Positions 1 through 64,000 of a DNA stretch of 64,000 bases are shown in pieces. Positions within the stretch are counted from its first letter, which is position 1, and the number at the start of each line of letters is the position of its first letter. A program made the position numbers and the translations under genes. Source of the stretch: Anaerolineae bacterium (GTDB taxonomy: Bacteria > Chloroflexota > Anaerolineae > 4572-78 > J111); assembly GCA_016931895.1 (NCBI GenBank), contig JAFGDY010000030.1:1-64000 (forward strand), given 5' to 3'. The notes beneath the pieces are model-generated. The model was not told the origin of the DNA. It worked only from the letters and a program-made list of their open reading frames with translations, and made no database searches.

Positions 1-381
1 GAGAGCATTTGAATACCGATTAGCTTGACCTTTATTATCCCATATTTTCTTGTTAATGTTAAATCTTATGTCACTGCAAAAGTCGAGCTGGTCCATTAGA
101 CTTGTTGCGGGATAAGCATTTGAGCCAAGTCCACAGATGAACACAGATGTCACAAATTTTATCATTGGACTTTGGAAAAAGTCAATTAGCTCGGCAATGG
201 CCGAGCAGATAAAAATAAAATAAGAGCTATCTTTTGATAGCCCTCCTGGGTAATCAGATTGTTTGTTTCACTACAAATGGGTTGTTTCAGGCAGTTCAGC
301 CATCACCCGGTTGGGTTAGTTTAGGGCATTGGGTGAGAGCAGGCCCAACAAACCAATAGCCTCACGAGGCGACCTTACCGT
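1..381. other. gene-free left edge
   Basis: AT-rich stretch with no reading frame that looks coding. The only structure I can point to is the pair of hairpins at 189-241, annotated separately; they lie downstream of the minus-strand operon that ends with clpS. The gene beyond the left edge is not visible. Confidence 0.6.
189..241 (-). terminator. tandem hairpins, likely terminator of the clpS operon
   Basis: Two perfect inverted repeats follow the clpS stop on the minus strand. The first has a 6-bp stem (226-231 with 236-241) and a 4-base loop, followed on the minus strand by a T-rich run. The second has a 7-bp stem GCTCGGC/GCCGAGC (189-195 with 200-206) with a 4-base loop. The T-tract is interrupted rather than pure, so strength is uncertain. 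Confidence 0.5.
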
Positions 382-738
382 TTACTCCGGTTCAATGGTA
401 AACGTGAGCGGAAAGCCTTGCTGGCGGGCCAGGTATTGCGCTTTAAAAACCTTACTTTTAGCCTCTTCCAGAGGTAGGGTGGTTACGTAGGCGTTGCCCT
501 GGGTGTGGGCCTCATAGGTTACATCAATGGCCCGGTTAGGGGACAATTCAAAAATATTTATCAGCACCGCAATGACAAATTCAAACGTGGTCACGTGATC
601 ATTGTGAATGATGACCCGGTAGGGACGCTCCAGTTCCTCTTCGTCCATCACCACAAACTCAATGTCAAGGTCGGTGGCGGTATCGGCGTCCGTGTCTGTA
701 TCCAATTTTGGCAAGAGACAACGCCTGGGCCTGACCAT
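382..738 (-). CDS. clpS: ATP-dependent Clp protease adaptor ClpS
   Basis: 118 residues. The C-terminal 80 residues match the ClpS fold: PYRVIIHNDHVTTFEFVIAVL, where the N-D-x-x-T-x-x-F pattern forms the binding pocket for destabilising N-terminal residues, then a T-x-G-x-A-like segment (TQGNAYVTTLPLEEA) and AQYLARQQGFPLTFTIEPE. ClpS docks on the N-domain of ClpA or ClpC and delivers N-degron substrates to ClpP. The first 30 residues are an Asp/Thr-rich extension, as is common for ClpS N-termini. The start lies 5 bases after the stop of the upstream TPR gene, so it is translated as the last gene of a minus-strand operon. No Clp ATPase is in the window. Confidence 0.93.
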   Translation of the reverse strand: MVRPRRCLLPKLDTDTDADTATDLDIEFVVMDEEELERPYRVIIHNDHVTTFEFVIAVLINIFELSPNRAIDVTYEAHTQGNAYVTTLPLEEAKSKVFKAQYLARQQGFPLTFTIEPE

Positions 739-743
739 CGCGC

Positions 744-1739
744 TTAATTACCAGATTCTTCCGTGGCTTCTTCAACCGGCAGGTCGGGCGGCGACTGGCT
801 CAGACGGGCCAGGGCCATCCGCGAAAGCACGTACACTTCGTTTTCATTCTGATCAAAAGCAACCTGGCCGGCGGTTTCGTAAGTCTCCAGGGCTTCCAGC
901 ACCCGGCCCTGCAACTCATACGCCTGCCCCAAAGTCAGCCAGGTTCGGCCAAACTCTTCATCAAGTTCCAGGGCGGCCAGAGCCTCTCGCTCGGCTTTTT
1001 CCGGCTGGTTCATCCGCAAATACAGTTGGGCGCGGGCCAGGTAAAACTCTTTAGGGTCGGTAATCAATTCCTGCGCCTGGGCAAATGTTTGGGCCGCTTC
1101 CTCTTCTTGACCCAAAGCTTCCAGCACCACTCCTTTAAAAATCAATAAACCTGAGTCGCCCGGCACTTTGGCCAGGCCATTTTCAAGCGCGGCCAGGGCC
1201 TCTAAATATTTTCCCTCTTCCACAAAAGAAGAGGCGTCGTTTTCTGCGTTAAGGCGGGCCACCGTTTCAGGAGAAGGGGCCAAAATAGTATTGAAGGCTA
1301 TAATTACACCGCCAATAACTAACAGCCCCATGGCCAGGCCAATCACCACCCGCCGCCACAAACGCTGTTGTTGGGCCGCTACCATATCGTTGATATACCA
1401 CCACCACTGTTCAGGTGGGGGAAGCGGGGCAGGTCGCTGCTTTCGCAAAGCCATAGGCCCGCCCAGCGCCTGCAAAAGAGGGGCGGCTTTCTTTTTTAGA
1501 TGACCCTGAATGGCCTGGAATCGTCCCCGTTCAGGGCGTAAATCCAATCCGTTCGCTTCAAGCTGGTCAAGCCGGGCGACCACCCAATCCAGGTCACGTA
1601 ATAACGCCAGGGCTTGGGCCGAGTCCATTGTTTTGATATTAAGGTGGCTTTCTTCCAGTTTATGCAGGTGTTCCCGCAGTTCATCCGCCGGGCCTAATTT
1701 TTTTTCTTGCAAATACCCTAACGTGTCGGATTTTGGCAT
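744..1739 (-). CDS. membrane-anchored TPR-repeat protein
   Basis: 331 residues. Residues 1-130 are charged and presumably cytosolic; a single hydrophobic segment follows (VVIGLAMGLLVIGGVIIAF, about 130-152); residues 160-310 form about four TPR-like helical pairs (for example LEALAALENGLAKVPGDSG, EEAAQTFAQAQ, PEKAEREALAALELDEEFG, LEALETYETAGQVA). TPRs are protein-binding scaffolds; no enzymatic motif is visible. The ATG directly follows the TAA of the amidohydrolase gene, with GGAG upstream, so the two are translationally linked. The specific partner is unknown. Confidence 0.75.
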   Translation of the reverse strand: MPKSDTLGYLQEKKLGPADELREHLHKLEESHLNIKTMDSAQALALLRDLDWVVARLDQLEANGLDLRPERGRFQAIQGHLKKKAAPLLQALGGPMALRKQRPAPLPPPEQWWWYINDMVAAQQQRLWRRVVIGLAMGLLVIGGVIIAFNTILAPSPETVARLNAENDASSFVEEGKYLEALAALENGLAKVPGDSGLLIFKGVVLEALGQEEEAAQTFAQAQELITDPKEFYLARAQLYLRMNQPEKAEREALAALELDEEFGRTWLTLGQAYELQGRVLEALETYETAGQVAFDQNENEVYVLSRMALARLSQSPPDLPVEEATEESGN

Positions 1740-3158
1740 TTATAAAACTCCAGCCCGGGTCATCATTTCTAAACTCATGCGGTTGTGGGTTTCGATGAGG
1801 GGTTCCAGAGCAAAGAGCAAAAATTGACCCTCTGCCACAATCACCCGCCCATTAATCACCGATAGCCAGACCTGGGTGGGGGCGCAGGTCAGTAAGGCCG
1901 CCACCGGATCGGCCAGACCGCCGGCATGGGCCAGGTCGTCTACCCGAAAGGCCACCAAATCCGCCGCCTTGCCCACGGCCAATGAGCCAATATCATCCCG
2001 CCGCAAAATGCTGGCCCCCCCCGTGGTAGCCAGGGCCAGGGCCTCGCGGGCCGAAAAACGGTCGGCTCTAGATTCAAAGCCGGGCCAGCCCACCCGTTGC
2101 AGCAACATCGCCTGGCGGGCTTCGCCCAGCATGTGGCCGCCGTCATTGCTGGCCGAACCATCCACGCCCAGGCCCACCCGCACGTTTTGATCAAGCAACT
2201 GGCGGATGGGGGCAATGCCGGAAGCCAAAATCATATTGCTGTTGGGGCAGTGACACACCCCGGTGTTGGTTCGGGCCAGCCAGTCAATCTCAGCCTGGTT
2301 GGGATGGACCATGTGGGCAAACCACACGTCTTCTCCGGCCCAATTGAGCGATTCGGCATATTCCACCGGACGTTTGCCAAACATGTCCAGGCAAAAACGC
2401 TCCTCGTCCATTGTTTCGGCCAGGTGCGTGTGCAGGTTGACCAGCGGATATTGGCGGGCAATTTCCACCGACTGGCGCATGAGATCACCGGTCACGCTAA
2501 AGGGAGAGCACGGGGCCAGGCCAATCCGCAACATGGAGAAAGGTTCGGGGTCATGATAGGTTTCAATGGCCCGGATGCAATCTTTGATGATCTCCGGCTC
2601 GCTATCGCATACCCGGTCCGGGGGCAGGCCGCCCTGGCTTTCGCCCAGGCTCATACTGCCCCGGGTAGGGTGAAAACGGACGCCCACCTCCTGGGCGGCG
2701 CGAATTTCGTCGTCAATTTTGCTGCCGTTGGGAAAAAGATACAGGTGGTCGGCCACGGTGGTGCAGCCGCTTAAAACCAATTCGCTCAGGCCCAGTTTGG
2801 CGCTCACATAAACCGCTTCCGGCGTCAGTTCGGCCCAGATGGGATAAAGGTATTTCAACCAATCAAACAGCGCCAGCCCGCCGCCGGTGCCAATACTGCG
2901 GGTAAGCGTTTGATAAAGGTGATGATGGCCATTGACCAGGCCGGGCATCACCACGCAGCCGCCGGCGTCAATCACCTGATCAAAACCATCGCGGGCCAGA
3001 TCAGGCCGGGTTTGGGTTATAAAGTCATTTGCGGCGGCGGTGGCGCCCACAAATTCAAGTTTGTGGTCTACCACAATCACGGCGCCAAGTTTGATCTCCG
3101 GTTGGGCCTCAGTCATTGTCACCAGCACGTCGGCGTTTTTGATAAACAGGGTGGTCAT
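1740..3158 (-). CDS. amidohydrolase, probable 8-oxoguanine deaminase
   Basis: 472 residues, the usual length of the AtzA/TrzN/8-oxoguanine deaminase branch of the amidohydrolase superfamily. Metal ligands are visible in order: the HxH of GLVNGHHHLYQTLTR (about 75), HTHLAET (about 240), FAHMVH (about 276) and the Asp of LGVDGSASND (about 330). NGHHHLYQTLTR and VDGSASND are characteristic of 8-oxoguanine deaminases, which convert 8-oxoguanine to urate with release of ammonia. The substrate is inferred; a chlorohydrolase or another aminohydrolase is possible. Its ATG overlaps the TGA of the GNAT gene (ATGA) with GAGGGA upstream, so it belongs to the same operon. The product is cytosolic. Confidence 0.85.
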   Translation of the reverse strand: MTTLFIKNADVLVTMTEAQPEIKLGAVIVVDHKLEFVGATAAANDFITQTRPDLARDGFDQVIDAGGCVVMPGLVNGHHHLYQTLTRSIGTGGGLALFDWLKYLYPIWAELTPEAVYVSAKLGLSELVLSGCTTVADHLYLFPNGSKIDDEIRAAQEVGVRFHPTRGSMSLGESQGGLPPDRVCDSEPEIIKDCIRAIETYHDPEPFSMLRIGLAPCSPFSVTGDLMRQSVEIARQYPLVNLHTHLAETMDEERFCLDMFGKRPVEYAESLNWAGEDVWFAHMVHPNQAEIDWLARTNTGVCHCPNSNMILASGIAPIRQLLDQNVRVGLGVDGSASNDGGHMLGEARQAMLLQRVGWPGFESRADRFSAREALALATTGGASILRRDDIGSLAVGKAADLVAFRVDDLAHAGGLADPVAALLTCAPTQVWLSVINGRVIVAEGQFLLFALEPLIETHNRMSLEMMTRAGVL

Positions 3159-3913
3159 TGTTGTCCCTCGCCAGCCTCAATTTTTTTGATTCTGTACCAA
3201 TACCGATACACTTCCGCAAAACCTAACTTTTGGTAAAAATTCAAAGCCGGTTCATTGGCCATTTCCACTCCCAGGTAGGCTTTTTTGGCCCCTTTCTTTT
3301 TGCCCCAATGCAGAATATTCAGCATCAATTCCCGGCCCCAACCCTTGCGCCGTTCTCCAGGAGCGGTGAGGATGTCGAACAGGCCCAGGTGATCGGCTTC
3401 TAACACCCCTAATCCACAGGCAATAATTTGGCCCTGGTTGGCTAAAACGGCAAAACATTTTTCCGGCACAATCTGGCGCAAGATGGCCTGGTGTTTTACG
3501 CGCTGTTGTTCCAGGTGACCGTTCAAGCCGGAAAAAATTTGTCCCCATTCCGGGGAAAATTCAGGCCAAAATTGGAAAGCCGTTGTTTCTACGGTAGGGC
3601 AGGCGGTCAAATCCAGGGTTTGGACGCTGGTGACGCTTTGTTTGCTAAAGCCAAGTTCGGCCAGCAGGTTATCCAAATTGGGGGGATCGGCCAGCGGAGT
3701 AATCCTGAAGATGGATGGCAGATTTTGCGCCAGATAGATTTGCCTACACCGCTGGATTTTTTGGTCAACATCTTGCGCCCCGCTATAAATGGGATTGACC
3801 GAATTGGCCCTTTTGGTGTAACCGTTGGCAAATCTTAAAATCCAGCCGTCGTACAAAATTTGCTGCAAACAGGGCCAGGCATTGAGCGAGTATTCTTCGA
3901 TGGTGTGGATCAT
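3155..3913 (-). CDS. GNAT-family N-acetyltransferase
   Basis: 252 residues. The C-terminal half carries the GNAT acetyl-CoA site: LGLFDILTAPGERRKGWGRELMLNILHWG (R-R-x-G-x-G motif A, about 190-205), followed by AYLGVEMANEPALNFYQKLGFAEVYRYWYR, the standard motif B ending. The N-terminal half (MIHTIEEYSLNAWPCLQQILYDGWILRFANGYTKRANSV) resembles the lead domain of two-domain GNATs. The acyl acceptor cannot be told from sequence. It is followed directly by a Sir2-type deacylase in the same operon, so an acetylation/deacetylation pair is a reasonable but unproven idea. The ATG follows the Sir2 stop immediately (TAAATG). Confidence 0.85.
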   Translation of the reverse strand: MIHTIEEYSLNAWPCLQQILYDGWILRFANGYTKRANSVNPIYSGAQDVDQKIQRCRQIYLAQNLPSIFRITPLADPPNLDNLLAELGFSKQSVTSVQTLDLTACPTVETTAFQFWPEFSPEWGQIFSGLNGHLEQQRVKHQAILRQIVPEKCFAVLANQGQIIACGLGVLEADHLGLFDILTAPGERRKGWGRELMLNILHWGKKKGAKKAYLGVEMANEPALNFYQKLGFAEVYRYWYRIKKIEAGEGQQ

Positions 3914-4672
3914 TTACACGGCTACCAGTTCCAGAATTTGGGGCAACACTTCAACCACGTTGGCGTGAATAACCAAATCTGCCCGGTTATCCAGATACGT
4001 GGGTTGTTGGTTAATGATCACCATCTTGGTGCCGTTGTCCAGGGCCAATTCCGGCAAATCTGAGGCGGGCGCTGTTTCCAACGAAGAACCGACCAGCAGC
4101 ATCAGGTCCGCTTCTTTGATGGCTACCTGGGCGGCCACAAATTCGCGCATCGGTAGTTGTTCGCCAAAAAGAATAACGTTGGGCTTAAAAACACCGCCGC
4201 AATCATGTTTGGGAACCCGGCCATCTTCAATGAACTGCCTGATAATGCCCTCGGATTTTTGCACTTCGTAACAACGGATACAAGTGACCTCTCGCAAATG
4301 GCCGTGTAATTCATAAACGGTTTTTGAACCGGCCTTGCCGTGCAACCCGTCTATATTTTGGGTCACCACGGCCCTCATTTTACCGGCCTGTTCCAGGGCA
4401 GCCAGGGCATAATGGGCTGCGTTGGGTTTGGCTTCCAGAAAGAGGGGGGCTAACGGGCGAATCCAGTCGTAAAAAGATTGGGGATTCTGCCGGAAAGAAA
4501 AAATCGAGGCCACGGTCAGAGGGTCAACCTGATCCCATAAGCCGGATTCCGGGCTTCTGAAATCGGGAATGCCGGAGGGCGTGCTGATGCCGGCCCCGGT
4601 CATAGCCACAATCTGGCGGGCCTGGTGAACCAGGTTGGCCGCTTGCTCAATTTGCTGATTTAATGCTTCCAT
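3914..4672 (-). CDS. NAD-dependent protein deacylase, Sir2 family
   Basis: 252 residues, typical for bacterial sirtuins (CobB class). NAD-binding motifs are present: MTGAGISTPSGIPDFRS (about 24-40), TQNIDGLH with the catalytic His in the following YELHGH (about 105-125), and LLVGSSLETAPASDLP with IINQQP near the end. Sirtuins remove acyl groups from lysine using NAD. The structural zinc site is unusual: CIRC supplies two Cys, but the second pair reads PKHDCGG, so only one Cys is present and His or Lys replaces the third ligand. It lies 25 bp downstream of the histidine kinase and directly upstream of the GNAT gene. Confidence 0.92.
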   Translation of the reverse strand: MEALNQQIEQAANLVHQARQIVAMTGAGISTPSGIPDFRSPESGLWDQVDPLTVASIFSFRQNPQSFYDWIRPLAPLFLEAKPNAAHYALAALEQAGKMRAVVTQNIDGLHGKAGSKTVYELHGHLREVTCIRCYEVQKSEGIIRQFIEDGRVPKHDCGGVFKPNVILFGEQLPMREFVAAQVAIKEADLMLLVGSSLETAPASDLPELALDNGTKMVIINQQPTYLDNRADLVIHANVVEVLPQILELVAV

Positions 4673-4697
4673 AATTTCCTCTTGATTATTCAGAATA

Positions 4698-7600
4698 TCA
4701 AACTTCTATGGGTGTTTCCGGCAGGGGCAAGGTAAACCGGAAAATACTACCCTGGCCCGGGATGCCTTTACTTTCTACCCAAATTTCCCCACCGTGCCCC
4801 TTGATGATTTGTTGGGCAATATACAGGCCCAAACCACTGCCTTTTTTGGAGCTTTCGCTCTTTTTATCCTCTACCTGGTAATACCGGGAAAAAATGTGCT
4901 CTTGGGCTTCCGGGAGAATGCCCAGGCCGGTATCTTTCACTTCAACCAATAATTCATTGTTTGGCGCAGCCGCGCTGACGGTCACTTGCCCGCCTTCGGG
5001 GGTGAATTTAATGGCGTTGCCAATGAGATTGGTTAACACCTGTTCCAATCGTTCTTTGTCGCCGATAATGACGGGCAACGTGGCCGGTAATTTTGGGGTT
5101 ACGCTTACTTTTTGTTGGTGAGCAAAGCCGCGCAGTTTGAGCATGGTTTGTTGGATCAAGTCTAACACGGCCACCGGCTGTTTATCAAACTTTAGTTTAC
5201 CTTCATCAAATTTAGAGGCGTCAAGCAAATTGTTGACCATCTCGCTCAGTTGCACAGCCTGCGTTTGGATGATGGTTAAAAACTCCTGGCGGGTGGTGGC
5301 ATCCAGGTCGCCCTCGTTTTCCAGCAAGATTTGCACAAACCCTTGAATAGAAAAAAGAGGCGTGCGTAACTCATGCGAAATGGTAGACATAAAATCTTCT
5401 TTGAGTTGCTCCAACTCCCGCTCTCTGGTCACGTCGTGCACCACCCGCACTTCGCCAATGGGTTTTTTATCATCGCCCACCACGGTTGTGGAAAAGATTT
5501 GCAGCGTTCTGGGGCGGGGCGTTTCTATGTTCACTTCTTTGGCCAATACCCCGGTTCGGGCGCGCTGGGTGGTTGTGCCGGTAATGCTGGCCAATTTGGG
5601 ATGCAGGTCGGGCGCGTCAACCTTTTGCCCCACAATTTCACCGGGGTGCAGGCCCAACATCATTGACAAAGCCGGGTTGCAGGTAACAATCACGCCCTGG
5701 TCGTCAATCAGCAGCAAACCATCGGCCATGTATTGGATAATAGCCTGGGTTTGCTGCTGATCGGCAGCGGCTTTGGCAAAGAGTCTGGCGTTTTCAATGG
5801 CAATGCCGGCCTGGGCCGCGGCAATGGTCAATAATTGCTCCTGAGCCGGGCCAAAGGCGTTGGGTTTGCTGTCGTCCAGGTTAATGGCGCCAATGATTTT
5901 CCCCTGGGCCATGAGCGGAATGACCATTAACGACCGCACATCTTCGTCAAAAAAGATAAAATCAGGTTGTTTGCGCGTGTCGGGAATATAAATGGTCTGT
6001 TTTTGGGCGACGGCCATACCGGCGGCGCCTTCGCCAATATTCAGCTTGGCCATTTCTCGCCATTGCGGTTTGAGGCCGTCGGCCGCCTTGATTTCCAATT
6101 TCTGCTCGTCCTGGTCAAGCAGAAAAATGCAGCAGCCCCGGCAGCCGGTGACCCGCCGAAGCGATGTAACAATGGAGTCTAGCACAGTTTGCAAATCAAG
6201 ATTTCCGGCAATGTCTTGGGCCATGGTATAGAGGGTGGAAACCTCGCTCAGGCGCTGGTGCGTTTCTTCAAAAAGTTGGGCGCGTTCTATGGCCAGGGTG
6301 GTTTGGGTAGCCAAAATTTGGCCCAGTTGAACGTCGTCGACGGAAAAATTACGGTGAGGGTTTTTGTCGTAAATTTCTATTAGGCCGGTGATACGTTTAT
6401 TGACTGCAAGCGGCAAAGCCAACACGGTGCCCCAACTTGCTTCGGCCCCGGTGGAGGCGGCGGGTTGTGGCCAGGGCGCCGGCTTTTGGGCGTCGGCCCA
6501 CTCCACCACCACCCGGCCTGTTTTGAGCACTTGCCGGGCGATAGGGTCTTCTGCGAGGGGTGTAGGCGTATCCAACCGGCGCCAGGTGTGCGCCGGATGT
6601 CCCGCCTGGGGCAAAACGTATTCGGCCTGATTGGTAATAGTATTGGCCTCGTTATCAATTTTGCAGATGGTGCATGCGCCGGCGGCAAGGGCTTCCGCAG
6701 TTTTCTGGGTCATCAACTTCAGTACCGCCTGGGTATCCAGGCTGGGGTCCAGGGCAATATTGCTTTCGTAAAGCAATTTGTGTTCGCGCATGTGACGCTG
6801 TAGCAGCTTTTGTCCCCTGGCGTTTTCCATAATCGCGGCCATATAACCGGCCAGGGCTGGCAAAATCTGGCAGTCATCCGGCGTAAAAACATTGACCTGC
6901 TCGCTGGCAATGTCCAACACCCCCCATAAATTACTGCCGGCCAAAAGCGGCAAGGATAGTTGGGCTTTGATGTTAGGCAGAAAAGCAGGCGGTGAAAGCT
7001 GGAGGTCTTTAGCCATATCGTTGGCCAATACGGCCTGGCCGGTCGTGACAGCCCGGCTCGTCAGACCCTGTTCGGCCACCGGCAGGCGATTTAGCGCTTC
7101 AACAGGGGGCTGTTGATCTTTCCAGGCGGCGCTTTGCAGCGTCAACGTTTGTTTGGCCTGGTCCAGCGAAAACAGGCTTACGTAATCATACCCCAGATTT
7201 TGTTGAATGAGGGCCACAACTTCGGCCAATACTTCGTTTGGGTCCTGGAGGACAACCAACTTTTTGTTTACGTCGGTAATAATTTGCAGATAAAGCGCCC
7301 GGCGCGACAAAACATCGGTGGCCGGCCGGTCTTCTCCCACCAGCGAAACGGTAGCCGCCGACCTTAAAATACGATTTTGAATTTCAAGCAAGCCGGGCCA
7401 GGCCCCAGCATCTAAATGACTCGCGCTCTGCTGCACCGCCTCAAACGTGACGGCAAATAATTTGGTGAGAATAATCCAACTTCTCTGCCGGTCGGCGCTG
7501 CGTTGAGGCTCATTAAATAATTGCGCCAGGTGATGGGGGATTTTTTGGGGATTGACCGCCGCGGTATGCAGCAAGGCCAACCAATCGCTCATTTTGGGCA

Positions 7601-7733
7601 AAGGCCGGCCGGCTAAAAGGCCGGTGCCATGTTCAGCCCAGCACGTTTTTAAGGCCGGGATTACCGCGGGTATCCAAGTTTCCAGTTCCCCTTGGTTTGT
7701 GGCCGCATTATTTTTTGACTCTTTTACTGCCAT
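4698..7733 (-). CDS. GAF/PAS sensor histidine kinase
   Basis: About 1011 residues from the ATG at 7733 (MAVKES); an in-frame start 42 bases further upstream is possible and neither has a clear ribosome binding site. Order of domains: an N-terminal region without recognised motif (1-160), three GAF domains (about 160-310, 320-490, 495-650), a PAS domain (about 660-765, starting IIQYMADGLLLIDDQG), HisKA with phospho-acceptor SHELRTP (His at about residue 787) and a HATPase_c domain with NLIGNAIKFTPEGG, DTGLGI and GSGLGLYIA. No transmembrane segment is seen, so it is probably a cytosolic sensor. No cognate regulator is adjacent; it heads the minus-strand operon. Confidence 0.9.
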   Translation of the reverse strand: MAVKESKNNAATNQGELETWIPAVIPALKTCWAEHGTGLLAGRPLPKMSDWLALLHTAAVNPQKIPHHLAQLFNEPQRSADRQRSWIILTKLFAVTFEAVQQSASHLDAGAWPGLLEIQNRILRSAATVSLVGEDRPATDVLSRRALYLQIITDVNKKLVVLQDPNEVLAEVVALIQQNLGYDYVSLFSLDQAKQTLTLQSAAWKDQQPPVEALNRLPVAEQGLTSRAVTTGQAVLANDMAKDLQLSPPAFLPNIKAQLSLPLLAGSNLWGVLDIASEQVNVFTPDDCQILPALAGYMAAIMENARGQKLLQRHMREHKLLYESNIALDPSLDTQAVLKLMTQKTAEALAAGACTICKIDNEANTITNQAEYVLPQAGHPAHTWRRLDTPTPLAEDPIARQVLKTGRVVVEWADAQKPAPWPQPAASTGAEASWGTVLALPLAVNKRITGLIEIYDKNPHRNFSVDDVQLGQILATQTTLAIERAQLFEETHQRLSEVSTLYTMAQDIAGNLDLQTVLDSIVTSLRRVTGCRGCCIFLLDQDEQKLEIKAADGLKPQWREMAKLNIGEGAAGMAVAQKQTIYIPDTRKQPDFIFFDEDVRSLMVIPLMAQGKIIGAINLDDSKPNAFGPAQEQLLTIAAAQAGIAIENARLFAKAAADQQQTQAIIQYMADGLLLIDDQGVIVTCNPALSMMLGLHPGEIVGQKVDAPDLHPKLASITGTTTQRARTGVLAKEVNIETPRPRTLQIFSTTVVGDDKKPIGEVRVVHDVTRERELEQLKEDFMSTISHELRTPLFSIQGFVQILLENEGDLDATTRQEFLTIIQTQAVQLSEMVNNLLDASKFDEGKLKFDKQPVAVLDLIQQTMLKLRGFAHQQKVSVTPKLPATLPVIIGDKERLEQVLTNLIGNAIKFTPEGGQVTVSAAAPNNELLVEVKDTGLGILPEAQEHIFSRYYQVEDKKSESSKKGSGLGLYIAQQIIKGHGGEIWVESKGIPGQGSIFRFTLPLPETPIEV

Positions 7734-7933
7734 AATACCGCACCCTGAACCTGGCCACTTGAAGCCAGGCTGCACCCAGGCCTGACCAAAATTTTAGCGG
7801 ATAAGGGGCAGGCGTCCCGCGCCCAAGTTTCCCGTATTTTGGATCACCCCTCTTGCGCAATCAAGATTGTACCATATTGAGCCTGATTAGACAATGCATG
7901 TTACCTGGTTGTAATCCTCGCTAAATGGGCACT

Positions 7934-7962
7934 TTGGACGCCCCCCCTTACCTATGCTATAA
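7934..7962 (+). promoter_or_regulatory. sigma-70-type promoter of the Pro-rich lipoprotein gene
   Basis: TTGGAC (7934-7939), 17-bp spacer, TATAAT (7957-7962). The predicted start site falls at the very left end of the palindromic element, so the leader of the lipoprotein mRNA would consist largely of that hairpin. Confidence 0.6.
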
Positions 7963-7970
7963 TGACGGCG

Positions 7971-8053
7971 GCTGTCTGAAAAGTCGCTTTTTGTAGCTCC
8001 GCACCCCTATGCGGAGCGGGCAGCATAGGGATGCCGCCCTACTTTTCAGACAG
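7971..8053. repeat. MITE-like palindromic element, copy 1
   Basis: 83 bp bounded by perfect 11-bp inverted ends CTGTCTGAAAA (7971-7981) and TTTTCAGACAG (8043-8053). The interior contains a second inverted repeat (GCTCCGCA/TGCGGAGC). The same end sequence bounds copy 2 at 13076-13206, about 5 kb away, which shows it is a dispersed family. It has no coding capacity. It sits in the 5' leader of the lipoprotein gene. Confidence 0.7.
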
Positions 8054-8088
8054 GCTCTTAAAACTTTGTTCAGGATTTTGATGTAACA

Positions 8089-8787
8089 ATGCGCAGATAT
8101 TTTTTCTTTTGGCACTTTATTTTAATTGCTTTAATTTTGCCGGGAGTGGCCTGTGGTTTTATGGCCGGCCGGCCGGCTACCCCTACCCCCACCAAAACGC
8201 CCAAACTCGTGGAGCTTGCTCCCCAAACCCCGCTCCCCACTCCCACGGCTGTTTTATTGCCAACCCCTGCTTCTACAGTAGAAGTTGCGCCAGGCGACGC
8301 CGCCGCACCTCCCCCCCCCGATCTTCCGCCTACCGATACCCCGCTGTCGCCGCCGCCTACCGATACCCCTCCCCCGCCGCCACCGCCTACCGACACGCCC
8401 CCCCCTCCCCCGCCGCCTACCGACACCCCGGCCCCGCCGCCGCCCACCAACACGCCGGCCCCGCCGCCGCCCACCCAGCCGCCGGCCAACCAACCGCCCC
8501 AGGTGGTTATTGAGTTGCCTAACGGGAACACCTTTGATCCGGGTGACGAAGTAAAAATAGTGTTTATTGTCAGAGACACCGATGGGGTTAGCAGTTTCAG
8601 TTGGGGAATTTTTACGCAGAATCAGGTTTCTTTAAAGGGTGGTGAAAAAACCTGTAACGGTGCCACCGAGTGTAAACTTGAGGTCAAAGAGGTCGCTCCC
8701 GGCACAGGCACTTATATTGTGGGTGCAGATGCCGCCGATACCACCGGCGCTACCACCCGCGGCGTGGGTGAAATTTACGTCCGTTAA
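8089..8787 (+). CDS. lipoprotein with Pro-rich tandem linker
   Basis: 232 residues. The N-terminus is a signal peptide with a plausible lipobox (ILPGVAC, Cys22), predicting a lipid-anchored extracytoplasmic protein, although Gly at -3 is not ideal. Residues 30-140 are a low-complexity linker of repeated PPPTDTP units. Residues 143-232 form a small, beta-rich domain (PQVVIELPNGNTFDPGDEVKIVFIVRDTDG ... GTGTYIVGADAADTTGATTRG) of the kind seen in bacterial Ig-like surface domains; its two Cys may form a disulfide. The function is unknown. The CDP-alcohol phosphatidyltransferase gene follows after 21 bp with a GGAGG site, so the two may be co-transcribed. Confidence 0.7.
   Translation: MRRYFFFWHFILIALILPGVACGFMAGRPATPTPTKTPKLVELAPQTPLPTPTAVLLPTPASTVEVAPGDAAAPPPPDLPPTDTPLSPPPTDTPPPPPPPTDTPPPPPPPTDTPAPPPPTNTPAPPPPTQPPANQPPQVVIELPNGNTFDPGDEVKIVFIVRDTDGVSSFSWGIFTQNQVSLKGGEKTCNGATECKLEVKEVAPGTGTYIVGADAADTTGATTRGVGEIYVR
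8300..8490 (+). repeat. Pro/Thr-coding tandem repeat DNA
   Basis: Imperfect tandem units coding PPPTDTP (variants ending TNTP and TQPP) inside the lipoprotein gene, strongly C-rich on the plus strand. Such arrays slip easily, so copy number may vary between strains. Confidence 0.75.
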
Positions 8788-8808
8788 ATTATTTAGGAGG
8801 CAACCTCA

Positions 8809-9399
8809 ATGTTAGATAGGGTTGTACGCAAATACAGCCGCATCCTTTTGGAACCAATTGCCCGCTTTATCAGTTGGACCGGCCTCTCGCCCAATGTGAT
8901 TACCGTGATTGGCTTTGTATTGATGATTGGCGTGGCCGTTGTCTTGGCCCAAGGTCATCTGTTTTGGGGAGGATTATTGATCATCGCTGCCGCCATTTTT
9001 GACGGCATTGACGGCACGTTGGCCCGGATGCTGGGGCGCACCAGTCGTTTTGGCGCTTTTCTGGATTCAACCCTGGATCGTTTTTCGGAAGCCATCATCT
9101 TTTTGGGCCTCTTTATTTATCTCATTGAACAGGGCCACAAGCTGGAACTGATTCTGATCTACGCCACGGTGGTTGGCTCGCTGATGGTCAGTTATGCCCG
9201 GGCCCGGGCCGAAGGCATTGGGGTGCCTATTAAAGAAGGATTGTTTACCCGTTTTGAGCGGGTTTTTATTTTGGTAACCGGCCTGCTCCTGAATCAATTG
9301 ACCCTGGCCTTATGGGTGCTGGCCATTTTTTCCAACTTCACGGCCATCCAACGCATGTATCTGGTTTGGCGGATCACGGGCGGGGAAAAAGGCGGCTGA
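8809..9399 (+). CDS. CDP-alcohol phosphatidyltransferase family membrane enzyme
   Basis: 196 residues with the complete family signature: D-G-I-D-G-T-L-A-R, eight residues, then G-AFL-D-STL-D (about residues 65-92), which binds the CDP-alcohol and two metal ions. Several hydrophobic segments flank it (VITVIGFVLMIGVAVVLA, FWGGLLIIAAAIF, LILIYATVVGSLMV, VFILVTGLLLNQLTLALWVLAIF), as expected for the six-helix fold. These enzymes transfer a phosphatidyl group from CDP-diacylglycerol to an alcohol acceptor in the membrane. The acceptor (glycerol phosphate, inositol phosphate or other) cannot be read from sequence. Good GGAGG site before the ATG. Confidence 0.88.
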   Translation: MLDRVVRKYSRILLEPIARFISWTGLSPNVITVIGFVLMIGVAVVLAQGHLFWGGLLIIAAAIFDGIDGTLARMLGRTSRFGAFLDSTLDRFSEAIIFLGLFIYLIEQGHKLELILIYATVVGSLMVSYARARAEGIGVPIKEGLFTRFERVFILVTGLLLNQLTLALWVLAIFSNFTAIQRMYLVWRITGGEKGG

Positions 9400-9424
9400 T
9401 TCAATATTGAGGTAAAATAACGCC

Positions 9425-10462
9425 ATGATTTCTGCAAGCGTGACCATCCAATTATATCCTGCCGAAAGCAAGCAGTGGGCTACCGTAACCGTAGAGAGCG
9501 CCGACGATCCCAACCTGGTTTTGGCCGAGGCCGTTAAAGCCCTGGCCGCAGAAATTGCCCGCATTTACCTGGAAGGAGTGTCTCCGGGCCGGCCGCTGGC
9601 ATTGGGCAATCTGGAAACAATGAGCGCGCCGGTTGGGCCTCAACCAAGCTCGGTGGGCGATTTGTTGGGTTTGGCCGGCTCCCTATCCCCGGACTTGGCG
9701 GCGGTCCAGCGTGAAGCGGCGGGCGAGTTGCCGGTAGAGGCCAGCCCCGACGTGCGGCGCAAACAATATGAGCAAGTTAAAACATGGCGGGCCAAAGGCG
9801 CCCAAGAATCATTGCGGGGCTTTGATCTTTCTGGCCGGGATTTGAGTAAATTGGACCTGGCCGGCGCGGATTTGTTTGGGGCCAATCTGGAAGGAGCCAA
9901 ACTGATTGAAACCAACCTGGCCGAAGCCAATCTGAGCGAGGCCACCTTGAGTATGGCCGCTTTAGCCGGGGCCAGCCTGAAAAAGGCCAACCTGGCCCGG
10001 GCCAACTTGACTGAAGTTGATTTGAGCCGGGTCAATCTTGAATCGGCAGACCTGGCCGGGGCCAATCTCACCGGGGCCACCCTGAACCGGGCCAACTTAA
10101 AAAATGCCGGCCTGACCAGGGCTATCTTGAGCCAGGCCAACCTGACCAGGGTCAATTTAAGCGGGGCGGTGTTGGTTGAAGCCAACCTGGGAGAGGCTAT
10201 TCTGGCTGAGGCCGATCTGACCCAGGCTGATTTGACCAACACCTTTTTGTACGAAGCCATCCTGCACCGGGCCAACCTGTCCGGCGCAAACCTGGAGCAG
10301 GCCAACCTGAGCCGGGCCGACCTGACCCAGGCCGATCTGAGTCACGCTAACTTGGCCTACGCCGATTTCAGCCTGGCCGATTTAACGGAGGTCAACCTGC
10401 ACCATGCCGCCCTGCTTGACACCGATTTTGAAGATGCGGTAATGCCTGCCGGCGGCGAGTGA
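9425..10462 (+). CDS. pentapeptide-repeat protein
   Basis: 345 residues. Residues 1-120 are non-repetitive (VTIQLYPAESKQWATVTVES, then a helical segment ending in IARIYLEGVSPG). From about residue 135 to 335 the protein consists of some 40 A(N/D)Lxx pentapeptides (GADLF GANLE GAKLI ETNLA EANLS), predicting a long right-handed quadrilateral beta-helix. Some family members mimic DNA and bind gyrase, others are structural; nothing here decides. The gene starts 25 bp after the phosphatidyltransferase stop. The array makes the DNA itself repetitive and produces a long antisense open frame that should be ignored. Confidence 0.85.
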   Translation: MISASVTIQLYPAESKQWATVTVESADDPNLVLAEAVKALAAEIARIYLEGVSPGRPLALGNLETMSAPVGPQPSSVGDLLGLAGSLSPDLAAVQREAAGELPVEASPDVRRKQYEQVKTWRAKGAQESLRGFDLSGRDLSKLDLAGADLFGANLEGAKLIETNLAEANLSEATLSMAALAGASLKKANLARANLTEVDLSRVNLESADLAGANLTGATLNRANLKNAGLTRAILSQANLTRVNLSGAVLVEANLGEAILAEADLTQADLTNTFLYEAILHRANLSGANLEQANLSRADLTQADLSHANLAYADFSLADLTEVNLHHAALLDTDFEDAVMPAGGE

Positions 10463-10491
10463 CTTTCACTGTAACGGCAGATACGTAAATT

Positions 10492-11442
10492 ATGGTTGAC
10501 CTTTCGCCCACTTTCAAAATTAGAGATATTCCCGTTTACGGCGATTTGATCCTCTCGCCGATGGCCGGTTTTTCCGATAAACCCTACCGGCTGATTTGCC
10601 GGGAGTACGGCTCGGCCATGAGTTACACCGAGTTTGTTTCGGCGGACGGTATTTTGCATGGCAACGAACGCACTATGCAAATATTGGAATATGATCCCGC
10701 CGAACGCCCGGTGGTTTTCCAGATATTTGGCAGTGACGAAACAACGCTGGTTGAAGCCGCCCGCAAAATTGAACAGCTTGGCCCGGACATGATTGATCTC
10801 AACATGGGCTGTTCCGTCCGAAAAATCTCGGGGCGAGGCGCCGGGGCCGCACTGCTCAAGGACCCCGCTAAAATTGGCCGTATTTTTGCCCGGCTCAACC
10901 GGGCCGTTTCTGTGCCGGTAACGGGCAAAATCCGCCTGGGCTGGGATAATGAAACCCTCAACTATCTGGAAGTGGCCAAAATCATGGAAGACAACGGCGC
11001 GGCCCTGATTGCGGTCCACGGCCGCGCCAAGACCCAGGGCTACCATGACCGGGCCAATTGGGACGCCATTGCCGCCGTCAAACGCGCCGTCAGCATCCCC
11101 GTTATTGGCAACGGCGACGTGCGCGCCGTGGCCGACATTGAGCGCATCAAGCAGCACACCGGCTGCGACGGGGTGATGATTGCCCGCGCCGCCATCGGCA
11201 ATCCCTGGATTTTTCAACGCAAGAACATTGAGGAAGTGACCCTGCCCGAAAAGGTCAATTTGATTTACCGGCACCTGGCCTTGATGTTGGATTTTTACGG
11301 CCCGGAGCGGGGTTTGATCCTTTTCCGCAAACATATTGTCAAATACATCCGCGGCATGGCCCACAGCGCCAAAGTAAGAGCCAAACTGGTCACCTGCACC
11401 CACCCCGAAGAGTTTGTTGAGTTGATTTATCTCTATTTGTAA
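10492..11442 (+). CDS. tRNA-dihydrouridine synthase (DusB-like)
   Basis: 316 residues, full length for Dus flavoenzymes, which reduce uridines of the tRNA D-loop with NADPH and FMN. Motifs: LSPMAGFSDKPYRLICREYG (FMN binding, about 20-40), FQIFGSDE, IDLNMGCSVRKISGRGAGAAL with the catalytic Cys (about 105), VTGKIRLGWD, AVHGRAKTQGYHDRANW and GNGDV/GVMIARAAIGNPWIF (phosphate binding). The residue after the catalytic Cys is Ser where Pro is usual (CSVRKI instead of CPxxKV). It lies 29 bp after the pentapeptide-repeat gene and probably ends this plus-strand group. Confidence 0.92.
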   Translation: MVDLSPTFKIRDIPVYGDLILSPMAGFSDKPYRLICREYGSAMSYTEFVSADGILHGNERTMQILEYDPAERPVVFQIFGSDETTLVEAARKIEQLGPDMIDLNMGCSVRKISGRGAGAALLKDPAKIGRIFARLNRAVSVPVTGKIRLGWDNETLNYLEVAKIMEDNGAALIAVHGRAKTQGYHDRANWDAIAAVKRAVSIPVIGNGDVRAVADIERIKQHTGCDGVMIARAAIGNPWIFQRKNIEEVTLPEKVNLIYRHLALMLDFYGPERGLILFRKHIVKYIRGMAHSAKVRAKLVTCTHPEEFVELIYLYL

Positions 11443-11453
11443 CTGCTCACCTT

Positions 11454-11502
11454 CATGTCATTTCGAGGCCGTAGGCCGAGAAATCCCTATGGGGTGACAA
11501 TT
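11454..11502. repeat. partial copy of a dispersed palindromic repeat
   Basis: CATGTCATTTCGAGG (11454-11468) followed by GCCGTAGGCC, CGAGAAATCC and a terminal GGTGACA. The same CATGTCATTTCGAGG core occurs just inside the ends of copies 2 and 3 (13076-13206 and 61718-61838). Here the outer terminal repeats are missing. It lies between two convergent genes. Confidence 0.6.
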
Positions 11503-11524
11503 AAAGACGTGTTCTTTTGCCCCA

Positions 11525-12397
11525 TTATCCGCTCTTTTCCCCCTCCATCAGGGTTTTATGCTTCAAAAAAGAAACCACTAATGCGGCCGTGTTAACGGTG
11601 GCATGGCCATCTTCTTTAAAGATTTTGACCGTGAGATCCGGTGCCAGTTTTTGCAATCGTTCAGCCGTTTTGGGGGTGTCAAGCAGCGCGTCTTTTTCAC
11701 CGGCCAAATACAGCACCGGCATGGTCAAACTTTGTAACTCCGCATCGGTAAAAAGCGGCGGCGACCCCATTCGATAATTAAAGTGCCGGCCGACCAAGGT
11801 CAAAAAACGCTCCAATTCCTCCGGAAAATCGCTTCCCTTAAACATGAACTGCTTTAGTCGCCGGCGACCCCATTTACCCAAAAAAGATAGAACCAGCAGG
11901 CGTATCACAAACGACAAGCGAGGAGGTTGGATGCCTGACGGCACAATTAAAATAGCCTGTTCCACTCGCTCCGGTTTATAAAGGGCATATTTTATGACAG
12001 CCCATCCGCCCAGGGAGATTCCGCCCAGAATCACTTTTTCCAGGTTCAACCCGTTCAGCACGTCATCCAGCCATTCATTAAAAGCAGGGCCATCCCACGA
12101 AAAACGTTGGGGATCGCTTTTCCCCGGTTCTCCGGGTATGTCAACGGCGTAAACTTGAAAATGCCGGCCGTATTCAACCACATCACCCCGCCAGGTGGCC
12201 GAGTTTGAAGCGCTGCCGTGCAGCAGCACCAGCGGCGGCGCAGAGGCAACTCCACTGACCATTACAAACGTGGAGCCATATCTGGTAGGGATATGAAGCT
12301 GGGTGTAAGGCAGAGGCCATTGCGCCAGCACCTGGTTGTATAAGGCCATAATCTCCTCTCTACCGGCAGTTGATTTGTAAATTGATCTTGTTTTCAT
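11525..12397 (-). CDS. alpha/beta-fold hydrolase
   Basis: About 290 residues from the ATG at 12397, chosen because AGGAG lies 6 bases upstream; longer frames run into a tandem repeat and are not credible. Alpha/beta hydrolase features: LLHGSASNSATW (oxyanion HG, about 65), VYAVDIPGEPGKSD, LGGISLGGWAVIKYAL with the nucleophile Ser in G-I-S-L-G (about 135), the acid in YLAGEKDALLDTPK and the catalytic His in FKEDGHATVN near the C-terminus. The full catalytic triad is therefore present. The substrate is unknown. It is immediately downstream of a PadR repressor gene, which probably controls it. Confidence 0.88.
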   Translation of the reverse strand: MKTRSIYKSTAGREEIMALYNQVLAQWPLPYTQLHIPTRYGSTFVMVSGVASAPPLVLLHGSASNSATWRGDVVEYGRHFQVYAVDIPGEPGKSDPQRFSWDGPAFNEWLDDVLNGLNLEKVILGGISLGGWAVIKYALYKPERVEQAILIVPSGIQPPRLSFVIRLLVLSFLGKWGRRRLKQFMFKGSDFPEELERFLTLVGRHFNYRMGSPPLFTDAELQSLTMPVLYLAGEKDALLDTPKTAERLQKLAPDLTVKIFKEDGHATVNTAALVVSFLKHKTLMEGEKSG

Positions 12398-12421
12398 TGG
12401 GTGCTCCTTTTTCATAAATGG

Positions 12422-12516
12422 TGACCAACGACGAACGACGACGAAAGACGAACGACGAAGGACGAAGGACAAAATAAAGTTGGTCGTTGGTAATTGGTCG
12501 TTCGTCGTTCGTCATT
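12422..12516. repeat. heptanucleotide tandem repeats in inverted arms
   Basis: Left arm (12422-12470) is built from 7-bp units such as ACCAACG, ACGAACG and ACGAAGG; right arm (12480-12516) from TTGGTCG and TTCGTCG units, the reverse complement pattern. Together they could form a long imperfect hairpin between padR and the hydrolase gene. The same type of array occurs at 16095-16198. Confidence 0.75.
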
Positions 12517-13051
12517 GTTTGGCAGCAAGTTCTGCTTGCACTTGCCGCACCCAGGCCAGTTCGGTTTTGTAGAAGTTGATCCAATTTTCGGCAATCATCT
12601 CCCATAAATAGGCTTCCCGTTGGGTCCGGGCCGGGTTCAACTGATTGCGTCGTTTTTGTTCCCGGGACATCAGTAACTGCATCTCAACCTCGTGTTCGTA
12701 TCTCTCCAGCAGCGTATCCAGTTTACCCGGTTCCAGTTGATCCGCCCAGGCCAGTTGGATAAGAAACGAACTCTTGAGCTGGGGTGGCTCCGGGTTTGAA
12801 AGCACCCACTCTCTTAGATCAGACCGTCCTTTTTCCGTGATAGTGTACATTTTTTTAGAAGGCCCGCTCTCCTGGTGCTGGATTTGGCCGGTAACCAACC
12901 CTTCTTTATGAAGTTGCCCCAGCGTTCTGTAAATCTGGTTATTGTTGCCGGACCAGTAGAGAAACATTGAGTCCCCAAACATTTTTTTTAGATCGTAGCC
13001 GGAAAGATCGCGCCAGCTTAAAAAACCTAATATCGCATACTTGATTGCCAT
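12512..13051 (-). CDS. PadR-family transcriptional regulator
   Basis: 179 residues from the ATG at 13051, preceded by AGGAGG; the frame upstream reads through a palindromic element and is discounted. N-terminal winged helix: AIKYAILGFLSWRDLSGYDLKKMF ... QIYRTLGQLHKEGLVTGQ ... KMYTITEKGRSDLREWV, the standard PadR pattern (about 1-90). The C-terminal half is an alpha-helical dimerisation segment (LLERYEHEVEMQLLMSREQ ... WINFYKTELAWVRQVQAEL), as in the Vir/PadR subclass. PadR proteins usually repress a neighbouring operon and are released by small ligands. It precedes the alpha/beta hydrolase, with inverted heptamer repeats between. Confidence 0.92.
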   Translation of the reverse strand: MAIKYAILGFLSWRDLSGYDLKKMFGDSMFLYWSGNNNQIYRTLGQLHKEGLVTGQIQHQESGPSKKMYTITEKGRSDLREWVLSNPEPPQLKSSFLIQLAWADQLEPGKLDTLLERYEHEVEMQLLMSREQKRRNQLNPARTQREAYLWEMIAENWINFYKTELAWVRQVQAELAAKQ

Positions 13052-13075
13052 ACATCCTCCTGTATTTCTTAGAAG

Positions 13076-13206
13076 CTGTCTGAAAAGCATGTCATTTCGA
13101 GGCCACAGGCCGAGAAATCCCTGGAATCTCGCTCGAAAACGTTACCGCGTTAGGGATTTCTCACTCCTTTCGTCGCTCGAAATGACATGTTCGGCTTTTC
13201 AGACAG
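13076..13206. repeat. MITE-like palindromic element, copy 2
   Basis: 131 bp bounded by perfect 12-bp inverted ends CTGTCTGAAAAG and CTTTTCAGACAG (13076-13087 and 13195-13206). Just inside both ends lies CATGTCATTTCGAG or its complement, so the whole element can fold into one long hairpin. Flanks read TTAGAAG on the left and ACTCTTA on the right. No coding capacity. On the minus strand it lies between the padR promoter and the padR ribosome binding site. Confidence 0.75.
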
Positions 13207-13260
13207 ACTCTTAAAATTTTTCTCGTCCCTTGTAATGTAGGGGTATTATAATATAGGTTA

Positions 13261-13289
13261 ATAGTAACATATATTCATTTGGTTGTCAA
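13261..13289 (-). promoter_or_regulatory. promoter of padR
   Basis: On the minus strand a perfect TTGACA (13289-13284), a 17-bp spacer and TACTAT (13266-13261). An additional TATAAT-like hexamer lies a little further downstream. Transcription would pass through palindromic element copy 2 before reaching the padR ATG. Confidence 0.6.
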
Positions 13290-13295
13290 GATTAA

Positions 13296-13380
13296 CCGGC
13301 AATGAATCCATTGCCGGCCGGGCACCGGCCCGGCTTTTTATTTGTTAGGCAGGTAGCCGAAGGCATTGCCTTCGGCTACC
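13296..13380. repeat. three consecutive perfect hairpins
   Basis: (1) CCGGCAATG/CATTGCCGG, 9-bp stem, 13296-13317. (2) GCCGGGC/GCCCGGC, 7-bp stem, 13317-13334, followed on the plus strand by TTTTTATTT, which looks like an intrinsic terminator although no plus-strand gene precedes it. (3) GGTAGCCGAAGGCA/TGCCTTCGGCTACC, 14-bp stem with a one-base centre, 13352-13380. They lie upstream of the padR promoter and downstream of the metalloprotease gene. Confidence 0.7.
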
Positions 13381-13485
13381 CTGACTTATTGAAATGATCC
13401 GTTGTGGCTGTTTGATTATGGTTGGTTTTGCCGGCCAAATTGGTGTGAAATTAAGCCGGATTTTTCTAGTGGGTATCGCCCGGTA

Positions 13486-16068
13486 TCACTTCACCGGCTG
13501 AAGGAATTCTGCGGCGTTGGCTGTGGGGGATGTTATATGTATTGACAGCCCTTGCGCCTCAACAATCTCTAGCCGCACCCCGCCTCGCGCCCCGGCGCCA
13601 ACTTCACTCAAATAGAGGTCGGTCTGGCCGGCCTGTTGTTGGGCGGTAAGGGTGAAGGTGGCCAGGGTCAGGTCGCCGGTAAGATTCTCTACTTGACCCC
13701 GGCGGCTGGCGACGATGGAGACCTGGCCGGTTTGGTGGTCAATGGTTTCGTCCACCACCAGGTTTAAACTGGGATGTAGCTGAACGCCGTCAACTTGCAG
13801 CAGAGCAGGGTTAAAATTAAGCTTGAATTGGAGGCCAAACAAACCCGGCTCGGTGAGGCGATGGGCCGTAACGACCACGTTAAAGGTTTGCCCCGGCTGA
13901 ACAATATTTGGCCCGCGCAGGCTGAGGCTATTTTCCGGGGCGGCTTCAATGGTGAAGGGGGCGTCGGATTGGTCAAGGGCGGTGTGAAAACCGTCGTTGG
14001 CAATGACGCGGATGAGGGCATTGTGCGTGGCCGGCAATTGGTCGGTATAAAATGGATAGGTAGTTTGTTTGACTCGCACGGCCAGGGGCGACCAGGTTTG
14101 GCCGTTATCGGGGCTGTAGAGAATATCGTAAAGCAGCGGGTCGCCGTCGGCGTCGGTGGCCTCCCAGATGATGGTTTGCTGACCGTTCAGACTCTCGCCG
14201 CCGTTGGGGAAGATCACGTTCACCTGGGGAGTCGTGTTGCTGGGCGTCACAATCACCAGGGAGAGTTGATTTTTGCTGATGGACACCTGGCCAATGTCTT
14301 GCGCCTCGGTATCGGGCAGGGTGAAAAAGTAGGGGCTGGGTTCGGTTTCGCCGGTTTCCATATCCAGGAAGCCCACGTCAAAACAGTGTTGGGCCAGGAG
14401 CGTATTATCGCTGCTTTGCACGTTCAGGCAGTAATCATCGCCCGGCGGTGGGGAGAAGGCCACCGGCGGGGTAAAGGCCGAGGCCACATCGCCTGCCAGG
14501 CGGATTACTTCTGGTTGTGAAACCGTACCGTTTGGGTAAATGATGCCGCTGACCAGGAGCGCGCCATCCTCTTTAACCTGGACCTGCGGCCGGAAATCGG
14601 CCAGGGATAGGGCGGCGGCGGGGTCGGGTTGCAAAAAGGGGCTGTCAAAAATTTTGCGGTAGGTGTAGGGCGAAATCCAGGGCAAGGTGCAGTAGGCCAT
14701 CATATCGTAATGGGCGCGGGTGTAAATGACGGGCGGGCTACTGTACAGGTCTATGCCAAATTCCTGGGTATAGGGCGTGTCGACGTAAGGCCAGGTGGGG
14801 TCAACCTGAATGTCAACGCCTTCGGCTTTAAAGCAGGCGTTATCTTCATTAAAAGTGGGCGACCAGGCGTGCTGCGCGCCCAGGTTATGGGCAATCTCAT
14901 GCACCAAGATGCGCGGCCCGCCAATATCCTGTTCCGGGCGCAGGCCGCCAAAGGCCACCCGGCTGGAGTGCGGCCCCACGCAGTGGGGGCACCAGAAGGG
15001 GTCGGAGATGCCGCCGTTGTAGATTTCCATTGGCAGCCAGCCAAATAGTTGATCCGGCCAGGTGTCAATGGGATTGTTTTGGGCGTAGAGCCAATAAACA
15101 TAGAGCAATTTGCGCAGCACCTCGCTTTTGTTCAAATCGCCCTCCCAGGCCAAATCCGGCCCCGGCAGGCGATAATATTCAACGCCCGGCACCGGGTACA
15201 TGCGCAATAACCAGTAGTCAATATCGGGCGGAGTGGGCGGGATGAGACCCTGGTATTGAATGGGCACGTAAGCCACGCGGAGTGGTTTGCGCTCTACAAA
15301 CTCTTTGGTGAGGGTGAGGGTAGCGGGGGGTGTTCCCGGGGGGCCGGCCGTCACCTCAAACCCTATTTGGCCCGCCAGCCATTCCGGGGGCGGCAAAAAT
15401 TCAAAATTGAGGGAATTCGCCAGGTTCAGGCGGAGTTCGTCAAGGGGCAAGTTGTTAATTCGCCCCAGGGTTTGGGCGGGCAAAGACTGGCGCAAAACGG
15501 CTTGCTCCTGCCCGTTTTTGAGCAATCGTAACTGCGCCGTGGCGTCGGCGGGGGGGCAGGGACCGTTGCAGGCCAGGTAAAGCCGGACCAGGGTATGGCG
15601 ACCCGCCACCAGGGGCAGCGCATTGTTGCAGAAGATATGGTCGGGTCGGGCCGGGTCGGGATTGCAGCGGGCATGTTCCGGTTCGTTAAAAACCTGGATG
15701 CCCTGGGTGACCTCTAACCCGCGGATCCTGAGCGCCGCCGGTTGAGAAGGGGTGGGGGAAGGGCTTGGCGTGGGGGTAGGCGCAAGGTCGGCCGGCGATA
15801 GATTAATCACCGGCGTTTGGGCAACATCGGCGGTAGGGAGCATGGGCTGCACCGGCAAAACCGGCTGCGCGTCAACCGGGGGAGGGAGGTCAAGCGCAGC
15901 CATGTCGGTTCGATGACGGGTGTTTGGTTGGGTGAAAGATAAAAACAGGAGTATCGCCAGCACGCCCACGATTTGCAACAAAACCAGCGCCCAGATGAGC
16001 AGGTGAGTGTTATCTGGTTTGGGCGAGCAAGAATGTTTGTGGGAGTTGCCGGGTTTGTAAAAGGTCAT
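13486..16068 (-). CDS. membrane-anchored metzincin-like protease with cohesin-like domain
   Basis: 860 residues. A short basic N-terminus is followed by one membrane segment (HLLIWALVLLQIVGVLAILLFLSF, about 22-46), predicting N-in anchoring with the rest outside. A Pro-rich linker (about 50-110) leads to a protease region with HEIAHNLGAQH (His390, His394, His400, Glu391), the HExxHxxGxxH zinc site, and a Met-turn-like YDMMAYC about 60 residues later. After this come an Ig/FnIII-like segment (VIFPNGGESLNGQQTIIWEATDADGDPL, about 625-715) and a cohesin-like domain (PGQTFNVVVTA ... FGLQFKLNFNPALLQVDGV ... GDLTLATFTLTA, about 722-850). The peptide target is unknown. Confidence 0.8.
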   Translation of the reverse strand: MTFYKPGNSHKHSCSPKPDNTHLLIWALVLLQIVGVLAILLFLSFTQPNTRHRTDMAALDLPPPVDAQPVLPVQPMLPTADVAQTPVINLSPADLAPTPTPSPSPTPSQPAALRIRGLEVTQGIQVFNEPEHARCNPDPARPDHIFCNNALPLVAGRHTLVRLYLACNGPCPPADATAQLRLLKNGQEQAVLRQSLPAQTLGRINNLPLDELRLNLANSLNFEFLPPPEWLAGQIGFEVTAGPPGTPPATLTLTKEFVERKPLRVAYVPIQYQGLIPPTPPDIDYWLLRMYPVPGVEYYRLPGPDLAWEGDLNKSEVLRKLLYVYWLYAQNNPIDTWPDQLFGWLPMEIYNGGISDPFWCPHCVGPHSSRVAFGGLRPEQDIGGPRILVHEIAHNLGAQHAWSPTFNEDNACFKAEGVDIQVDPTWPYVDTPYTQEFGIDLYSSPPVIYTRAHYDMMAYCTLPWISPYTYRKIFDSPFLQPDPAAALSLADFRPQVQVKEDGALLVSGIIYPNGTVSQPEVIRLAGDVASAFTPPVAFSPPPGDDYCLNVQSSDNTLLAQHCFDVGFLDMETGETEPSPYFFTLPDTEAQDIGQVSISKNQLSLVIVTPSNTTPQVNVIFPNGGESLNGQQTIIWEATDADGDPLLYDILYSPDNGQTWSPLAVRVKQTTYPFYTDQLPATHNALIRVIANDGFHTALDQSDAPFTIEAAPENSLSLRGPNIVQPGQTFNVVVTAHRLTEPGLFGLQFKLNFNPALLQVDGVQLHPSLNLVVDETIDHQTGQVSIVASRRGQVENLTGDLTLATFTLTAQQQAGQTDLYLSEVGAGARGGVRLEIVEAQGLSIHITSPTANAAEFLQPVK

Positions 16069-16094
16069 TTTGCTGTTGGGTTAAGGTTTATTGC

Positions 16095-16198
16095 CGACCA
16101 ATAACCAACGACTAATGACCAACGACCAATGACCAGTGACCAACGACCAATTTGGCCCTTCGTCGTTCGTCCTTCATCGTCCTTTGTTGGTGATTGGC
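16095..16198. repeat. heptanucleotide tandem repeats in inverted arms
   Basis: Left arm of 7-bp units ACCAACG, ACTAATG, ACCAATG, ACCAGTG (16095-16150); right arm with CGTTCGTC and TTGGTGA-like units (16158-16198). It lies just upstream of the metalloprotease start and matches the array at 12422-12516 in design. Confidence 0.75.
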
Positions 16199-16283
16199 GC
16201 CGTTTGAAATAACGGTTTTGGCCTGGCGCAAAAATATCCGGTAATGAATGTTAAAATCAGTATAACCCGGTCCGGGCCGGAAT

Positions 16284-18566
16284 TCAATGGGATATTGGGG
16301 GTAATGCTAATGCGCTCAAATTGGCCTTTTTGAAAAAATGGCGGTAGGCGGCTGTTTCGTCCAGGGTGGCTTTGAGCATCTGTTCCACGGTAATTGTGTT
16401 TTCGGTGGGAGGCTGCTGCTCGGCGCGCAGCACCAATCGTTCATCTTCCTCAACCATGATTGCCAGTTTGCCCTGGGCCGCTAGCCAGTTGAGGCCCAGC
16501 CGGGCGGTGACGATTCGCTGCCCTAACGCAGCGGCTAAATCTTCCAGATTAACTTCACCCGCTTTGTGGCTGAGGGCAAACTTGATTAGCCCCAGCAGTT
16601 GTTTGACAAATAAAGGGAAGGCGTCAAACGGCCCGGGCTGCCCCACCGCAAAAATCTGCCGGGGCCGGACCGTGGCCAGGGCCTGTTGCAAAATGTCCTG
16701 CCCTGGCGGGGCGGTCCAGATAACCAATGTGTCGGCGGGGTGAAGTTGCCGGCGCGAGGCAAAGGAAAGCGGGGGCATGGCCACGCCTTCAGCCCAAATG
16801 AGGGGCGCGGCCAGTTGCGCCACTTTGGCCGCAACGTTGGCCATGTCTCGCCAATCAATACATTCCGGTGGAGAAACCGGGGCAGGGGGCTGCCATTCTC
16901 TGGCGGCCAGCCATTCCACTTGCACCGTGCCGTCGCCCTTAAAATCATCGGAGCTGAGGGTGAAGGCCAGGTCAAAAACGCCCTGGGGAGAGCGTTCCGC
17001 CGCGCCGCCCCACCAGATAACGTCTTGTTGTTGGCCGGTCTCATCCTGGACCACCAGGCGTTTGTGGGTACCCGCTTTGCCAAAGGTAGTTTCCTCAACC
17101 ATACGCAGCCCCCGGCAGCCCAGTTGCACGGGCGGATTGCCTGCCCCAAAGGGGGCCAGCCGTTGGATGGTGGCCAATAACTCGCCTGAAATTTGGGGCA
17201 GTTGGATCAGCGCGTCAAGGGTGATAGTTTTTTCCAGGGCGGTTTGACAATCGGCCAGGGCCGCGGAAAGTCCCCGCCGGAAGTCAACAATATTTTCCGG
17301 CGCAATAGCCAGCCCGGCAGCCAGGGGATGTCCGCCAAAGCTGGTCAAAAGATGGGCCTGGATTTTAAGGGCCTGGTGAATATCGCAGCCGGGCACGGAA
17401 CGGGCCGAGCCGCGCCCCAGGCCGTCGGGTCGGAGGGCGATGAGAATAGCGGGTTTGCCGTACTGGTCAACCAGGCGATTGGCGGCAATGCCGATTACGC
17501 CCGGATGCCAGTCGGCGGCGGCCAGCACAAGGGCGTTGTATTCGGCCAGGGCAGGGGTATCCTCAATCAAACTGAGGGCCTGCATCACCACCCGGTCCAC
17601 CAGCATTTTGCGCCGGTCGTTCAGGGCCTCCAGTTGCAGGGCAATGATGCGGGCGCGGGCGCGGTTGGCGGTGGTGAGCAGTTCAATGGCCAGGTTGGCG
17701 TCGCCCAGGCGGCCCAGGGCATTGAGGCGGGGGGCCAGCCAAAAGCCGATGTGGTCTGCGGTGAGGCGGTTGGTTTTGAGATTGGCGTTTTCAACGATGG
17801 CTTGCAGGCCGGGGCGGGGCGTGTTTGGCAAAACCGCCAGGCCTTTTTGCAAAAGATAGCGGGTGTCGCCGGTTTGGGGGGCCACGTCGGCCACAATGCC
17901 CAGCGCCACTAAATCCAGCAGTGTTTCGCTTTCTGCGGCCCGGCGGTGGGATTTGTAAAGCGCCTCGGCTACTTTGTAGGCCACGCCCACGCCGGGCAGG
18001 TGGTACAGGGGATGTTCCGGCGGCAATCGTTTGGGGTTGATGACGGCCTGGGCGGGCGGCAGCATTTCCGGTAAATCGTGGTGGTCGGTGATGATCACGC
18101 CGGTTCCGGCAGCCAGGGCCACGTTCACGGCCTGGTGGGCGGAAATGCCGGTGTCGCAGGTGAGGATCAGTTTGACCCCCTGCGCCAATATCCGTTCCAG
18201 GGCGGAAATTTTGAGGCCGTGCGACTCGGTGAGGCGGTTGGGAATGTAGGAGGTGACGTTGGCCCCCAAATCCTTAAGCGTGGAGACAAGCAGCGCAGTG
18301 GCGGTTTGACCGTCCACGTCAAAATCGCCCCAAACGCAGATGAGGTCTTGCTGGTTAATGGCCTGGTTGAGCCGGGCAATCGCGGCGTCCAGATCAGGCA
18401 AATCGTAAGGGGAAGCCGGTTCGTAAGCGTCGGGGTCAAGAAAAGCGCGGGCCTGGTCAACGGAGGCGATCCCGCGCTGGGCGAGCAGTTGAGCCAGGAG
18501 AGGATCGCCGGTAAAATCAAGCAGTTCTTGAGGAATATTTGGCTGGGGCAGCAGTTGCCAGTTCAA
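16284..18566 (-). CDS. recJ: single-stranded-DNA-specific exonuclease RecJ
   Basis: 760 residues. DHH-family phosphoesterase core: VWGDFDVDGQTATALL (metal-binding Asp residues, about 80), LTCDTGISAH, IITDHHDLPE (the DHH motif, about 160), INPKRLPPEHPLYHLPGVGVAYK, then the DHHA1 part with ADWHPGVIGIAANRLVDQYGKPAI and GRGSARSVPG, GGHPLAAGLAI. It degrades single-stranded DNA 5' to 3' in recombination and base-excision repair. It is longer than E. coli RecJ (about 575) because of a C-terminal extension of unknown role. The TTG start overlaps the TGA of the upstream nuclease gene (TTGA) with GGAG 8 bases before, so it is translationally coupled. Confidence 0.95.
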   Translation of the reverse strand: MNWQLLPQPNIPQELLDFTGDPLLAQLLAQRGIASVDQARAFLDPDAYEPASPYDLPDLDAAIARLNQAINQQDLICVWGDFDVDGQTATALLVSTLKDLGANVTSYIPNRLTESHGLKISALERILAQGVKLILTCDTGISAHQAVNVALAAGTGVIITDHHDLPEMLPPAQAVINPKRLPPEHPLYHLPGVGVAYKVAEALYKSHRRAAESETLLDLVALGIVADVAPQTGDTRYLLQKGLAVLPNTPRPGLQAIVENANLKTNRLTADHIGFWLAPRLNALGRLGDANLAIELLTTANRARARIIALQLEALNDRRKMLVDRVVMQALSLIEDTPALAEYNALVLAAADWHPGVIGIAANRLVDQYGKPAILIALRPDGLGRGSARSVPGCDIHQALKIQAHLLTSFGGHPLAAGLAIAPENIVDFRRGLSAALADCQTALEKTITLDALIQLPQISGELLATIQRLAPFGAGNPPVQLGCRGLRMVEETTFGKAGTHKRLVVQDETGQQQDVIWWGGAAERSPQGVFDLAFTLSSDDFKGDGTVQVEWLAAREWQPPAPVSPPECIDWRDMANVAAKVAQLAAPLIWAEGVAMPPLSFASRRQLHPADTLVIWTAPPGQDILQQALATVRPRQIFAVGQPGPFDAFPLFVKQLLGLIKFALSHKAGEVNLEDLAAALGQRIVTARLGLNWLAAQGKLAIMVEEDERLVLRAEQQPPTENTITVEQMLKATLDETAAYRHFFKKANLSALALPPISH

Positions 18567-19399
18567 AATTCAATCTCCGCCACCTGGTCCCAATCTAGGG
18601 CTAACACATCCACGGTTTCTTGCAGTTCTTCCGGCAGTTCCACCAGCGGCCCGGCTTTGTCGCCCCGGTCGCAGAAAGAGCGGTAGATACAGTAATGACA
18701 AGGCGCTTGATCTTCCACCAGGGGAAAGTTATCCCTGGTGGCGGCACTTTTGACCTGTTCAACGAGGTCGCTCAAAAATTGCTCGTCTCGCCGAAGCATT
18801 TGGGGGCTATAGTCAAATATTTCCGGTTCGTCCGGGGCTTGAGGATACCAGTACATCATTTTGATGACCGCCGGGTCAATGGGCCGGCCCCGGTTGAAGG
18901 CTGCTCCGGCCATTGCCAGCACGTAAAGATACACGCGGGTTTGCATGCGCCGGGCCAGGGAATCGGGGGCGGGCTTGCGTCCTGTGGTTTTCCAGTCAAT
19001 CAACAGAAATACGCCGTCGGGCTGCGCGGCCAACAGGTCAAAGCGGGCCAAAAGCCGATAGCCACCCAGGGGGGTGGAGAGGGTCAGCTCGGGATAGGTT
19101 TTGGCTTGATTTAAGGCGGGGCGGTGATCCAGGTAATTCTGCCACCAAATTTTGAGTTCCGGCTCGGCGGCGGTTAACGTGCGGTTGAGGGTATCCTCAG
19201 CGATACCAAGCAGATGTTGGTGCACCAGGCGATGAAAGTCGGCGCCAAGGCGGGCCAGGCGTTCCACTTCTTGCGCCGGCTCGGCCTCGCTGGCCGGCCA
19301 GCTTAGCTGCTGCAAGTAGCGCAGTTCAAAACGGCGAGCGCAGGTTTCAAAATCTTGCAGGCTGGATTGGCTGAATTGGAAGTTTTTGGGTAGGGACAT
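18563..19399 (-). CDS. PD-(D/E)XK nuclease with Cas4/AddB-like Fe-S cluster
   Basis: 278 residues from the ATG at 19399; an upstream frame extension overlaps the preceding membrane-protein gene and is not credible. Four Cys are arranged as in the iron-staple nucleases of AddB and Cas4: Cys20 (FETCARRF) and Cys234, 237, 243 (CHYCIYRSFC). Between them is the nuclease core with an Asp in LLARFDLL and LLIDWKTTG (the D...D-x-K pattern, about 120-145). Such a domain is normally fused to AddB/AdnB helicases; here it is a separate polypeptide placed in one operon with two UvrD-type helicases and RecJ, so it is probably the nuclease of a split end-processing complex. It is not next to any CRISPR array. 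Confidence 0.85.
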   Translation of the reverse strand: MSLPKNFQFSQSSLQDFETCARRFELRYLQQLSWPASEAEPAQEVERLARLGADFHRLVHQHLLGIAEDTLNRTLTAAEPELKIWWQNYLDHRPALNQAKTYPELTLSTPLGGYRLLARFDLLAAQPDGVFLLIDWKTTGRKPAPDSLARRMQTRVYLYVLAMAGAAFNRGRPIDPAVIKMMYWYPQAPDEPEIFDYSPQMLRRDEQFLSDLVEQVKSAATRDNFPLVEDQAPCHYCIYRSFCDRGDKAGPLVELPEELQETVDVLALDWDQVAEIEF

Positions 19400-19406
19400 T
19401 TTTTTC

Positions 19407-19841
19407 TCAAGCGCGGGCAAAACTAATAATGGTGCGAATAATAGCGTAAAGAGCCACAACCATGAGGAGACCCGCAACCAATTTGCTTTCGATGCCAAAC
19501 CACAAGGCCATAGGGCCAAACAAGAATAGCCCCAACATGCCGCCGAGGGCCAGGAGAATGGGTAACACCGATTGCCATTGACCTGCTTGAACCGCTGCCT
19601 TGATGTCGGCAAAACTGAACGTGGCTTCGCTTTTTAGGCCTGTTGCTTTTCCTTTGAAATCTGTGCCCAGAATTACCTCGTTTTTTGTTAAGTCATCTCT
19701 CATCATATCGGCTACCATTTTTTTGCCGACCTCTTCCTTGTTGCGCCGTTGGGTTTGACCACTGGTTGCCAGTGTCCAGACCATGCCGGCAATTAAAATG
19801 ATGATGCTCAAAATTGTTAAACCAAGAAATAACCAAAACAT
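19407..19841 (-). CDS. small membrane protein of unknown function
   Basis: 144 residues with three likely membrane segments: one at the N-terminus (FWLFLGLTILSIIILIAGMVW), then a soluble stretch of about 65 residues (QTQRRNKEEVGKK ... FSFADIKAAVQAGQW), then two close together at the C-terminus (LPILLALGGMLGLFLFGPM and LVAGLLMVVALYAIIRTII). A strong GGAGG site precedes the ATG. It sits between the helicase and nuclease genes, 7 bp upstream of the latter. I do not recognise the family. Confidence 0.7.
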   Translation of the reverse strand: MFWLFLGLTILSIIILIAGMVWTLATSGQTQRRNKEEVGKKMVADMMRDDLTKNEVILGTDFKGKATGLKSEATFSFADIKAAVQAGQWQSVLPILLALGGMLGLFLFGPMALWFGIESKLVAGLLMVVALYAIIRTIISFARA

Positions 19842-19988
19842 TTTTACCTCCTACAAGGGCGGTTTCCTTTCCCAAATTATTGAAAGGATACTACACAACC
19901 AATAAAAAGGAAAACTCCCCGCCACTGATAAAAAATGCCGACAGGCCCAAAACAGCCGCGCGTGTTGCGCAAGGTGAGAATTTTAAGT

Positions 19989-22322
19989 TTATGCCTTTTT
20001 TTGAGTTTCTGCCCACCATGTTTGCAAGGCCACAAACGGGATGGCCGGTTGGTTGTCCGGTTTGTTTTGATACTGCTGGCCTCTATTCCAGGTGACCACC
20101 AATTCCTGCTTGGCCCGGGTTAAGCCGACAAAAAAGAGCCGCAGCCGTTCCCGAACCAGGTCCAGGCGAGCTTGTTCGGTGGCCATGCCCTCAACGTAAC
20201 TTTCCTGATCAACCAGCGTCTCCAATTGGGCCAGGATTTCGGCTTCCAGGTTGAGCGAATCGCGCACAAACCACTTTTCAGAAAAGTAAGTGTCTTGCGG
20301 CTCGCCGGAGGGAAAACTGTAGTTGTTTAGCCCCATCAGGTAAACCCGGTCCCACTCCAGGCCTTTGGCCCGATGCATGGTGGAAACCGTGACCTTGCCC
20401 GGCGGCGGCTCAAAGCCCAGCGCGTCTTCATCAAAGCCCAAAAAACGGCGCTGGTTGCGGGCAATTTCGGCCAGGCTTTCCACAAATTCGGGCAGGCGAT
20501 AATCTGGATATTCTGCGGCCATCCGGCGCAGTACTACGGCAAATTTGTGGGCCAGGGCCAGGTCGGCGGGATGGTCGAACAAATCCTGGGCCAGCAGCAG
20601 GATGAGCTGGTCAATGGGGAGGATGGCGGCGGCCTGCCAACGGCGAACAAGAGCGCGAAATTCTGTTAAAATTGTGAGTGGTGAATGGTGAATGGTGAAT
20701 TGTGAATGAGACTCTTGATTCTCGTCGGTATCGGCTGCTTCGCCGTCTCGCTGATTTGCTAACCCCTCCACCTGTCGGACTAATTCATCTGTTCCAAGTT
20801 CATCCAGCCAATCCTGGCCAGGCCGGGGCCACAGATAATCCTCCAACCGGCCGCAGTTTTGGATGGCCTTTTCGACCCACTCAAAAATGGGCTGGAGGTC
20901 TTCCAGGTCCCAGTCGTGCCGCTTCCACACGCGAAACACGGTGGCTAACTGGCGAGAGTCGGTGGGGCGGGCCAGGTATTTGAGCACGTTGCCCAACACC
21001 CCGGCGGTGCTGCGGGTGGCGGCGGTGCTGTTGAGCAGTTCCACGTAGGGCACGTTGGCCCGGCGCAGGGCATTGGCCATGTCCACGCCGCGTTTGTTGC
21101 GGGCATCCAGCACGGCCACGGTTTTGGTGGGGTTTTCCTTGAGCCACTGTTTGACCGAACGCACGACGGCCTGGATTTCTTGCGGGGGGAGATATTTTTC
21201 GGGGCGAAAGTGAATCTGGTGGGGGTGATCGGGCGGGTTGGGTTGGGGGTCGTTGGGCGGAGTAGGTTGGATGTGCGGCAGGCTCAGGGCATTTTGGATT
21301 TCCGGGCGGGGATGTTCGGCCATGGTCCAATCAATGAGATAGTTGGCCAGTTGGATAATGCTGGCTGATGAACGACCCGATTCCGGCATGGGCAGGTCAA
21401 TTACGCCGTCTCGCTGCAAAAAGCCGCGCAAATGGGCCGGGTCGGCGGTGGTGAAGGTTTCGTAGATGGCCTGGTTGGGATCGCCTACCCGCACCCACGT
21501 GCCGGTGCGGCCCGCCAATGTTTCCAGGATCTGCTGTTGCAGCAGGCTGCTGTCCTGGGCTTCGTCTTCCAGCAGGTAGGGCCAGCGTTGTTGAAGACGG
21601 GCCAGGTAGGCGGGGTCCAACTCAATAGCTTGGGCGGCCAGGCGGATCAAATCGTCAAAGTCAACGCCGGTGCGGGCCAGCCGGTTCTGGTAGTCGCGGT
21701 AGATATCCAGGCCCAACCGGGCCAGGGGCAGGGTTTCATTTTGGCGGCGGTAGGCGTCGGCCAGTTGGTGGGGGGCAAGCTGCCGGTCTTTGGCCCGTTT
21801 GATAAAGTTTTGGGCAATGGTCAGCACCAGGTTGGGCAAGTCGTGGCGCAGGAGCGGCTCCAGGTTGATGTCTGAGAGTAAATAATCCTGGATAAGGCCG
21901 GTGTTGGCGGCCAGCCAGCTATCCACCACCTCGCGCAAAATGAGTTGGGCGGTGTGATCGTCCACAATGGCAAAATCCTGGCTAAGCCCCACCAACGAAG
22001 GCCGCTGCTGGACAATTTCGTGGGCCAGGGAGTGCAGGGTGCAGACGCGGTAGTTGAAACCGGGCAGCAGCCCTTTTTGGCGCACAAAACCGTCTACCCG
22101 GCGGCGGAAGTTATCCACGGCCGCGTTGACCAGGGTGACGATGAGCACTTCCTGGTCGTCCTCAACCCGCTGCACCAGTTCCGAGGCCAGAAAGGAGAGG
22201 ATATGCGTTTTACCGCTCCCTGGCACCGCCGACACTCCCAGCCGCACCGGGCCATTGGCGGTGAGCAGCGTGTCGAGAATTTTTTGTTGGGAGGGGCGTG
22301 GGCTGAAGGTTGGTTGGGTCAT
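19989..22322 (-). CDS. UvrD/AddA-type DNA helicase
   Basis: 777 residues, superfamily 1A helicase. Motifs: Walker A SAVPGSGKTHIL (about 31-42), motif Ia LVNAAVDNFRRRV, motif II LLEDEAQDSS (about 253), motif III GDPNQAIYETF, motif V VSTMHRAKGLEWDRVY and motif VI FFVGLTRAKQELVVTW near the C-terminus. No nuclease domain is attached. About residues 538-555 are coded by a 7-bp tandem repeat (SQFTIHHSPLTI), an apparent insertion. The ATG lies 3 bases after the stop of a TumE-like toxin gene with no clear ribosome binding site, so its expression may be coupled to that cassette. Likely partner of the AddB-like helicase and Fe-S nuclease nearby. Confidence 0.9.
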   Translation of the reverse strand: MTQPTFSPRPSQQKILDTLLTANGPVRLGVSAVPGSGKTHILSFLASELVQRVEDDQEVLIVTLVNAAVDNFRRRVDGFVRQKGLLPGFNYRVCTLHSLAHEIVQQRPSLVGLSQDFAIVDDHTAQLILREVVDSWLAANTGLIQDYLLSDINLEPLLRHDLPNLVLTIAQNFIKRAKDRQLAPHQLADAYRRQNETLPLARLGLDIYRDYQNRLARTGVDFDDLIRLAAQAIELDPAYLARLQQRWPYLLEDEAQDSSLLQQQILETLAGRTGTWVRVGDPNQAIYETFTTADPAHLRGFLQRDGVIDLPMPESGRSSASIIQLANYLIDWTMAEHPRPEIQNALSLPHIQPTPPNDPQPNPPDHPHQIHFRPEKYLPPQEIQAVVRSVKQWLKENPTKTVAVLDARNKRGVDMANALRRANVPYVELLNSTAATRSTAGVLGNVLKYLARPTDSRQLATVFRVWKRHDWDLEDLQPIFEWVEKAIQNCGRLEDYLWPRPGQDWLDELGTDELVRQVEGLANQRDGEAADTDENQESHSQFTIHHSPLTILTEFRALVRRWQAAAILPIDQLILLLAQDLFDHPADLALAHKFAVVLRRMAAEYPDYRLPEFVESLAEIARNQRRFLGFDEDALGFEPPPGKVTVSTMHRAKGLEWDRVYLMGLNNYSFPSGEPQDTYFSEKWFVRDSLNLEAEILAQLETLVDQESYVEGMATEQARLDLVRERLRLFFVGLTRAKQELVVTWNRGQQYQNKPDNQPAIPFVALQTWWAETQKKA
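20671..20709. repeat. heptanucleotide tandem repeat inside the helicase gene
   Basis: Units GTGAGTG, GTGAATG (three), GTGAATT-like on the plus strand with a 7-bp period. It is read on the minus strand as a heptapeptide-type sequence and keeps the frame open. Confidence 0.75.
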
Positions 22323-22325
22323 TTT

Positions 22326-22715
22326 CTATGGCAATTGAACTAGCTGCTCAATTTCGTTCAGTACAGTTGCCAAATCAGACGCAGATGAAGCAATAATATT
22401 ATCTTCGTGTCCCTCGTGTTTGTGATGAGGATAGGTAGGAAGATTCAATTTCCGATGATGCCCCGTGTTGTCATAGCGAAAAATCAGTTTATTGGTAGCA
22501 TCCATGTAATGATAGACATACATCAAACGGTCAATGGTGGTTTCAACATCAAGGAATTCTCGCAGGTGTAAGATTGAACCATCTACAAAATAAAGCTCAC
22601 CGTGAATAAAGCCTTCGTGGGTGGTTCGTTTATCATAGGTGATGTTGGACGATTGGACGACAAGGCAAGACTCAATGGTATCCTGTAACTGCTGGAAGTA
22701 GGTTTCAATTCGCAA
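22326..22715 (-). CDS. TumE-like toxin (DUF6516 family)
   Basis: 129 residues. The pattern HGELYFVDGSILHLREFLDVETTIDRLMYVYHYMDATNKLIFRYDNTGHHRKLNLPTYPHH follows the family called DUF6516 or TumE: a G-x-L-x-F-x-D-G-S-x-L start, Y-x-Y-H-Y, F-R-Y-D-N and a late P-x-H-x-H. In the experimentally described TumA/TumE pair this protein is the toxin. The gene overlaps the antitoxin-like gene by 11 bp. Assignment is by pattern recall; the catalytic activity is not known to me. The helicase gene begins 3 bases after its stop. Confidence 0.7.
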   Translation of the reverse strand: MRIETYFQQLQDTIESCLVVQSSNITYDKRTTHEGFIHGELYFVDGSILHLREFLDVETTIDRLMYVYHYMDATNKLIFRYDNTGHHRKLNLPTYPHHKHEGHEDNIIASSASDLATVLNEIEQLVQLP

Positions 22716-22995
22716 ATTTGATTCCTCGCAATGTCTCTGCCTTTTCTCGCAACCGGTTTAGAAGTCGATATTCACCAATCCATTCAGCAAGTTCTAACGT
22801 TTCTTCAAGTTCATCATTCTCAAAGCGGCGGATAAATTCATCTGTCAGTAATTCGTATTTGGTTTCGAATTTGTGGAGTCGATCTTCTGTTCGTCTGATA
22901 CTTGCTTCCAGTAAACGTAATTCATTGGCCAGCGCCGCTTCAACTAGAGGTTTTAAGGGATGCTGATGTGCGGAAACCAGTGTTAGTTCGCTCAT
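22705..22995 (-). CDS. TumA-like antitoxin
   Basis: 96 residues, almost entirely charged alpha-helix (VEAALANELRLLEASIRRTEDRLHKFETKYELLTDEFIRRFENDEL), with a short C-terminal part (WIGEYRLLNRLREKAETLRGIKF). This size, helical composition and position directly before and overlapping a TumE-like gene fit the antitoxin of that system. No DNA-binding motif is evident. Confidence 0.65.
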   Translation of the reverse strand: MSELTLVSAHQHPLKPLVEAALANELRLLEASIRRTEDRLHKFETKYELLTDEFIRRFENDELEETLELAEWIGEYRLLNRLREKAETLRGIKFAN

Positions 22996-23134
22996 TTAAG
23001 CCTCTCTGTCTGTATACTCACTTGGGCATTTAATTGTTTGTACACGAGATTATACCATACAAGATTGTTTTTCTTTCTCACTACCCGACATTTGAGCCGA
23101 TTACCCTCCCGCAGGTTTAAGAATGGAACATAAT

Positions 23135-23533
23135 TTAGTGCAACTGAATATTTATTTTCAGCCAATCCACAAAGGCTGCAAAAGTTATTTCATTAGTCAG
23201 AGATAATAGAGTTTTATTGTTCTGATGGAGATGCGGTACGTGTTCACCAGCATGTTCTGCCCCAATCTGGCCATACTTTAGCCGAATGGCGCGTGGGTCA
23301 GGCTCATTGTCGAAGCCAGCCTCAACCCAATCTCCGCGTAAAATATAGTATCGGTATTTTCGCAATTCATCACTAAACAGTTCGGTAACGAATATGCGAT
23401 ATACATCGTATTTGGCCTGAAGACGCAAAATGGCCCGTTTAGGGGTAAAATCAGTCACATACTCGACTTGCTCAAATGTTGACTCAGCCAGCGTGATTAT
23501 GTTAGTAAAAGCGTCTGTAATTGCTGCGTCCAA
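23135..23533 (-). CDS. second DUF6516/TumE-like toxin
   Basis: 132 residues from a TTG overlapping the 3' end of the preceding gene; no internal Met exists, so the exact start is uncertain. It shares the pattern of the protein at 22326-22715 with a different subtype: LRLQAKYDVYRIFVTELFSDELRKYRYYILRGDWVEAGFDNEPDPRAIRLKYG ... HVPHLHQNN, including K-Y-x-Y-Y, G-F-D-N and P-H-x-H. It overlaps its helical partner by 37 bp, the usual toxin-antitoxin arrangement. Confidence 0.65.
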   Translation of the reverse strand: MDAAITDAFTNIITLAESTFEQVEYVTDFTPKRAILRLQAKYDVYRIFVTELFSDELRKYRYYILRGDWVEAGFDNEPDPRAIRLKYGQIGAEHAGEHVPHLHQNNKTLLSLTNEITFAAFVDWLKINIQLH

Positions 23534-23829
23534 TCTTTAATTCCCTTGTGGCAAAATTCCCAATCGGCCAGATCGATTTCCCACTGTTTACTCACATTCG
23601 TTTCTATGTGGTTGATGAATGTTTCATCTTTAGAAATGCTTTGGGCAAAAGTTGGATACTCTAGGCCATATTTATCCTGGTAGATTGCTTCTCGTCGTTT
23701 GAGTTCATCTATTTTGGTCGTGATTTGTTCGATTGTGTAGCGTTGTAGAGCCAAATCAACCGCCGTTTGCAGATCTCCCAAAGTAGTTAGTACTTCAGCA
23801 TATTTGTCTTTAACCGCAATTGTAGCCAT
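23497..23829 (-). CDS. putative antitoxin partner of the second TumE-like toxin
   Basis: 110 residues, helical and charged (VDLALQRYTIEQITTKIDELKRREAIYQDKYGLEYPTFAQSI), without recognised DNA-binding or enzymatic motifs. Its role is inferred only from its place immediately before, and overlapping, the TumE-like gene and from the parallel gene order of the pair at 22326-22995. An AATTGTAGCC start context precedes; the ribosome binding site is weak. Confidence 0.55.
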   Translation of the reverse strand: MATIAVKDKYAEVLTTLGDLQTAVDLALQRYTIEQITTKIDELKRREAIYQDKYGLEYPTFAQSISKDETFINHIETNVSKQWEIDLADWEFCHKGIKDWTQQLQTLLLT

Positions 23830-24003
23830 GAAATCACCTTTTACATTGATTGAGAGTCTTCTCTAGAAAATTTCTGACAGGTTGCCAGAGATAAAAATTA
23901 ACTTCTTAAAACAACATTTCGATAGAATTTGTGTGCCATTATACCATAAATTTACCTGACGTTGAGGTAGTTTCTCAGCTTGAGTTAATAGGCGCGATGG
24001 GTG

Positions 24004-24342
24004 TCAATTCGTTTTGTTTGCCCATAGCGAAATTCCTTCTTTACGGATATTCATCAGAAATGGGTCGAATTTTTGGCGAAGATAGGTTTTCTCTGGGATA
24101 GGAAGAATGAAGAATAAGGCATCGTATTGGTATAGAAACTCACCGGTAATGTCGCTAATGATGTTTTCCGTTTCCGGCGGTATTTTGTCCATTACCAACA
24201 AGCAGTCGTAATCAGAGTCGGGCGCAAAATCTCCCCTGGCTCTGGAACCAAAGAGGATAATTTCTTTGAGGTGGCTACCTAATTCCTCTCTCATTTTTTC
24301 TGAAAAAAGGTCCAGAATTTCTTCATTTTCTTTGATCGTCAT
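24004..24342 (-). CDS. minimal nucleotidyltransferase (MNT/MntA-type)
   Basis: 112 residues with the nucleotidyltransferase signature IILFGSRARGDFAPDSDYDCLLVMD (G-S-x-x-x-G ... S-D-x-D, about 28-50). Small proteins of this type act as antitoxins that AMPylate or otherwise modify HEPN toxins, but no HEPN gene is adjacent, so this one is an orphan. AGGAGC lies before the ATG, only 15 bp downstream of the AddB-like helicase stop, so it is co-transcribed with it. Confidence 0.85.
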   Translation of the reverse strand: MTIKENEEILDLFSEKMREELGSHLKEIILFGSRARGDFAPDSDYDCLLVMDKIPPETENIISDITGEFLYQYDALFFILPIPEKTYLRQKFDPFLMNIRKEGISLWANKTN

Positions 24343-24357
24343 CAGATGCTCCTAATT

Positions 24358-26538
24358 CTACCCTCTCTTTTCTTCTTCCTCTTCTCGCTGCATTTGCCTC
24401 AACATCTGCTGCAAAGCCATCAACAACTGTCCCCGTTGCTCATAGCCCTGCTCACCGATTTCGGCGTTGATAATGTAGATGTGTTTGCGGCAGCGCCGGG
24501 TCAGGCCCAACACCAGGCGGGAGAGCCGGTCGCGTTGGGTGGTCACTTCGTCGGCGTCGGTCCAGGGGCGGCCCGGCTCCCAATCGGCGGCCAGGATGTA
24601 GGGATGGGTGAGGGGTTGGGAGATGCGCTCCCACCAACCGCTACTGCCTGCGTCGAGCCAGAATTGGTAATCCACCGGGCGATTGCTCATCAGAAAGGTG
24701 GTGGCCGGCGTGATGAGAACCGCTTCTTCCGGGGTAGGGTCTCCACCGCGCAGGTATTGGGCCGCCAGCATGCCCTGTTCGATCAGGTCAAGGTAGGCGC
24801 GATTCAACTCGTTGGTGTTGGGCAGCCTGACCTCCTGGACAACGCCCACTTCATTCGTGTAGACATTGATGGCTATTCTTTCAGCCACCCGGCGGAATTT
24901 ACGGGCCGAATCAATAAGATGGGCCGCAATCTCCCCGGCCTCTTGCTGGCCGTGGAAGCCAAAACCGGGCTGGGCCAACACTTCCTCAAAAAGACGGCCG
25001 AAAAAGTAATCCAGCACCGGGGGAGCGGTCGGCTCGACCCGCAGCAGCCAGGCGCGTAAAAGGTCAAAACGATGCCCGGCTTGGTAGGAAATCCGCTCGC
25101 GCACATCTCCCTCAATCTGGTCAAAGGAGGTCAGGTAGGGTGAGGTTGGCGGGGCATATTGGCGGTAAACCACTTGCGTCAGTAAGTTGGCCCGCACTAA
25201 ATCCAAATCGGCAATGGCCTGATGCAGGGCCTGGGCCACGTCAAAGGGTTCGGGCAGCATGCGCCAGCCGGGGAAGGCCAGCCGGGCCAGGGTGAGCATT
25301 GTTTTGGCCGCCGGTTCCTCGTTGAGGGGGCGGGAGGGCCGGTGGGAGCGGGCGGGCAGGCCGCGTTGTTTCATGCGGTGGACAAAGGCAAAACGCAGGG
25401 CATCGCTGACAAAGGGGGCCAGCACCACAATCTGGTTGGGGGGCACTCCCTGGGCCAGCAGGCTGGCAATGCGCTGGACCACCTGGTCAATCATATTGGG
25501 GTAGAAACGGTGTTGTTCAAACGTGATGGCCTGGCGAGGGTCGGCAGAATGATTAATTGTGAATTGTGAATTGTGAATTGTGAATTGTGAATTGTGAGTT
25601 GTTGATTTGTTTGGCTGCCTTTGCAAGATTTGGTTGATGCGCTCGCCAAAGGCCAGCATGTCGGCGGGAGCGACGTGGGATTCATTCATTGAGATTGTCT
25701 CGTTACTCAGGTTGGACAGGTCCCGGGCGGTGCGCCAGTTGGCGCCCAGAAAAATGCGATAACCGGCGTCTTCATCGTTGACCAGGAGAGCCGACTCGGT
25801 GTGGGGCAGCCATTGGCGCAAAATGGTGTGGGCAAAGGGCGTGTCCTCTTCAACATTGTCAATAATTAAATGGCGATAGCGGTTGGTGAGGTATTGTTGC
25901 ACGCCAGGTACCGGCCAGAGATGTTGGTAAAAGGTTTCGATCCGTAGCGAAAAATCGAGCAGGTTGCGGGCCAGGCAAAATTCGCGGAACCGGTTGACGC
26001 AAGCCTGGGTGTGTTCCAGGGCCACGCGGCTGCCGGGTTCCAGGGTGAGGGAGGCGGCCAGGCGCTGGCCAACCTCGGTATGGGATAGACCAATCAGGGC
26101 CGCTTTGTTCAGGTTATCCAAGATTTGGCTGACCAGGCGAGGCAGGGAGATGGTGACGGGCACAACGTTAGGATCAAAATAGCCCTGTTCAAGCAGCGGC
26201 TCAATGGCCTGCCGGAGATAGTATTGGGCCTGTTCAATATTCAGGAAAACGGGTCGCTCATGCGGGCGGCCAAAACCGGCGGCAGTGGCGCCCAGCGGCC
26301 AAAAGAGGTCAATGGTGCGCAGAGCTAGGCCGTTCATGGTCAAAATGTCTACCATCCCGCTCCCCGGCAGGGACGAGTCGCGAAACAAAGCGCGATAGGG
26401 TTCGGCCAGTGTTTGTTGCGGCACCAGCACCAGGATGTTATTGGCCGGAACGTGGCCGGTCAACAGTTGGCGCAGTTGGGCCGCGGCATAGGTTGTTTTG
26501 CCCGCGCCGGCCGGGCCGGTGAGGTAAGTAATGGGCAT
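24358..26538 (-). CDS. AddB-like UvrD-superfamily helicase
   Basis: 726 residues from the ATG at 26538, which has AAAGGTGG upstream; a GTG 9 bases earlier is in frame. Walker A is LTGPAGAGKTTYAAAQ (about 7-22) and motif VI LVLGLTRRCRKHIYIIN lies near the C-terminus. The Walker B position reads LIIDNVEEDTP instead of D-E-x-x-D, so ATPase activity may be altered. VVLAPFVSDALRFAFVHRMKQRGLPA resembles the second helicase domain of AddB/RecC-like partners. No nuclease domain is attached; the Fe-S nuclease at 18563 may supply it. A 7-bp repeat coding (SQFTIHN)n is inserted near residue 320. Confidence 0.8.
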   Translation of the reverse strand: MPITYLTGPAGAGKTTYAAAQLRQLLTGHVPANNILVLVPQQTLAEPYRALFRDSSLPGSGMVDILTMNGLALRTIDLFWPLGATAAGFGRPHERPVFLNIEQAQYYLRQAIEPLLEQGYFDPNVVPVTISLPRLVSQILDNLNKAALIGLSHTEVGQRLAASLTLEPGSRVALEHTQACVNRFREFCLARNLLDFSLRIETFYQHLWPVPGVQQYLTNRYRHLIIDNVEEDTPFAHTILRQWLPHTESALLVNDEDAGYRIFLGANWRTARDLSNLSNETISMNESHVAPADMLAFGERINQILQRQPNKSTTHNSQFTIHNSQFTINHSADPRQAITFEQHRFYPNMIDQVVQRIASLLAQGVPPNQIVVLAPFVSDALRFAFVHRMKQRGLPARSHRPSRPLNEEPAAKTMLTLARLAFPGWRMLPEPFDVAQALHQAIADLDLVRANLLTQVVYRQYAPPTSPYLTSFDQIEGDVRERISYQAGHRFDLLRAWLLRVEPTAPPVLDYFFGRLFEEVLAQPGFGFHGQQEAGEIAAHLIDSARKFRRVAERIAINVYTNEVGVVQEVRLPNTNELNRAYLDLIEQGMLAAQYLRGGDPTPEEAVLITPATTFLMSNRPVDYQFWLDAGSSGWWERISQPLTHPYILAADWEPGRPWTDADEVTTQRDRLSRLVLGLTRRCRKHIYIINAEIGEQGYEQRGQLLMALQQMLRQMQREEEEEKRG
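25555..25608. repeat. GAATTGT heptanucleotide repeat inside the AddB-like gene
   Basis: About seven near-perfect tandem copies of GAATTGT (plus strand). Because 21 bp equals seven codons, the minus-strand protein contains a repeating SQFTIHN heptapeptide. It is flanked by normal helicase sequence. Confidence 0.85.
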
Positions 26539-26613
26539 CAAGACCACCTTTGGGATTTATGCTATCTCATTTTAGCACAGATGGTCGAGGTTGGGAAGAA
26601 TTAATTGAGAGAG

Positions 26614-26705
26614 GGGTGCGTCCAAAATTTTTGGAAAGCGCCGAGGGGGGAATTAGGGGGACGTCCCCCACACCCCCCGGTCCTCCTAAAATGTCGGGCA
26701 CACCC
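26614..26705. mobile_element. small non-autonomous element with target-site duplication
   Basis: 92 bp with 21-bp terminal inverted repeats matching at 16 of 21 positions (26614-26634, beginning GGGTGCGTCC, and 26685-26705, whose complement begins GGGTGTGCCC). It is flanked by a perfect direct repeat TTGAGAGAG (26605-26613 and 26706-26714), the expected target duplication. No coding capacity, so it is MITE-like. It is unrelated to the CTGTCTGAAAA elements. Confidence 0.75.
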
Positions 26706-26721
26706 TTGAGAGAGGAATACG

Positions 26722-26740
26722 TTAGAAGTTGTCTGAGAAG
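26722..26740. repeat. solo end of a CTGTCTGAAAAG-type element
   Basis: TTAGAAG followed by TTGTCTGAGAAG, two mismatches from the left end of palindromic element copy 2 including its TTAGAAG flank. No matching right end is seen nearby, so it may be a decayed remnant. Confidence 0.45.
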
Positions 26741-26774
26741 AATGAAGCATCGTCGCTCTTTGTCAAAATAGCCG

Positions 26775-27176
26775 TTATTCTATTTCCAAGATCGAGCGAA
26801 TCAGCAACCTTAATTTAACGCCATTAATGGGTTTTTGTAAAAAGCCATCGGCCCCTACTTCTGTGCCGCGCTGCTCTACCTCATCATCCCAAAACGCCGT
26901 AAACAAAATAACGGGAATGTGCCGCCAGCGCTCATTTGTCTTTATCCGTTGGCAAACCTCAAAGCCGTCCATGTGGGGCATCATAATATCTAACAAAATA
27001 AGGTCGGCGTGATTTTTCTCAAGATGTTTTAGGGCCTGAAAGCCACTATTAACCAAAGTCAGGTTGTAGCCTTCGGTTATCAGGTGGCCTTCCAGGGTGT
27101 CTCGGGCTATGGCCTCGTCGTCTACAATGAGAATAGTGTAATCGGCTGTTTCTGACGCTTTTTTGTTAGGTGACAT
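26775..27176 (-). CDS. stand-alone response-regulator receiver (CheY-like)
   Basis: 133 residues, one REC domain only: acidic pocket ILIVDDEAIARDTL, phospho-acceptor Asp in LILLDIMMPHMDGFEV (about 63), Thr in VILFTAFWDD and Lys in GFLQKPING. There is no output domain, so it must signal by protein contact or serve as a phosphate carrier. It lies 70 bp downstream of the adenylate cyclase on the same strand, which makes the cyclase a possible target. Confidence 0.93.
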   Translation of the reverse strand: MSPNKKASETADYTILIVDDEAIARDTLEGHLITEGYNLTLVNSGFQALKHLEKNHADLILLDIMMPHMDGFEVCQRIKTNERWRHIPVILFTAFWDDEVEQRGTEVGADGFLQKPINGVKLRLLIRSILEIE

Positions 27177-27250
27177 TGGACCTTATCCAAAAAATGAGAT
27201 GAATTGACTTAAGTATAAGGAAACCGGGGCCTTGAGTCAACCAACCAGGG

Positions 27251-29731
27251 CTACATTGCGCGCAGCTCATAGGTATTCACCGGCTGTTCGCGCCCTTTTA
27301 CTTTCATTTCCTGGTAGAAGACGGCGTTGATTGAAGCCTTGGTGGCCTGGTACACCGCTTCGCTGACCAATATTTTGCCGCCGGGAGTATTTTCTTGAAT
27401 ACGTTTGGCCAGGTTAACGGTGTCGCCAATGGCGGTGTAGTCCATCCGGTCCGACATGCCCACGTTGCCCACCACCGCTTCGCCCACGTGCAAACCAATG
27501 CCAAAGGTGAGGCCGCGTTCTTCCCCAATGCTGTGGTGATAATCGTTGATAGCGCGCTGCATGGCGGCGGCGGCGCGTACGGCCCGCAGAACGTGGTCGT
27601 CTTGGCGCAGGGGGGCGTTGAAGATGCCCATAACGGCGTCGCCCATAAATTTATCCAGGGTGCCTTCATACATTAAAATTGAAGCAGCCGCCATTGACAG
27701 GTACTGGTTCAAAACGTCAACCAATTCCTCCGGGGCCAATTTTTCGCTAAAAGTGGTAAAACCGCGAATGTCGGCAAAGAGGATGGTCACTTCCTGGCGA
27801 TTTCCACCCAGTTTCAGGTCTGCCGGGTCTGAGGGCAGACGGTCAACCACGGCCGGCGATACGTAACAGCGGAACATATCTTGCACGGCGCGCAGTCGTT
27901 TGGTTTCGGTCAGGTCGTCTACCACAATGGCGACCCCCTGGGTTTGATTTTGCGCATCTTTTAGGGGGGCCAAGTTCATGTTAAGGTTAACCTGCCCCCG
28001 GCCCGGCAACTCTGAGGTGATCTCGTAATCGGTGTAATGGTCTTCGCGGTGGGTTACATTTTTGATCAGGTTGGGCAGAATGGTTTTGGCAAAATTGGGT
28101 AGCACGTCGGTGTAGGAGAAACCAATACAGCGATGCGCGGGGGTGGCCATAATGATTTCGGCGGCGCGATTGAACAGCGTGATCTTGCCGGCAATGTCGG
28201 TGGTGATAACGCCGTTGTCAATGCTGTCAAACACGTTGTCCATTAAATTTTTCATGCGCGTGGTTTGTTCCAGGTTGCGTTGCAGCCGGTCAAATAGCGC
28301 GGCGTTTTCCAGGGCCAGGGCGGTTTGGTCGGCCAGGGTGGTGAGCAGGCGAATGTCTTGCACGCTGTAGGCCCGGCCTGATTGTTTGAGGCCCACGGCC
28401 AACAGGCCAATGAGCCTTTCCTGTTTGAGAATGGGGATAAACCATTCCGCCTTCAGGGCCTGCAAGGCTTTACATTCGGAGGTGGGCGCGTTTTTGAATT
28501 GAGGCGAAATATCAATGGTATATTGGGCCAACGCCTGGCGTTCAATAACCAGGCGGTTGGTAATGGGCGTATTTTTTGAAAGAGAAATTAATTTGGGTGA
28601 CCCGTTGCTGCTGGTTGGGGGCACGGAACGCAGGTTAAAAACGTTGTCTTTTTCCGTATCCAGAATAAAAAGGGTGCTGTTTTCTACGCCCAGGGCCTGG
28701 CCGATATGAGTCAAAGCCACCGCCGATAGTTCGCTCAGGTACAGGATATTGCTAATGGCCTGGCTATAATTGTGGATGACCACCTGGTAATCATAATGTT
28801 GGCCAAAAAGAAGGCGATTGGCCAAACGGATACTGATTTGGCGAATAGGGCCGTAGACAATGGTCAGCAACACCGCTGTAACAGCGGCAACCAACAGAGT
28901 CCGGTCTAAAAAACGGGTCAAGAACATAGAAGCCAGAAGGTTGCCCAGGAAGATATTGACCAGATAAATGCCGGCCAGGTAAACCGTTACCGTAACCAGG
29001 GCCACAATCAACATTCTGATGGTATGGCGCACGGCCGTGCTTAAATCAACCAAATCTTCAACCACCACAATGTAAATGGTTAAAATTCCGCCTAAACAGG
29101 CGATAATCAAACCGGCCGTCCAAAAAGGTTCCAGCAGCGACAAATACAGGCCATAACCTACAGCCGACAGCACGATAGATATTAATAAAAAACTGATTCT
29201 ATTTTTATGGGCCGGGCTTTGGGTGCGGAAATATTGCACTTCGGTGGTGACAATGGCGATGGCCAAAAAAAGGCCTGCCCATACCATGCTGAGGGTAAAA
29301 GTGAGATTGGCGGGCTGAAGCCAGCCATAACTCCAGGCCAGGGCCGACGGCGGCAGAACAAACCAGCCCAGGTCCAGGCTGATCATTGCGGCCAAACCGG
29401 CCAGGCCCATAGCCCAGCCCCACCACGCTATGCCTGGACGTTGCAAAAAAGCGCGGGCAAAGGCCCAATAGACCATGCCCAAAATAACCAGCCCATACCC
29501 GGCTACCTGCGTCCAACTGAGGCCGGGTATGGCCGGCGCATTGACAACTGCCGCCGCCAGATTAACGTTCCACAGGGCGCTCAAAAACAGATAGGCGGCG
29601 CAAAGGCCATCCATAGCGTCGTCTAATTTGCGCCGCACAAATAAAAAAATGCAAAGCGCAAGGTAAATCAAAGTAATGCCTAAAGGAACAATCGCCTGGC
29701 TGGATAGCAAGATTGATGGGTCTACGAACAC
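27251..29731 (-). CDS. membrane adenylate cyclase with GAF and PAS domains
   Basis: 826 residues from a GTG with GGAGGGG upstream. Residues 1-310 contain about nine membrane segments, followed by GAF (about 325-475, ending LADQTALALENAALF), PAS (about 490-610, NVFDSIDNGVITTDIAGKITLFNRAAEII) and a class III nucleotide cyclase domain (about 635-820). The catalytic domain has ILFADIRGFTTFSE and FMGDAVMGIF (metal Asp residues), Lys in GTLDKFMGD and Asp in YTAIGDTVNLAKRI; this Lys/Asp pair selects ATP, so the product should be cAMP. The motif NLAKR supplies the transition-state Asn and Arg. A tandem 7-4-7 repeat lies upstream. Confidence 0.92.
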   Translation of the reverse strand: MFVDPSILLSSQAIVPLGITLIYLALCIFLFVRRKLDDAMDGLCAAYLFLSALWNVNLAAAVVNAPAIPGLSWTQVAGYGLVILGMVYWAFARAFLQRPGIAWWGWAMGLAGLAAMISLDLGWFVLPPSALAWSYGWLQPANLTFTLSMVWAGLFLAIAIVTTEVQYFRTQSPAHKNRISFLLISIVLSAVGYGLYLSLLEPFWTAGLIIACLGGILTIYIVVVEDLVDLSTAVRHTIRMLIVALVTVTVYLAGIYLVNIFLGNLLASMFLTRFLDRTLLVAAVTAVLLTIVYGPIRQISIRLANRLLFGQHYDYQVVIHNYSQAISNILYLSELSAVALTHIGQALGVENSTLFILDTEKDNVFNLRSVPPTSSNGSPKLISLSKNTPITNRLVIERQALAQYTIDISPQFKNAPTSECKALQALKAEWFIPILKQERLIGLLAVGLKQSGRAYSVQDIRLLTTLADQTALALENAALFDRLQRNLEQTTRMKNLMDNVFDSIDNGVITTDIAGKITLFNRAAEIIMATPAHRCIGFSYTDVLPNFAKTILPNLIKNVTHREDHYTDYEITSELPGRGQVNLNMNLAPLKDAQNQTQGVAIVVDDLTETKRLRAVQDMFRCYVSPAVVDRLPSDPADLKLGGNRQEVTILFADIRGFTTFSEKLAPEELVDVLNQYLSMAAASILMYEGTLDKFMGDAVMGIFNAPLRQDDHVLRAVRAAAAMQRAINDYHHSIGEERGLTFGIGLHVGEAVVGNVGMSDRMDYTAIGDTVNLAKRIQENTPGGKILVSEAVYQATKASINAVFYQEMKVKGREQPVNTYELRAM

Positions 29732-29772
29732 GTTTGGCCCCTCCGCTGTTAATGTTCTGAATTGCTACTAAA

Positions 29773-29818
29773 AGTTTATCACGAAAATTGCGCCTGGTTG
29801 GTTACAAAGTGATTACAA
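29773..29818 (-). promoter_or_regulatory. tandem heptamer (period 11) upstream of the cyclase gene
   Basis: On the minus strand TTGTAAT-CACT-TTGTAAC (29818-29801), then 22 bp, then a weak -10 hexamer TAAACT (29778-29773). The geometry equals that at 42307-42352. Direct repeats of 7 bp spaced by 4 are the usual binding pattern of OmpR/PhoB-type regulators. Confidence 0.4.
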
Positions 29819-30032
29819 CTTGATGGTTGAATTCCTTAGATAGAGTCTATCAAAATGAGAGAAGCTATTAAATAGGAAATTTGGCTAGAGACAAAGGCCT
29901 TTTTATTCACTATAGCCCAAAATCATTTGAATTGGGTGTGAAAATAATTAGAAAAAGGATTGAAACACCCCAGGCAAGACCCATACAGATTGCTCAAATA
30001 AATTAATTGAGGTAAACTTGCACCCATCCAAT

Positions 30033-30068
30033 GGCGGACACAGCATGCGCGTGGCCGCCTCTTTTTTT
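30033..30068 (+). terminator. attenuator-like terminator ahead of serA
   Basis: GGCGG/CCGCC stem (30033-30037 with 30055-30059), extended by CAC/GTG across a mismatch, followed by TCTTTTTTT. No plus-strand gene ends upstream, so the hairpin sits alone in the serA leader, 60 bp before the ATG, where it could act as a regulated attenuator. Confidence 0.55.
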
Positions 30069-30127
30069 ACCGGCAAAATTAGTAGTTTGGATTAGCGGAC
30101 CATTATTAATTATTTGGAGTGAGGAAA

Positions 30128-31717
30128 ATGACATACAAAATATTGATTACCGATGACCTGTCGCCGCAGGGATTGGCCCGGCTGGAGAGCGCGGAAGATG
30201 TTGAATTTGATATTGTAAAAGGTTTAACGTCGGAGGGCTTGGCAGAGCGGATTGGGAATTATGATGGTTTGATTGTGCGCAGCAGTGTGCGGGTCACCGA
30301 GGCAGTGTTGGCCGCGGCCGACAGGCTGAAGGTGGTGGGTCGAGCCGGCATGGGCGTAGACAACATAGACGTAGATGCCGCCAGCATGCGCGGAGTGGTG
30401 GTGATGAACACCCCCGGAGTCAATGCCACCGCCACAGCGGAACACACCATGGCCCTGTTGCTGGCCCTGGTGCGGCATTTGCCGCAGGCATACCGGAAAT
30501 TGAAGGGGGGAGAATGGGACCGTAAGAGCTATGTGGGCGTGCAGTTATACCGGAAAACAATGGGCATTATTGGCATGGGACGAATTGGGGCGCGGGTAGC
30601 GCTGCGCTGCCGCGCCTTTGGGATGAAGGTGATCACATACGACCCCTACCTGGCGGATGACGTGGCGGAAGAGTTGAAGGTAGAGCCGGTGGAGTTAGAC
30701 GAGCTATTGGCCCGGTCCGACTTCATTACCCTGCATGCGGCCAGCACCGCGGAAACGGCAGGCTTGATAGATGAGGCAGCAATTAAAAAAATGAAGGATG
30801 GGGTGCGGATTGTCAACACGGCGCGCGGAGCGTTGATAGATGAGGCGGCCCTGGTTGAGGGTTTGCGGAGGGGAAAGATTGCCGGAGCAGCCCTGGATGT
30901 GTTTATCAAAGAGCCACTGGCCGCGGATAGCCCCCTGTTGGCCCTGGACAATGTAGTGATTACCCCCCACCTGGCCGCAAGCACACAGGAGGCGCAGCGA
31001 GATGTGGGCACGCAGATTGTGGATCAGATGTTGGACGCACTGCGGGAGGTGGATTATCGAAATGCGGTGAATTTACCGTTGGTGCAGGATGCGAGTGTAT
31101 TGCGGATATTGCGGCCCTACCTGAACTTGGCCGAGCGCGTGGGCAGTTTGCAATCTCAGTTGGCCGACAATGCGGTGGAACGGGTAGAGGTTCGGGTGAA
31201 GGGAGATGAGTTGGAGGGGCATATCAAGCCGGTAACAGTAGCCATTTTGAAAGGCTTGCTGGAGCCGGTGCTGCATCAGACGGTGAATTACGTGAATGCC
31301 CCCCACCTGGCCCAACGGCGGGGCGTCATTGTTTCCCAGGCCAGCAATATCCCCAGTGATTATCCAAATTTGATCTCCTGTTGCGTAAAGTGGGCCGGGG
31401 GTAGTCACACCGTGGAGGCCACTTTGTTCAACCACAATGAGCCGCGCATTGTGCAATTTGACGGCTATCGGGTGGACGTGCGCCCGGAGGGCATTATTTT
31501 GGTGGTCAGCAATCACGACCGGCCCGGCTTCATCGGCCAGGTAGGCACGTTGTTGGGGCAGCAGGGGATTAATATTGCTATCTGGCGCTACGGCCGCGAC
31601 GAGCCTTATGGCCGGGCCATTTCATTTATCGGGGTAGATACTGATGTGCCGGAGGACGTGCTTGATACGCTGCGCGAGCTTGACCTGGTGATGCAGGTAA
31701 AAAAGGTGCGTTTGTAG
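30128..31717 (+). CDS. serA: D-3-phosphoglycerate dehydrogenase
   Basis: 529 residues from the ATG at 30128, which has GGAG/GAGG upstream. It is the long SerA form: NAD-binding dehydrogenase domain with GIIGMGRIGARVA (about 145), NTARGALIDEAAL and catalytic His in ITPHLAAST (about 280), then the allosteric substrate-binding-like domain (about 315-450) and a C-terminal ACT domain (about 455-529, GIILVVSNHDRPGFIGQVGTLLGQQGINIA) that normally binds serine for feedback inhibition. It catalyses the first step of serine synthesis. Adjacent genes are unrelated to serine; a terminator-like hairpin precedes it. Confidence 0.96.
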   Translation: MTYKILITDDLSPQGLARLESAEDVEFDIVKGLTSEGLAERIGNYDGLIVRSSVRVTEAVLAAADRLKVVGRAGMGVDNIDVDAASMRGVVVMNTPGVNATATAEHTMALLLALVRHLPQAYRKLKGGEWDRKSYVGVQLYRKTMGIIGMGRIGARVALRCRAFGMKVITYDPYLADDVAEELKVEPVELDELLARSDFITLHAASTAETAGLIDEAAIKKMKDGVRIVNTARGALIDEAALVEGLRRGKIAGAALDVFIKEPLAADSPLLALDNVVITPHLAASTQEAQRDVGTQIVDQMLDALREVDYRNAVNLPLVQDASVLRILRPYLNLAERVGSLQSQLADNAVERVEVRVKGDELEGHIKPVTVAILKGLLEPVLHQTVNYVNAPHLAQRRGVIVSQASNIPSDYPNLISCCVKWAGGSHTVEATLFNHNEPRIVQFDGYRVDVRPEGIILVVSNHDRPGFIGQVGTLLGQQGINIAIWRYGRDEPYGRAISFIGVDTDVPEDVLDTLRELDLVMQVKKVRL

Positions 31718-31878
31718 AAGCCTGAAAAGTTTAGAAACCGGAAGACACTTCGGCTGTGCCTCGGCGTAACCTAAAATCGACCAGAAGTAAGTTTTGGCCC
31801 TGTTTTGTCGTCTAAAGATAAGTAAATTAAGAAATAATATTTGGGCTGTGTCCTTTAATTAAGGAAAAGGTGATTAAG

Positions 31879-32805
31879 ATGAGCAACGACATCCGTGAAA
31901 CCATCATTCTTGGTTCTGGCCCCAGTGGTTTGGCCGCAGCCTTATATGCCGGTCGGGCCGAGTTGAAACCGCTGGTTATTACCGGCAATGAATTTGGCGG
32001 GCAGATCAATACCACCAGCGAAGTTGAAAATTATCCCGGCTTCAGCGGCGCTACCGGCCCAGAATTGGTGGCAGTAATGAAAGAGCAGGCCGAGCGTTTT
32101 GGCGCCGAAATAAAAATGGATTACATTGAGCAGGCTGATTTGAGCCAACGTCCCTTTAAACTTTCGTCTCCCGGCGCCGATTATTATGCCAAATCCCTCA
32201 TCATTACCATCGGCGCATCGTATCGTAAATTAAACGTGCCGGGCGAGGTAGAATTGACCGGGCGCGGCGTAAGTTATTGCGCTACCTGTGACGGGTTTTT
32301 CTTTAGAGAGCGGGACATTGTGGTGGTAGGCGGCGGCGACAGCGCCCTGGAAGAGGCCATCTTTTTGACCAGGTTTGCCCGCAGCGTCACGGTCATTCAC
32401 CGCCGGGACGAACTCCGCGCCGGCCCTATTCTGCAAACCAGGGCCAAAAAGAATGAAAAGATTAACTTTATCTGGGATACCGTTGTTACCAGAATCAAAG
32501 GGGAGGCCGCCGTAACCGGCCTGGAATTAAAAAACGTAAAAACAGGCGAAACCTGGACCCACCCCACCGACGGCGTATTTATTGCCATTGGCCACATCCC
32601 CAACTCGGCTTTGTTCAAAGGCCAGCTTGAGATTGATGAACAGGGCTTTATTGTTACCGATAGGCGTTTGCGTGCCAGTGTTGAAGGGGTGTGGGCGGCC
32701 GGTGAAATCACCGACTCCGTTTTCAGACAGGCCATTACCTCGGCGGGGATGGGAGCTGCGGCGGCCATTGAGGCCGAACGCTGGTTGGCCGAGCAAGCCG
32801 ATTAG
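31879..32805 (+). CDS. trxB: thioredoxin reductase (TrxB-like)
   Basis: 308 residues from the ATG at 31879; AAGGAAAAGG lies upstream. FAD-binding ILGSGPSGLAAALYAGRA, redox-active CATC in SYCATCDGFFF (about 134-137), NADPH-binding VVVGGGDSALEEA, and the terminal VWAAGEITDSVFRQAITSAGMGAAAAIEAE. This is the low-molecular-weight thioredoxin reductase layout. It reduces thioredoxin using NADPH. No thioredoxin gene lies in the window. Confidence 0.93.
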   Translation: MSNDIRETIILGSGPSGLAAALYAGRAELKPLVITGNEFGGQINTTSEVENYPGFSGATGPELVAVMKEQAERFGAEIKMDYIEQADLSQRPFKLSSPGADYYAKSLIITIGASYRKLNVPGEVELTGRGVSYCATCDGFFFRERDIVVVGGGDSALEEAIFLTRFARSVTVIHRRDELRAGPILQTRAKKNEKINFIWDTVVTRIKGEAAVTGLELKNVKTGETWTHPTDGVFIAIGHIPNSALFKGQLEIDEQGFIVTDRRLRASVEGVWAAGEITDSVFRQAITSAGMGAAAAIEAERWLAEQAD

Positions 32806-33659
32806 CCGTTGCGTTGTTTTAATATAAACCAGTCGCGCACGCGGTCGGGCAGCAGTTTAATTGCCAACGCAATAACCTTGGTGCCTCGTCCCACCAGATA
32901 GCGAGTTTTGGGTTGTTTGGCCGTGAGCGCGTGCGTTACCGCCCCCACCACCTCGTCAACAGAAACGGCGTTTTGGCCGGCCTTAAAAATGGTCTGGCGA
33001 GTGGTGGTCATTGCCTGGCCGTAAAGGTCGTGTACTTCTGGCGGCCAGGCATTGGCTAATTCATCGGCGGCGGATAGCGATTTTTCCCAAATGGGCGTGT
33101 CAATGGCTCCCGGTTCAATCAACGACACCTGGATGTTCCAGGGCCTAAGTTCCAACCGCAACGAGTCGGTCAGCGCCCTGAGAGCGAATTTTGAAGCGGC
33201 GTAAGGCCCCATAAAGGGCATCGCTCCCCGCCCGCTAATTGACCCCATATTAATAATCCGGCCCCGGCCCAAGCGGAGCAGGGGCAAAAAGGCCTGGGTT
33301 ACAGCAATTTGACCAATCACGTTAACCTCAATCTGCCGGCATAGGGCCTCAATAGACAGAAACTCAAGCGGCCCTCCCACGGCAATGCCGGCATTATTGA
33401 CCAATCCGGCCAAACCGGCCGGGCCGGCAAAATCACGCACGGCTTCTGCGGTGGAGATAATGGTCTTGTTTTGGGTTACGTCTAAAAACACCGGCATTAA
33501 TCGGCTGGATGCTTGTTGCCGTAAAGCTTCGGCGTCTGCTTGTTTGCGGACCCCGGCAAAAACGTAAAATCCTAGCTTGTCCAGGTGTAGCGCGCAAGCT
33601 TGGCCTATGCCGGTTGAGGCCCCGGTTACGACCACTACTTTTGGTGTTTGGTTTGTCAT
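32802..33659 (-). CDS. short-chain dehydrogenase/reductase
   Basis: 285 residues. Classical SDR features: TGASTGIGQA (cofactor loop, about 13-22), NNAGIAVGG (about 88), catalytic Ser in NMGSISGRG, YAASKFAL (Tyr-x-x-x-Lys, about 155) and the PGAIDTPIW segment. The start has no acidic residue excluding NADP, so cofactor choice is open. The C-terminus is basic and hydrophobic (VGRGTKVIALAIKLLPDRVRDWF). Substrate unknown. It is convergent with trxB, overlapping it by 4 bp. Confidence 0.9.
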   Translation of the reverse strand: MTNQTPKVVVVTGASTGIGQACALHLDKLGFYVFAGVRKQADAEALRQQASSRLMPVFLDVTQNKTIISTAEAVRDFAGPAGLAGLVNNAGIAVGGPLEFLSIEALCRQIEVNVIGQIAVTQAFLPLLRLGRGRIINMGSISGRGAMPFMGPYAASKFALRALTDSLRLELRPWNIQVSLIEPGAIDTPIWEKSLSAADELANAWPPEVHDLYGQAMTTTRQTIFKAGQNAVSVDEVVGAVTHALTAKQPKTRYLVGRGTKVIALAIKLLPDRVRDWFILKQRNG

Positions 33660-33828
33660 TTATCCTCGCTCAGATAATATTTGGATGAATTTTTGGTCCG
33701 GTTTCCCCCAATGGCTCTATGGTAGCCAGAGAGAGCAGAATGTCAAACCAATAGTTATTTTGTGAGTAATAGTTTGCTTTGAATTAGGAAATGAATTAAA
33801 CTAATTTAGGATGGACGTTAAAAAAGAG

Positions 33829-33860
33829 AAAAACCCGCGCTGCCACAAACGCGGGTTTTT
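33829..33860. terminator. bidirectional intrinsic terminator
   Basis: Perfect 11-bp stem AAAAACCCGCG/CGCGGGTTTTT with a 10-base loop (33840-33849). It works on either strand by sequence, yet it stands between two divergent genes and follows no annotated gene, which hints at an unannotated short transcript. Confidence 0.7.
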
Positions 33861-33877
33861 CATTAGGAGGGAGGGTT

Positions 33878-33898
33878 CACACTACTTAACTTAGTGTG
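33878..33898. promoter_or_regulatory. palindrome, possible operator
   Basis: CACACTA, 7-base centre, TAGTGTG: a perfect 7-bp inverted repeat just downstream of the bidirectional terminator. It could be a regulator-binding site or part of an RNA hairpin. Confidence 0.35.
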
Positions 33899-34017
33899 TC
33901 TACACTATACTCGTCAAAGATTAAAAAAAAATGAAACAAAGATTAAATTAAGATTAAAAAATACTGTTTTTGGGGTATATATGTAGCAATTTTGCTTGAT
34001 ATACTGTGGCGGTTGTC

Positions 34018-34046
34018 TTGAGAAAATTTGTGCTTTGCGCTATAAT
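34018..34046 (+). promoter_or_regulatory. sigma-70-type promoter of the lone receiver gene
   Basis: TTGAGA (34018-34023), 17-bp spacer, TATAAT (34041-34046), 35 bp before the GTG start at 34082. Confidence 0.65.
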
Positions 34047-34081
34047 GTAGGCAAAAGTAAATCACTCGATTGGAGCGATTT

Positions 34082-34453
34082 GTGTCAAAGGTATTATATA
34101 TTGAAGATCATCCTGCTCAAAGAGACATCCTGGCTCAGATGCTTGAACTCAATGGTTTTGAAGTGGCTGTAGCCAGCGATGGGGTGGAAGGCGTTGAAAA
34201 GACAAAAGCTTGGCTTCCGGATTTGATTTTGATGGATTTACGCATGCCCCGGATGGACGGCTTTGAGGCCATCAAAATCATTCGTTCTGAAGACACAACG
34301 GCCCACATTCCAATTATTGCTATTTCTGCCTGGGCCAGCGCCAAACATAAAGAACGCGCCCTGGCGGCCGGCGCCAATGAGCATTTTACCAAGCCGGTTG
34401 ATCTGAATCGGCTGCTGACCACTATTGGACGTTATTTGAAAGACGAACAGTAG
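34082..34453 (+). CDS. stand-alone response-regulator receiver
   Basis: 123 residues from a GTG with GGAG 6 bases upstream. One REC domain: VLYIEDHPAQRDIL (acidic pocket), LILMDLRMPRMDGFEA (phospho-acceptor Asp), IAISAWAS and HFTKPVDLN (Lys). No output domain. It has its own promoter and terminator, so it is a single-gene unit; its kinase is not adjacent. Confidence 0.93.
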   Translation: MSKVLYIEDHPAQRDILAQMLELNGFEVAVASDGVEGVEKTKAWLPDLILMDLRMPRMDGFEAIKIIRSEDTTAHIPIIAISAWASAKHKERALAAGANEHFTKPVDLNRLLTTIGRYLKDEQ

Positions 34454-34471
34454 AAAGCGTTTGCGGCAAGA

Positions 34472-34508
34472 AAAAATGCGACAGCTTTTTAGCTGCCGCA
34501 TTTTTTTT
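34472..34508. terminator. intrinsic terminator shared by convergent genes
   Basis: AAAAAATGCGACAGCT, a 4-base loop, AGCTGCCGCATTTTTTTT: an 11-bp stem with one mismatch, flanked by A and T runs so it can act on both strands. It separates the receiver gene from the convergent Pro/Thr-rich protein gene. Confidence 0.8.
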
Positions 34509-34527
34509 ATCCTTAAATCAAATGAGG

Positions 34528-35163
34528 TCAGGATGATGAGGATGATCTCAAATGGTTGAACACCCCTACCAGCAACAGCGCCAATAAAGCAACCCCCATC
34601 CAGCTTATATAATGATGATTATTGGCCGGTAGCGCGCCGCCGCCTTCCGGTATGGCCGCCAGGGGAACGGTGGCGGTCATTGTAATTTCCTGGGTGGGCG
34701 TTTGGATCACCAGCGTGTTGGTGGGTGTTATCTCGACGAGGGCCTCCTCGGTGGGCAGCATTGAGGTTGGCGTTGGTTCAGATTCATCTATTGGTTCCTC
34801 GGTGGGCGGTTCTTCTGTAGGTGATTCTTCTGCCGGGGCACTGGTTGCTGTTGCTTCTTGTTGAGGTGGATTGGCTTCGGTAGACACTTCCTGTCCGGGC
34901 TGAAGGATAACGGGGGTACTGGTTGGAGTTGGCAAAGGGGTAGCGGTGGGGGTGGGGGTAGCGGTGGGCGTATTGGTGGGCGTAGGGATAGGCACAAAAA
35001 TAGTGGCCGTTGGGATCGCCGCCTGCTCGGCCTGGCGATTCTGAATGAGATAAACCGCGCCGCCCAACCCTACCAGACCAATACAGATCAGGCCCAACAA
35101 AGCTATCGCCAACAATATAAAAAGTCTGCTTGATTGTCCTCTGTTAATAATTATCACCCCCAA
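34528..35163 (-). CDS. membrane protein with Pro/Thr-rich extracytoplasmic region
   Basis: 211 residues. An N-terminal membrane segment (LFILLAIALLGLICIGLVGLGGAVYLI) is followed by 120 residues of low-complexity Pro/Thr/Glu sequence (PTPTNTPTATPTPTATPLPTP, then PTEEPPTEEP) and a second membrane segment close to the C-terminus (YISWMGVALLALLLVGVF) with a Ser-rich tail. The linker would be outside the cell, tethered at both ends. LPANN just before the last segment resembles a sortase-like motif but the tail lacks the usual basic residues. No function can be assigned. Confidence 0.6.
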   Translation of the reverse strand: MGVIIINRGQSSRLFILLAIALLGLICIGLVGLGGAVYLIQNRQAEQAAIPTATIFVPIPTPTNTPTATPTPTATPLPTPTSTPVILQPGQEVSTEANPPQQEATATSAPAEESPTEEPPTEEPIDESEPTPTSMLPTEEALVEITPTNTLVIQTPTQEITMTATVPLAAIPEGGGALPANNHHYISWMGVALLALLLVGVFNHLRSSSSS

Positions 35164-35281
35164 TCATCAATAACTTTACGTATAATAATAACGCCATTTT
35201 TCATTATGGTCAAGTGTATGGATTTCAAAAGTTAAATGTGCTATAATAATTGTTGATATTTCCGCAAATAGGTGAGCATTT

Positions 35282-35896
35282 TTGGTACGTTATATTGCCG
35301 ATACAGAAGACGAATTTACCGAGGCCGAGTTTCAAACCATTCAGGAAGCGCCGCCTACGGCCTACCTGACCCTGGTTGCCGGGGGACGCCTGAGTCATTC
35401 GTTCCCCTTACGCGGCGAAGTGCGCCTGGGCCGCGAAAAAAGTAATGCGATTGTGGTGGCCGATCAAAAAGTCTCCCGTCATCATGCCAGTTTTACCCCC
35501 ATTGATAACACCTTCATCATCAGCGACCAGGGCAGCGCCAACGGCACTTACGTTAACGGCGTGCTCATTGGGCAACCAACCCGGCTAAAAAACAATGATC
35601 GGGTTAGTGTGGGGGATACTCATTTTCTTTTTACCACCGCCCCACCAGATTCTAATGCCCCTGATCGCCCTGCCCCGCCCCTCTCTCCGCCGCCTGCTTC
35701 TGTGCCGGTTGCATCTGGCGTAGCCGCGATGGCTTCAGGAAATAACACCTCGCTGTGGATGTTATTCGGCTGTATGGCCCTGGTTATCATTGTTTTGCTG
35801 TTCATTGTGGCCGTGTTTTTAGGGATATTTGTTGGCCGCGCCCAACTATTGGGGTGGGTCATGTTGGGCCTGGCTCAAGGGAGTGGCTGGTTTTAA
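35282..35896 (+). CDS. FHA-domain protein with C-terminal membrane anchor
   Basis: 204 residues from a TTG with AGGTGAG upstream. The FHA domain (about 25-115) has VRLGREKSNAIVV, SRHHASF and NGTYVNG, the conserved Gly-Arg, Ser-x-x-His and Asn-Gly that bind phosphothreonine. A Pro-rich linker leads to a hydrophobic segment (LWMLFGCMALVIIVLLFIVAVFLGIFVG, about 158-185). FHA domains read Ser/Thr-kinase signals; no such kinase is in the window. A TATAAT (35242-35247) lies upstream without a good -35. Confidence 0.88.
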   Translation: MVRYIADTEDEFTEAEFQTIQEAPPTAYLTLVAGGRLSHSFPLRGEVRLGREKSNAIVVADQKVSRHHASFTPIDNTFIISDQGSANGTYVNGVLIGQPTRLKNNDRVSVGDTHFLFTTAPPDSNAPDRPAPPLSPPPASVPVASGVAAMASGNNTSLWMLFGCMALVIIVLLFIVAVFLGIFVGRAQLLGWVMLGLAQGSGWF

Positions 35897-35944
35897 AAGT
35901 GGTGGGTGGGGAATAATTAGGGAAAATCTCGTTCAGTTTGTGAT

Positions 35945-35973
35945 TTGTCCTGTCTCTGGGGTTATGTTATAAT
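35945..35973 (+). promoter_or_regulatory. promoter of the pyrimidine operon
   Basis: TTGTCC (35945-35950), 17-bp spacer, TATAAT (35968-35973). Transcription would begin near 35980, giving a leader of about 165 bases that contains the leader frame and terminator listed next. Confidence 0.65.
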
Positions 35974-36004
35974 CCAGCCCCGGCGCGAAATTGTTGGAGG
36001 GTGA

Positions 36005-36121
36005 ATGAGCCTGAACCTTCACCTTGGCAATTTAATACGTTGGCTAAGTTGCTTATCAGAAATCAATGGCCCGATTCTCCAAGAATCGGGCGTTTTTTTA
36101 TGCTCATTGCCCGCCTGCTAA
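36005..36121 (+). CDS. possible leader peptide of the pyr operon
   Basis: 38-codon frame starting ATG at 36005, with GGAGG ending 4 bases upstream. It begins MSLNLHLGN and reads straight through both arms of the terminator hairpin, stopping 22 bases before the pyrC ATG. A ribosome translating it would melt the hairpin, as in the pyrBI leader of enteric bacteria. In another frame a GTG at 36001 gives 45 codons ending 5 bases before pyrC. Neither has known homologues that I can name; the claim rests on position and ribosome binding site. Confidence 0.4.
   Translation: MSLNLHLGNLIRWLSCLSEINGPILQESGVFLCSLPAC
36069..36099 (+). terminator. intrinsic terminator/attenuator in the pyr leader
   Basis: Perfect 10-bp stem GCCCGATTCT/AGAATCGGGC (36069-36078 with 36082-36091), 3-base loop, then G and seven T. 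It lies between the pyr promoter and pyrC and 173 bp beyond the FHA gene, so it acts either as the end of the FHA transcript or, more likely, as an attenuator of the operon. Confidence 0.85.
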
Positions 36122-36143
36122 ACAAAGCGCCCAAATAAGGAAA

Positions 36144-37211
36144 ATGTTAAAATTACCCGGTTTGATAGACGTTCATACCCATTTGCGCGTGCCCGGCGGC
36201 GAGCATAAAGAGGATTTTGCCACCGGCACGGCGGCGGCTTTGGCCGGTGGCTTTACCCTTATATTGGCTATGCCCAATACCACGCCGCCTCTCGCCTCGT
36301 TAGAGGTTTTGCAGGAAACTCGACAAAAGGCCCAACAAGCGATCCGCTGCGATGTTGGGCTTTTTGCTGGGGCCGGCCCTGGCCAACTCGACCAGTTACC
36401 CCGCCTGGCTCCTTATGCCGGCGCCCTTAAAATTTATCTTAATGAAACCTTTGGCCCCTTGCGGGTGGTAGAATTATCTGCCCTGATGACCTGTTTTCGC
36501 ACCTGGCCTCGCTCAAAAATAATTGCCATGCACGCCGAGGGGCAAAGCGTGGCGGTGGGCATTGGCCTGGCCGCCGTTTACCAACGCCCCGTTCACTTTT
36601 GCCACATCAGCCGGAAAGCCGAAATTGAACTGATTGCCGCAGCCAAACGGCAGGGTTTGCCGGTAACCTGCGAAGTGACCCCCCATCATCTTTTTCTCAC
36701 TCAAGCTCACTCTGATTTACTGGGGCCGTTGGCCGACATGCGCCCCACCTTGGCTCACCAAACCGACGTGGCTGCTTTGTGGGCGCATCTTTCTGCTACT
36801 ATTGATTGTATTGCCACCGATCACGCCCCCCACACCCTGGCCGAAAAACACTCATCCCAGCCCCCGCCGGGCGTTCCTGGTTTGGAAACAGCCTTACCGC
36901 TCATGCTCACCGCTGTTCAAGAAGGCCGCCTCACCCTGGAGCGACTGATTGAATTGATGGCTACCAATCCCCGGCGTATCTTTAACCTCCCGGCGCAAGC
37001 CGATACTTACGTTGAAGTGGACCCTCAAGCCCAATACACCATTTCTAACCAGGACTTGCAAACCAAGTGCGGCTGGACCCCCTTTGCCGGCATGATCGCG
37101 ACCGGACGGGTGCAGCGGGTGATTTTGCGCGGAGAAACCGTTTTCGATGTTTCTCAGGCAGCGCGTCGCCGGGTATTGGCCAGACCGGGCAGCGGGTGGG
37201 TGTGGCCGTAA
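36144..37211 (+). CDS. pyrC: dihydroorotase (CAD-like class)
   Basis: 355 residues from the ATG at 36144, chosen because it has AAGGAAA upstream and begins right before the conserved GLIDVHTHLRVPGGEHKEDFATGTAAALAGGFT. Metal ligands: HTH (about 13), the Lys expected to be carboxylated in ALKIYLNETFG (about 99), MHAEG, HFCHISRKAE and Asp in CIATDHAPHT (about 230). ALKIYLNETF is typical of the dihydroorotase domain of CAD-like enzymes. It closes carbamoyl aspartate to dihydroorotate. It is short compared with class I PyrC (about 425). First gene of the pyr operon. Confidence 0.93.
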   Translation: MLKLPGLIDVHTHLRVPGGEHKEDFATGTAAALAGGFTLILAMPNTTPPLASLEVLQETRQKAQQAIRCDVGLFAGAGPGQLDQLPRLAPYAGALKIYLNETFGPLRVVELSALMTCFRTWPRSKIIAMHAEGQSVAVGIGLAAVYQRPVHFCHISRKAEIELIAAAKRQGLPVTCEVTPHHLFLTQAHSDLLGPLADMRPTLAHQTDVAALWAHLSATIDCIATDHAPHTLAEKHSSQPPPGVPGLETALPLMLTAVQEGRLTLERLIELMATNPRRIFNLPAQADTYVEVDPQAQYTISNQDLQTKCGWTPFAGMIATGRVQRVILRGETVFDVSQAARRRVLARPGSGWVWP

Positions 37212-37244
37212 CGTCTGGAGTCTCATCTACCGGAGGAATCCATC

Positions 37245-38663
37245 TTGCCAAATAAAACCTTTATCCAAAAATTGACCGGCGCGATTGAGCGTAACAATTC
37301 GCTGTTGTGTGTTGGCCTTGACCCTGATCCGGTGAAATTCCCCGGCCATTTCCCGCCTACGGTTGACGAAAAAGCGTTAGTTGCCTGGGGCAAAGGCCTT
37401 ATCGAGCAAACCGCCGACCTGGTTTGCTGCTACAAACCCAACATCGCTTTTTACGAGCAGCATGGCCCGGCCGGCCTGGCCGCGCTGGCCCAAACCATCA
37501 AAGCCGTGCCGGATGACCTCCCCGTGTTGCTCGACGCCAAACGCGGCGACATCGGCAGCACTGCCGCAGCCTATGCCCGGGCTGTATTTGAGGTGTTGGA
37601 AGCGGACGCGGTTACGCTTAATCCCTACCTGGGCCGCGACGGGGTGGACCCTTTTCTGACTTACCCCGGCAAAATGGTCTTTATTTTGGGTTACACTTCC
37701 AACCCCTCGGCCAAAACCGTGCAGGAGTTTGGCTCCGGGGCAGAGCGGTTGTTTGAACATATTGCCCGCCAGGCTCAAACCTGGGGCAGTGTGGAGCAAA
37801 TAGGGTTTGTGGTGGGGGCTACTCAGCCGCACGCCCTGGCCCAGTTCCGGCGTTTGACCCCTAATTGGATATTGGCCCCCGGCGTTGGCGCGCAGGGGGG
37901 CGATTTGGCGGCAACGCTGGCTGCCGGTTTGACCGGCAGAGATAGCGGTATGCTTATCCCTGTTTCGCGGGGAGTTATTTATGCCAACAACCCGCGGGCG
38001 GCCGCGCTGGCTTTACGGGACCAGATCAACCAAGCCCGACAGAAGGTCAAGCCTGCCCCACAACCGGCTTCACCCGCTACGGCTTTGATTTTGAAGCTGT
38101 ACGAAGTAGGCTGTCTTCAATTTGGCCAATTTACCCTGGCTTCGGGCAAACAGTCGCCCTTTTATATTGACCTCCGGCGGGTGGCCGGTGATGCTTCCCT
38201 CTTAAAAATGGTGGCCGAGGCCTACGCCGGTTTGTTAAAACCGCTTTCGTTTGACCGCATTGCCGCAGTGCCTTATGCCGCCTTGCCCATTGGCGCGGCG
38301 GTGACGCTCCTTACCAACGGTTCGCTGATTTATCCGCGTAAAGAGGTGAAGGCGCATGGCATCGGCAGAGCCATTGAAGGCGTTTTTGCCAGGGGTGATA
38401 GGGTGGTGGTGCTTGAAGATTTAGTGACCAGTGGTGGCAGCGTGCTCAAGGCCATTGAAACATTGGCGGCCGCCGGTCTGCACGTAGCGGATGTGGCTGT
38501 GTTGATTGACCGCGAGCAGGGCGGCGACAAAAACCTGGCCGAAAAGGGCTATCGTTTGCGCGCCGCGTTTCGATTATCTGAAATTCTGGATACGTTGAGT
38601 GAGTTGGGTAAAATTTCGGCGGAGCAGGTGGCCACGGTTAAAAAGTATCTTGAGGAATCTTAA
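37245..38663 (+). CDS. pyrFE: bifunctional OMP decarboxylase / orotate phosphoribosyltransferase
   Basis: 472 residues from a TTG with GGAGG 8 bases upstream. N-terminal half (1-275) is the long, mycobacterial-type PyrF: LCVGLDPDPVKFP, LLDAKRGDIGSTAAAYARA (catalytic Lys/Asp, about 95-115) and LAPGVGAQGGD. C-terminal half (about 285-472) is PyrE: GQFTLASGKQSPFYIDLRR and the PRPP loop VVVLEDLVTSGGSVLKAIE. It performs the last two steps of UMP synthesis. The order PyrF-PyrE is the reverse of animal UMP synthase. It follows pyrC after 33 bp. Confidence 0.95.
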   Translation: MPNKTFIQKLTGAIERNNSLLCVGLDPDPVKFPGHFPPTVDEKALVAWGKGLIEQTADLVCCYKPNIAFYEQHGPAGLAALAQTIKAVPDDLPVLLDAKRGDIGSTAAAYARAVFEVLEADAVTLNPYLGRDGVDPFLTYPGKMVFILGYTSNPSAKTVQEFGSGAERLFEHIARQAQTWGSVEQIGFVVGATQPHALAQFRRLTPNWILAPGVGAQGGDLAATLAAGLTGRDSGMLIPVSRGVIYANNPRAAALALRDQINQARQKVKPAPQPASPATALILKLYEVGCLQFGQFTLASGKQSPFYIDLRRVAGDASLLKMVAEAYAGLLKPLSFDRIAAVPYAALPIGAAVTLLTNGSLIYPRKEVKAHGIGRAIEGVFARGDRVVVLEDLVTSGGSVLKAIETLAAAGLHVADVAVLIDREQGGDKNLAEKGYRLRAAFRLSEILDTLSELGKISAEQVATVKKYLEES

Positions 38664-38686
38664 TCCATTAAATAAGGAATGAAACA

Positions 38687-39682
38687 ATGCTGACCACAAC
38701 TGTAGAACCTTTATTTAACTTTGCTGCTGTGCCCGGCCCGGCTGATTCCAGAAATGGTTTGAGCGGCCAGGACATTCTTTCCGTCTCCCAGTTTAACCGG
38801 GAGACGTTGTCTTACATTTTTGGCCGGGCGCGGGAGATGCGCGAGATGGTGAATCGGGTGGGCGGAACAGATTTGTTGGCCGGTTTTGTGCTGACCTGCC
38901 TTTTTTACGAGCCAAGCACGCGCACCAGCGCCTCTTTTATTGCCGCTATGGAGCGGCTGGGCGGCAGTGTCATCCCCATCACTCAGGGCGTGCAATTTAG
39001 CTCCGTAAGCAAAGGTGAAACCCTGGCCGACACCATCCGCACCCTGGAGCAATATTCTGATGTGATTGTGTTGCGCCACCCAGAGCTTGGCTCGGCCCAG
39101 ACGGCGGCCGATTACGCCCAAATCCCCATCATCAACGCCGGCGATGGCGCCGGCGAGCACCCCACGCAGGCACTCTTGGACCTGTTCACCATCCGCGAAG
39201 AGTTGGGCACGGTGGACGGCCTGAAAGTGGCCATGGTGGGCGATCTGCGCTATGGCCGCACCGTCCATTCGCTGACCAAATTGCTGGCCCAGTATGACGT
39301 GAGTTTGCGCTTTGTCTCCCCCGAAATTTTGCGCATGCCCATGGTGATCATGAACGAGGTCATTGACGCGGGCAAAGACGTGCGCGAAACCCACGATGTG
39401 GCCGATGTGATTGAAAATGCCGATGTTTTGTATGTAACGCGGGTGCAAAAAGAACGTTTTACCGATCTGGCCCAATACGAGGAGGTCAAAGACCAGTACG
39501 AAATCACCCCAGAAATTATGGAAAAGGCCAAAGCCAAAATGATTGTGTTGCACCCCCTGCCCCGCGTTGGCGAAATCCATTACTCCGTTGACCACGACCC
39601 GCGCGCGGCCTATTTCCGCCAGGTCAAAAATGGAATGTATATTCGCATGGCCTTGCTGGCGGCAGTGTTGGGGAGAGCGTAG
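38687..39682 (+). CDS. pyrB: aspartate carbamoyltransferase catalytic subunit
   Basis: 331 residues. Carbamoyl-phosphate site [11 protein letters not shown] (about 86), GSVIPITQ ... [31 protein letters not shown] (about 162) and aspartate-binding HPLPRVGEI near the C-terminus. It makes N-carbamoyl aspartate, the substrate of the upstream pyrC product. An N-terminal extension of about 30 residues is present. AAGGA precedes the ATG, 23 bp after pyrFE. No pyrI regulatory subunit gene is nearby. Confidence 0.96.
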
Positions 39683-39728
39683 AGGGTGAGGATCACGTAT
39701 CAGGTCAGGTGTCGCGTGTTACGGATCT

Positions 39729-40667
39729 ATGCTTATGCCGGTTTCTAAACTTTCCTGTAACTTCTTAAATTTTCAACTCCATACCCCCCTGGTGCTGGCT
39801 TCCGGCGTTATTGGCACCAGCGCGGCGTTGATGGCGCGGGCGGCGCGTAACGGGGCGGGCATGATTACGGCCAAAAGCTGCGGCCCAACGCCTCGGGCCG
39901 GACATCCCAATCCGGTAGCGTTTGACTTTGGCGCGGGCTTGCTTAACGCCATCGGCCTGACCAACCCCGGCGCAACGGAGGAGGCTAACCTGCTGGCCGT
40001 AACCCGCTTGCAATTGCGGCCCTTGGGGGTGCCGTTGATCGCCAGTATTTTTGCCGGAACGGTAGACGAATTTGTGCAAGTGGCCCGCATTGTTGAAGCC
40101 AGCCAGCCCGACATGCTTGAAATCAACATCTCCTGCCCCAACGTAGGCGATGAGTTTGGCACGCCCTTTGCCGCCACAGGCAACAGCGCCGCCGCTGTTA
40201 CCGCAGCGGTCAAAGCAGCGGTAGCTTGCCCGGTGGCTATCAAACTGGCTCCCAATGTGCCCAACATTGCTCGCATTGCCGCAGCGGTAGTGGAGGCCGG
40301 GGCCGATGCCATTACCGCCATCAACACCATGCCGGGCATGGCCATTGACCCTGTTTCGGGCCGGCCCCTCCTCTCCAACCGGGTGGGCGGCATCTCCGGC
40401 CCGGCCCTTAAACCCATTGCCTTGCGCTGTGTGTATGAGATTGCCAAAGTGGTTTCCGTGCCCATTATTGGCACCGGCGGCGTTTCTACCGGCCCGGATG
40501 CGGTGGAAATGTTGGCTGCCGGGGCCTCGGTGGTGGGCGTGGGATCGGCGGTCTATTATCGCGGCGTGTCGGCCATGCAACAGATTGGCGAAGAGTTGAT
40601 GGCTTTTATGGATCAGTATCATGTCTCTTCAGTAGAAATGCTGAGAGGGAGAAGTCATAACTATTAA
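39729..40667 (+). CDS. pyrD: dihydroorotate dehydrogenase, class 1B catalytic subunit
   Basis: 312 residues. FMN-binding [28 protein letters not shown], catalytic Cys in [17 protein letters not shown] (about 135), [36 protein letters not shown] and [19 protein letters not shown] with [11 protein letters not shown] catalytic Cys and a PyrK partner in the same operon indicate class 1B, which oxidises dihydroorotate with NAD through PyrK. The first two Met codons are close together and the start is uncertain by two codons. Confidence 0.95.
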
Positions 40668-40675
40668 TGTTTTTC

Positions 40676-40706
40676 GGTAGAGACAGGACATTGCCCTGTC
40701 TCTACC
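40676..40706. repeat. dispersed-type palindrome between pyrD and the methyltransferase
   Basis: GGTAGAGACAGG, 7-base loop, CCTGTCTCTACC: perfect 12-bp stem. It has no T-tract, so it is more like an interspersed palindrome than a terminator, although it could trim or stabilise the mRNA. Confidence 0.65.
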
Positions 40707-40768
40707 CGGTAAAAATTCAAAATCTTTTCTGAATATCTATAAGATGCACAAGGAGGTTGTAACAAGAT

Positions 40769-41521
40769 ATGTCTCAAAATTTGTATGAGGATTTTGCCGG
40801 GCGATACGATTTGTTCCACAGTGGCTTTGATGACCACGATCCTTTAGAGCTTGCATTCTTTCGCCGACTCTTTGCGGAAAATCAGGTGCGGAGCGTGCTG
40901 GACTGCGCTTGTGGCACCGGGAAACACCTGCATTTGTTTCATCTCCTCGGCTGTGAGGTTGTTGGGTCCGATACCTCGGCGGCGATGCTGGCGCAGGCAG
41001 AGAAAAACCTTAGCGCATGTGGCCTGGACCTGCCCCTGCATCAGGTAGACTATCGCGAGTTGCCGCAATATTTTGACCGGCAATTTGATGCGGTCGCTTG
41101 TTTGTCCAGCTCCATTCACCACATGCCCAACGAAACCGAAGCGGCCAACGCTTTTAAAAGTATGCTTGGGGTGTTACGGCCCGGAAAGATATTGGTTTTA
41201 ACCCAGGGCACCACGGACAAACAATGGCAAGAGAAACCAAGATTCATTCCCGCCATCAACCAAAAAGATTTCACCCGGTTGTTTGTGATAGATTATTTGG
41301 GCGCGGGCGCGCGGTACAACATTTTAGACATTTTCCATAGCGACGAGCTTTGTGATTTTAAGGTTTGGAGCGTGGAATACCCCCGCATGTACTTAAAAAA
41401 TGATCAGGAGAGATTGTTAAAAACAGCCGGCTTCAAAGTTGTGGATGCCTATGGGAGTTACGATTTTGAGGCGTATGATAGTGAAACAAGCCGGCGGTTG
41501 ATTTTGGTGGCCCGGAAATAA
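40769..41521 (+). CDS. class I SAM-dependent methyltransferase
   Basis: 250 residues. SAM-binding motif I VLDCACGTGKHLHLFHLLGCEVVGSDTSAAMLAQAEKNL (about 40-75), motif II FDAVACLSSSIHHMPN (about 108) and motif III LRPGKILVLTQG (about 135). The substrate is unknown. AGGAGG lies upstream of the ATG. It is placed between pyrD and pyrK, 2 bp before the latter, so it is probably co-expressed with pyrimidine synthesis, though a functional link is not evident. Confidence 0.88.
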   Translation: MSQNLYEDFAGRYDLFHSGFDDHDPLELAFFRRLFAENQVRSVLDCACGTGKHLHLFHLLGCEVVGSDTSAAMLAQAEKNLSACGLDLPLHQVDYRELPQYFDRQFDAVACLSSSIHHMPNETEAANAFKSMLGVLRPGKILVLTQGTTDKQWQEKPRFIPAINQKDFTRLFVIDYLGAGARYNILDIFHSDELCDFKVWSVEYPRMYLKNDQERLLKTAGFKVVDAYGSYDFEAYDSETSRRLILVARK

Positions 41522-41523
41522 TT

Positions 41524-42306
41524 ATGAGCCAGCACCATATTGAGGGTCCGTTAATAAAGCGGGCCTCTTTGCCCCAGGCCGTCCGCATCGTTGGCATCAA
41601 GGTTGAAAACGCTGTTACCAAAACCTTCACCCTGGCCGATTCCCTTGAGGCTCAACCGGGTCAGTTTGTAATGGCCTGGCTGCCCGGCCTGGAAGACAAA
41701 CCCTTCAGCTTGGCCGGAGCCAGGCCTATCACGCTGACCATTGCCGCGGTGGGGCCTTTTAGCCGGGCCATCCATCAATTGCAAGTGGGCGATCTATTGT
41801 GGCTGCGGGGGCCTTTGGGGCAGGGGTTTCGCCTGCCCGCTTCCGGCGGACACCTGTTGCTCATTGGGGGTGGCTATGGGGTGGCGCCGTTGTTCTTTTT
41901 GGCTCGGCAGGCGCTGGCGGTTGGCTGCCGGGTTTCAATGATTATTGGCGCTGCTACGGCTAACAGCCTGCTTTTGGCGGATGAGTTTCAAGCCTTGGCG
42001 GTGCCCCTCTGGCTGACCACCGTAGACGGCTCGGCGGGCCGGCCGGGCCTGGCCACAGACGCCATCCCCCTGGTATTGGCCCACGCCGCCGATCCTCCAA
42101 AAATGGTGTATGCCTGCGGGCCAATTGGCATGCTCCAGGCGGTTGCGGCCTGGTGTGAGGCAGAGAATCTCCCGGCGCAATTATCGTGGGAAGCCCCCAT
42201 GCGTTGCGGCCTGGGCTTATGCGGCAGTTGCGAGGTTGGCCGGGGTTGGTTGACCTGTTTAGACGGGCCGGTGTTTCAATTCAATCCTCTTACCCATTCT
42301 CCATAA
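41524..42306 (+). CDS. pyrK: dihydroorotate dehydrogenase electron-transfer subunit
   Basis: 260 residues. N-terminal FAD domain (KPFSLAGARPITLTIAAVGPFSRAIHQLQVGD; PFS-type flavin motif), NAD-binding GGHLLLIGGGYGVAPLFFLARQAL (about 110), YACGPIGMLQAVAAW, then the [2Fe-2S] site MRCGLGLCGSCEVGRGWLTCLDGPVF with four Cys in the PyrK spacing. It passes electrons from the PyrD FMN to NAD. Its ATG is 2 bases after the methyltransferase stop. Last gene of the pyr operon. Confidence 0.93.
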   Translation: MSQHHIEGPLIKRASLPQAVRIVGIKVENAVTKTFTLADSLEAQPGQFVMAWLPGLEDKPFSLAGARPITLTIAAVGPFSRAIHQLQVGDLLWLRGPLGQGFRLPASGGHLLLIGGGYGVAPLFFLARQALAVGCRVSMIIGAATANSLLLADEFQALAVPLWLTTVDGSAGRPGLATDAIPLVLAHAADPPKMVYACGPIGMLQAVAAWCEAENLPAQLSWEAPMRCGLGLCGSCEVGRGWLTCLDGPVFQFNPLTHSP

Positions 42307-42352
42307 CTGTAACCATCCTGTAACCACAACAAAAGATATTTTGTGTTATATT
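42307..42352 (+). promoter_or_regulatory. tandem heptamer (period 11) and -10 upstream of the signalling cluster
   Basis: CTGTAAC-CATC-CTGTAAC (42307-42324), a perfect 7-4-7 direct repeat starting one base after the pyrK stop, then 22 bp and a -10 hexamer TATATT (42347-42352). No good -35 is present, which fits an activator-dependent promoter of the OmpR/PhoB type. The first receiver gene starts 50 bp later. Confidence 0.45.
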
Positions 42353-42402
42353 AAAGCTAGGGCCATTCAATCTGTCGGGCTGTATTTTGAGGAGCAAGAG
42401 GT

Positions 42403-42864
42403 ATGCTAGACCAGCATAATCGGCCAAAGCGTATTTTAATTGTTGATGATGAGTCAACCCTGGTTTTCTTTTTAAAGCAAGGCTTACAAGAATCCGGTAT
42501 TTCTTGCCTGGTTGACGATGCCGCTTCCGGTGAAGAAGCGTTAACCAAACTAACCTATAATCGGTACGATTTACTGGTGACCGATCTAAAAATGCCCGGC
42601 ATCAACGGGTTTACGTTGTTGGAAGTGGCTCGTTCGCTGCATCCAGATATTAGCATTGTGCTGATGACGGCCTTTGGCTCGCCCGAAGTGCAAGAAGAAG
42701 CGAAGCGGCTTAAAGTAGATGGTTATCTCACCAAACCATTCCCCACCGCGCAATTACAAAGTTTGGTTAATGAGGTGTTGGCCGCCCAAAACGCTTTGGG
42801 GGGCTCCCCGGCAACAAGTCGGCAAGGGGTGCTGCTTGAACAAAATAGTGAAGAACTTTCATAA
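42403..42864 (+). CDS. response-regulator receiver protein
   Basis: 153 residues. REC domain: ILIVDDESTLVFFL, LLVTDLKMPGINGFTL (phospho-acceptor Asp, about 61), IVLMTAFGSPE and GYLTKPFP. The remaining 30 residues (AAQNALGGSPATSRQGVLLEQNSEELS) form no recognised domain. In sequence it is closest in style to NtrC-type receivers (DLKMPGINGF, LMTAFGS), but the ATPase and DNA-binding parts are absent. First gene of the signalling cluster. Confidence 0.92.
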   Translation: MLDQHNRPKRILIVDDESTLVFFLKQGLQESGISCLVDDAASGEEALTKLTYNRYDLLVTDLKMPGINGFTLLEVARSLHPDISIVLMTAFGSPEVQEEAKRLKVDGYLTKPFPTAQLQSLVNEVLAAQNALGGSPATSRQGVLLEQNSEELS

Positions 42865-42879
42865 GGAGGCCGCTCAACT

Positions 42880-43257
42880 ATGGGCAAAGCCAAGGTGCTA
42901 TATATTGAAGACAACCCTGATAACATGATCCTGGTGAAACGAGTATTGGAGATAGAGGGTTACGAGGTGATTGCCGCTGCCACCGGCAAGGAAGGATTGC
43001 ACAAGGCCCTTCTGAACCTGCCAGACATCATTATTACCGACATCAACTTGCCGGATATTGACGGCTACGAAATTACCAACAACTTAAAAAAAGAAAGAGC
43101 AACCGCTCACATTCCCATTGTGGCCATGACGGCCAATGTGATGAAAAAAGACCGAGACAACGTTTTTGACGCCGGCTGCGACGGTTACATCTCTAAACCC
43201 ATTGATGTTGACGAACTTCCCGAACAGATTGAAAGCTTTCTGAAAGGTGCCTCATGA
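42880..43257 (+). CDS. stand-alone response-regulator receiver
   Basis: 125 residues, one REC domain: VLYIEDNPDNMILVKRVL, IIITDINLPDIDGYEI (phospho-acceptor Asp), IVAMTANVMKKD and GYISKPIDVDELPEQIESFL. The C-terminal GCDGYISKPIDVDELPEQ is nearly repeated in the receiver of the kinase at 58329 (GCDGYIPKPIDVDQFPEQ), so the two are close relatives. AAGGAGG-like site before the ATG, 15 bp after the preceding gene. Confidence 0.93.
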   Translation: MGKAKVLYIEDNPDNMILVKRVLEIEGYEVIAAATGKEGLHKALLNLPDIIITDINLPDIDGYEITNNLKKERATAHIPIVAMTANVMKKDRDNVFDAGCDGYISKPIDVDELPEQIESFLKGAS

Positions 43258-43700
43258 TGACCGATATAGCGACAAAGACCCAAAAAAAACAGATTGATCC
43301 CAAAGATGCTTACGTGTTGGTGGTGGAAGACAACCTGCAAAACCTGGTGTTGATTGCCCGGCTGTTGGCCTTTATTGGCGTCCGCCGGTACGAGTGGAGA
43401 GCCTCCGGCTGGCAGGTTTTGGAATTTGCCGACACCATGCCCCAGGTTGACCTGGTGCTGATGGACCTCCACCTGCCTTACCAGGACGGTTACGAAGCCC
43501 TGGCCAAATTGCGCAGCGACCCCCGTTTTGCCGAAACTCGGATTGTGGCCGTCACCGCCGACGCCAATCCCGCTTCCATGGAAAAAGCCAAAAAAGCCGG
43601 GTTCGATGGATTCCTGGGCAAACCCATAGACCCCGACAAATTCCCCGACCAGATCATCCAGATTCTACAGGGGAATACCGTGTGGGATTTAGGGTACTGA
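43254..43700 (+). CDS. response-regulator receiver protein
   Basis: 148 residues; the ATG overlaps the preceding stop by 4 bp. After 20 linker residues comes a REC domain: VLVVEDNLQNLVLIARLL, LVLMDLHLPYQDGYEA (phospho-acceptor Asp), IVAVTADANPASM and GFLGKPIDPDKFPDQIIQIL. The insertion RRYEWRASGWQVLEFADTMPQ is atypical for the second strand-helix. No output domain. Confidence 0.92.
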   Translation: MMTDIATKTQKKQIDPKDAYVLVVEDNLQNLVLIARLLAFIGVRRYEWRASGWQVLEFADTMPQVDLVLMDLHLPYQDGYEALAKLRSDPRFAETRIVAVTADANPASMEKAKKAGFDGFLGKPIDPDKFPDQIIQILQGNTVWDLGY

Positions 43701-43768
43701 TTACAAGATTGTCGCTTTTTTATTAAAATTGAGTTAGGCCGATCACGAGTCAAGAATTGAGAAACATC

Positions 43769-46700
43769 ATGAGCCAACAAGAGGTGGTTAAACAACTGCA
43801 AGCGCAAGTTGAAGAATTGACCCAAACGCTGGCCAAAACCAATCGTCTGGCGCAATACCTGGAAACCGGCGCCCAGGTGAGCCGGGTGATTGCTTCAACC
43901 CATAATCTTGATAAGCTTAACAAACAAATTGTCAAAATCATCAAAGATGGCTTTGACTTTTACCAAGTAGCCGTTTTTTTGATTGACCACTCGGCCCAAT
44001 GGGCGGTGCTGCACGAGGCCACCGGCAAGGCCGGTCGGGAAATGAAAAAAGAGGGCTATCGCCTGCCGGTGGACGACGATCAATCCATTATCGGTTGGGT
44101 CAATCAAAATAGAAAGCCATGTTTTTTTTATTTCCACGAACAGGAAAGGGGTCAAAACGGGCGCCATCGTCATTATCATCTCACCCCTCCTCCCCCTCGC
44201 ACCGGACGCCGTTTGGAGATGGTGCTGCCCCTTATTGCCAAAGATCGCCTGGTTGGCACCCTCCATTTGCAAAGCGCCAAAGGCAGCACGTTTGAGCCGG
44301 ATGATGTAACGGCCTTGCAAACCCTGGCCGACCAGATTGCTTCGGCCATTGAAAAAACGCAGCTCTACCTTGAGGCTATCTCTGAACGCGATAAAAATAG
44401 CCTGCTCTATGAGATCAGCAATGCCCTGAGCAAAGCGCTGGACTTTGACGCCGTAACCGCCACCGCGGTTGGTTTTGCCAACCGCCTGGGCGCTACCTCC
44501 GGCGAAATCCACTTACTGGCCGATACCGGCGAGGTTTACTTTAAAAGCACCTATCCCGAACGGAACGAACTCTCAGACCCGGAACGGCAAACCGTGGTTA
44601 AGCGTATCCTGGCCGAAGGTTTGGACGCCTGGGTGCTCAAACATGAGCAATCGGCCCTTATCACCGATACGCAGCAGGATGAGCGCTGGCTGGTTATTGA
44701 ATATGCCGACCAAACCGTCTCCGTCCGTTCTATTATCTGCTCGCCTATCAGAGTGGGGCGAGACCAACTCAAAGGGGCCATTTCCTTTGTTCATCCCGAA
44801 CCCAACCATTTCAACGAGCAAGACCTGACCCGCCTGGGCACCCTCGCCTCGCAAATAGCTGTAGCCCTGGAAAACACCATGCTGGTTAATGATATTCAGC
44901 ATAACCTGCAAGAAACCCACCTGATGTTAGACATTAGCCGCCAACTGGCGGCCGCCACAAACATCAACGACGTTTACGCCGCCCTGGTCAAAAGTATTAT
45001 GGCCGTAGGCGTGGAGCGCAGCGTATTATACATGTGCGACGAGCTGGACTCCGGCACTAATTCAAGACATGGCGAAATTGTGTTTGTGAGCGATACCCGT
45101 GCCGCCGCCAGCGATGAAGGCATTGGCGACCGTTTCCGCCTGGCCGACTACCCGGTTCTGGAAGAATTGACCCGCACCCAGGAAACGCTGGTTATAGACC
45201 ATGTTTCCGGCGATCAGCGTTTGAGCGAGGCGGAACAGGAGTTCTTATCAAGATTTGGCACCCAGAGTTTGGCCCTTAACCCCCTGGTAGCGCGCGGCCG
45301 GGTGATTGGCTTCATCTCCATAGAATACCGGGTGCCCTATAGCTTCAACCAGCGTGAACTGGCCATGTACCGCACCGTCTGTAACCAGACCACCATTGCC
45401 ATTGAAAATGCCCGCCAGATTCAACGCTCCGAAGCGGCCCTGGCTGAAACGCAGTTACTTTACCGGGCGGGTCGCGTGCTGGCCGGCGCCGCCGACATCC
45501 AGGAAGTGTTGGAAGAAGCGCTGGTTGAATTTCTGTACAGCCTGGGGCTGGATCAAGGCGCCATTACCCTGCTCACCTCCGACCGCAAATACGGCCAGCT
45601 TATGGTTTATGTGCAGGATAGCCAGGTGCAGGATACTGAGGGTTTAAAATTCCCCGTTATCGAAGGCGTACCCTACCAGGAAATCCTGCTGGCCGGCCAA
45701 CCGTTCACCAGCTACGATGTCGCCAATGACCCCCGCCTGGAAGAGTTTCGCAGTTTCAATGTAGAACCTCCCAGGTCGCTGCTGGAAGCGCCATTGATTA
45801 TTCAGGGAGAAACGGTTGGCTGGATTGGGGCCGACGCGGTAAAACAACATCGGGAATTTACCCAACGAGAAATTGACCTGGCCCGGGCCATGGCCGACCA
45901 AATTGCCATCACCATTCAAAATCGCCGCCTGCTGGAACAAACCGAGCGCCGGGCCGAACAGCTCAGAGCCGTGGCCGAAGTTGGCGAGGCCGTCTCGCGC
46001 ATGATTGACCTGGATGAAGTGCTCAACAAAACGGTTGACCTCATTCGGGATCGTTTTGGCTTTTATCACGTTTCCATCTTCCTGCTCAACGAGGCCAGAG
46101 ATTGGGCCGTGGTCCGCGCCTCCACCGGCAAAGTCGGCAAAATTATGGTTGAGCGGCCTCACCGTTTGGAAGTGGGCGGCAAATCCATTGTGGGTTACGT
46201 AACCGATCAAGCCCAACCCCGCATTGCCCTGGACGTGGGTGAAGACGCCGTTCACTTCAATAATCCGTTGTTGCCCAATACCCGTTCAGAAATGGCCCTG
46301 CCCCTCATTTCTCGCGGCACGGTGATTGGCGCCCTGGACGTGCAAAGTGAAAAAGCCAACGCTTTTAGTAACGAAGATATTGAAACCCTGCAAGTGATGG
46401 CCAACCAATTGACCGCCGCTCTGCAAAACGCCCAACTCTTTGACCAAACCCAACGCCGCCTGATGGAACAAGCCACCTTATACGGCATCGGCACCAAAAT
46501 GGGGGCTACGCTTGATCTCCAGGACGCCACCGATAACCTGGTCACTGAAACCGCCGAAGCTCTTGGCGTGGCCGAGTGCGCCCTGACTTTGATTGAAGAG
46601 AACAGCCTTTACACCATCAGCGACTATACCCGGCGAGATACATCACATTCTATCAAACAGCATCGCCGCCCGCATTTTAATTTTAGCGACTCGGCTTACC

Positions 46701-48232
46701 TGACCAAAGTCATGGAAACCAAACAGGAACTGAGAGTTCACCTCAACGCTCCCTCCATCTTTGATACAAACAGCCCGGAATTTGATTACCTGAAAACGCA
46801 CCAGGGCACGGCCTTGCTCATTGTGCCGGTGCTACTCAGAAACGACGTGATTGCCTTTTTGGAAGTTTACGACAACAAGCCTGACCGCCGTTTTCGCGAA
46901 GACAATATTTCTTTGTTAGACTCCATTGCCCTGCAAGCCGCCAATACCATTGAAAACATCCGCTTGTTTGAGTCTACCCAATACCGTTCCCGTTTGCTGC
47001 AAACCGCCGCCGAAGTTTCCCGAACCGCCACCTCGATTCTGGATATTCACGAACTGATTAGCGCCACGGTCAATCTCATCCGTGATAAGTTTGACTTTTA
47101 TTACGTTGGTCTTTTCTTGGTTGACGAGGAGAAAGAGTGGGCTGTGCTGGAGGCCGGCACCGGCGAAGCCGGACGGCTCCAGGTTGAAGCCGAGCACCGC
47201 CTCAAGATTGGGGGCGAGTCTATGATTGGCTGGAGCGTTAAAAATCGGCAGGCCCGCATTGCCCTGGATGTGGGGGAAGATGCGGTTTGGTTCAATAACC
47301 CCTACCTGCCTGATACCCACTCGGAAATGGCCCTGCCGTTGATTAGCCGGGACGAGGTGATTGGCGCGCTGACCGTACAGAGCGTGGAGCGCGGCGCATT
47401 TTCCGACGAAGACATTATCCTGCTGCAAACAATGGCCGACCAGGTGGCCAACGCTATTCAAAATGCGCGCTTTTTTACCCAAACCCAGCTTGCGCTTTCT
47501 GAAACTGAAAAATTGTACCAAATCACTCAGGAATTGCTTTCCGCCCGCGACGAGGAGGCCGTTTATCAAGTGGCCATCGAGGCCATCACTCAGTCGGGCA
47601 TTGATTCCAGCGCCATCTACATGTATGTGGATGATCCAGACAGCGCCGAGCAAATGATTGAACAAAAAGCAATTTGGGCCAATACCGGCGAGCCAATCTT
47701 TCCCAATGGCACCCGCTTCAAGGCCGGCGACCTGGTGATGGAACAACTGGTGCCTTTGCACGATGGCTTGTTTATTGAAGACATTGATGAGGACCCCCGC
47801 CTGACCGACCGGGTCCGCCGCTCGTTAAAACTGATCCGCATCAAAACGCTGCTGGTGCTGCCGCTATCCACTTTCCAGAACCGGCTTGGGTTTTTGCTGG
47901 TGGCCTATAAAGCCAAAAGCAAAAGCTTTACCACCTCCCAAACCAGGCTCTACCACACCATTGTGCAGCAAATGGTGGTAGCCCTGGAAAACCTGCGCCT
48001 GTTAGAAGCATCCCAGCGGCGGGCCAAACGCGAGGAGATTATCCGAGAAATTACCGGCAAAATCAGAAGCACTACCAACGTGGACGATATTCTCAAAACA
48101 ACCGTGACCGAATTGAGCAAAGTTCTGGGCGCGGCCAATGGCGGTGTTATCCTGGGCCTGGGCGGTTCCGGCTCAAACGTTAATCCCGCTGCCGGATCAG
48201 GTCAGGTTGAGTCAAAACGGGTAAAGTCATGA
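43769..48232 (+). CDS. multi-GAF sensor protein with eight GAF domains
   Basis: 1487 residues from the ATG at 43769 (a TTG 12 bases earlier is in frame). A coiled-coil start (EVVKQLQAQVEELTQTLAKT) is followed by eight GAF domains at about 30-200, 213-375, 385-555, 565-723, 738-895, 905-1072, 1080-1240 and 1250-1417, each ending in a helix such as IQNRRLLE or LENLRLLE. A tail of 60 residues (REEIIREITGKIRSTTNVDDILKTTVTELSKVLGA) resembles the first third of another GAF and then stops. There is no kinase, cyclase or receiver domain. GAFs 5 and 7 share IALDVGEDAVxFNNPxLPxTxSEMALPLISR. It must act through partners, presumably the kinases of the cluster. Confidence 0.88.
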   Translation: MSQQEVVKQLQAQVEELTQTLAKTNRLAQYLETGAQVSRVIASTHNLDKLNKQIVKIIKDGFDFYQVAVFLIDHSAQWAVLHEATGKAGREMKKEGYRLPVDDDQSIIGWVNQNRKPCFFYFHEQERGQNGRHRHYHLTPPPPRTGRRLEMVLPLIAKDRLVGTLHLQSAKGSTFEPDDVTALQTLADQIASAIEKTQLYLEAISERDKNSLLYEISNALSKALDFDAVTATAVGFANRLGATSGEIHLLADTGEVYFKSTYPERNELSDPERQTVVKRILAEGLDAWVLKHEQSALITDTQQDERWLVIEYADQTVSVRSIICSPIRVGRDQLKGAISFVHPEPNHFNEQDLTRLGTLASQIAVALENTMLVNDIQHNLQETHLMLDISRQLAAATNINDVYAALVKSIMAVGVERSVLYMCDELDSGTNSRHGEIVFVSDTRAAASDEGIGDRFRLADYPVLEELTRTQETLVIDHVSGDQRLSEAEQEFLSRFGTQSLALNPLVARGRVIGFISIEYRVPYSFNQRELAMYRTVCNQTTIAIENARQIQRSEAALAETQLLYRAGRVLAGAADIQEVLEEALVEFLYSLGLDQGAITLLTSDRKYGQLMVYVQDSQVQDTEGLKFPVIEGVPYQEILLAGQPFTSYDVANDPRLEEFRSFNVEPPRSLLEAPLIIQGETVGWIGADAVKQHREFTQREIDLARAMADQIAITIQNRRLLEQTERRAEQLRAVAEVGEAVSRMIDLDEVLNKTVDLIRDRFGFYHVSIFLLNEARDWAVVRASTGKVGKIMVERPHRLEVGGKSIVGYVTDQAQPRIALDVGEDAVHFNNPLLPNTRSEMALPLISRGTVIGALDVQSEKANAFSNEDIETLQVMANQLTAALQNAQLFDQTQRRLMEQATLYGIGTKMGATLDLQDATDNLVTETAEALGVAECALTLIEENSLYTISDYTRRDTSHSIKQHRRPHFNFSDSAYLTKVMETKQELRVHLNAPSIFDTNSPEFDYLKTHQGTALLIVPVLLRNDVIAFLEVYDNKPDRRFREDNISLLDSIALQAANTIENIRLFESTQYRSRLLQTAAEVSRTATSILDIHELISATVNLIRDKFDFYYVGLFLVDEEKEWAVLEAGTGEAGRLQVEAEHRLKIGGESMIGWSVKNRQARIALDVGEDAVWFNNPYLPDTHSEMALPLISRDEVIGALTVQSVERGAFSDEDIILLQTMADQVANAIQNARFFTQTQLALSETEKLYQITQELLSARDEEAVYQVAIEAITQSGIDSSAIYMYVDDPDSAEQMIEQKAIWANTGEPIFPNGTRFKAGDLVMEQLVPLHDGLFIEDIDEDPRLTDRVRRSLKLIRIKTLLVLPLSTFQNRLGFLLVAYKAKSKSFTTSQTRLYHTIVQQMVVALENLRLLEASQRRAKREEIIREITGKIRSTTNVDDILKTTVTELSKVLGAANGGVILGLGGSGSNVNPAAGSGQVESKRVKS

Positions 48233-49311
48233 GCAAGTCAACTGAATTGATGGAAATTCACGCTGCCTTATCGCCACAAAAAAGCAAACTGGTTAACCTG
48301 TATCACCAGATTTTGCAAGAAAATCCACCCTCCCGCCGCCCCCGGCCTGCCGACTTAAAGAAGCTGGCTGCGGATGAGGTGAAAGCTTTATTGGGCTTTA
48401 TCAAAAACCCCGACCAGGCCGCAGTTCGCCAACGCGGCGCGCAATTATGCCAGGCCGGTTTGGATGAAGCCGCCCTTTTACAATGGGGACAGGCCGTCCG
48501 AAAATTCTGCCTTACCCAACTACCGGAGCAGTTGCGGCTGCCGGTGTTGGATGTATTAGAGTCTTACCACCAAACGGTCACCCGTAGTTACATTCTGGCC
48601 CGCGAAATCAGCGTGGTGGAAGAGGCGGAGTCGCTTTTGCAAGAAACCATTGCCATGCAGCAGCTCAGCCAGGCCCTCTCCGGGACCCTGCAATTTGACG
48701 AAATCCTGGACTTTTTCTTTCAAACCTGTACCAAAGTGCTGGGGTTTGATTTTGTGATTTTTTCTTTGGTTGACAAAGACCAACAGCGAGTGAACGCCAT
48801 TGCCGGGGTGGGTGTCTCCCAAGCCCATCTTAAACGCGCCAGCCATCCCATGGACAGCGCAGACATCATGGCCGATATTATCAGAACCGGCAGAACCGAA
48901 ATTATCACCGGCTGGGATGAACGTTTTGACTCTAAAAACTTTGAGGCTGAAAGTATGGCCGAGTGGGGGATGCGCCTGTTTACGCCCATTACCCTGCGCC
49001 GAGAAAATATTGGCCTGGTTGAAGTTGGGTTCAACAAAAATGTGGAAGCCGCCATTGAAGATTCCCAGCTCAGATTGCTCAGAGCCTTTATTGACCAGAC
49101 CGCCCTGGCCCTGGATAACGCCCAGCGTTACCAGGCCAGCCGGCGCGCCACCCACCGCGAGAGCTTGATTAAAGAAATTACTACCAAAGTGAGAGCCTCG
49201 ACCAACCTGGATACCGTTTTGCAAACCACTGTGAAAGAGTTAGGCGATGCCTTTGGGGGCAAACGAACCTACGTTCACCTGGTATCCCCTTCCAACAGCC
49301 ACGACCAGTGA
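48229..49311 (+). CDS. single-GAF signalling protein
   Basis: 360 residues; the ATG overlaps the stop of the eight-GAF gene by 4 bp. Residues 1-130 are helical (IHAALSPQKSKLVNLYHQILQENPP ... RKFCLTQLPEQLRLPVLDVLESYHQTVTRSYILARE), similar in style to helical N-terminal sensor/partner domains. Residues 140-300 form one GAF domain. The C-terminus (LIKEITTKVRASTNLDTVLQTTVKELGDAFGGKRTYVHL) repeats the truncated tail found in the preceding protein. No catalytic domain. Confidence 0.82.
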   Translation: MSKSTELMEIHAALSPQKSKLVNLYHQILQENPPSRRPRPADLKKLAADEVKALLGFIKNPDQAAVRQRGAQLCQAGLDEAALLQWGQAVRKFCLTQLPEQLRLPVLDVLESYHQTVTRSYILAREISVVEEAESLLQETIAMQQLSQALSGTLQFDEILDFFFQTCTKVLGFDFVIFSLVDKDQQRVNAIAGVGVSQAHLKRASHPMDSADIMADIIRTGRTEIITGWDERFDSKNFEAESMAEWGMRLFTPITLRRENIGLVEVGFNKNVEAAIEDSQLRLLRAFIDQTALALDNAQRYQASRRATHRESLIKEITTKVRASTNLDTVLQTTVKELGDAFGGKRTYVHLVSPSNSHDQ

Positions 49312-49342
49312 AACGGCCTGGGGAGATTAGAGAGGAAACAGT

Positions 49343-52300
49343 ATGCGCAAGTCAAAAACGCCACCAACCAAAAACAAAGGCGGGGACGCGCACAAAAGCG
49401 TGCGCGGGGGCGCGCGCAAGAGCGTGCGCTACAAACCGCTCGCCCAAAAATATGCCCGCCGGCTGCAAATCATCGCCGACATCAACCAGATTCTTGGCTC
49501 AAATGAGCAAGCGGGCAGCGCCTTGCAGTCCGCGCTGCATCATCTTTTGACCAACCTGGCTTATCCTGCGGCGCAGATTTACCGTCTCTCGCCAACCGGC
49601 AGCGAGTTGTGGTTGTATTTAGAAGTTGGCCCTGGGGCCAAACCCGTTACCCCCAACAAAGATATTTTCTCGGTTGCCGAAGAAAATCCCATTAGCCAGG
49701 CCGCGCGGCAGCGCGAGTCGGTAAACATACCTGATATTTGCCGGGGATCAACCTCGTCCTTTGAACAGAACGGAACAGACACCTCCATCCGTTCAGCCCT
49801 GGCTGTGCCGCTGCAATACGGCCCTACCTTGCTGGGTGTTTTGAATTTACAAAGCGACAAGCCGGACGACTTTGACGAGGCCGATGTTAGCTTTTTAACC
49901 AGCCTGGCCAGCCTGTTTGCCGCAACCATTCAAACCACCCAAACCGTGCAACAATTGCAGAACGACCTGCAAGAAATAGAAATTCTTTACAACCTGCAAC
50001 GCCAGGAAGATTTAATTAAACATGCCGCCCTGGAGGAAACAAAATCGTTAATAGGGTATCAGTACGACGGCCAGGCCATTACCAAAACAGCCGACATCTC
50101 CCCGGCGGCTCAATTGGCCATTGCCAAAAAACAAGAAATGGTTGATACCTTGCAAGATAACGAACATAAGGAATTGATTGCCCCTATCAGGCTTTACGGC
50201 GAAACTATTGGCGTTATTGGCATTGAAGATGCGGCCGACGGCAAGAATTGGGCCGAAGACGATATCAGGCTGCTTGAAGAGGCCACGTCTCAAATAGCCC
50301 TGGCTATTGAAAGCTCGCGTTTATTGCAGCAAACCCAAAAACGCTCCCAAGAATTATCCATTCTGTTTGAAGCCAGCCGCCAGCTTTCCGAAACCGTTGA
50401 TTTGCAGCGCATCTACCAGATTCTGACCGCCCAGATTATCAATTACCTGAACGCCGACATGACCAGGGTGTCATTGCTCAATGCCGCCAGAACCCGATTT
50501 GAAACGGCGGTGCAACAGAGCCGCAACTTGGCCGACGAAATTGTGCTTGAGGCGGCCAGGCCGCGGTTTGAAATCATAAAAGATTCGGCCTCGTTACGAC
50601 GCATCCTGGAACACCCTGAATATATCATCGAACACCTGAACGACCCTCACCTGAACCGAAAGTTGCGCCGCCAACTGGAAACGCAAGCCGATAAAGAGAT
50701 CCAAACGCGAGCGCTCTTTCCCCTGGTGGTGCGGAATAAATTAATTGGCGTTTTGCAGGTTTGCCATTGCCGCCAGCATCGCAATTACACCCAAAACGAA
50801 TTACAATTGGCCCAGGCCATCATCTCTCAGGTTACGGTGGCCATAGAAAATGCGCAACTCTTCCAGCAAACCGAAGCGGCCCTGGCCGAAACTCAGAAGC
50901 TTTATATGGTCAGCCGGGCGTTGGTAGAAAGCACCTCGCTGGAAGATACCTTTAATGTGGTCATCGAAACCATAAAAACTTATGGCATTGACCGGGTGAG
51001 CATTTCGCTGTTGGATGTGTCGCCCGCCGACGCTGTTGAAAGCGTAACCATTGTGGCCAGTTGGGATCGAGAATCCGATAGAATTTTGCCGGTTGGTTCT
51101 AAAATTTCGGCCACGATGTTCTCCCTGGTAGATGCCTCGGCCAAACCCCCCTTCCATCCCTTAATTTCTGAAGACCTCAGAAACCCCGACGGCCAGGACG
51201 AACGGATGGACGACGCTTTCCGTATCTTCATGTATGAGGGTTTGGGCGCCATTACCCTTTTTTCAACGCCTATGTTTTTAGGCACGGAATATAAGGGCGT
51301 GCTTTCCATTTCCACCAGAACCCCCCATCACTACACCGAGCAGGAGGTCCGGGTGTACCAAACCCTGGCCGACCAGACCATTATTGCCATTGAAAATCAT
51401 CGCCTCTTTGAAGCCATCCGCCGCGAACGTGACCAGGCCGCCCTGCTTTACACCATTGGTCAAACCCTAAGCCAGGCCGCGACCATTGACGAGGTTAAGA
51501 AAACTGTTTTAACCTGCACCGCCCCAATAGGCGCTGCTCACGGCGAAGTTTATGTGACCGATGGCGAAGCGTTTCTATCTATGGCCTCAACCATCCCGGA
51601 ACGTCAGAATTTATCACCCGCCGCGGCCCATAATTTAATGCGTTTGATTTTCTCTAATGGCCTTGAGGCCAGGGCGCTGAATACCCGCCAAACCGTTGTC
51701 AGGGATAGTAGTCAGGTAGACTGGGATATTCCGGGTGTGCCGGCCCCGCCGGGCATGCGGGCGATGGCCTGTGCGCCTTTTTACTCCCAGCGCAGCAACT
51801 TGCAGGGAACATTAACCTTTTTTATTACGCAAGAGGAGGGCTTTACCCCGGATCAGATTTCGTTGATGGAATCCTTGGCCATCCAAACGGCCTCCGCCCT
51901 GGAAAATGTCTGGCTGCTACAACAAACCTCTACCGCTTTACGAGAAACCGAAGTTCTGTACCGGGCTGCCGGAGAATTTAACAAGGCGCAACACCCCCAG
52001 GAGTTGTTGGACATCCTGGTTAAAAGCCTGGCGCCCGCAGAAACCCAGACGGAAGTGGATATAGACTACATCGCCCTGACCATGATTTCGGCGCTGGCGG
52101 ATAACGGGGTCCCCGAAAGGCTGGATATTTTGGCCGAGTGGGATAAAACCACGCCCATAGATGAGTGGGCTGCCACTTTTACTATTCCCCTCATCCCCGA
52201 AAACTATTCATTCATCACCCAAACCAGCGCCAACACCCACCATGTCATTTATTTTGACAAGCTGGACGAAAATACCCAGGCCAATATCAATACCTATTTT

Positions 52301-55300
52301 GGCCGGGTTCGGTCCATTTTGGCCGTGCCGCTGGCGGTGGGCCGAAACTGGCTGGGCGTTCTCTTCATCGGCAGCCGTTTAGAGGCGTTTGAATTTAAGC
52401 CGCAACTGATCAACCGGGCCACTACCCTGGCCGGCCAGGTGGCGGTGGTTATTCAAAATCTGCAATTGGTTGAAGAAACGCAGCAAAACCTTTATCATTC
52501 AGAAATATTGTCCCTGTTGAGCCAGGAATTATTGGTGGCCGACCAGGCCCAGGCCATCTACACCCTCAGCCTCGAGGCCATTGCCGCCACCGAACCCGAA
52601 CGGGGCGCCGCCATCTTTATGTACGATGAAATTGAAGGCAGTGTAGAATTGGAAATGGTGGCTATCTGGGATAATCCGTCGTTGCCCGACGGAGTGGAGG
52701 GCTGGCCCGCCATTGCCCCGGGCGCGCGTTTTTCCACCGACGAGTTGGGCCTGGAGCCGCTGCTCAGAACAGGCCAAACGGTTATCTCAGACAAAATTTT
52801 TGAAGACGACCGTTTTACCGAATCCTTACGACAATTGTTGATGTTGATGCAAATTAATAGCCTGGTGGCGGTCCCTATCTGGCTCAACCGCGAAGTCAAC
52901 GGCTTTTTCCTGATTGGAAACTATAAAAAGACCACTTTTTCCGCCGATGCCGTGCGCCTTTACGAAGACATCGCCCGGCAAACGTCGGTGGCCCTGGAGA
53001 ATCATCGCCTCCTGGACGAGGCCCAACATCGGGCTACGCTTCTGCAAACGGCAGCCGAGGTCTCGCAGGCCGCCACCAGTTTTTTGGATTTGGACACCCT
53101 GCTGACCCAAACGGTTGACCTTATCCGCGACCGTTTTGGCTACTATCACGTTTCTATCTTTTTGATTGACGAATACCGGAATTATGCGGTGGTTGAAGCT
53201 TCCACCGGCGAAGTGGGCCGCAAAATGCTGGCCATGCATCACAAGCTAGAAGTAGGCGGCAAGAGCATTGTGGGCACAGCCACCGGCACCGGCAAATCGC
53301 GCATTGCCCTGGACGTGGGCGAGGACGCGGTTTGGTTCAATAATCCCCTCCTGCCCGACACCCACTCCGAAATGGCCCTGCCTCTTATTGCCCGCGGCCA
53401 GGTGATTGGCGCCCTTGACGTGCAGAGCACCAAACGCGGCGCTTTTACCGAGGGTGATATCACCATTTTGCAATCCATGGCCAATCAATTGGCCAACGCC
53501 ATCGAGGCCGCCCGTTCCTTCCAGGAATCGCAAAAAGCTTTGGGCGATGTGCGCAAACTGCACGAATACTATTTGCGCGAGCAGTGGGGCGCTTTCTTAA
53601 AAGAGCAAAAGGCCACCACCGGCTACCGTCTGACCAAAGACGGCTTTGTCGAAACCCCGGCAGATACCTGGTGGCCCGAAATAGACCAGGCCATTGAAAC
53701 CAAACAGCCTATGATCATCTCTCCCCCGCTTGCGGCCACCCAAACCCGGCCAAAGGCATCTGGTTCAAACAAGGATAACGGAACGCAAGACTCAACCCAG
53801 GCCGCCACGCTGATTGCGCCTTTGAGTTTGCAAAATGAAGTGGTGATTGGTGCCCTTGATTTTGAAGTGCCCGATAAAGACAAACTATTGGCCGAAGACA
53901 CCCTGCGCATCATCGAAGCCGTGGCCAACCAGGCCACGCAAGCCATTGAAGCGGCTCGTTTATTTGAACAAACCCAGGCCGCCCGCGAAGAGGCAGAGGC
54001 GCTCTACAAGGTGGGCCGCGCTTTGGTGACGGCTGAAAACGAGCAGGAAATGTATCACACCGTGCTGGACGAATTGCTCTCAACACTGGGCTTAAAACAG
54101 GGTGGGATTCTCTTTTTTGAAGAAGATAGGAAGTTTGGCAAACTCTTCGCCCTCTTTGAAGACGGCAAACCGGCTGAGCCGGGACTGCGTTTTCCCATTG
54201 TGGGCAATCCCTCTTACGAAAGACTCATTGAAACCAAACAACCGCTGGCCATTGAAGATGTAGTTGCCGACCCCCTGGTGGCTACGGTGAGAGACATCAA
54301 CCTGGAGCGCGGTATTGCCTCCCTCTTGCTGGTGCCTATTTTGCTTGAAGACGAGGTGGTTGGGGCCATGGGCGCCGACGCGGTGGGCCAAAAACATGTT
54401 TTCACCGAGTCGGAAATCAACCTGGCCCGGGCCATGGCCGACCAGTTATCCATTATGCTGCAAAACCGCCGCCTGCTGGAAAGAACGCGCCGCGGCGCCG
54501 TGCAATTGCAAACCAGCGCCGATGTGGGCCGGGTGGCTACCTCCATTCTGGATCAGGAGGTAATGTTGGGCGAGGCCGTAGAGCTTATTAGAGACCGCTT
54601 TGGCTTTTACCACGCCCAGGTTTTTTTGATTGACGAATCCGGACGATTTGCGGTGCTGCATAAAAGCACGGGGGCTATCGGTCAGAAATTGTTGGCCTTG
54701 AATCACAAGGTTGCCGTCAGAAGCCCCAACATTATTGGCCAGGCTGCCTTCCAGCGCCGGCCCCTGGTGGTTCGCCATTTGGGGACAAACATGCAACCAG
54801 ACGCCGCTAATCTTGACGTGCCGGAACAACACAAACAATTTCTGCCGGATACCCAGGCCGAATTGGCCGTTCCGCTGCAAGTTGGCGATACCCTGGTGGG
54901 CGTTTTGGACGTGCATAGCACCTCACCGGCCGCCTTCAACCAGGAAGACATTGCCACTATGGAAATTCTGGGCGCGCAGTTGGCTATTGCCACCCAAAAC
55001 GCCCGCGCCTTCCGCGAACAGCAAGAAACAGCGGAACGCCTCAAAGAAATTGATAAACTCAAGACCCAATTTCTGGCCAATATGAGCCACGAACTGCGCA
55101 CCCCGCTCAACTCCATTATCGGTTTTTCGCGCGTTATTCTCAAGGGCATAGACGGCCCCCTGACCGATTTGCAAAAAGCCGACCTGACCTCCATCCATAA
55201 CAGTGGGCAGCACCTTTTGAGTTTGATCAACAACGTGCTGGATGTGTCTAAAATTGAGGCCGGTAAAATGGAACTCAATTTTGAGGAAGTGGAGGTTGAA

Positions 55301-56563
55301 CCCATCATCAAGGGCGTGATGTCAACCGCCAAAGCCCTGGTCAAAGATAAGCCGGTAGAATTGCTGCAAGAAGTGCCGGATAATTTGGCCCCGGTTTGGG
55401 CCGATCCCACCCGGCTGCGCCAGATTATCCTCAACCTGGTATCTAATGCCTGCAAATTCACCGATGAAGGAGAGATAACGTTGCGCGCTTTCACCGACAA
55501 TGAAAAATTAACGGTGACGGTGTCTGATACCGGCATTGGCATTCCGCAAGAAAAATTGGAAACCGTCTTTGAAGAATTTACCCAGGTTGACGCCAGCACC
55601 ACGCGCAAGGTGGGCGGCACCGGGCTGGGCTTACCCATCAGCCGCCACTTTGTGGAAATGCATAAAGGACATATTTGGGTGGAGAGTACCTTGGGCTATG
55701 GTTCAACGTTTAGCTTCTCTATCCCCCTGTCCCCAACCGAGGAGCAGGCGGAAGAAAAAATCCCGGAGAATCCGGCAGCGCACGATGACCAGGATGGTGC
55801 AGGCAAAGTGATTGTGGCCATTGACGATGATCCTAATGTCATCGGCCTGTACCGGCGTTTTTTGGAAAAGCAGGGTTATGAAGTAATTGGCATCCAGAGC
55901 AGCAAAGATGTTATCCCTGAAATCAAAGAACATAACCCCTTAGCCATTCTGCTGGATGTGCTCATGCCTGAAAAAGATGGGTGGGGCGTGCTTAGAGAAT
56001 TAAAAGAGAACGCCTTTACCAAAAACATTCCGGTGGTTATCTGTAGCATTGTCAGCGATAAAAACCGGGGCTTTTCTTTAGGCGCCGCCGATTACCTGAC
56101 CAAACCCATTGTTGAAGACGATCTGGTCAGCGCGCTCAAATACGTGGACCAACAAGGCAAAGACCAAATCAAAGTACTGGTCATTGACGACGAAGCCGAC
56201 GATGTTCTCCTGATCCGCCGGATCCTGGAGGCGCAGCCCAATTACAGCATTTTGGCGGCCAGCGATGGGAAAGAAGGTTTAGAATTGGTGGAAAGCCAGA
56301 ACCCGGACCTGATCATTCTTGATTTGACCATGCCGGAAATGGATGGCTTTACGGTGGTTGAAAAACTGAAGAATAATGAAAAAACCCGCGCCATTCCCAT
56401 TATTATTGTCAGCGCCAAAGAGCTGACCGCCAAAGAGCACCAATTTTTAATGGGACAGGTAGAGGTGTTATTGCAAAAGGGCCTGTTTAGCGAAACCGAA
56501 CTCCTGGAAGATGTGGGGCAGGCCCTTAAGCAGATTCATCAACACAAAGAGTTGGCCCTGTAA
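49343..56563 (+). CDS. giant hybrid histidine kinase with eleven GAF-like domains and two receivers
   Basis: 2406 residues. A basic N-terminus (RKSKTPPTKNKGGDAHKS) is followed by GAF or GAF-like domains at about 38-196, 211-326, 338-505, 516-686, 700-858, 870-1043, 1053-1223, 1231-1391, 1396-1543, 1551-1713 and 1720-1890. The second and ninth are shortened or divergent. HisKA has SHELRTP with phospho-acceptor His1916; HATPase_c has NLVSNACKF, DTGIGIP and GGTGLGLPIS. Two receivers follow, with Asp2205 (LLDVLMPEKDG) and Asp2327 (LILDLTMPEMDG). The last receiver ends in VLLQKG instead of the usual KP motif. There is no membrane segment, so it is cytosolic. It sits 31 bp after the single-GAF gene and 31 bp before the threonine synthase fusion. 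Confidence 0.93.
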   Translation: MRKSKTPPTKNKGGDAHKSVRGGARKSVRYKPLAQKYARRLQIIADINQILGSNEQAGSALQSALHHLLTNLAYPAAQIYRLSPTGSELWLYLEVGPGAKPVTPNKDIFSVAEENPISQAARQRESVNIPDICRGSTSSFEQNGTDTSIRSALAVPLQYGPTLLGVLNLQSDKPDDFDEADVSFLTSLASLFAATIQTTQTVQQLQNDLQEIEILYNLQRQEDLIKHAALEETKSLIGYQYDGQAITKTADISPAAQLAIAKKQEMVDTLQDNEHKELIAPIRLYGETIGVIGIEDAADGKNWAEDDIRLLEEATSQIALAIESSRLLQQTQKRSQELSILFEASRQLSETVDLQRIYQILTAQIINYLNADMTRVSLLNAARTRFETAVQQSRNLADEIVLEAARPRFEIIKDSASLRRILEHPEYIIEHLNDPHLNRKLRRQLETQADKEIQTRALFPLVVRNKLIGVLQVCHCRQHRNYTQNELQLAQAIISQVTVAIENAQLFQQTEAALAETQKLYMVSRALVESTSLEDTFNVVIETIKTYGIDRVSISLLDVSPADAVESVTIVASWDRESDRILPVGSKISATMFSLVDASAKPPFHPLISEDLRNPDGQDERMDDAFRIFMYEGLGAITLFSTPMFLGTEYKGVLSISTRTPHHYTEQEVRVYQTLADQTIIAIENHRLFEAIRRERDQAALLYTIGQTLSQAATIDEVKKTVLTCTAPIGAAHGEVYVTDGEAFLSMASTIPERQNLSPAAAHNLMRLIFSNGLEARALNTRQTVVRDSSQVDWDIPGVPAPPGMRAMACAPFYSQRSNLQGTLTFFITQEEGFTPDQISLMESLAIQTASALENVWLLQQTSTALRETEVLYRAAGEFNKAQHPQELLDILVKSLAPAETQTEVDIDYIALTMISALADNGVPERLDILAEWDKTTPIDEWAATFTIPLIPENYSFITQTSANTHHVIYFDKLDENTQANINTYFGRVRSILAVPLAVGRNWLGVLFIGSRLEAFEFKPQLINRATTLAGQVAVVIQNLQLVEETQQNLYHSEILSLLSQELLVADQAQAIYTLSLEAIAATEPERGAAIFMYDEIEGSVELEMVAIWDNPSLPDGVEGWPAIAPGARFSTDELGLEPLLRTGQTVISDKIFEDDRFTESLRQLLMLMQINSLVAVPIWLNREVNGFFLIGNYKKTTFSADAVRLYEDIARQTSVALENHRLLDEAQHRATLLQTAAEVSQAATSFLDLDTLLTQTVDLIRDRFGYYHVSIFLIDEYRNYAVVEASTGEVGRKMLAMHHKLEVGGKSIVGTATGTGKSRIALDVGEDAVWFNNPLLPDTHSEMALPLIARGQVIGALDVQSTKRGAFTEGDITILQSMANQLANAIEAARSFQESQKALGDVRKLHEYYLREQWGAFLKEQKATTGYRLTKDGFVETPADTWWPEIDQAIETKQPMIISPPLAATQTRPKASGSNKDNGTQDSTQAATLIAPLSLQNEVVIGALDFEVPDKDKLLAEDTLRIIEAVANQATQAIEAARLFEQTQAAREEAEALYKVGRALVTAENEQEMYHTVLDELLSTLGLKQGGILFFEEDRKFGKLFALFEDGKPAEPGLRFPIVGNPSYERLIETKQPLAIEDVVADPLVATVRDINLERGIASLLLVPILLEDEVVGAMGADAVGQKHVFTESEINLARAMADQLSIMLQNRRLLERTRRGAVQLQTSADVGRVATSILDQEVMLGEAVELIRDRFGFYHAQVFLIDESGRFAVLHKSTGAIGQKLLALNHKVAVRSPNIIGQAAFQRRPLVVRHLGTNMQPDAANLDVPEQHKQFLPDTQAELAVPLQVGDTLVGVLDVHSTSPAAFNQEDIATMEILGAQLAIATQNARAFREQQETAERLKEIDKLKTQFLANMSHELRTPLNSIIGFSRVILKGIDGPLTDLQKADLTSIHNSGQHLLSLINNVLDVSKIEAGKMELNFEEVEVEPIIKGVMSTAKALVKDKPVELLQEVPDNLAPVWADPTRLRQIILNLVSNACKFTDEGEITLRAFTDNEKLTVTVSDTGIGIPQEKLETVFEEFTQVDASTTRKVGGTGLGLPISRHFVEMHKGHIWVESTLGYGSTFSFSIPLSPTEEQAEEKIPENPAAHDDQDGAGKVIVAIDDDPNVIGLYRRFLEKQGYEVIGIQSSKDVIPEIKEHNPLAILLDVLMPEKDGWGVLRELKENAFTKNIPVVICSIVSDKNRGFSLGAADYLTKPIVEDDLVSALKYVDQQGKDQIKVLVIDDEADDVLLIRRILEAQPNYSILAASDGKEGLELVESQNPDLIILDLTMPEMDGFTVVEKLKNNEKTRAIPIIIVSAKELTAKEHQFLMGQVEVLLQKGLFSETELLEDVGQALKQIHQHKELAL

Positions 56564-56594
56564 GTAACAATCTTATTGTTAAGCGAGTAAGCCC

Positions 56595-58280
56595 GTGTCT
56601 AAACGATTTTCTTATCAATGTCCTAAATGTGGCCACAGCCAGGTCTATAAAACGTTGGCGGAAGCCTGTCCAGAGTGCGGAGGGGATTGGCTTGATTTTA
56701 TTTATGATTTAAATGAAACCGTTGCTACCTGGCAGCGGGAGTTGCCGCTCCGGGACCGGACCATGTGGCGGTATTGGGAGCTGTTGCCCCTGCTCAATGA
56801 AAGCAATATTGTTTCTATGGGCGAAGGTTGGACCCCGCTGCTGCACGCCGAAAATCTGGGTTCTATGTTGCGGCATGGCAATCTTTTTATCAAAGACGAA
56901 AGGCAAGGCCCCACCGCCTCTTTTAAAGACCGGCAGGCCTCTCTGGCCCTTTCTGTGCTCAAGGAAAATGATTTAAAGGAGATGGTGGTGGCCTCTACCG
57001 GCAATGTGGCTATTTCTTATTCAGCCTATTGCGCCCGCGCCGGGGTAAAGTTATGGGCCTTTTTGGATAGCGATGTGCCTCACGAAAAAATGCGTGAGGT
57101 TACGCTCTATGGCACCGAAGTGATCAAAGTATCCAGCAGCTATGATCGCACCAAGCAGGTGGCCGCCCAATTCGCCCAACATCGAAACCTGTTTCTGGAT
57201 AAGGGCATCCGGGGCGTGGCCGCCAGAGAAGCCATGAAAACCATTGCCTTTGAAATTGCCGAGCAGTTGGGGCGTAAGCTGAACATGGGCTGGACCGCGC
57301 CGGATTGGTATATCCAGGCCGTTAGCGGCGGAATGGGGCCGATTGGCGTTTGGCGCGGGTTTCACCAATTATACGAGATGGGCCTGGTTAAAAAAATACC
57401 TAAATTGGCCGTTATCCAAACCGCCGGCTGCTCCCCCATGGTCAACAGTTTTCACAAAGGGCTGGAAATTTGCGAAATTGTTGATAATCCGTCCAGCATT
57501 ATCAATGTTCTGGCCACCGGCAATCCCGGCCCGGCCTATCCTTACTTGCGCCGTCTTGTGCTTACGCATGGCGGGGCTTTTGTTAAAGTAGACGACCAAG
57601 CTTCTTTCAGAGCCATGCGGGTGATGGCCCAATTAGAAGGCTTATCTATGGAACCGGCGGCGGCGGTGGCCTGCGCCGGGCTGGTGCAAATGATCCAAAA
57701 TGGCCTCATCCAGCCCAACGAGGTGGTGGTGGTTAACGCCTCCGGTCACACCTTCCCGGTGGAAAAACAAATTCTGGAAAACGAAATTGTCAAAAGCCAC
57801 ACCCGGGTTCAGGAACTGGAAAAAGAGGTAGTGGAAGGAGAACAACCGGATACCATTCATCTGCGCCAGGAGGGCCTGTTAACGGCCCTGGAACGCCTGG
57901 ACGACCGCGTGCAGAGCGTGGCCATTATTGAAGACGAACCCGACGCCCGCATTTTGCTGCGCCGCATTTTGCAGCACAATAAGCGGCAATATAGAATTTT
58001 TGAAGCCCCCGACGGCGTCAGCGGCATCTCGCTGATTCGTGCAGAACGGCCTGATCTGGTATTATTAGATTTAATGATGCCCGAACTGGATGGGTTTTCG
58101 GTGCTGGATACCATCAAGGCTGATAGAGATTTGCGCAACATCCCCGTGATTGTGATTACGGCCAAAGATTTGACCAGAGAAGATTACGAACGCCTGTCGG
58201 GGCGAGTTGAATCGCTGTTGCAAAAGGGGATGTTTATGGAAGAGGAACTTTTTGAAAGTATCAGTGATGTGCTAGAATAA
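56595..58280 (+). CDS. threonine synthase fused to a response-regulator receiver
   Basis: 561 residues from a GTG. Residues 1-30 are a zinc ribbon (Cys9, 12, 25, 28: CPKCG ... CPECGG). Residues 60-400 are a threonine-synthase-type PLP enzyme: GEGWTPLLHAENLG, TASFKDRQASLAL with Schiff-base Lys111, VASTGNVAISYSAYCARAG and the phosphate-binding region AVSGGMGPIGVWRGF. After a charged helix (about 402-440) comes a full receiver domain (about 440-561) with acidic pocket VAIIEDEPDARILL and phospho-acceptor Asp492 (LLDLMMPELDG). The receiver C-terminus (RVESLLQKGMFMEEELFESI) matches the last receiver of the adjacent giant kinase. Whether it still makes threonine from phosphohomoserine is open. Confidence 0.93.
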   Translation: MSKRFSYQCPKCGHSQVYKTLAEACPECGGDWLDFIYDLNETVATWQRELPLRDRTMWRYWELLPLLNESNIVSMGEGWTPLLHAENLGSMLRHGNLFIKDERQGPTASFKDRQASLALSVLKENDLKEMVVASTGNVAISYSAYCARAGVKLWAFLDSDVPHEKMREVTLYGTEVIKVSSSYDRTKQVAAQFAQHRNLFLDKGIRGVAAREAMKTIAFEIAEQLGRKLNMGWTAPDWYIQAVSGGMGPIGVWRGFHQLYEMGLVKKIPKLAVIQTAGCSPMVNSFHKGLEICEIVDNPSSIINVLATGNPGPAYPYLRRLVLTHGGAFVKVDDQASFRAMRVMAQLEGLSMEPAAAVACAGLVQMIQNGLIQPNEVVVVNASGHTFPVEKQILENEIVKSHTRVQELEKEVVEGEQPDTIHLRQEGLLTALERLDDRVQSVAIIEDEPDARILLRRILQHNKRQYRIFEAPDGVSGISLIRAERPDLVLLDLMMPELDGFSVLDTIKADRDLRNIPVIVITAKDLTREDYERLSGRVESLLQKGMFMEEELFESISDVLE

Positions 58281-58328
58281 TAAAGCGCATTAGTTTGGGG
58301 TGGCAAAAAATAGGCGGTAGACAGGTAA

Positions 58329-59702
58329 ATGGGGCTATTCCCTGGCTACCGTTTGCTATTTGGAGATACCGCATTGGCAAAACAAAAACGTGCTGATGGG
58401 TCAGGCCAGAAAAAAATATTATATATTGATGACGACCCGATTAATCGGTCTCTTATCAGCCGGTTGTTGACCAGTTACAACTTTAAGGTGCTGGAAGCGC
58501 AAACCGGCCTTGAAGGCATTACCATTGCCCGCAACGAAACGCCCGATTTGATCCTTATGGACATCAATATGCCGGGCCTCGACGGCCATGAAACCACCAC
58601 CCGCATGCGAAGCCTGCCGCTGCTGGAAAAAATTCCCATTGTGGCCGTAACGGCCCGCACCACCACCGGCGAGCGAGAGTTGGCCCTGGCCGCGGGCTGC
58701 GATGGTTACATTCCCAAACCCATTGACGTTGACCAATTTCCCGAGCAGGTGATTACTTACCTGGACGGTTACCGGGACACCATTTCGGCCACCCAACGAG
58801 AGTATTACCTGGGGCAATACAGCCAAAAATTGGTGGAGCGTTTGGAAGCCAAAATTGTAGAACTGGAAGAAGCCAACCGGCGGCTGCAAAAAACCGATAA
58901 ACTGAAATCCGACTTCATTACCCTCACCGCCCACGAATTCAGAACACCCATCACCCTGGTTTATGGTTACGCCCGTTTATTGCATACCACCGTTCAAGAA
59001 TCTGGCCGGGAAGACCTGACCCAGGGCACCATTGGCGAACTGACCGACCGAATTAGCCAGGCCGTGCAGCGTTTGAACGAGGCCGTCAACGATATTCTCA
59101 ATATTTCTCTCATTGAATCCGATGAAATGCGCCTGGATACCCGGCCCATCAACCTGGCCAAAATAATCAATGCCGCCCTGCAAGAGTTGGCCCCCGCCGA
59201 ACATGGCCGCGATTTGAATATCACGCTTGAAAATTTAGACACCCTGCCCTCGGTTAAAGGTGATGCGGAACGGCTCCAACAGGCATTTTGGAATTTGCTC
59301 AGCAACGCCATAAAATTTACGCCCGACGGCGGCTCAATTGTGATCAAAGGCCGGATAACCGATTCCCTTTCTTCCGAGTTTGCCGCCGCTCCCGCCGCGC
59401 CCCTGCCATTTAAAACCCCCAAAGAGGGCAAATGGATTATTATTTCCATTAAAGATAGCGGCATTGGCATTGACCCCTCTGAACAAAAAGAAATTTTTGA
59501 ACACTTCTACATTGTTGGCAATACAGATTACCACACCAGCAGTAAAACCGCCTTTGGCGGCGGCGGAATGGGGCTGGGCCTGCCTATTGCCTGCGGGATT
59601 GTCAAAGGCCACGGAGGCCGAATATGGGTTGAGAGCGCGGGCCGCGATGTAGAAAAAAATCTGGGCAGCACTTTTTACGTACTCCTGCCGCTCAGAAATT
59701 GA
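58329..59702 (+). CDS. receiver-histidine kinase hybrid
   Basis: 457 residues from the ATG at 58329; a TTG at 58374 with GGAG 8 bases upstream may be the true start, giving 442. N-terminal REC domain: ILYIDDDPINRSLI, LILMDINMPGLDGHET (phospho-acceptor Asp, about 77), IVAVTART and GYIPKPIDVDQFPEQ. A coiled coil (KLVERLEAKIVELEEANRRLQ) leads to HisKA with TAHEFRTPITLVYGYARLL and to HATPase_c with NLLSNAIKFTPDGGS, DSGIGID and GGGGMGLGLPIA. A receiver placed before the kinase suggests its activity is switched by another kinase, probably the giant one. Confidence 0.93.
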   Translation: MGLFPGYRLLFGDTALAKQKRADGSGQKKILYIDDDPINRSLISRLLTSYNFKVLEAQTGLEGITIARNETPDLILMDINMPGLDGHETTTRMRSLPLLEKIPIVAVTARTTTGERELALAAGCDGYIPKPIDVDQFPEQVITYLDGYRDTISATQREYYLGQYSQKLVERLEAKIVELEEANRRLQKTDKLKSDFITLTAHEFRTPITLVYGYARLLHTTVQESGREDLTQGTIGELTDRISQAVQRLNEAVNDILNISLIESDEMRLDTRPINLAKIINAALQELAPAEHGRDLNITLENLDTLPSVKGDAERLQQAFWNLLSNAIKFTPDGGSIVIKGRITDSLSSEFAAAPAAPLPFKTPKEGKWIIISIKDSGIGIDPSEQKEIFEHFYIVGNTDYHTSSKTAFGGGGMGLGLPIACGIVKGHGGRIWVESAGRDVEKNLGSTFYVLLPLRN

Positions 59703-60436
59703 GCCAAATGCCCCCGCAATCCCCGCCTCCTCCGGCCCCCCCTTTTTTTGTGCTTGCTTCCGGCTCTCCCCGTCGCCGGGAGTTTATGGAACTGTTGGGG
59801 CTGCCCTTTACCGTTTTGACCCCTCCCGCGGCGGGCAGCCAGGCCGTTGACGAAACCCCCCTGCCCGGCGAAACCCCGCCGGCCCTGGTGCAGCGTCTCA
59901 GCCGGATTAAGGCCAGGGCAGTGGTAGACATGCTTCCCTTGTTTGGGCCTGACCCTTTGACCGCAAAGGGCTTGGCTATTGTTGTTGCTGCCGATACCGT
60001 TGTGGTTTTGGCAGGCCAAATTTTGGGTAAACCCTCTGGTCCCGCCGAAGCCGGGCAAATGCTCAAACAATTGCGGCAGCAACCCCACTATGTCTACAGC
60101 GGCCTGACCGTCATTGCCGCCGGTTGGGAAACAGGTCAGGCGCACATTTCCAAATCAATCACTCGCCTGCATCAAAGCAAAGTCTGGATGCGGCCCTACA
60201 CCAACGCGGAAATTGCAGCCTACGTGGCCAGCGGCGACCCGTTGGACAAGGCCGGAGCTTACGGTATTCAAAACAAATCCTTTGCCCCTGTTGCCCGCCT
60301 GGAGGGTTGTTTTGCCAGCGTAATGGGCTTTCCCCTGGGCGAATTGGCGGCTGCGCTCAAAGAGATCAATATTTCTCTTCCTCCCGTAGCCCGCCTGTGC
60401 GCCCAACATACCCACCATCCTTGCTGTCAAGAATAG
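59699..60436 (+). CDS. maf: Maf-like nucleotide pyrophosphatase
   Basis: 245 residues from a TTG overlapping the kinase stop, or 242 from the ATG at 59708. Maf signature FVLASGSPRRREFMELLGLPF (about 16-36), VDETPLPGETPPALVQRLSRIKA, AADTVVVLAGQILGKP with the acidic catalytic Asp, VYSGLTVIA and DPLDKAGAYGIQ. Maf proteins hydrolyse non-canonical or methylated NTPs and affect septation. It is longer than usual (about 190-205) because of a Pro-rich start, an insertion (MLPLFGPDPLTAKG) and a His/Cys-rich tail (CAQHTHHPCCQE). Confidence 0.9.
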   Translation: MSQMPPQSPPPPAPPFFVLASGSPRRREFMELLGLPFTVLTPPAAGSQAVDETPLPGETPPALVQRLSRIKARAVVDMLPLFGPDPLTAKGLAIVVAADTVVVLAGQILGKPSGPAEAGQMLKQLRQQPHYVYSGLTVIAAGWETGQAHISKSITRLHQSKVWMRPYTNAEIAAYVASGDPLDKAGAYGIQNKSFAPVARLEGCFASVMGFPLGELAAALKEINISLPPVARLCAQHTHHPCCQE

Positions 60437-60470
60437 CGCGTTTGGCCCAACAAGTTTATACTCCCAGGCT

Positions 60471-61646
60471 ATGTCGTTCAGAGATAGCCTCAATGCGTTG
60501 TTTGGCGTCAGCCTGCGGGTAATTGGCCTTATATTTGGAATGCGGCTTATTCGCGATACCGGCGCGCGGATGGTTTTGCCCTTCATCCCGCAAATTTCGG
60601 CAGGGTTGGGCCTGACCATTATTGTTTTTAGTTGGCTCATCTTCATCCAGGCGATGGTGGGAATGGTTGGCCCAATTTTTGGCATGTTGTCGGACCGTTA
60701 CGGTCGGCGCAAAATTATGGCCCTGGGCCTTTTCTGCCAGGGGGTGGGCGCCCTGGGTTTGGCTGCCTCCCGGCAAGTTTGGGCCGGGCTGCCTATGCTT
60801 GTTCTTGGCCTGGGTTTGGCTATCTTCATCCCGGTGCAGCAGGCTTACATTAGCGATCAAGTAGCCTACCAAAAACGCGGGCGCGCCCTGGCCGCCATAG
60901 AGTTTTCTTGGGCGCTGGTGGCCATTCTTATTTTGCCGGTGGTGGGCTGGTTGATGGCCCGTTTTGGCTGGCGCACGCCTTTTTTGGCGTTGGCCCCCTT
61001 TGCTTTTTTGGGGGCTATCCTCACCTGGTGGGGCCTGCCCCGCGTTGAACATCACACCCGAGCCGGTCTATCCTGGATTCAAGTGCGGACGGTTTGTTTT
61101 CGCCCCAATGTCCTGGCGGCTATGGTCGTATCCTGGCTGATCTTTGTGGCGTTGTCGTCATTTTTTTCCCTGTGGGGCATCTGGTTGACCGGCGATTTTG
61201 GCCTGGATGCCGCCGCCCTGGGCCTGGTGGCTACCGCCGTTGGCATCACCGAGTTGGGCGGCTCGGTTTCATCCAGCCTCTTCATTGACCGTCTGGGTAA
61301 AAAACGCGGCGCAGGGTTGGGGCTTTTTCTGGCGACCATTATTTTCCTGCTGCTGCCCCTAAGCCAGGGCCGGTTTGCCTGGGCGATTGGCGGGCTGGTC
61401 AGCCTGGGGCTGCTGCTGGAATTCACCATTGTTTCGCTCATCCCCCTCTATTCCGAGCAAGCCCCGGAAGCGCGCGGCACGGTGCTCTCGCTGATGGCGT
61501 TGGGATCGGCCATGGGACTGGCCATAGGCCCACCGCTGACCGCCACCCTGTGGCAGCAATTTGGTTTGGCGGCCGTCAGTGGGATTGCGGCCGGCTGTGT
61601 GTTTGTAGCCCTGGGGATTATGGGGAAATTTTTGCGCGAGGCCTGA
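60471..61646 (+). CDS. MFS transporter
   Basis: 391 residues with about twelve membrane segments. The loop between segments 2 and 3 has GMLSDRYGRRKIMALGL, the G-x-x-x-D-R-x-G-R-R motif of the major facilitator superfamily (about 75). A second, weaker copy (SSSLFIDRLGKKRGAGLGLF) lies in the second half. FIPVQQAYISDQVAYQKRGRALAAIEF is typical of drug/H+ antiporter-like members. The substrate is unknown. It starts 34 bp after maf and may be the last gene of the long plus-strand unit. Confidence 0.88.
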   Translation: MSFRDSLNALFGVSLRVIGLIFGMRLIRDTGARMVLPFIPQISAGLGLTIIVFSWLIFIQAMVGMVGPIFGMLSDRYGRRKIMALGLFCQGVGALGLAASRQVWAGLPMLVLGLGLAIFIPVQQAYISDQVAYQKRGRALAAIEFSWALVAILILPVVGWLMARFGWRTPFLALAPFAFLGAILTWWGLPRVEHHTRAGLSWIQVRTVCFRPNVLAAMVVSWLIFVALSSFFSLWGIWLTGDFGLDAAALGLVATAVGITELGGSVSSSLFIDRLGKKRGAGLGLFLATIIFLLLPLSQGRFAWAIGGLVSLGLLLEFTIVSLIPLYSEQAPEARGTVLSLMALGSAMGLAIGPPLTATLWQQFGLAAVSGIAAGCVFVALGIMGKFLREA

Positions 61647-61661
61647 CTTTGGCCAGAGCAG

Positions 61662-61690
61662 TTGTGTCCAACCCTAACTGTGGTTATAAT
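61662..61690 (+). promoter_or_regulatory. promoter of cobU
   Basis: TTGTGT (61662-61667), 17-bp spacer, TATAAT (61685-61690). The transcript would carry palindromic element copy 3 in its leader. Confidence 0.6.
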
Positions 61691-61717
61691 CACTGAACAT
61701 ACTCAAGCCCTTAGAAC

Positions 61718-61838
61718 GTGTTTCTTAAATACATCGGCATGTCATTTCGAGGAGCGTAGCGACGAGAAATCTCCTTCAGACGGATGTTATAAGGAGATTT
61801 CTCGGCCTGACGGCCTCGAAATGACATTTAAGAAACAC
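61718..61838. repeat. MITE-like palindromic element, copy 3
   Basis: 121 bp bounded by perfect 13-bp inverted ends GTGTTTCTTAAAT and ATTTAAGAAACAC (61718-61730 and 61826-61838). Inside both ends lies the TGTCATTTCGAGG core shared with copy 2. The outer flanks TTAGAA (left) and CTCTTA (right) also match copy 2, while the terminal repeats differ, so this is a related subfamily. No coding capacity. Confidence 0.7.
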
Positions 61839-61870
61839 ACTCTTATCTCTGTAATGGGAGAATAATTGTT

Positions 61871-62431
61871 TTGGCAGCACCCCTCATTTTGATTTTGGGC
61901 GGCGCGCGGAGCGGCAAAAGCGCCTACGCCGAAAAACTGGCCACTGAACGGGGCCGGCGCGTGCTTTATATTGCCACCGCCGAAGCCGGCGACGAGGAAA
62001 TGGCCCGGCGTATCGCTGCGCATCGCCAGGCTCGACCCGCCGCGTGGCAAACCCTGGAAGTATCCCGCAACGTAGAGTCTGCCCTGGCTGCCATTGACCA
62101 TCGCCCGGACGTTTTTCTGCTCGATTGCCTGACCTTGCTGGTATCCAACATTATCCTGGCGATGCCGGTTGCGCCACAAGCCGATGTTGAAACAGCCGTC
62201 CAGGCCCAACTTGAGGCCATTGTGGCTGTGCAAGCCAGATTAAATGTTCCCTTCATTGTGGTTTCCAACGAAGTGGGACTGGGCCTGGTGCCGGAATATC
62301 CGCTGGGCCGGCTCTACCGGGATGTGTTGGGCCGGGCCAACCAATATCTGGCCGCTGCGGCTCACCAGGTGCTATTTATGGTGGCCGGTTTGCCCATGAT
62401 CGTAAAAAACGTTCATAATTGTGAATGGTGA
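61871..62431 (+). CDS. cobU: adenosylcobinamide kinase / adenosylcobinamide-phosphate guanylyltransferase
   Basis: 186 residues from a TTG. P-loop LILGGARSGKSAYAEKLA (about 5-22), YIATAEAGDEEMARRIAAHRQARPAAWQTLE with the GTP-binding His of RIxxHRxxRP, LLDCLTLLVSN (about 82) and FIVVSNEVGLGLVPEYPLGRLYRDVLGRANQ. It activates cobinamide in cobalamin assembly or salvage. No other cobalamin gene is in view. The last codons (HNCEW and stop) are coded by the start of a 7-bp repeat, so the natural C-terminus (often ...GLP) has probably been altered slightly. Confidence 0.93.
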   Translation: MAAPLILILGGARSGKSAYAEKLATERGRRVLYIATAEAGDEEMARRIAAHRQARPAAWQTLEVSRNVESALAAIDHRPDVFLLDCLTLLVSNIILAMPVAPQADVETAVQAQLEAIVAVQARLNVPFIVVSNEVGLGLVPEYPLGRLYRDVLGRANQYLAAAAHQVLFMVAGLPMIVKNVHNCEW

Positions 62432-62441
62432 ATTGTGAATG
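62416..62441. repeat. GTGAATN heptanucleotide repeat at the end of cobU
   Basis: Units ATTGTGA, ATGGTGA, ATTGTGA, ATGAATA with a 7-bp period across the cobU stop codon. It is the same repeat type as in the two helicase genes. Confidence 0.65.
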
Positions 62442-62496
62442 AATAATTGTTAATGAGTCGTTAACTGTGTGCCGTTTGTTATTTGAAAGGACGCTC

Positions 62497-63714
62497 ATGA
62501 GTTTTTCTGAAACCACCCTCTCCACCGGCGCTGTTTCCGCCGGCGCTGAACGGAAAATCGCCAGAACAGCCGGTTATTACATGGCCTTTACCGCCCTGGG
62601 CATGGTGGCTGCGGTATTGGGGCCAACCCTGCCCGGCCTGGCCGAACACACCCAAACCGAATTGCGCGAAATCAGTTACCTCTTTATGGCCCGTTCCCTG
62701 GGCTATCTGCTTGGAGCGCTTGCGGGCGGGCGCTTGTACGACCGCCTGCGCGGGCATCCGGTGATGGCCGCTACCTTGGTGATAATGGCCGTTACCATGG
62801 CCCTAACGCCGGTTATCCCTTTGTTGTGGCTGTTGTTCATGGTCTTATTGGTCATGGGCATCGGCGAGGGCACGGTGGATGTGGGGGGCAATACCTTGCT
62901 GGTCTGGACGCATCGCGACAAAGTGGGGCCGTTCATGAACGGCCTGCACTTTTTCTTTGGCGCGGGCGCGTTTTTGGCGCCCGTTATCATTGCCCAGGCG
63001 GTCAGGTTGAGCGGCGATATTAACTGGGCCTATTGGATACTGGCCTTGTTGATTTTTCCCATTTCGGGGTGGCTGCTGCGCCTGCCCAGCCCTATAGCCC
63101 AGGCTACCGCCGAAGACCGCCCGGCCGGCCCGGTGAACCGCCTGCTGGTTGGCCTGATAGTATTTTTCTTTTTTCTTTACGTGGGCGCCGAAGTTGGTTT
63201 TGGCGGCTGGATTTTTACTTATACGATAACGCTGGAACTGACCGGCGAAACCTACGCCGCTTATTTAACCTCGGCGTTTTGGGGCGCGCTGACTCTGGGC
63301 CGGCTGGCGGCCATTCCCTTGGCCATCCGGCTCAGGCCCCGGTATATGCTGTTGGGCGACCTGTTGGGCTGCCTGGCCAGCATCGGGATTATTTTGCTCT
63401 GGCCCGATTCCATTGTGGCCGTGTGGTTGGGGACGTTGGGGCTGGGGCTTTCCATGGCCTCAATCTTTCCCACCACCCTCAACCTGGCCGAGCGCCGCAT
63501 GCCCATTAGCGGCCAGGTGATGAGTTTGTTTTTTGTGGGCGCCAGCATCGGGGCCATGTTTTTGCCCTGGTTAATCGGCCAACTTTTTGACGCTATTGGC
63601 CCGCAGGCAGTGATGGGTGTGATCATGGCCGATGTATGGGTGGCGGTGGGTATCTTTTTTATGCTGATTGTCCATTCGGTTCGCACCGCTGCCCCGGATG
63701 AGGTAAGCCTGTAG
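62497..63714 (+). CDS. MFS transporter
   Basis: 405 residues from the ATG at 62497, which has AAAGGAC upstream; a longer frame is possible but lacks a site. About twelve membrane segments; LGALAGGRLYDRLRGHPVMAATLVIM carries the MFS loop motif (G-x-L-x-D-R). GIGEGTVDVGGNTLLVW and GLHFFFGAGAFLAPVI resemble fucose/glucose-type sugar symporters of the family, so a small neutral solute is possible. The substrate is not established. It follows cobU after 65 bp. Confidence 0.85.
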   Translation: MSFSETTLSTGAVSAGAERKIARTAGYYMAFTALGMVAAVLGPTLPGLAEHTQTELREISYLFMARSLGYLLGALAGGRLYDRLRGHPVMAATLVIMAVTMALTPVIPLLWLLFMVLLVMGIGEGTVDVGGNTLLVWTHRDKVGPFMNGLHFFFGAGAFLAPVIIAQAVRLSGDINWAYWILALLIFPISGWLLRLPSPIAQATAEDRPAGPVNRLLVGLIVFFFFLYVGAEVGFGGWIFTYTITLELTGETYAAYLTSAFWGALTLGRLAAIPLAIRLRPRYMLLGDLLGCLASIGIILLWPDSIVAVWLGTLGLGLSMASIFPTTLNLAERRMPISGQVMSLFFVGASIGAMFLPWLIGQLFDAIGPQAVMGVIMADVWVAVGIFFMLIVHSVRTAAPDEVSL

Positions 63715-64000
63715 TGCTCTCTATAACCCTGGCGCAAAAATTAAAAGCAGCCGGCCTGGCCTGGACCCCGGCCAAAAAAGATTTTTTTGCCATCCCCGAC
63801 CGCGGCCTTGATGAGATGATCTTTGTGATCAGCGATATGACCGTGTTTGTTGAAACGTTGAAGGGACAATTGGCCGTTACGTTCCACGGCGCGGTGGAGT
63901 GGGCCTTGGATTACATCATGGTGGGCGAACTGGTCTGGCTGCCCACCGAAGCCCAATTGCGGGAATTATTGGAGCAGCGCCTCATCGGCGAGCCGGAGCC
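63714..64000 (+). CDS. hypothetical protein, cut by the right edge
   Basis: At least 95 residues from a GTG that overlaps the last base of the MFS stop (TAGTG). It starts VLSITLAQKLKAAGLAWTP and continues AKKDFFAIPDRGLDEMIFVISDM, then AVEWALDYIMVGELVWLPTEAQLRELLEQRL. This short alpha/beta protein is still open at the window end. I have seen similar sequences annotated loosely as pilus-assembly-like, but no motif supports that. It is probably co-transcribed with the transporter. Confidence 0.55.
   Translation, partial: MLSITLAQKLKAAGLAWTPAKKDFFAIPDRGLDEMIFVISDMTVFVETLKGQLAVTFHGAVEWALDYIMVGELVWLPTEAQLRELLEQRLIGEPE

Follow-up and report, generated by a model that had tools for sequence, protein, structure and literature searches.

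A fold-type II PLP enzyme carrying a receiver domain, encoded beside multi-GAF histidine kinases in Anaerolineae

The window analysed here, a stretch of 64,000 nucleotides from the assembly of an Anaerolineae bacterium, contains a run of signalling genes (Table 1) among which one open reading frame of 561 codons, with a GTG start and without internal stops, encodes a PLP enzyme and a receiver in a single chain. Pfam places PALP at residues 73-384 (1.6e-61), the profile being matched over its whole length (1-295 of 295), and Response_reg at residues 442-554 (1.3e-19) with 70.8 bits against a cut-off of 30.2, which makes the second part a member of the receiver family. The in-frame fusion proposed in an earlier, sequence-only reading of this DNA is thus borne out, and the zinc-ribbon cysteines, Lys111, the glycine loop S244-G248 and Asp492 were all found as first described, the residues of both active sites being intact. 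The coordinates likewise bear out the position that had been given for the gene, 31 bp past the GAF hybrid kinase and just ahead of a second kinase, which begins 48 bp downstream. That the upstream kinase is a hybrid with an array of GAF domains also stands, but the count of 11 does not, as Pfam gives nine GAF_2 stretches. Both flanking kinases retain the HisKA histidine and the ATP-binding motifs. Further upstream, ahead of the GAF array, three ORFs in tandem (positions 42403-43697; 153, 125 and 148 aa) encode stand-alone receivers, the first two confirmed by Pfam, which possibly form part of the same relay. The GAF proteins, encoded in the window at 43757-49311, differ greatly in number and length among relatives.

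Table 1. Features of the fusion gene and of its neighbours, in positions of the window; residue numbers refer to the fusion protein.
Feature	Position	Strand	Basis
1491-aa multi-GAF protein lacking kinase motifs, part of this gene run	43757..48232	+	
360-aa GAF protein without histidine-kinase motifs, same gene run; 4-bp overlap with the 1491-aa gene	48229..49311	+	
Multi-GAF hybrid histidine kinase, GAF array-HisKA-HATPase-REC-REC, 2406 aa	49343..56563	+	Pfam, motifs
PALP-REC fusion gene (P0001), 561 aa	56595..58280	+	ORF, Pfam, alignment of relatives
N-terminal zinc ribbon, Cys 9/12/25/28	56619..56678	+	Alignment of 116 fused proteins
PALP (fold-type II PLP enzyme) domain; Lys111, Asn137, S244-G-G-x-G-P249	56811..57746	+	Pfam, alignment, structure comparison
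Flexible linker, residues 386-424	57750..57866	+	Predicted pLDDT <50
Pre-receiver segment EGLLTALERLDDRV, seemingly left over from alpha-5 of the penultimate receiver of a kinase	57870..57911	+	Alignment scores
Receiver domain; D447, phospho-acceptor D492, T522, K544	57918..58256	+	Pfam, alignment
REC-HisKA-HATPase kinase, conserved partner	58329..59702	+	Pfam, motifs
Maf-like protein; 4-bp overlap with the REC-kinase gene	59699..60436	+	Pfam
MFS transporter, conserved among genomes of the window's own family	60471..61646	+	Pfam

A joined frame of this kind could in principle reflect an assembly join, a frameshift or a chance read-through of two genes. This is wildly improbable here and was ruled out, because the reading frame is uninterrupted and the same in-frame fusion recurs, once duplicates are removed, in 116 distinct sequences whose assemblies are independent; neither of the outcomes named beforehand as fatal to the fusion, a frameshift or join and an absence from all relatives, came true. 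In an alignment of the 116 fused proteins, K111, N137, S244-G-G-x-G-P249, K165, E168 and G204 are kept in all, as are D447, D492 and K544, with T or S at 522 and E or D at 446; of the zinc-ribbon cysteines, C25 and C28 are present in all and C9 and C12 in 115, the remaining sequence having a gap. Mean identity among fused relatives is 63% for the PLP domain and 54% for the receiver, and the better conservation of the former fits a working enzyme. Among 301 Chloroflexota genomes sampled, mostly metagenome assemblies, the fusion occurs in 26 of the 37 other Anaerolineae genomes and is absent from 11 of them; beyond the class it turns up in seven genomes belonging to two families. Each of the 44 whole-genome matches at E<=1e-62 covers the enzyme and the receiver alike. 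When 60 relatives were searched, the fused protein was matched over its full length in most of the window's family and in numerous further families of the class, and a scan of named genomes, limited to the best 80 of 572 relatives, returned Chloroflexota exclusively (Anaerolineae, Anaerolineales, Thermoflexus, Ardenticatena and unnamed Chloroflexi). No match among plasmid records reached 80% query coverage, those obtained being threonine-synthase-like proteins only. The same genome encodes a second fused paralogue, PALP-REC-REC (L039:4717-6879, contig G000:C112), which adjoins a GAF-HK, is followed by a stand-alone receiver and is also found in relatives of this genome. Among the intact members of the clade none was found to be unfused, the apparent cases that were examined being contig ends (G003:C688, G023:C324 and G004:C290) or a decayed gene of the second paralogue type (L074:8276-9384, contig G021:C200), in which a frameshift is accompanied by loss of part of the PLP domain, with the SGGxGP stretch, and of both receivers, the adjoining stand-alone receiver being intact.

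The neighbourhood recurs with the gene. Among 97 distinct loci, multi-GAF kinases or similar GAF proteins lie near the fusion in 65, mostly upstream and on the same strand, and a REC-HK partner occurs in 54, of which 52 have it directly after the fusion gene in the same orientation. The recurrence of a PALP and Response_reg pair beside GAF kinases, a point that the sequence-only reading had singled out for checking, is therefore seen well beyond the window. Histidine kinases are thus encoded on both sides of the gene in the window and beside it in most relatives, and the gene for a companion receiver or a REC-kinase often overlaps that of the fusion or comes straight after it. Thermoflexus-type loci showed no recognisable kinase homologue adjoining the fusion gene. 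Stand-alone receivers accompany it in 24 of the 97 loci, and Maf in 11. An EamA gene lies at most three genes away in 31 of the loci, four representatives having been confirmed by Pfam, and in other genomes an EamA transporter is found near the position where the window has its MFS transporter. Since the four genomes checked hold just some 7-17 EamA genes each (12-34 half-domain matches), such adjacency by chance would, as a rough estimate, amount to a few percent.

The two parts of the protein have a common history. When compared with 22 unfused threonine-synthase-like proteins, mostly from the same or related genomes, the fused PALP clade falls on one side of a single branch (support 100), and the distances within the PALP and receiver parts are correlated (Mantel r 0.83, with none of 999 permutations as high). 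A tree drawn from local receivers, to which closer kin may exist elsewhere in the genomes, unites the fused receivers (support 84) and groups them with the terminal receivers of the adjacent kinases (96), apart from the first receivers of those kinases and from the receiver of the downstream partner. Just ahead of the fused receiver lies a conserved segment, EGLLxALxxLD, that resembles alpha-5 of the kinases' penultimate receiver (EDLLxALxRLD); the mean local alignment score of the two (n=28) is 28.9 against 16.9 (sd 3.8) for shuffles, and the segment ahead of the kinase's first receiver scores 19.4. The fusion probably acquired its C-terminal receiver from the type of hybrid kinase encoded beside it, and the simplest reading of the segment would be that the receiver was copied from such a kinase's REC-REC tandem, the breakpoint falling within alpha-5.

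The PLP domain had been described as of threonine-synthase type, and this holds for its fold and superfamily; it probably does not hold for the identity of the enzyme. In fold comparison the top matches are threonine synthases, with Z of 38-45 over 321-392 residues, apart from one cysteate-synthase chain, and the protein shares with ThrC (TIGR00260) the fold-type II architecture, the lysine motif PTxSFKDR and an N-terminal zinc ribbon like that of the genome's own ThrC-like proteins. Some EamA transporters, moreover, are threonine/homoserine exporters, such as RhtA, and a few fused relatives score 168-189 bits on TIGR00260, above its cut-off of 167.1. These observations would favour a true threonine synthase placed under phosphorylation control. 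However, the protein of the window reaches only 141 bits on that model, scores 246 on NF006050 against a cut-off of 303 and misses all other ThrC equivalog cut-offs as well. The motifs NSxNPxR...EGQK and GNxGN, which were taken as signatures of phosphohomoserine-using enzymes and several positions of which, we assume, contact the substrate phosphate in the Thermus threonine synthase, are present in solved bacterial enzymes, that of Thermus among them, and in the genome's own ThrC; in the fused sequences compared they are absent, with D-x-G...E-x-M-K-T and SGGxGP in their place. A thrC does exist elsewhere in the genome, as a canonical ThrC on another contig (C123, 282 bits), and eight of ten other fusion-bearing genomes likewise have a canonical ThrC, at 280-331 bits. 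A housekeeping role is disfavoured on these three grounds, by which threonine synthase is probably the wrong name, and a true threonine synthase under phosphorylation control is distinctly improbable; on the same observations a specialised paralogue is the likeliest identity of the enzyme. Nor is cysteate synthase (TIGR03844) a match, for this related PLP enzyme resembles the fusion in structure (Z 38.9 with 9k3c) but lacks a receiver, and the fusion scores 117.1 bits on its model against a cut-off of 324.9. A receiver is equally absent from the solved relatives found, among them threonine synthases of Thermus, Aquifex, Bacillus, Mycobacterium and Arabidopsis. A search of the genome for homoserine kinase gave weak matches under the cut-off for TIGR00191 and none for TIGR00938. 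The genome also encodes an unfused threonine-synthase-like protein (L183:5130-6392, contig G000:C251) that lies above the TIGR00260 cut-off and adjoins ORFs which, by the appearance of their sequences, resemble carbamate kinase and a carbamoyltransferase; the role of this protein may be catabolic rather than that of a ThrC.

Taken together, these data allow the construction of a model, which we consider reasonably probable, in which the protein is a response regulator with a PLP enzyme as its output, set by the neighbouring kinases and acting on an amino-acid-like substrate that is moved by a transporter. Two-component control of a PLP enzyme fits the genomics because the fusion is invariant in intact members, both chemistries are kept and kinases flank most copies; that much of the earlier proposal of phosphorelay control survives, and what falls away is the novelty of the general kind and, probably, the threonine synthase identity. 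The mechanism that we infer, from phosphotransfer through catalytic activity and the direction of its control to substrate and transport, proposes that a fold-type II PLP enzyme descended within the threonine-synthase superfamily, its substrate pocket changed, came to carry a receiver. The GAF-array kinase, the probable phosphodonor, and the downstream REC-kinase would sense cues, probably intracellular ones, and set the phosphorylation of D492, which would in turn switch the activity or the assembly of the enzyme. In two AlphaFold models (mean pLDDT 80 and 86; pTM 0.70 for the deeper one) the protein consists of two well-folded parts joined by a linker that is predicted to be disordered and that varies in length among relatives; no usable domain interface that would support allostery was present in either model. 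Two folded parts on such a linker speak for a tethered switch and not for a rigid lever. As the linker is long and disordered, the switching would more likely proceed via receiver-receiver or partner contacts. The enzyme would then make or break a small amino-acid-like metabolite, which the neighbouring EamA or MFS transporter may carry across the membrane. Alternatively, information could flow the other way, with the PLP domain serving as a sensor or scaffold whose bound amino-acid-like ligand or intermediate alters the ability of the receiver to accept or pass on phosphate, so that the protein would read a metabolite and serve as the hub of a relay linking the GAF kinase to the REC-kinase. 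Such a role would suit a protein that sits between two kinases holding three further receivers, the receiver or REC-kinase genes that so often overlap or directly follow the fusion, and the two receivers of the second paralogue type with the stand-alone receiver after them. However, the strict retention of the Schiff-base lysine and the whole catalytic core throughout the fused proteins fits turnover better than binding, as does the transporter adjoining the gene in many genomes, and a sensory or hub function is accordingly judged unlikely. The reading of the protein as a response regulator with an enzymatic output is therefore retained.

The earlier remark that no described system of this kind was known can be upheld in part. 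Receivers attached to metabolic enzymes are already known from archaea according to PMC5847659 (citing Galperin, 2006, 2010), in which such fusions are said to place enzyme activity under environmental control and the examples given are KaiC-like proteins, a glycosyltransferase, thioredoxin reductase and pyruvate phosphate dikinase. The fusion studied here, encoded beside histidine kinases, likewise has its receiver on the same polypeptide as a metabolic-type enzyme. However, none of those examples is a PLP amino-acid enzyme; further, the archaeal fusions are there described as narrow in distribution, whereas the present one extends through a bacterial class and into two outside families. The pairing of a PLP enzyme with a receiver itself looks undescribed, no account of it having been found in the open-licence literature, with an earlier mention possible in the Galperin 2006 and 2010 surveys.

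Most response regulators have DNA, cyclic dinucleotides or protein partners as their targets, and direct phosphorylation control of a small-molecule enzyme by a built-in receiver has, to our knowledge, seldom been studied. The pairing is old and exceptionless among intact members across much of an abundant and little-studied bacterial class, and, as the loci supply obvious candidate kinases, a bench test would be straightforward. Such genes may carry a threonine synthase annotation, which would lead to miscounts in pathway reconstructions. The available data suggest that Anaerolineae turn a specialised metabolic reaction on and off directly by signalling. A larger proposal, advanced tentatively and held to be rather doubtful, is that this is a class-wide signalling-metabolic device of the Anaerolineae, in which a PLP enzyme with an undescribed reaction is linked through phosphorylation to multi-GAF kinases and has an exporter as its partner; if so, intracellular cues would decide whether the cell releases or retains an amino-acid-like compound, which may be a signal.
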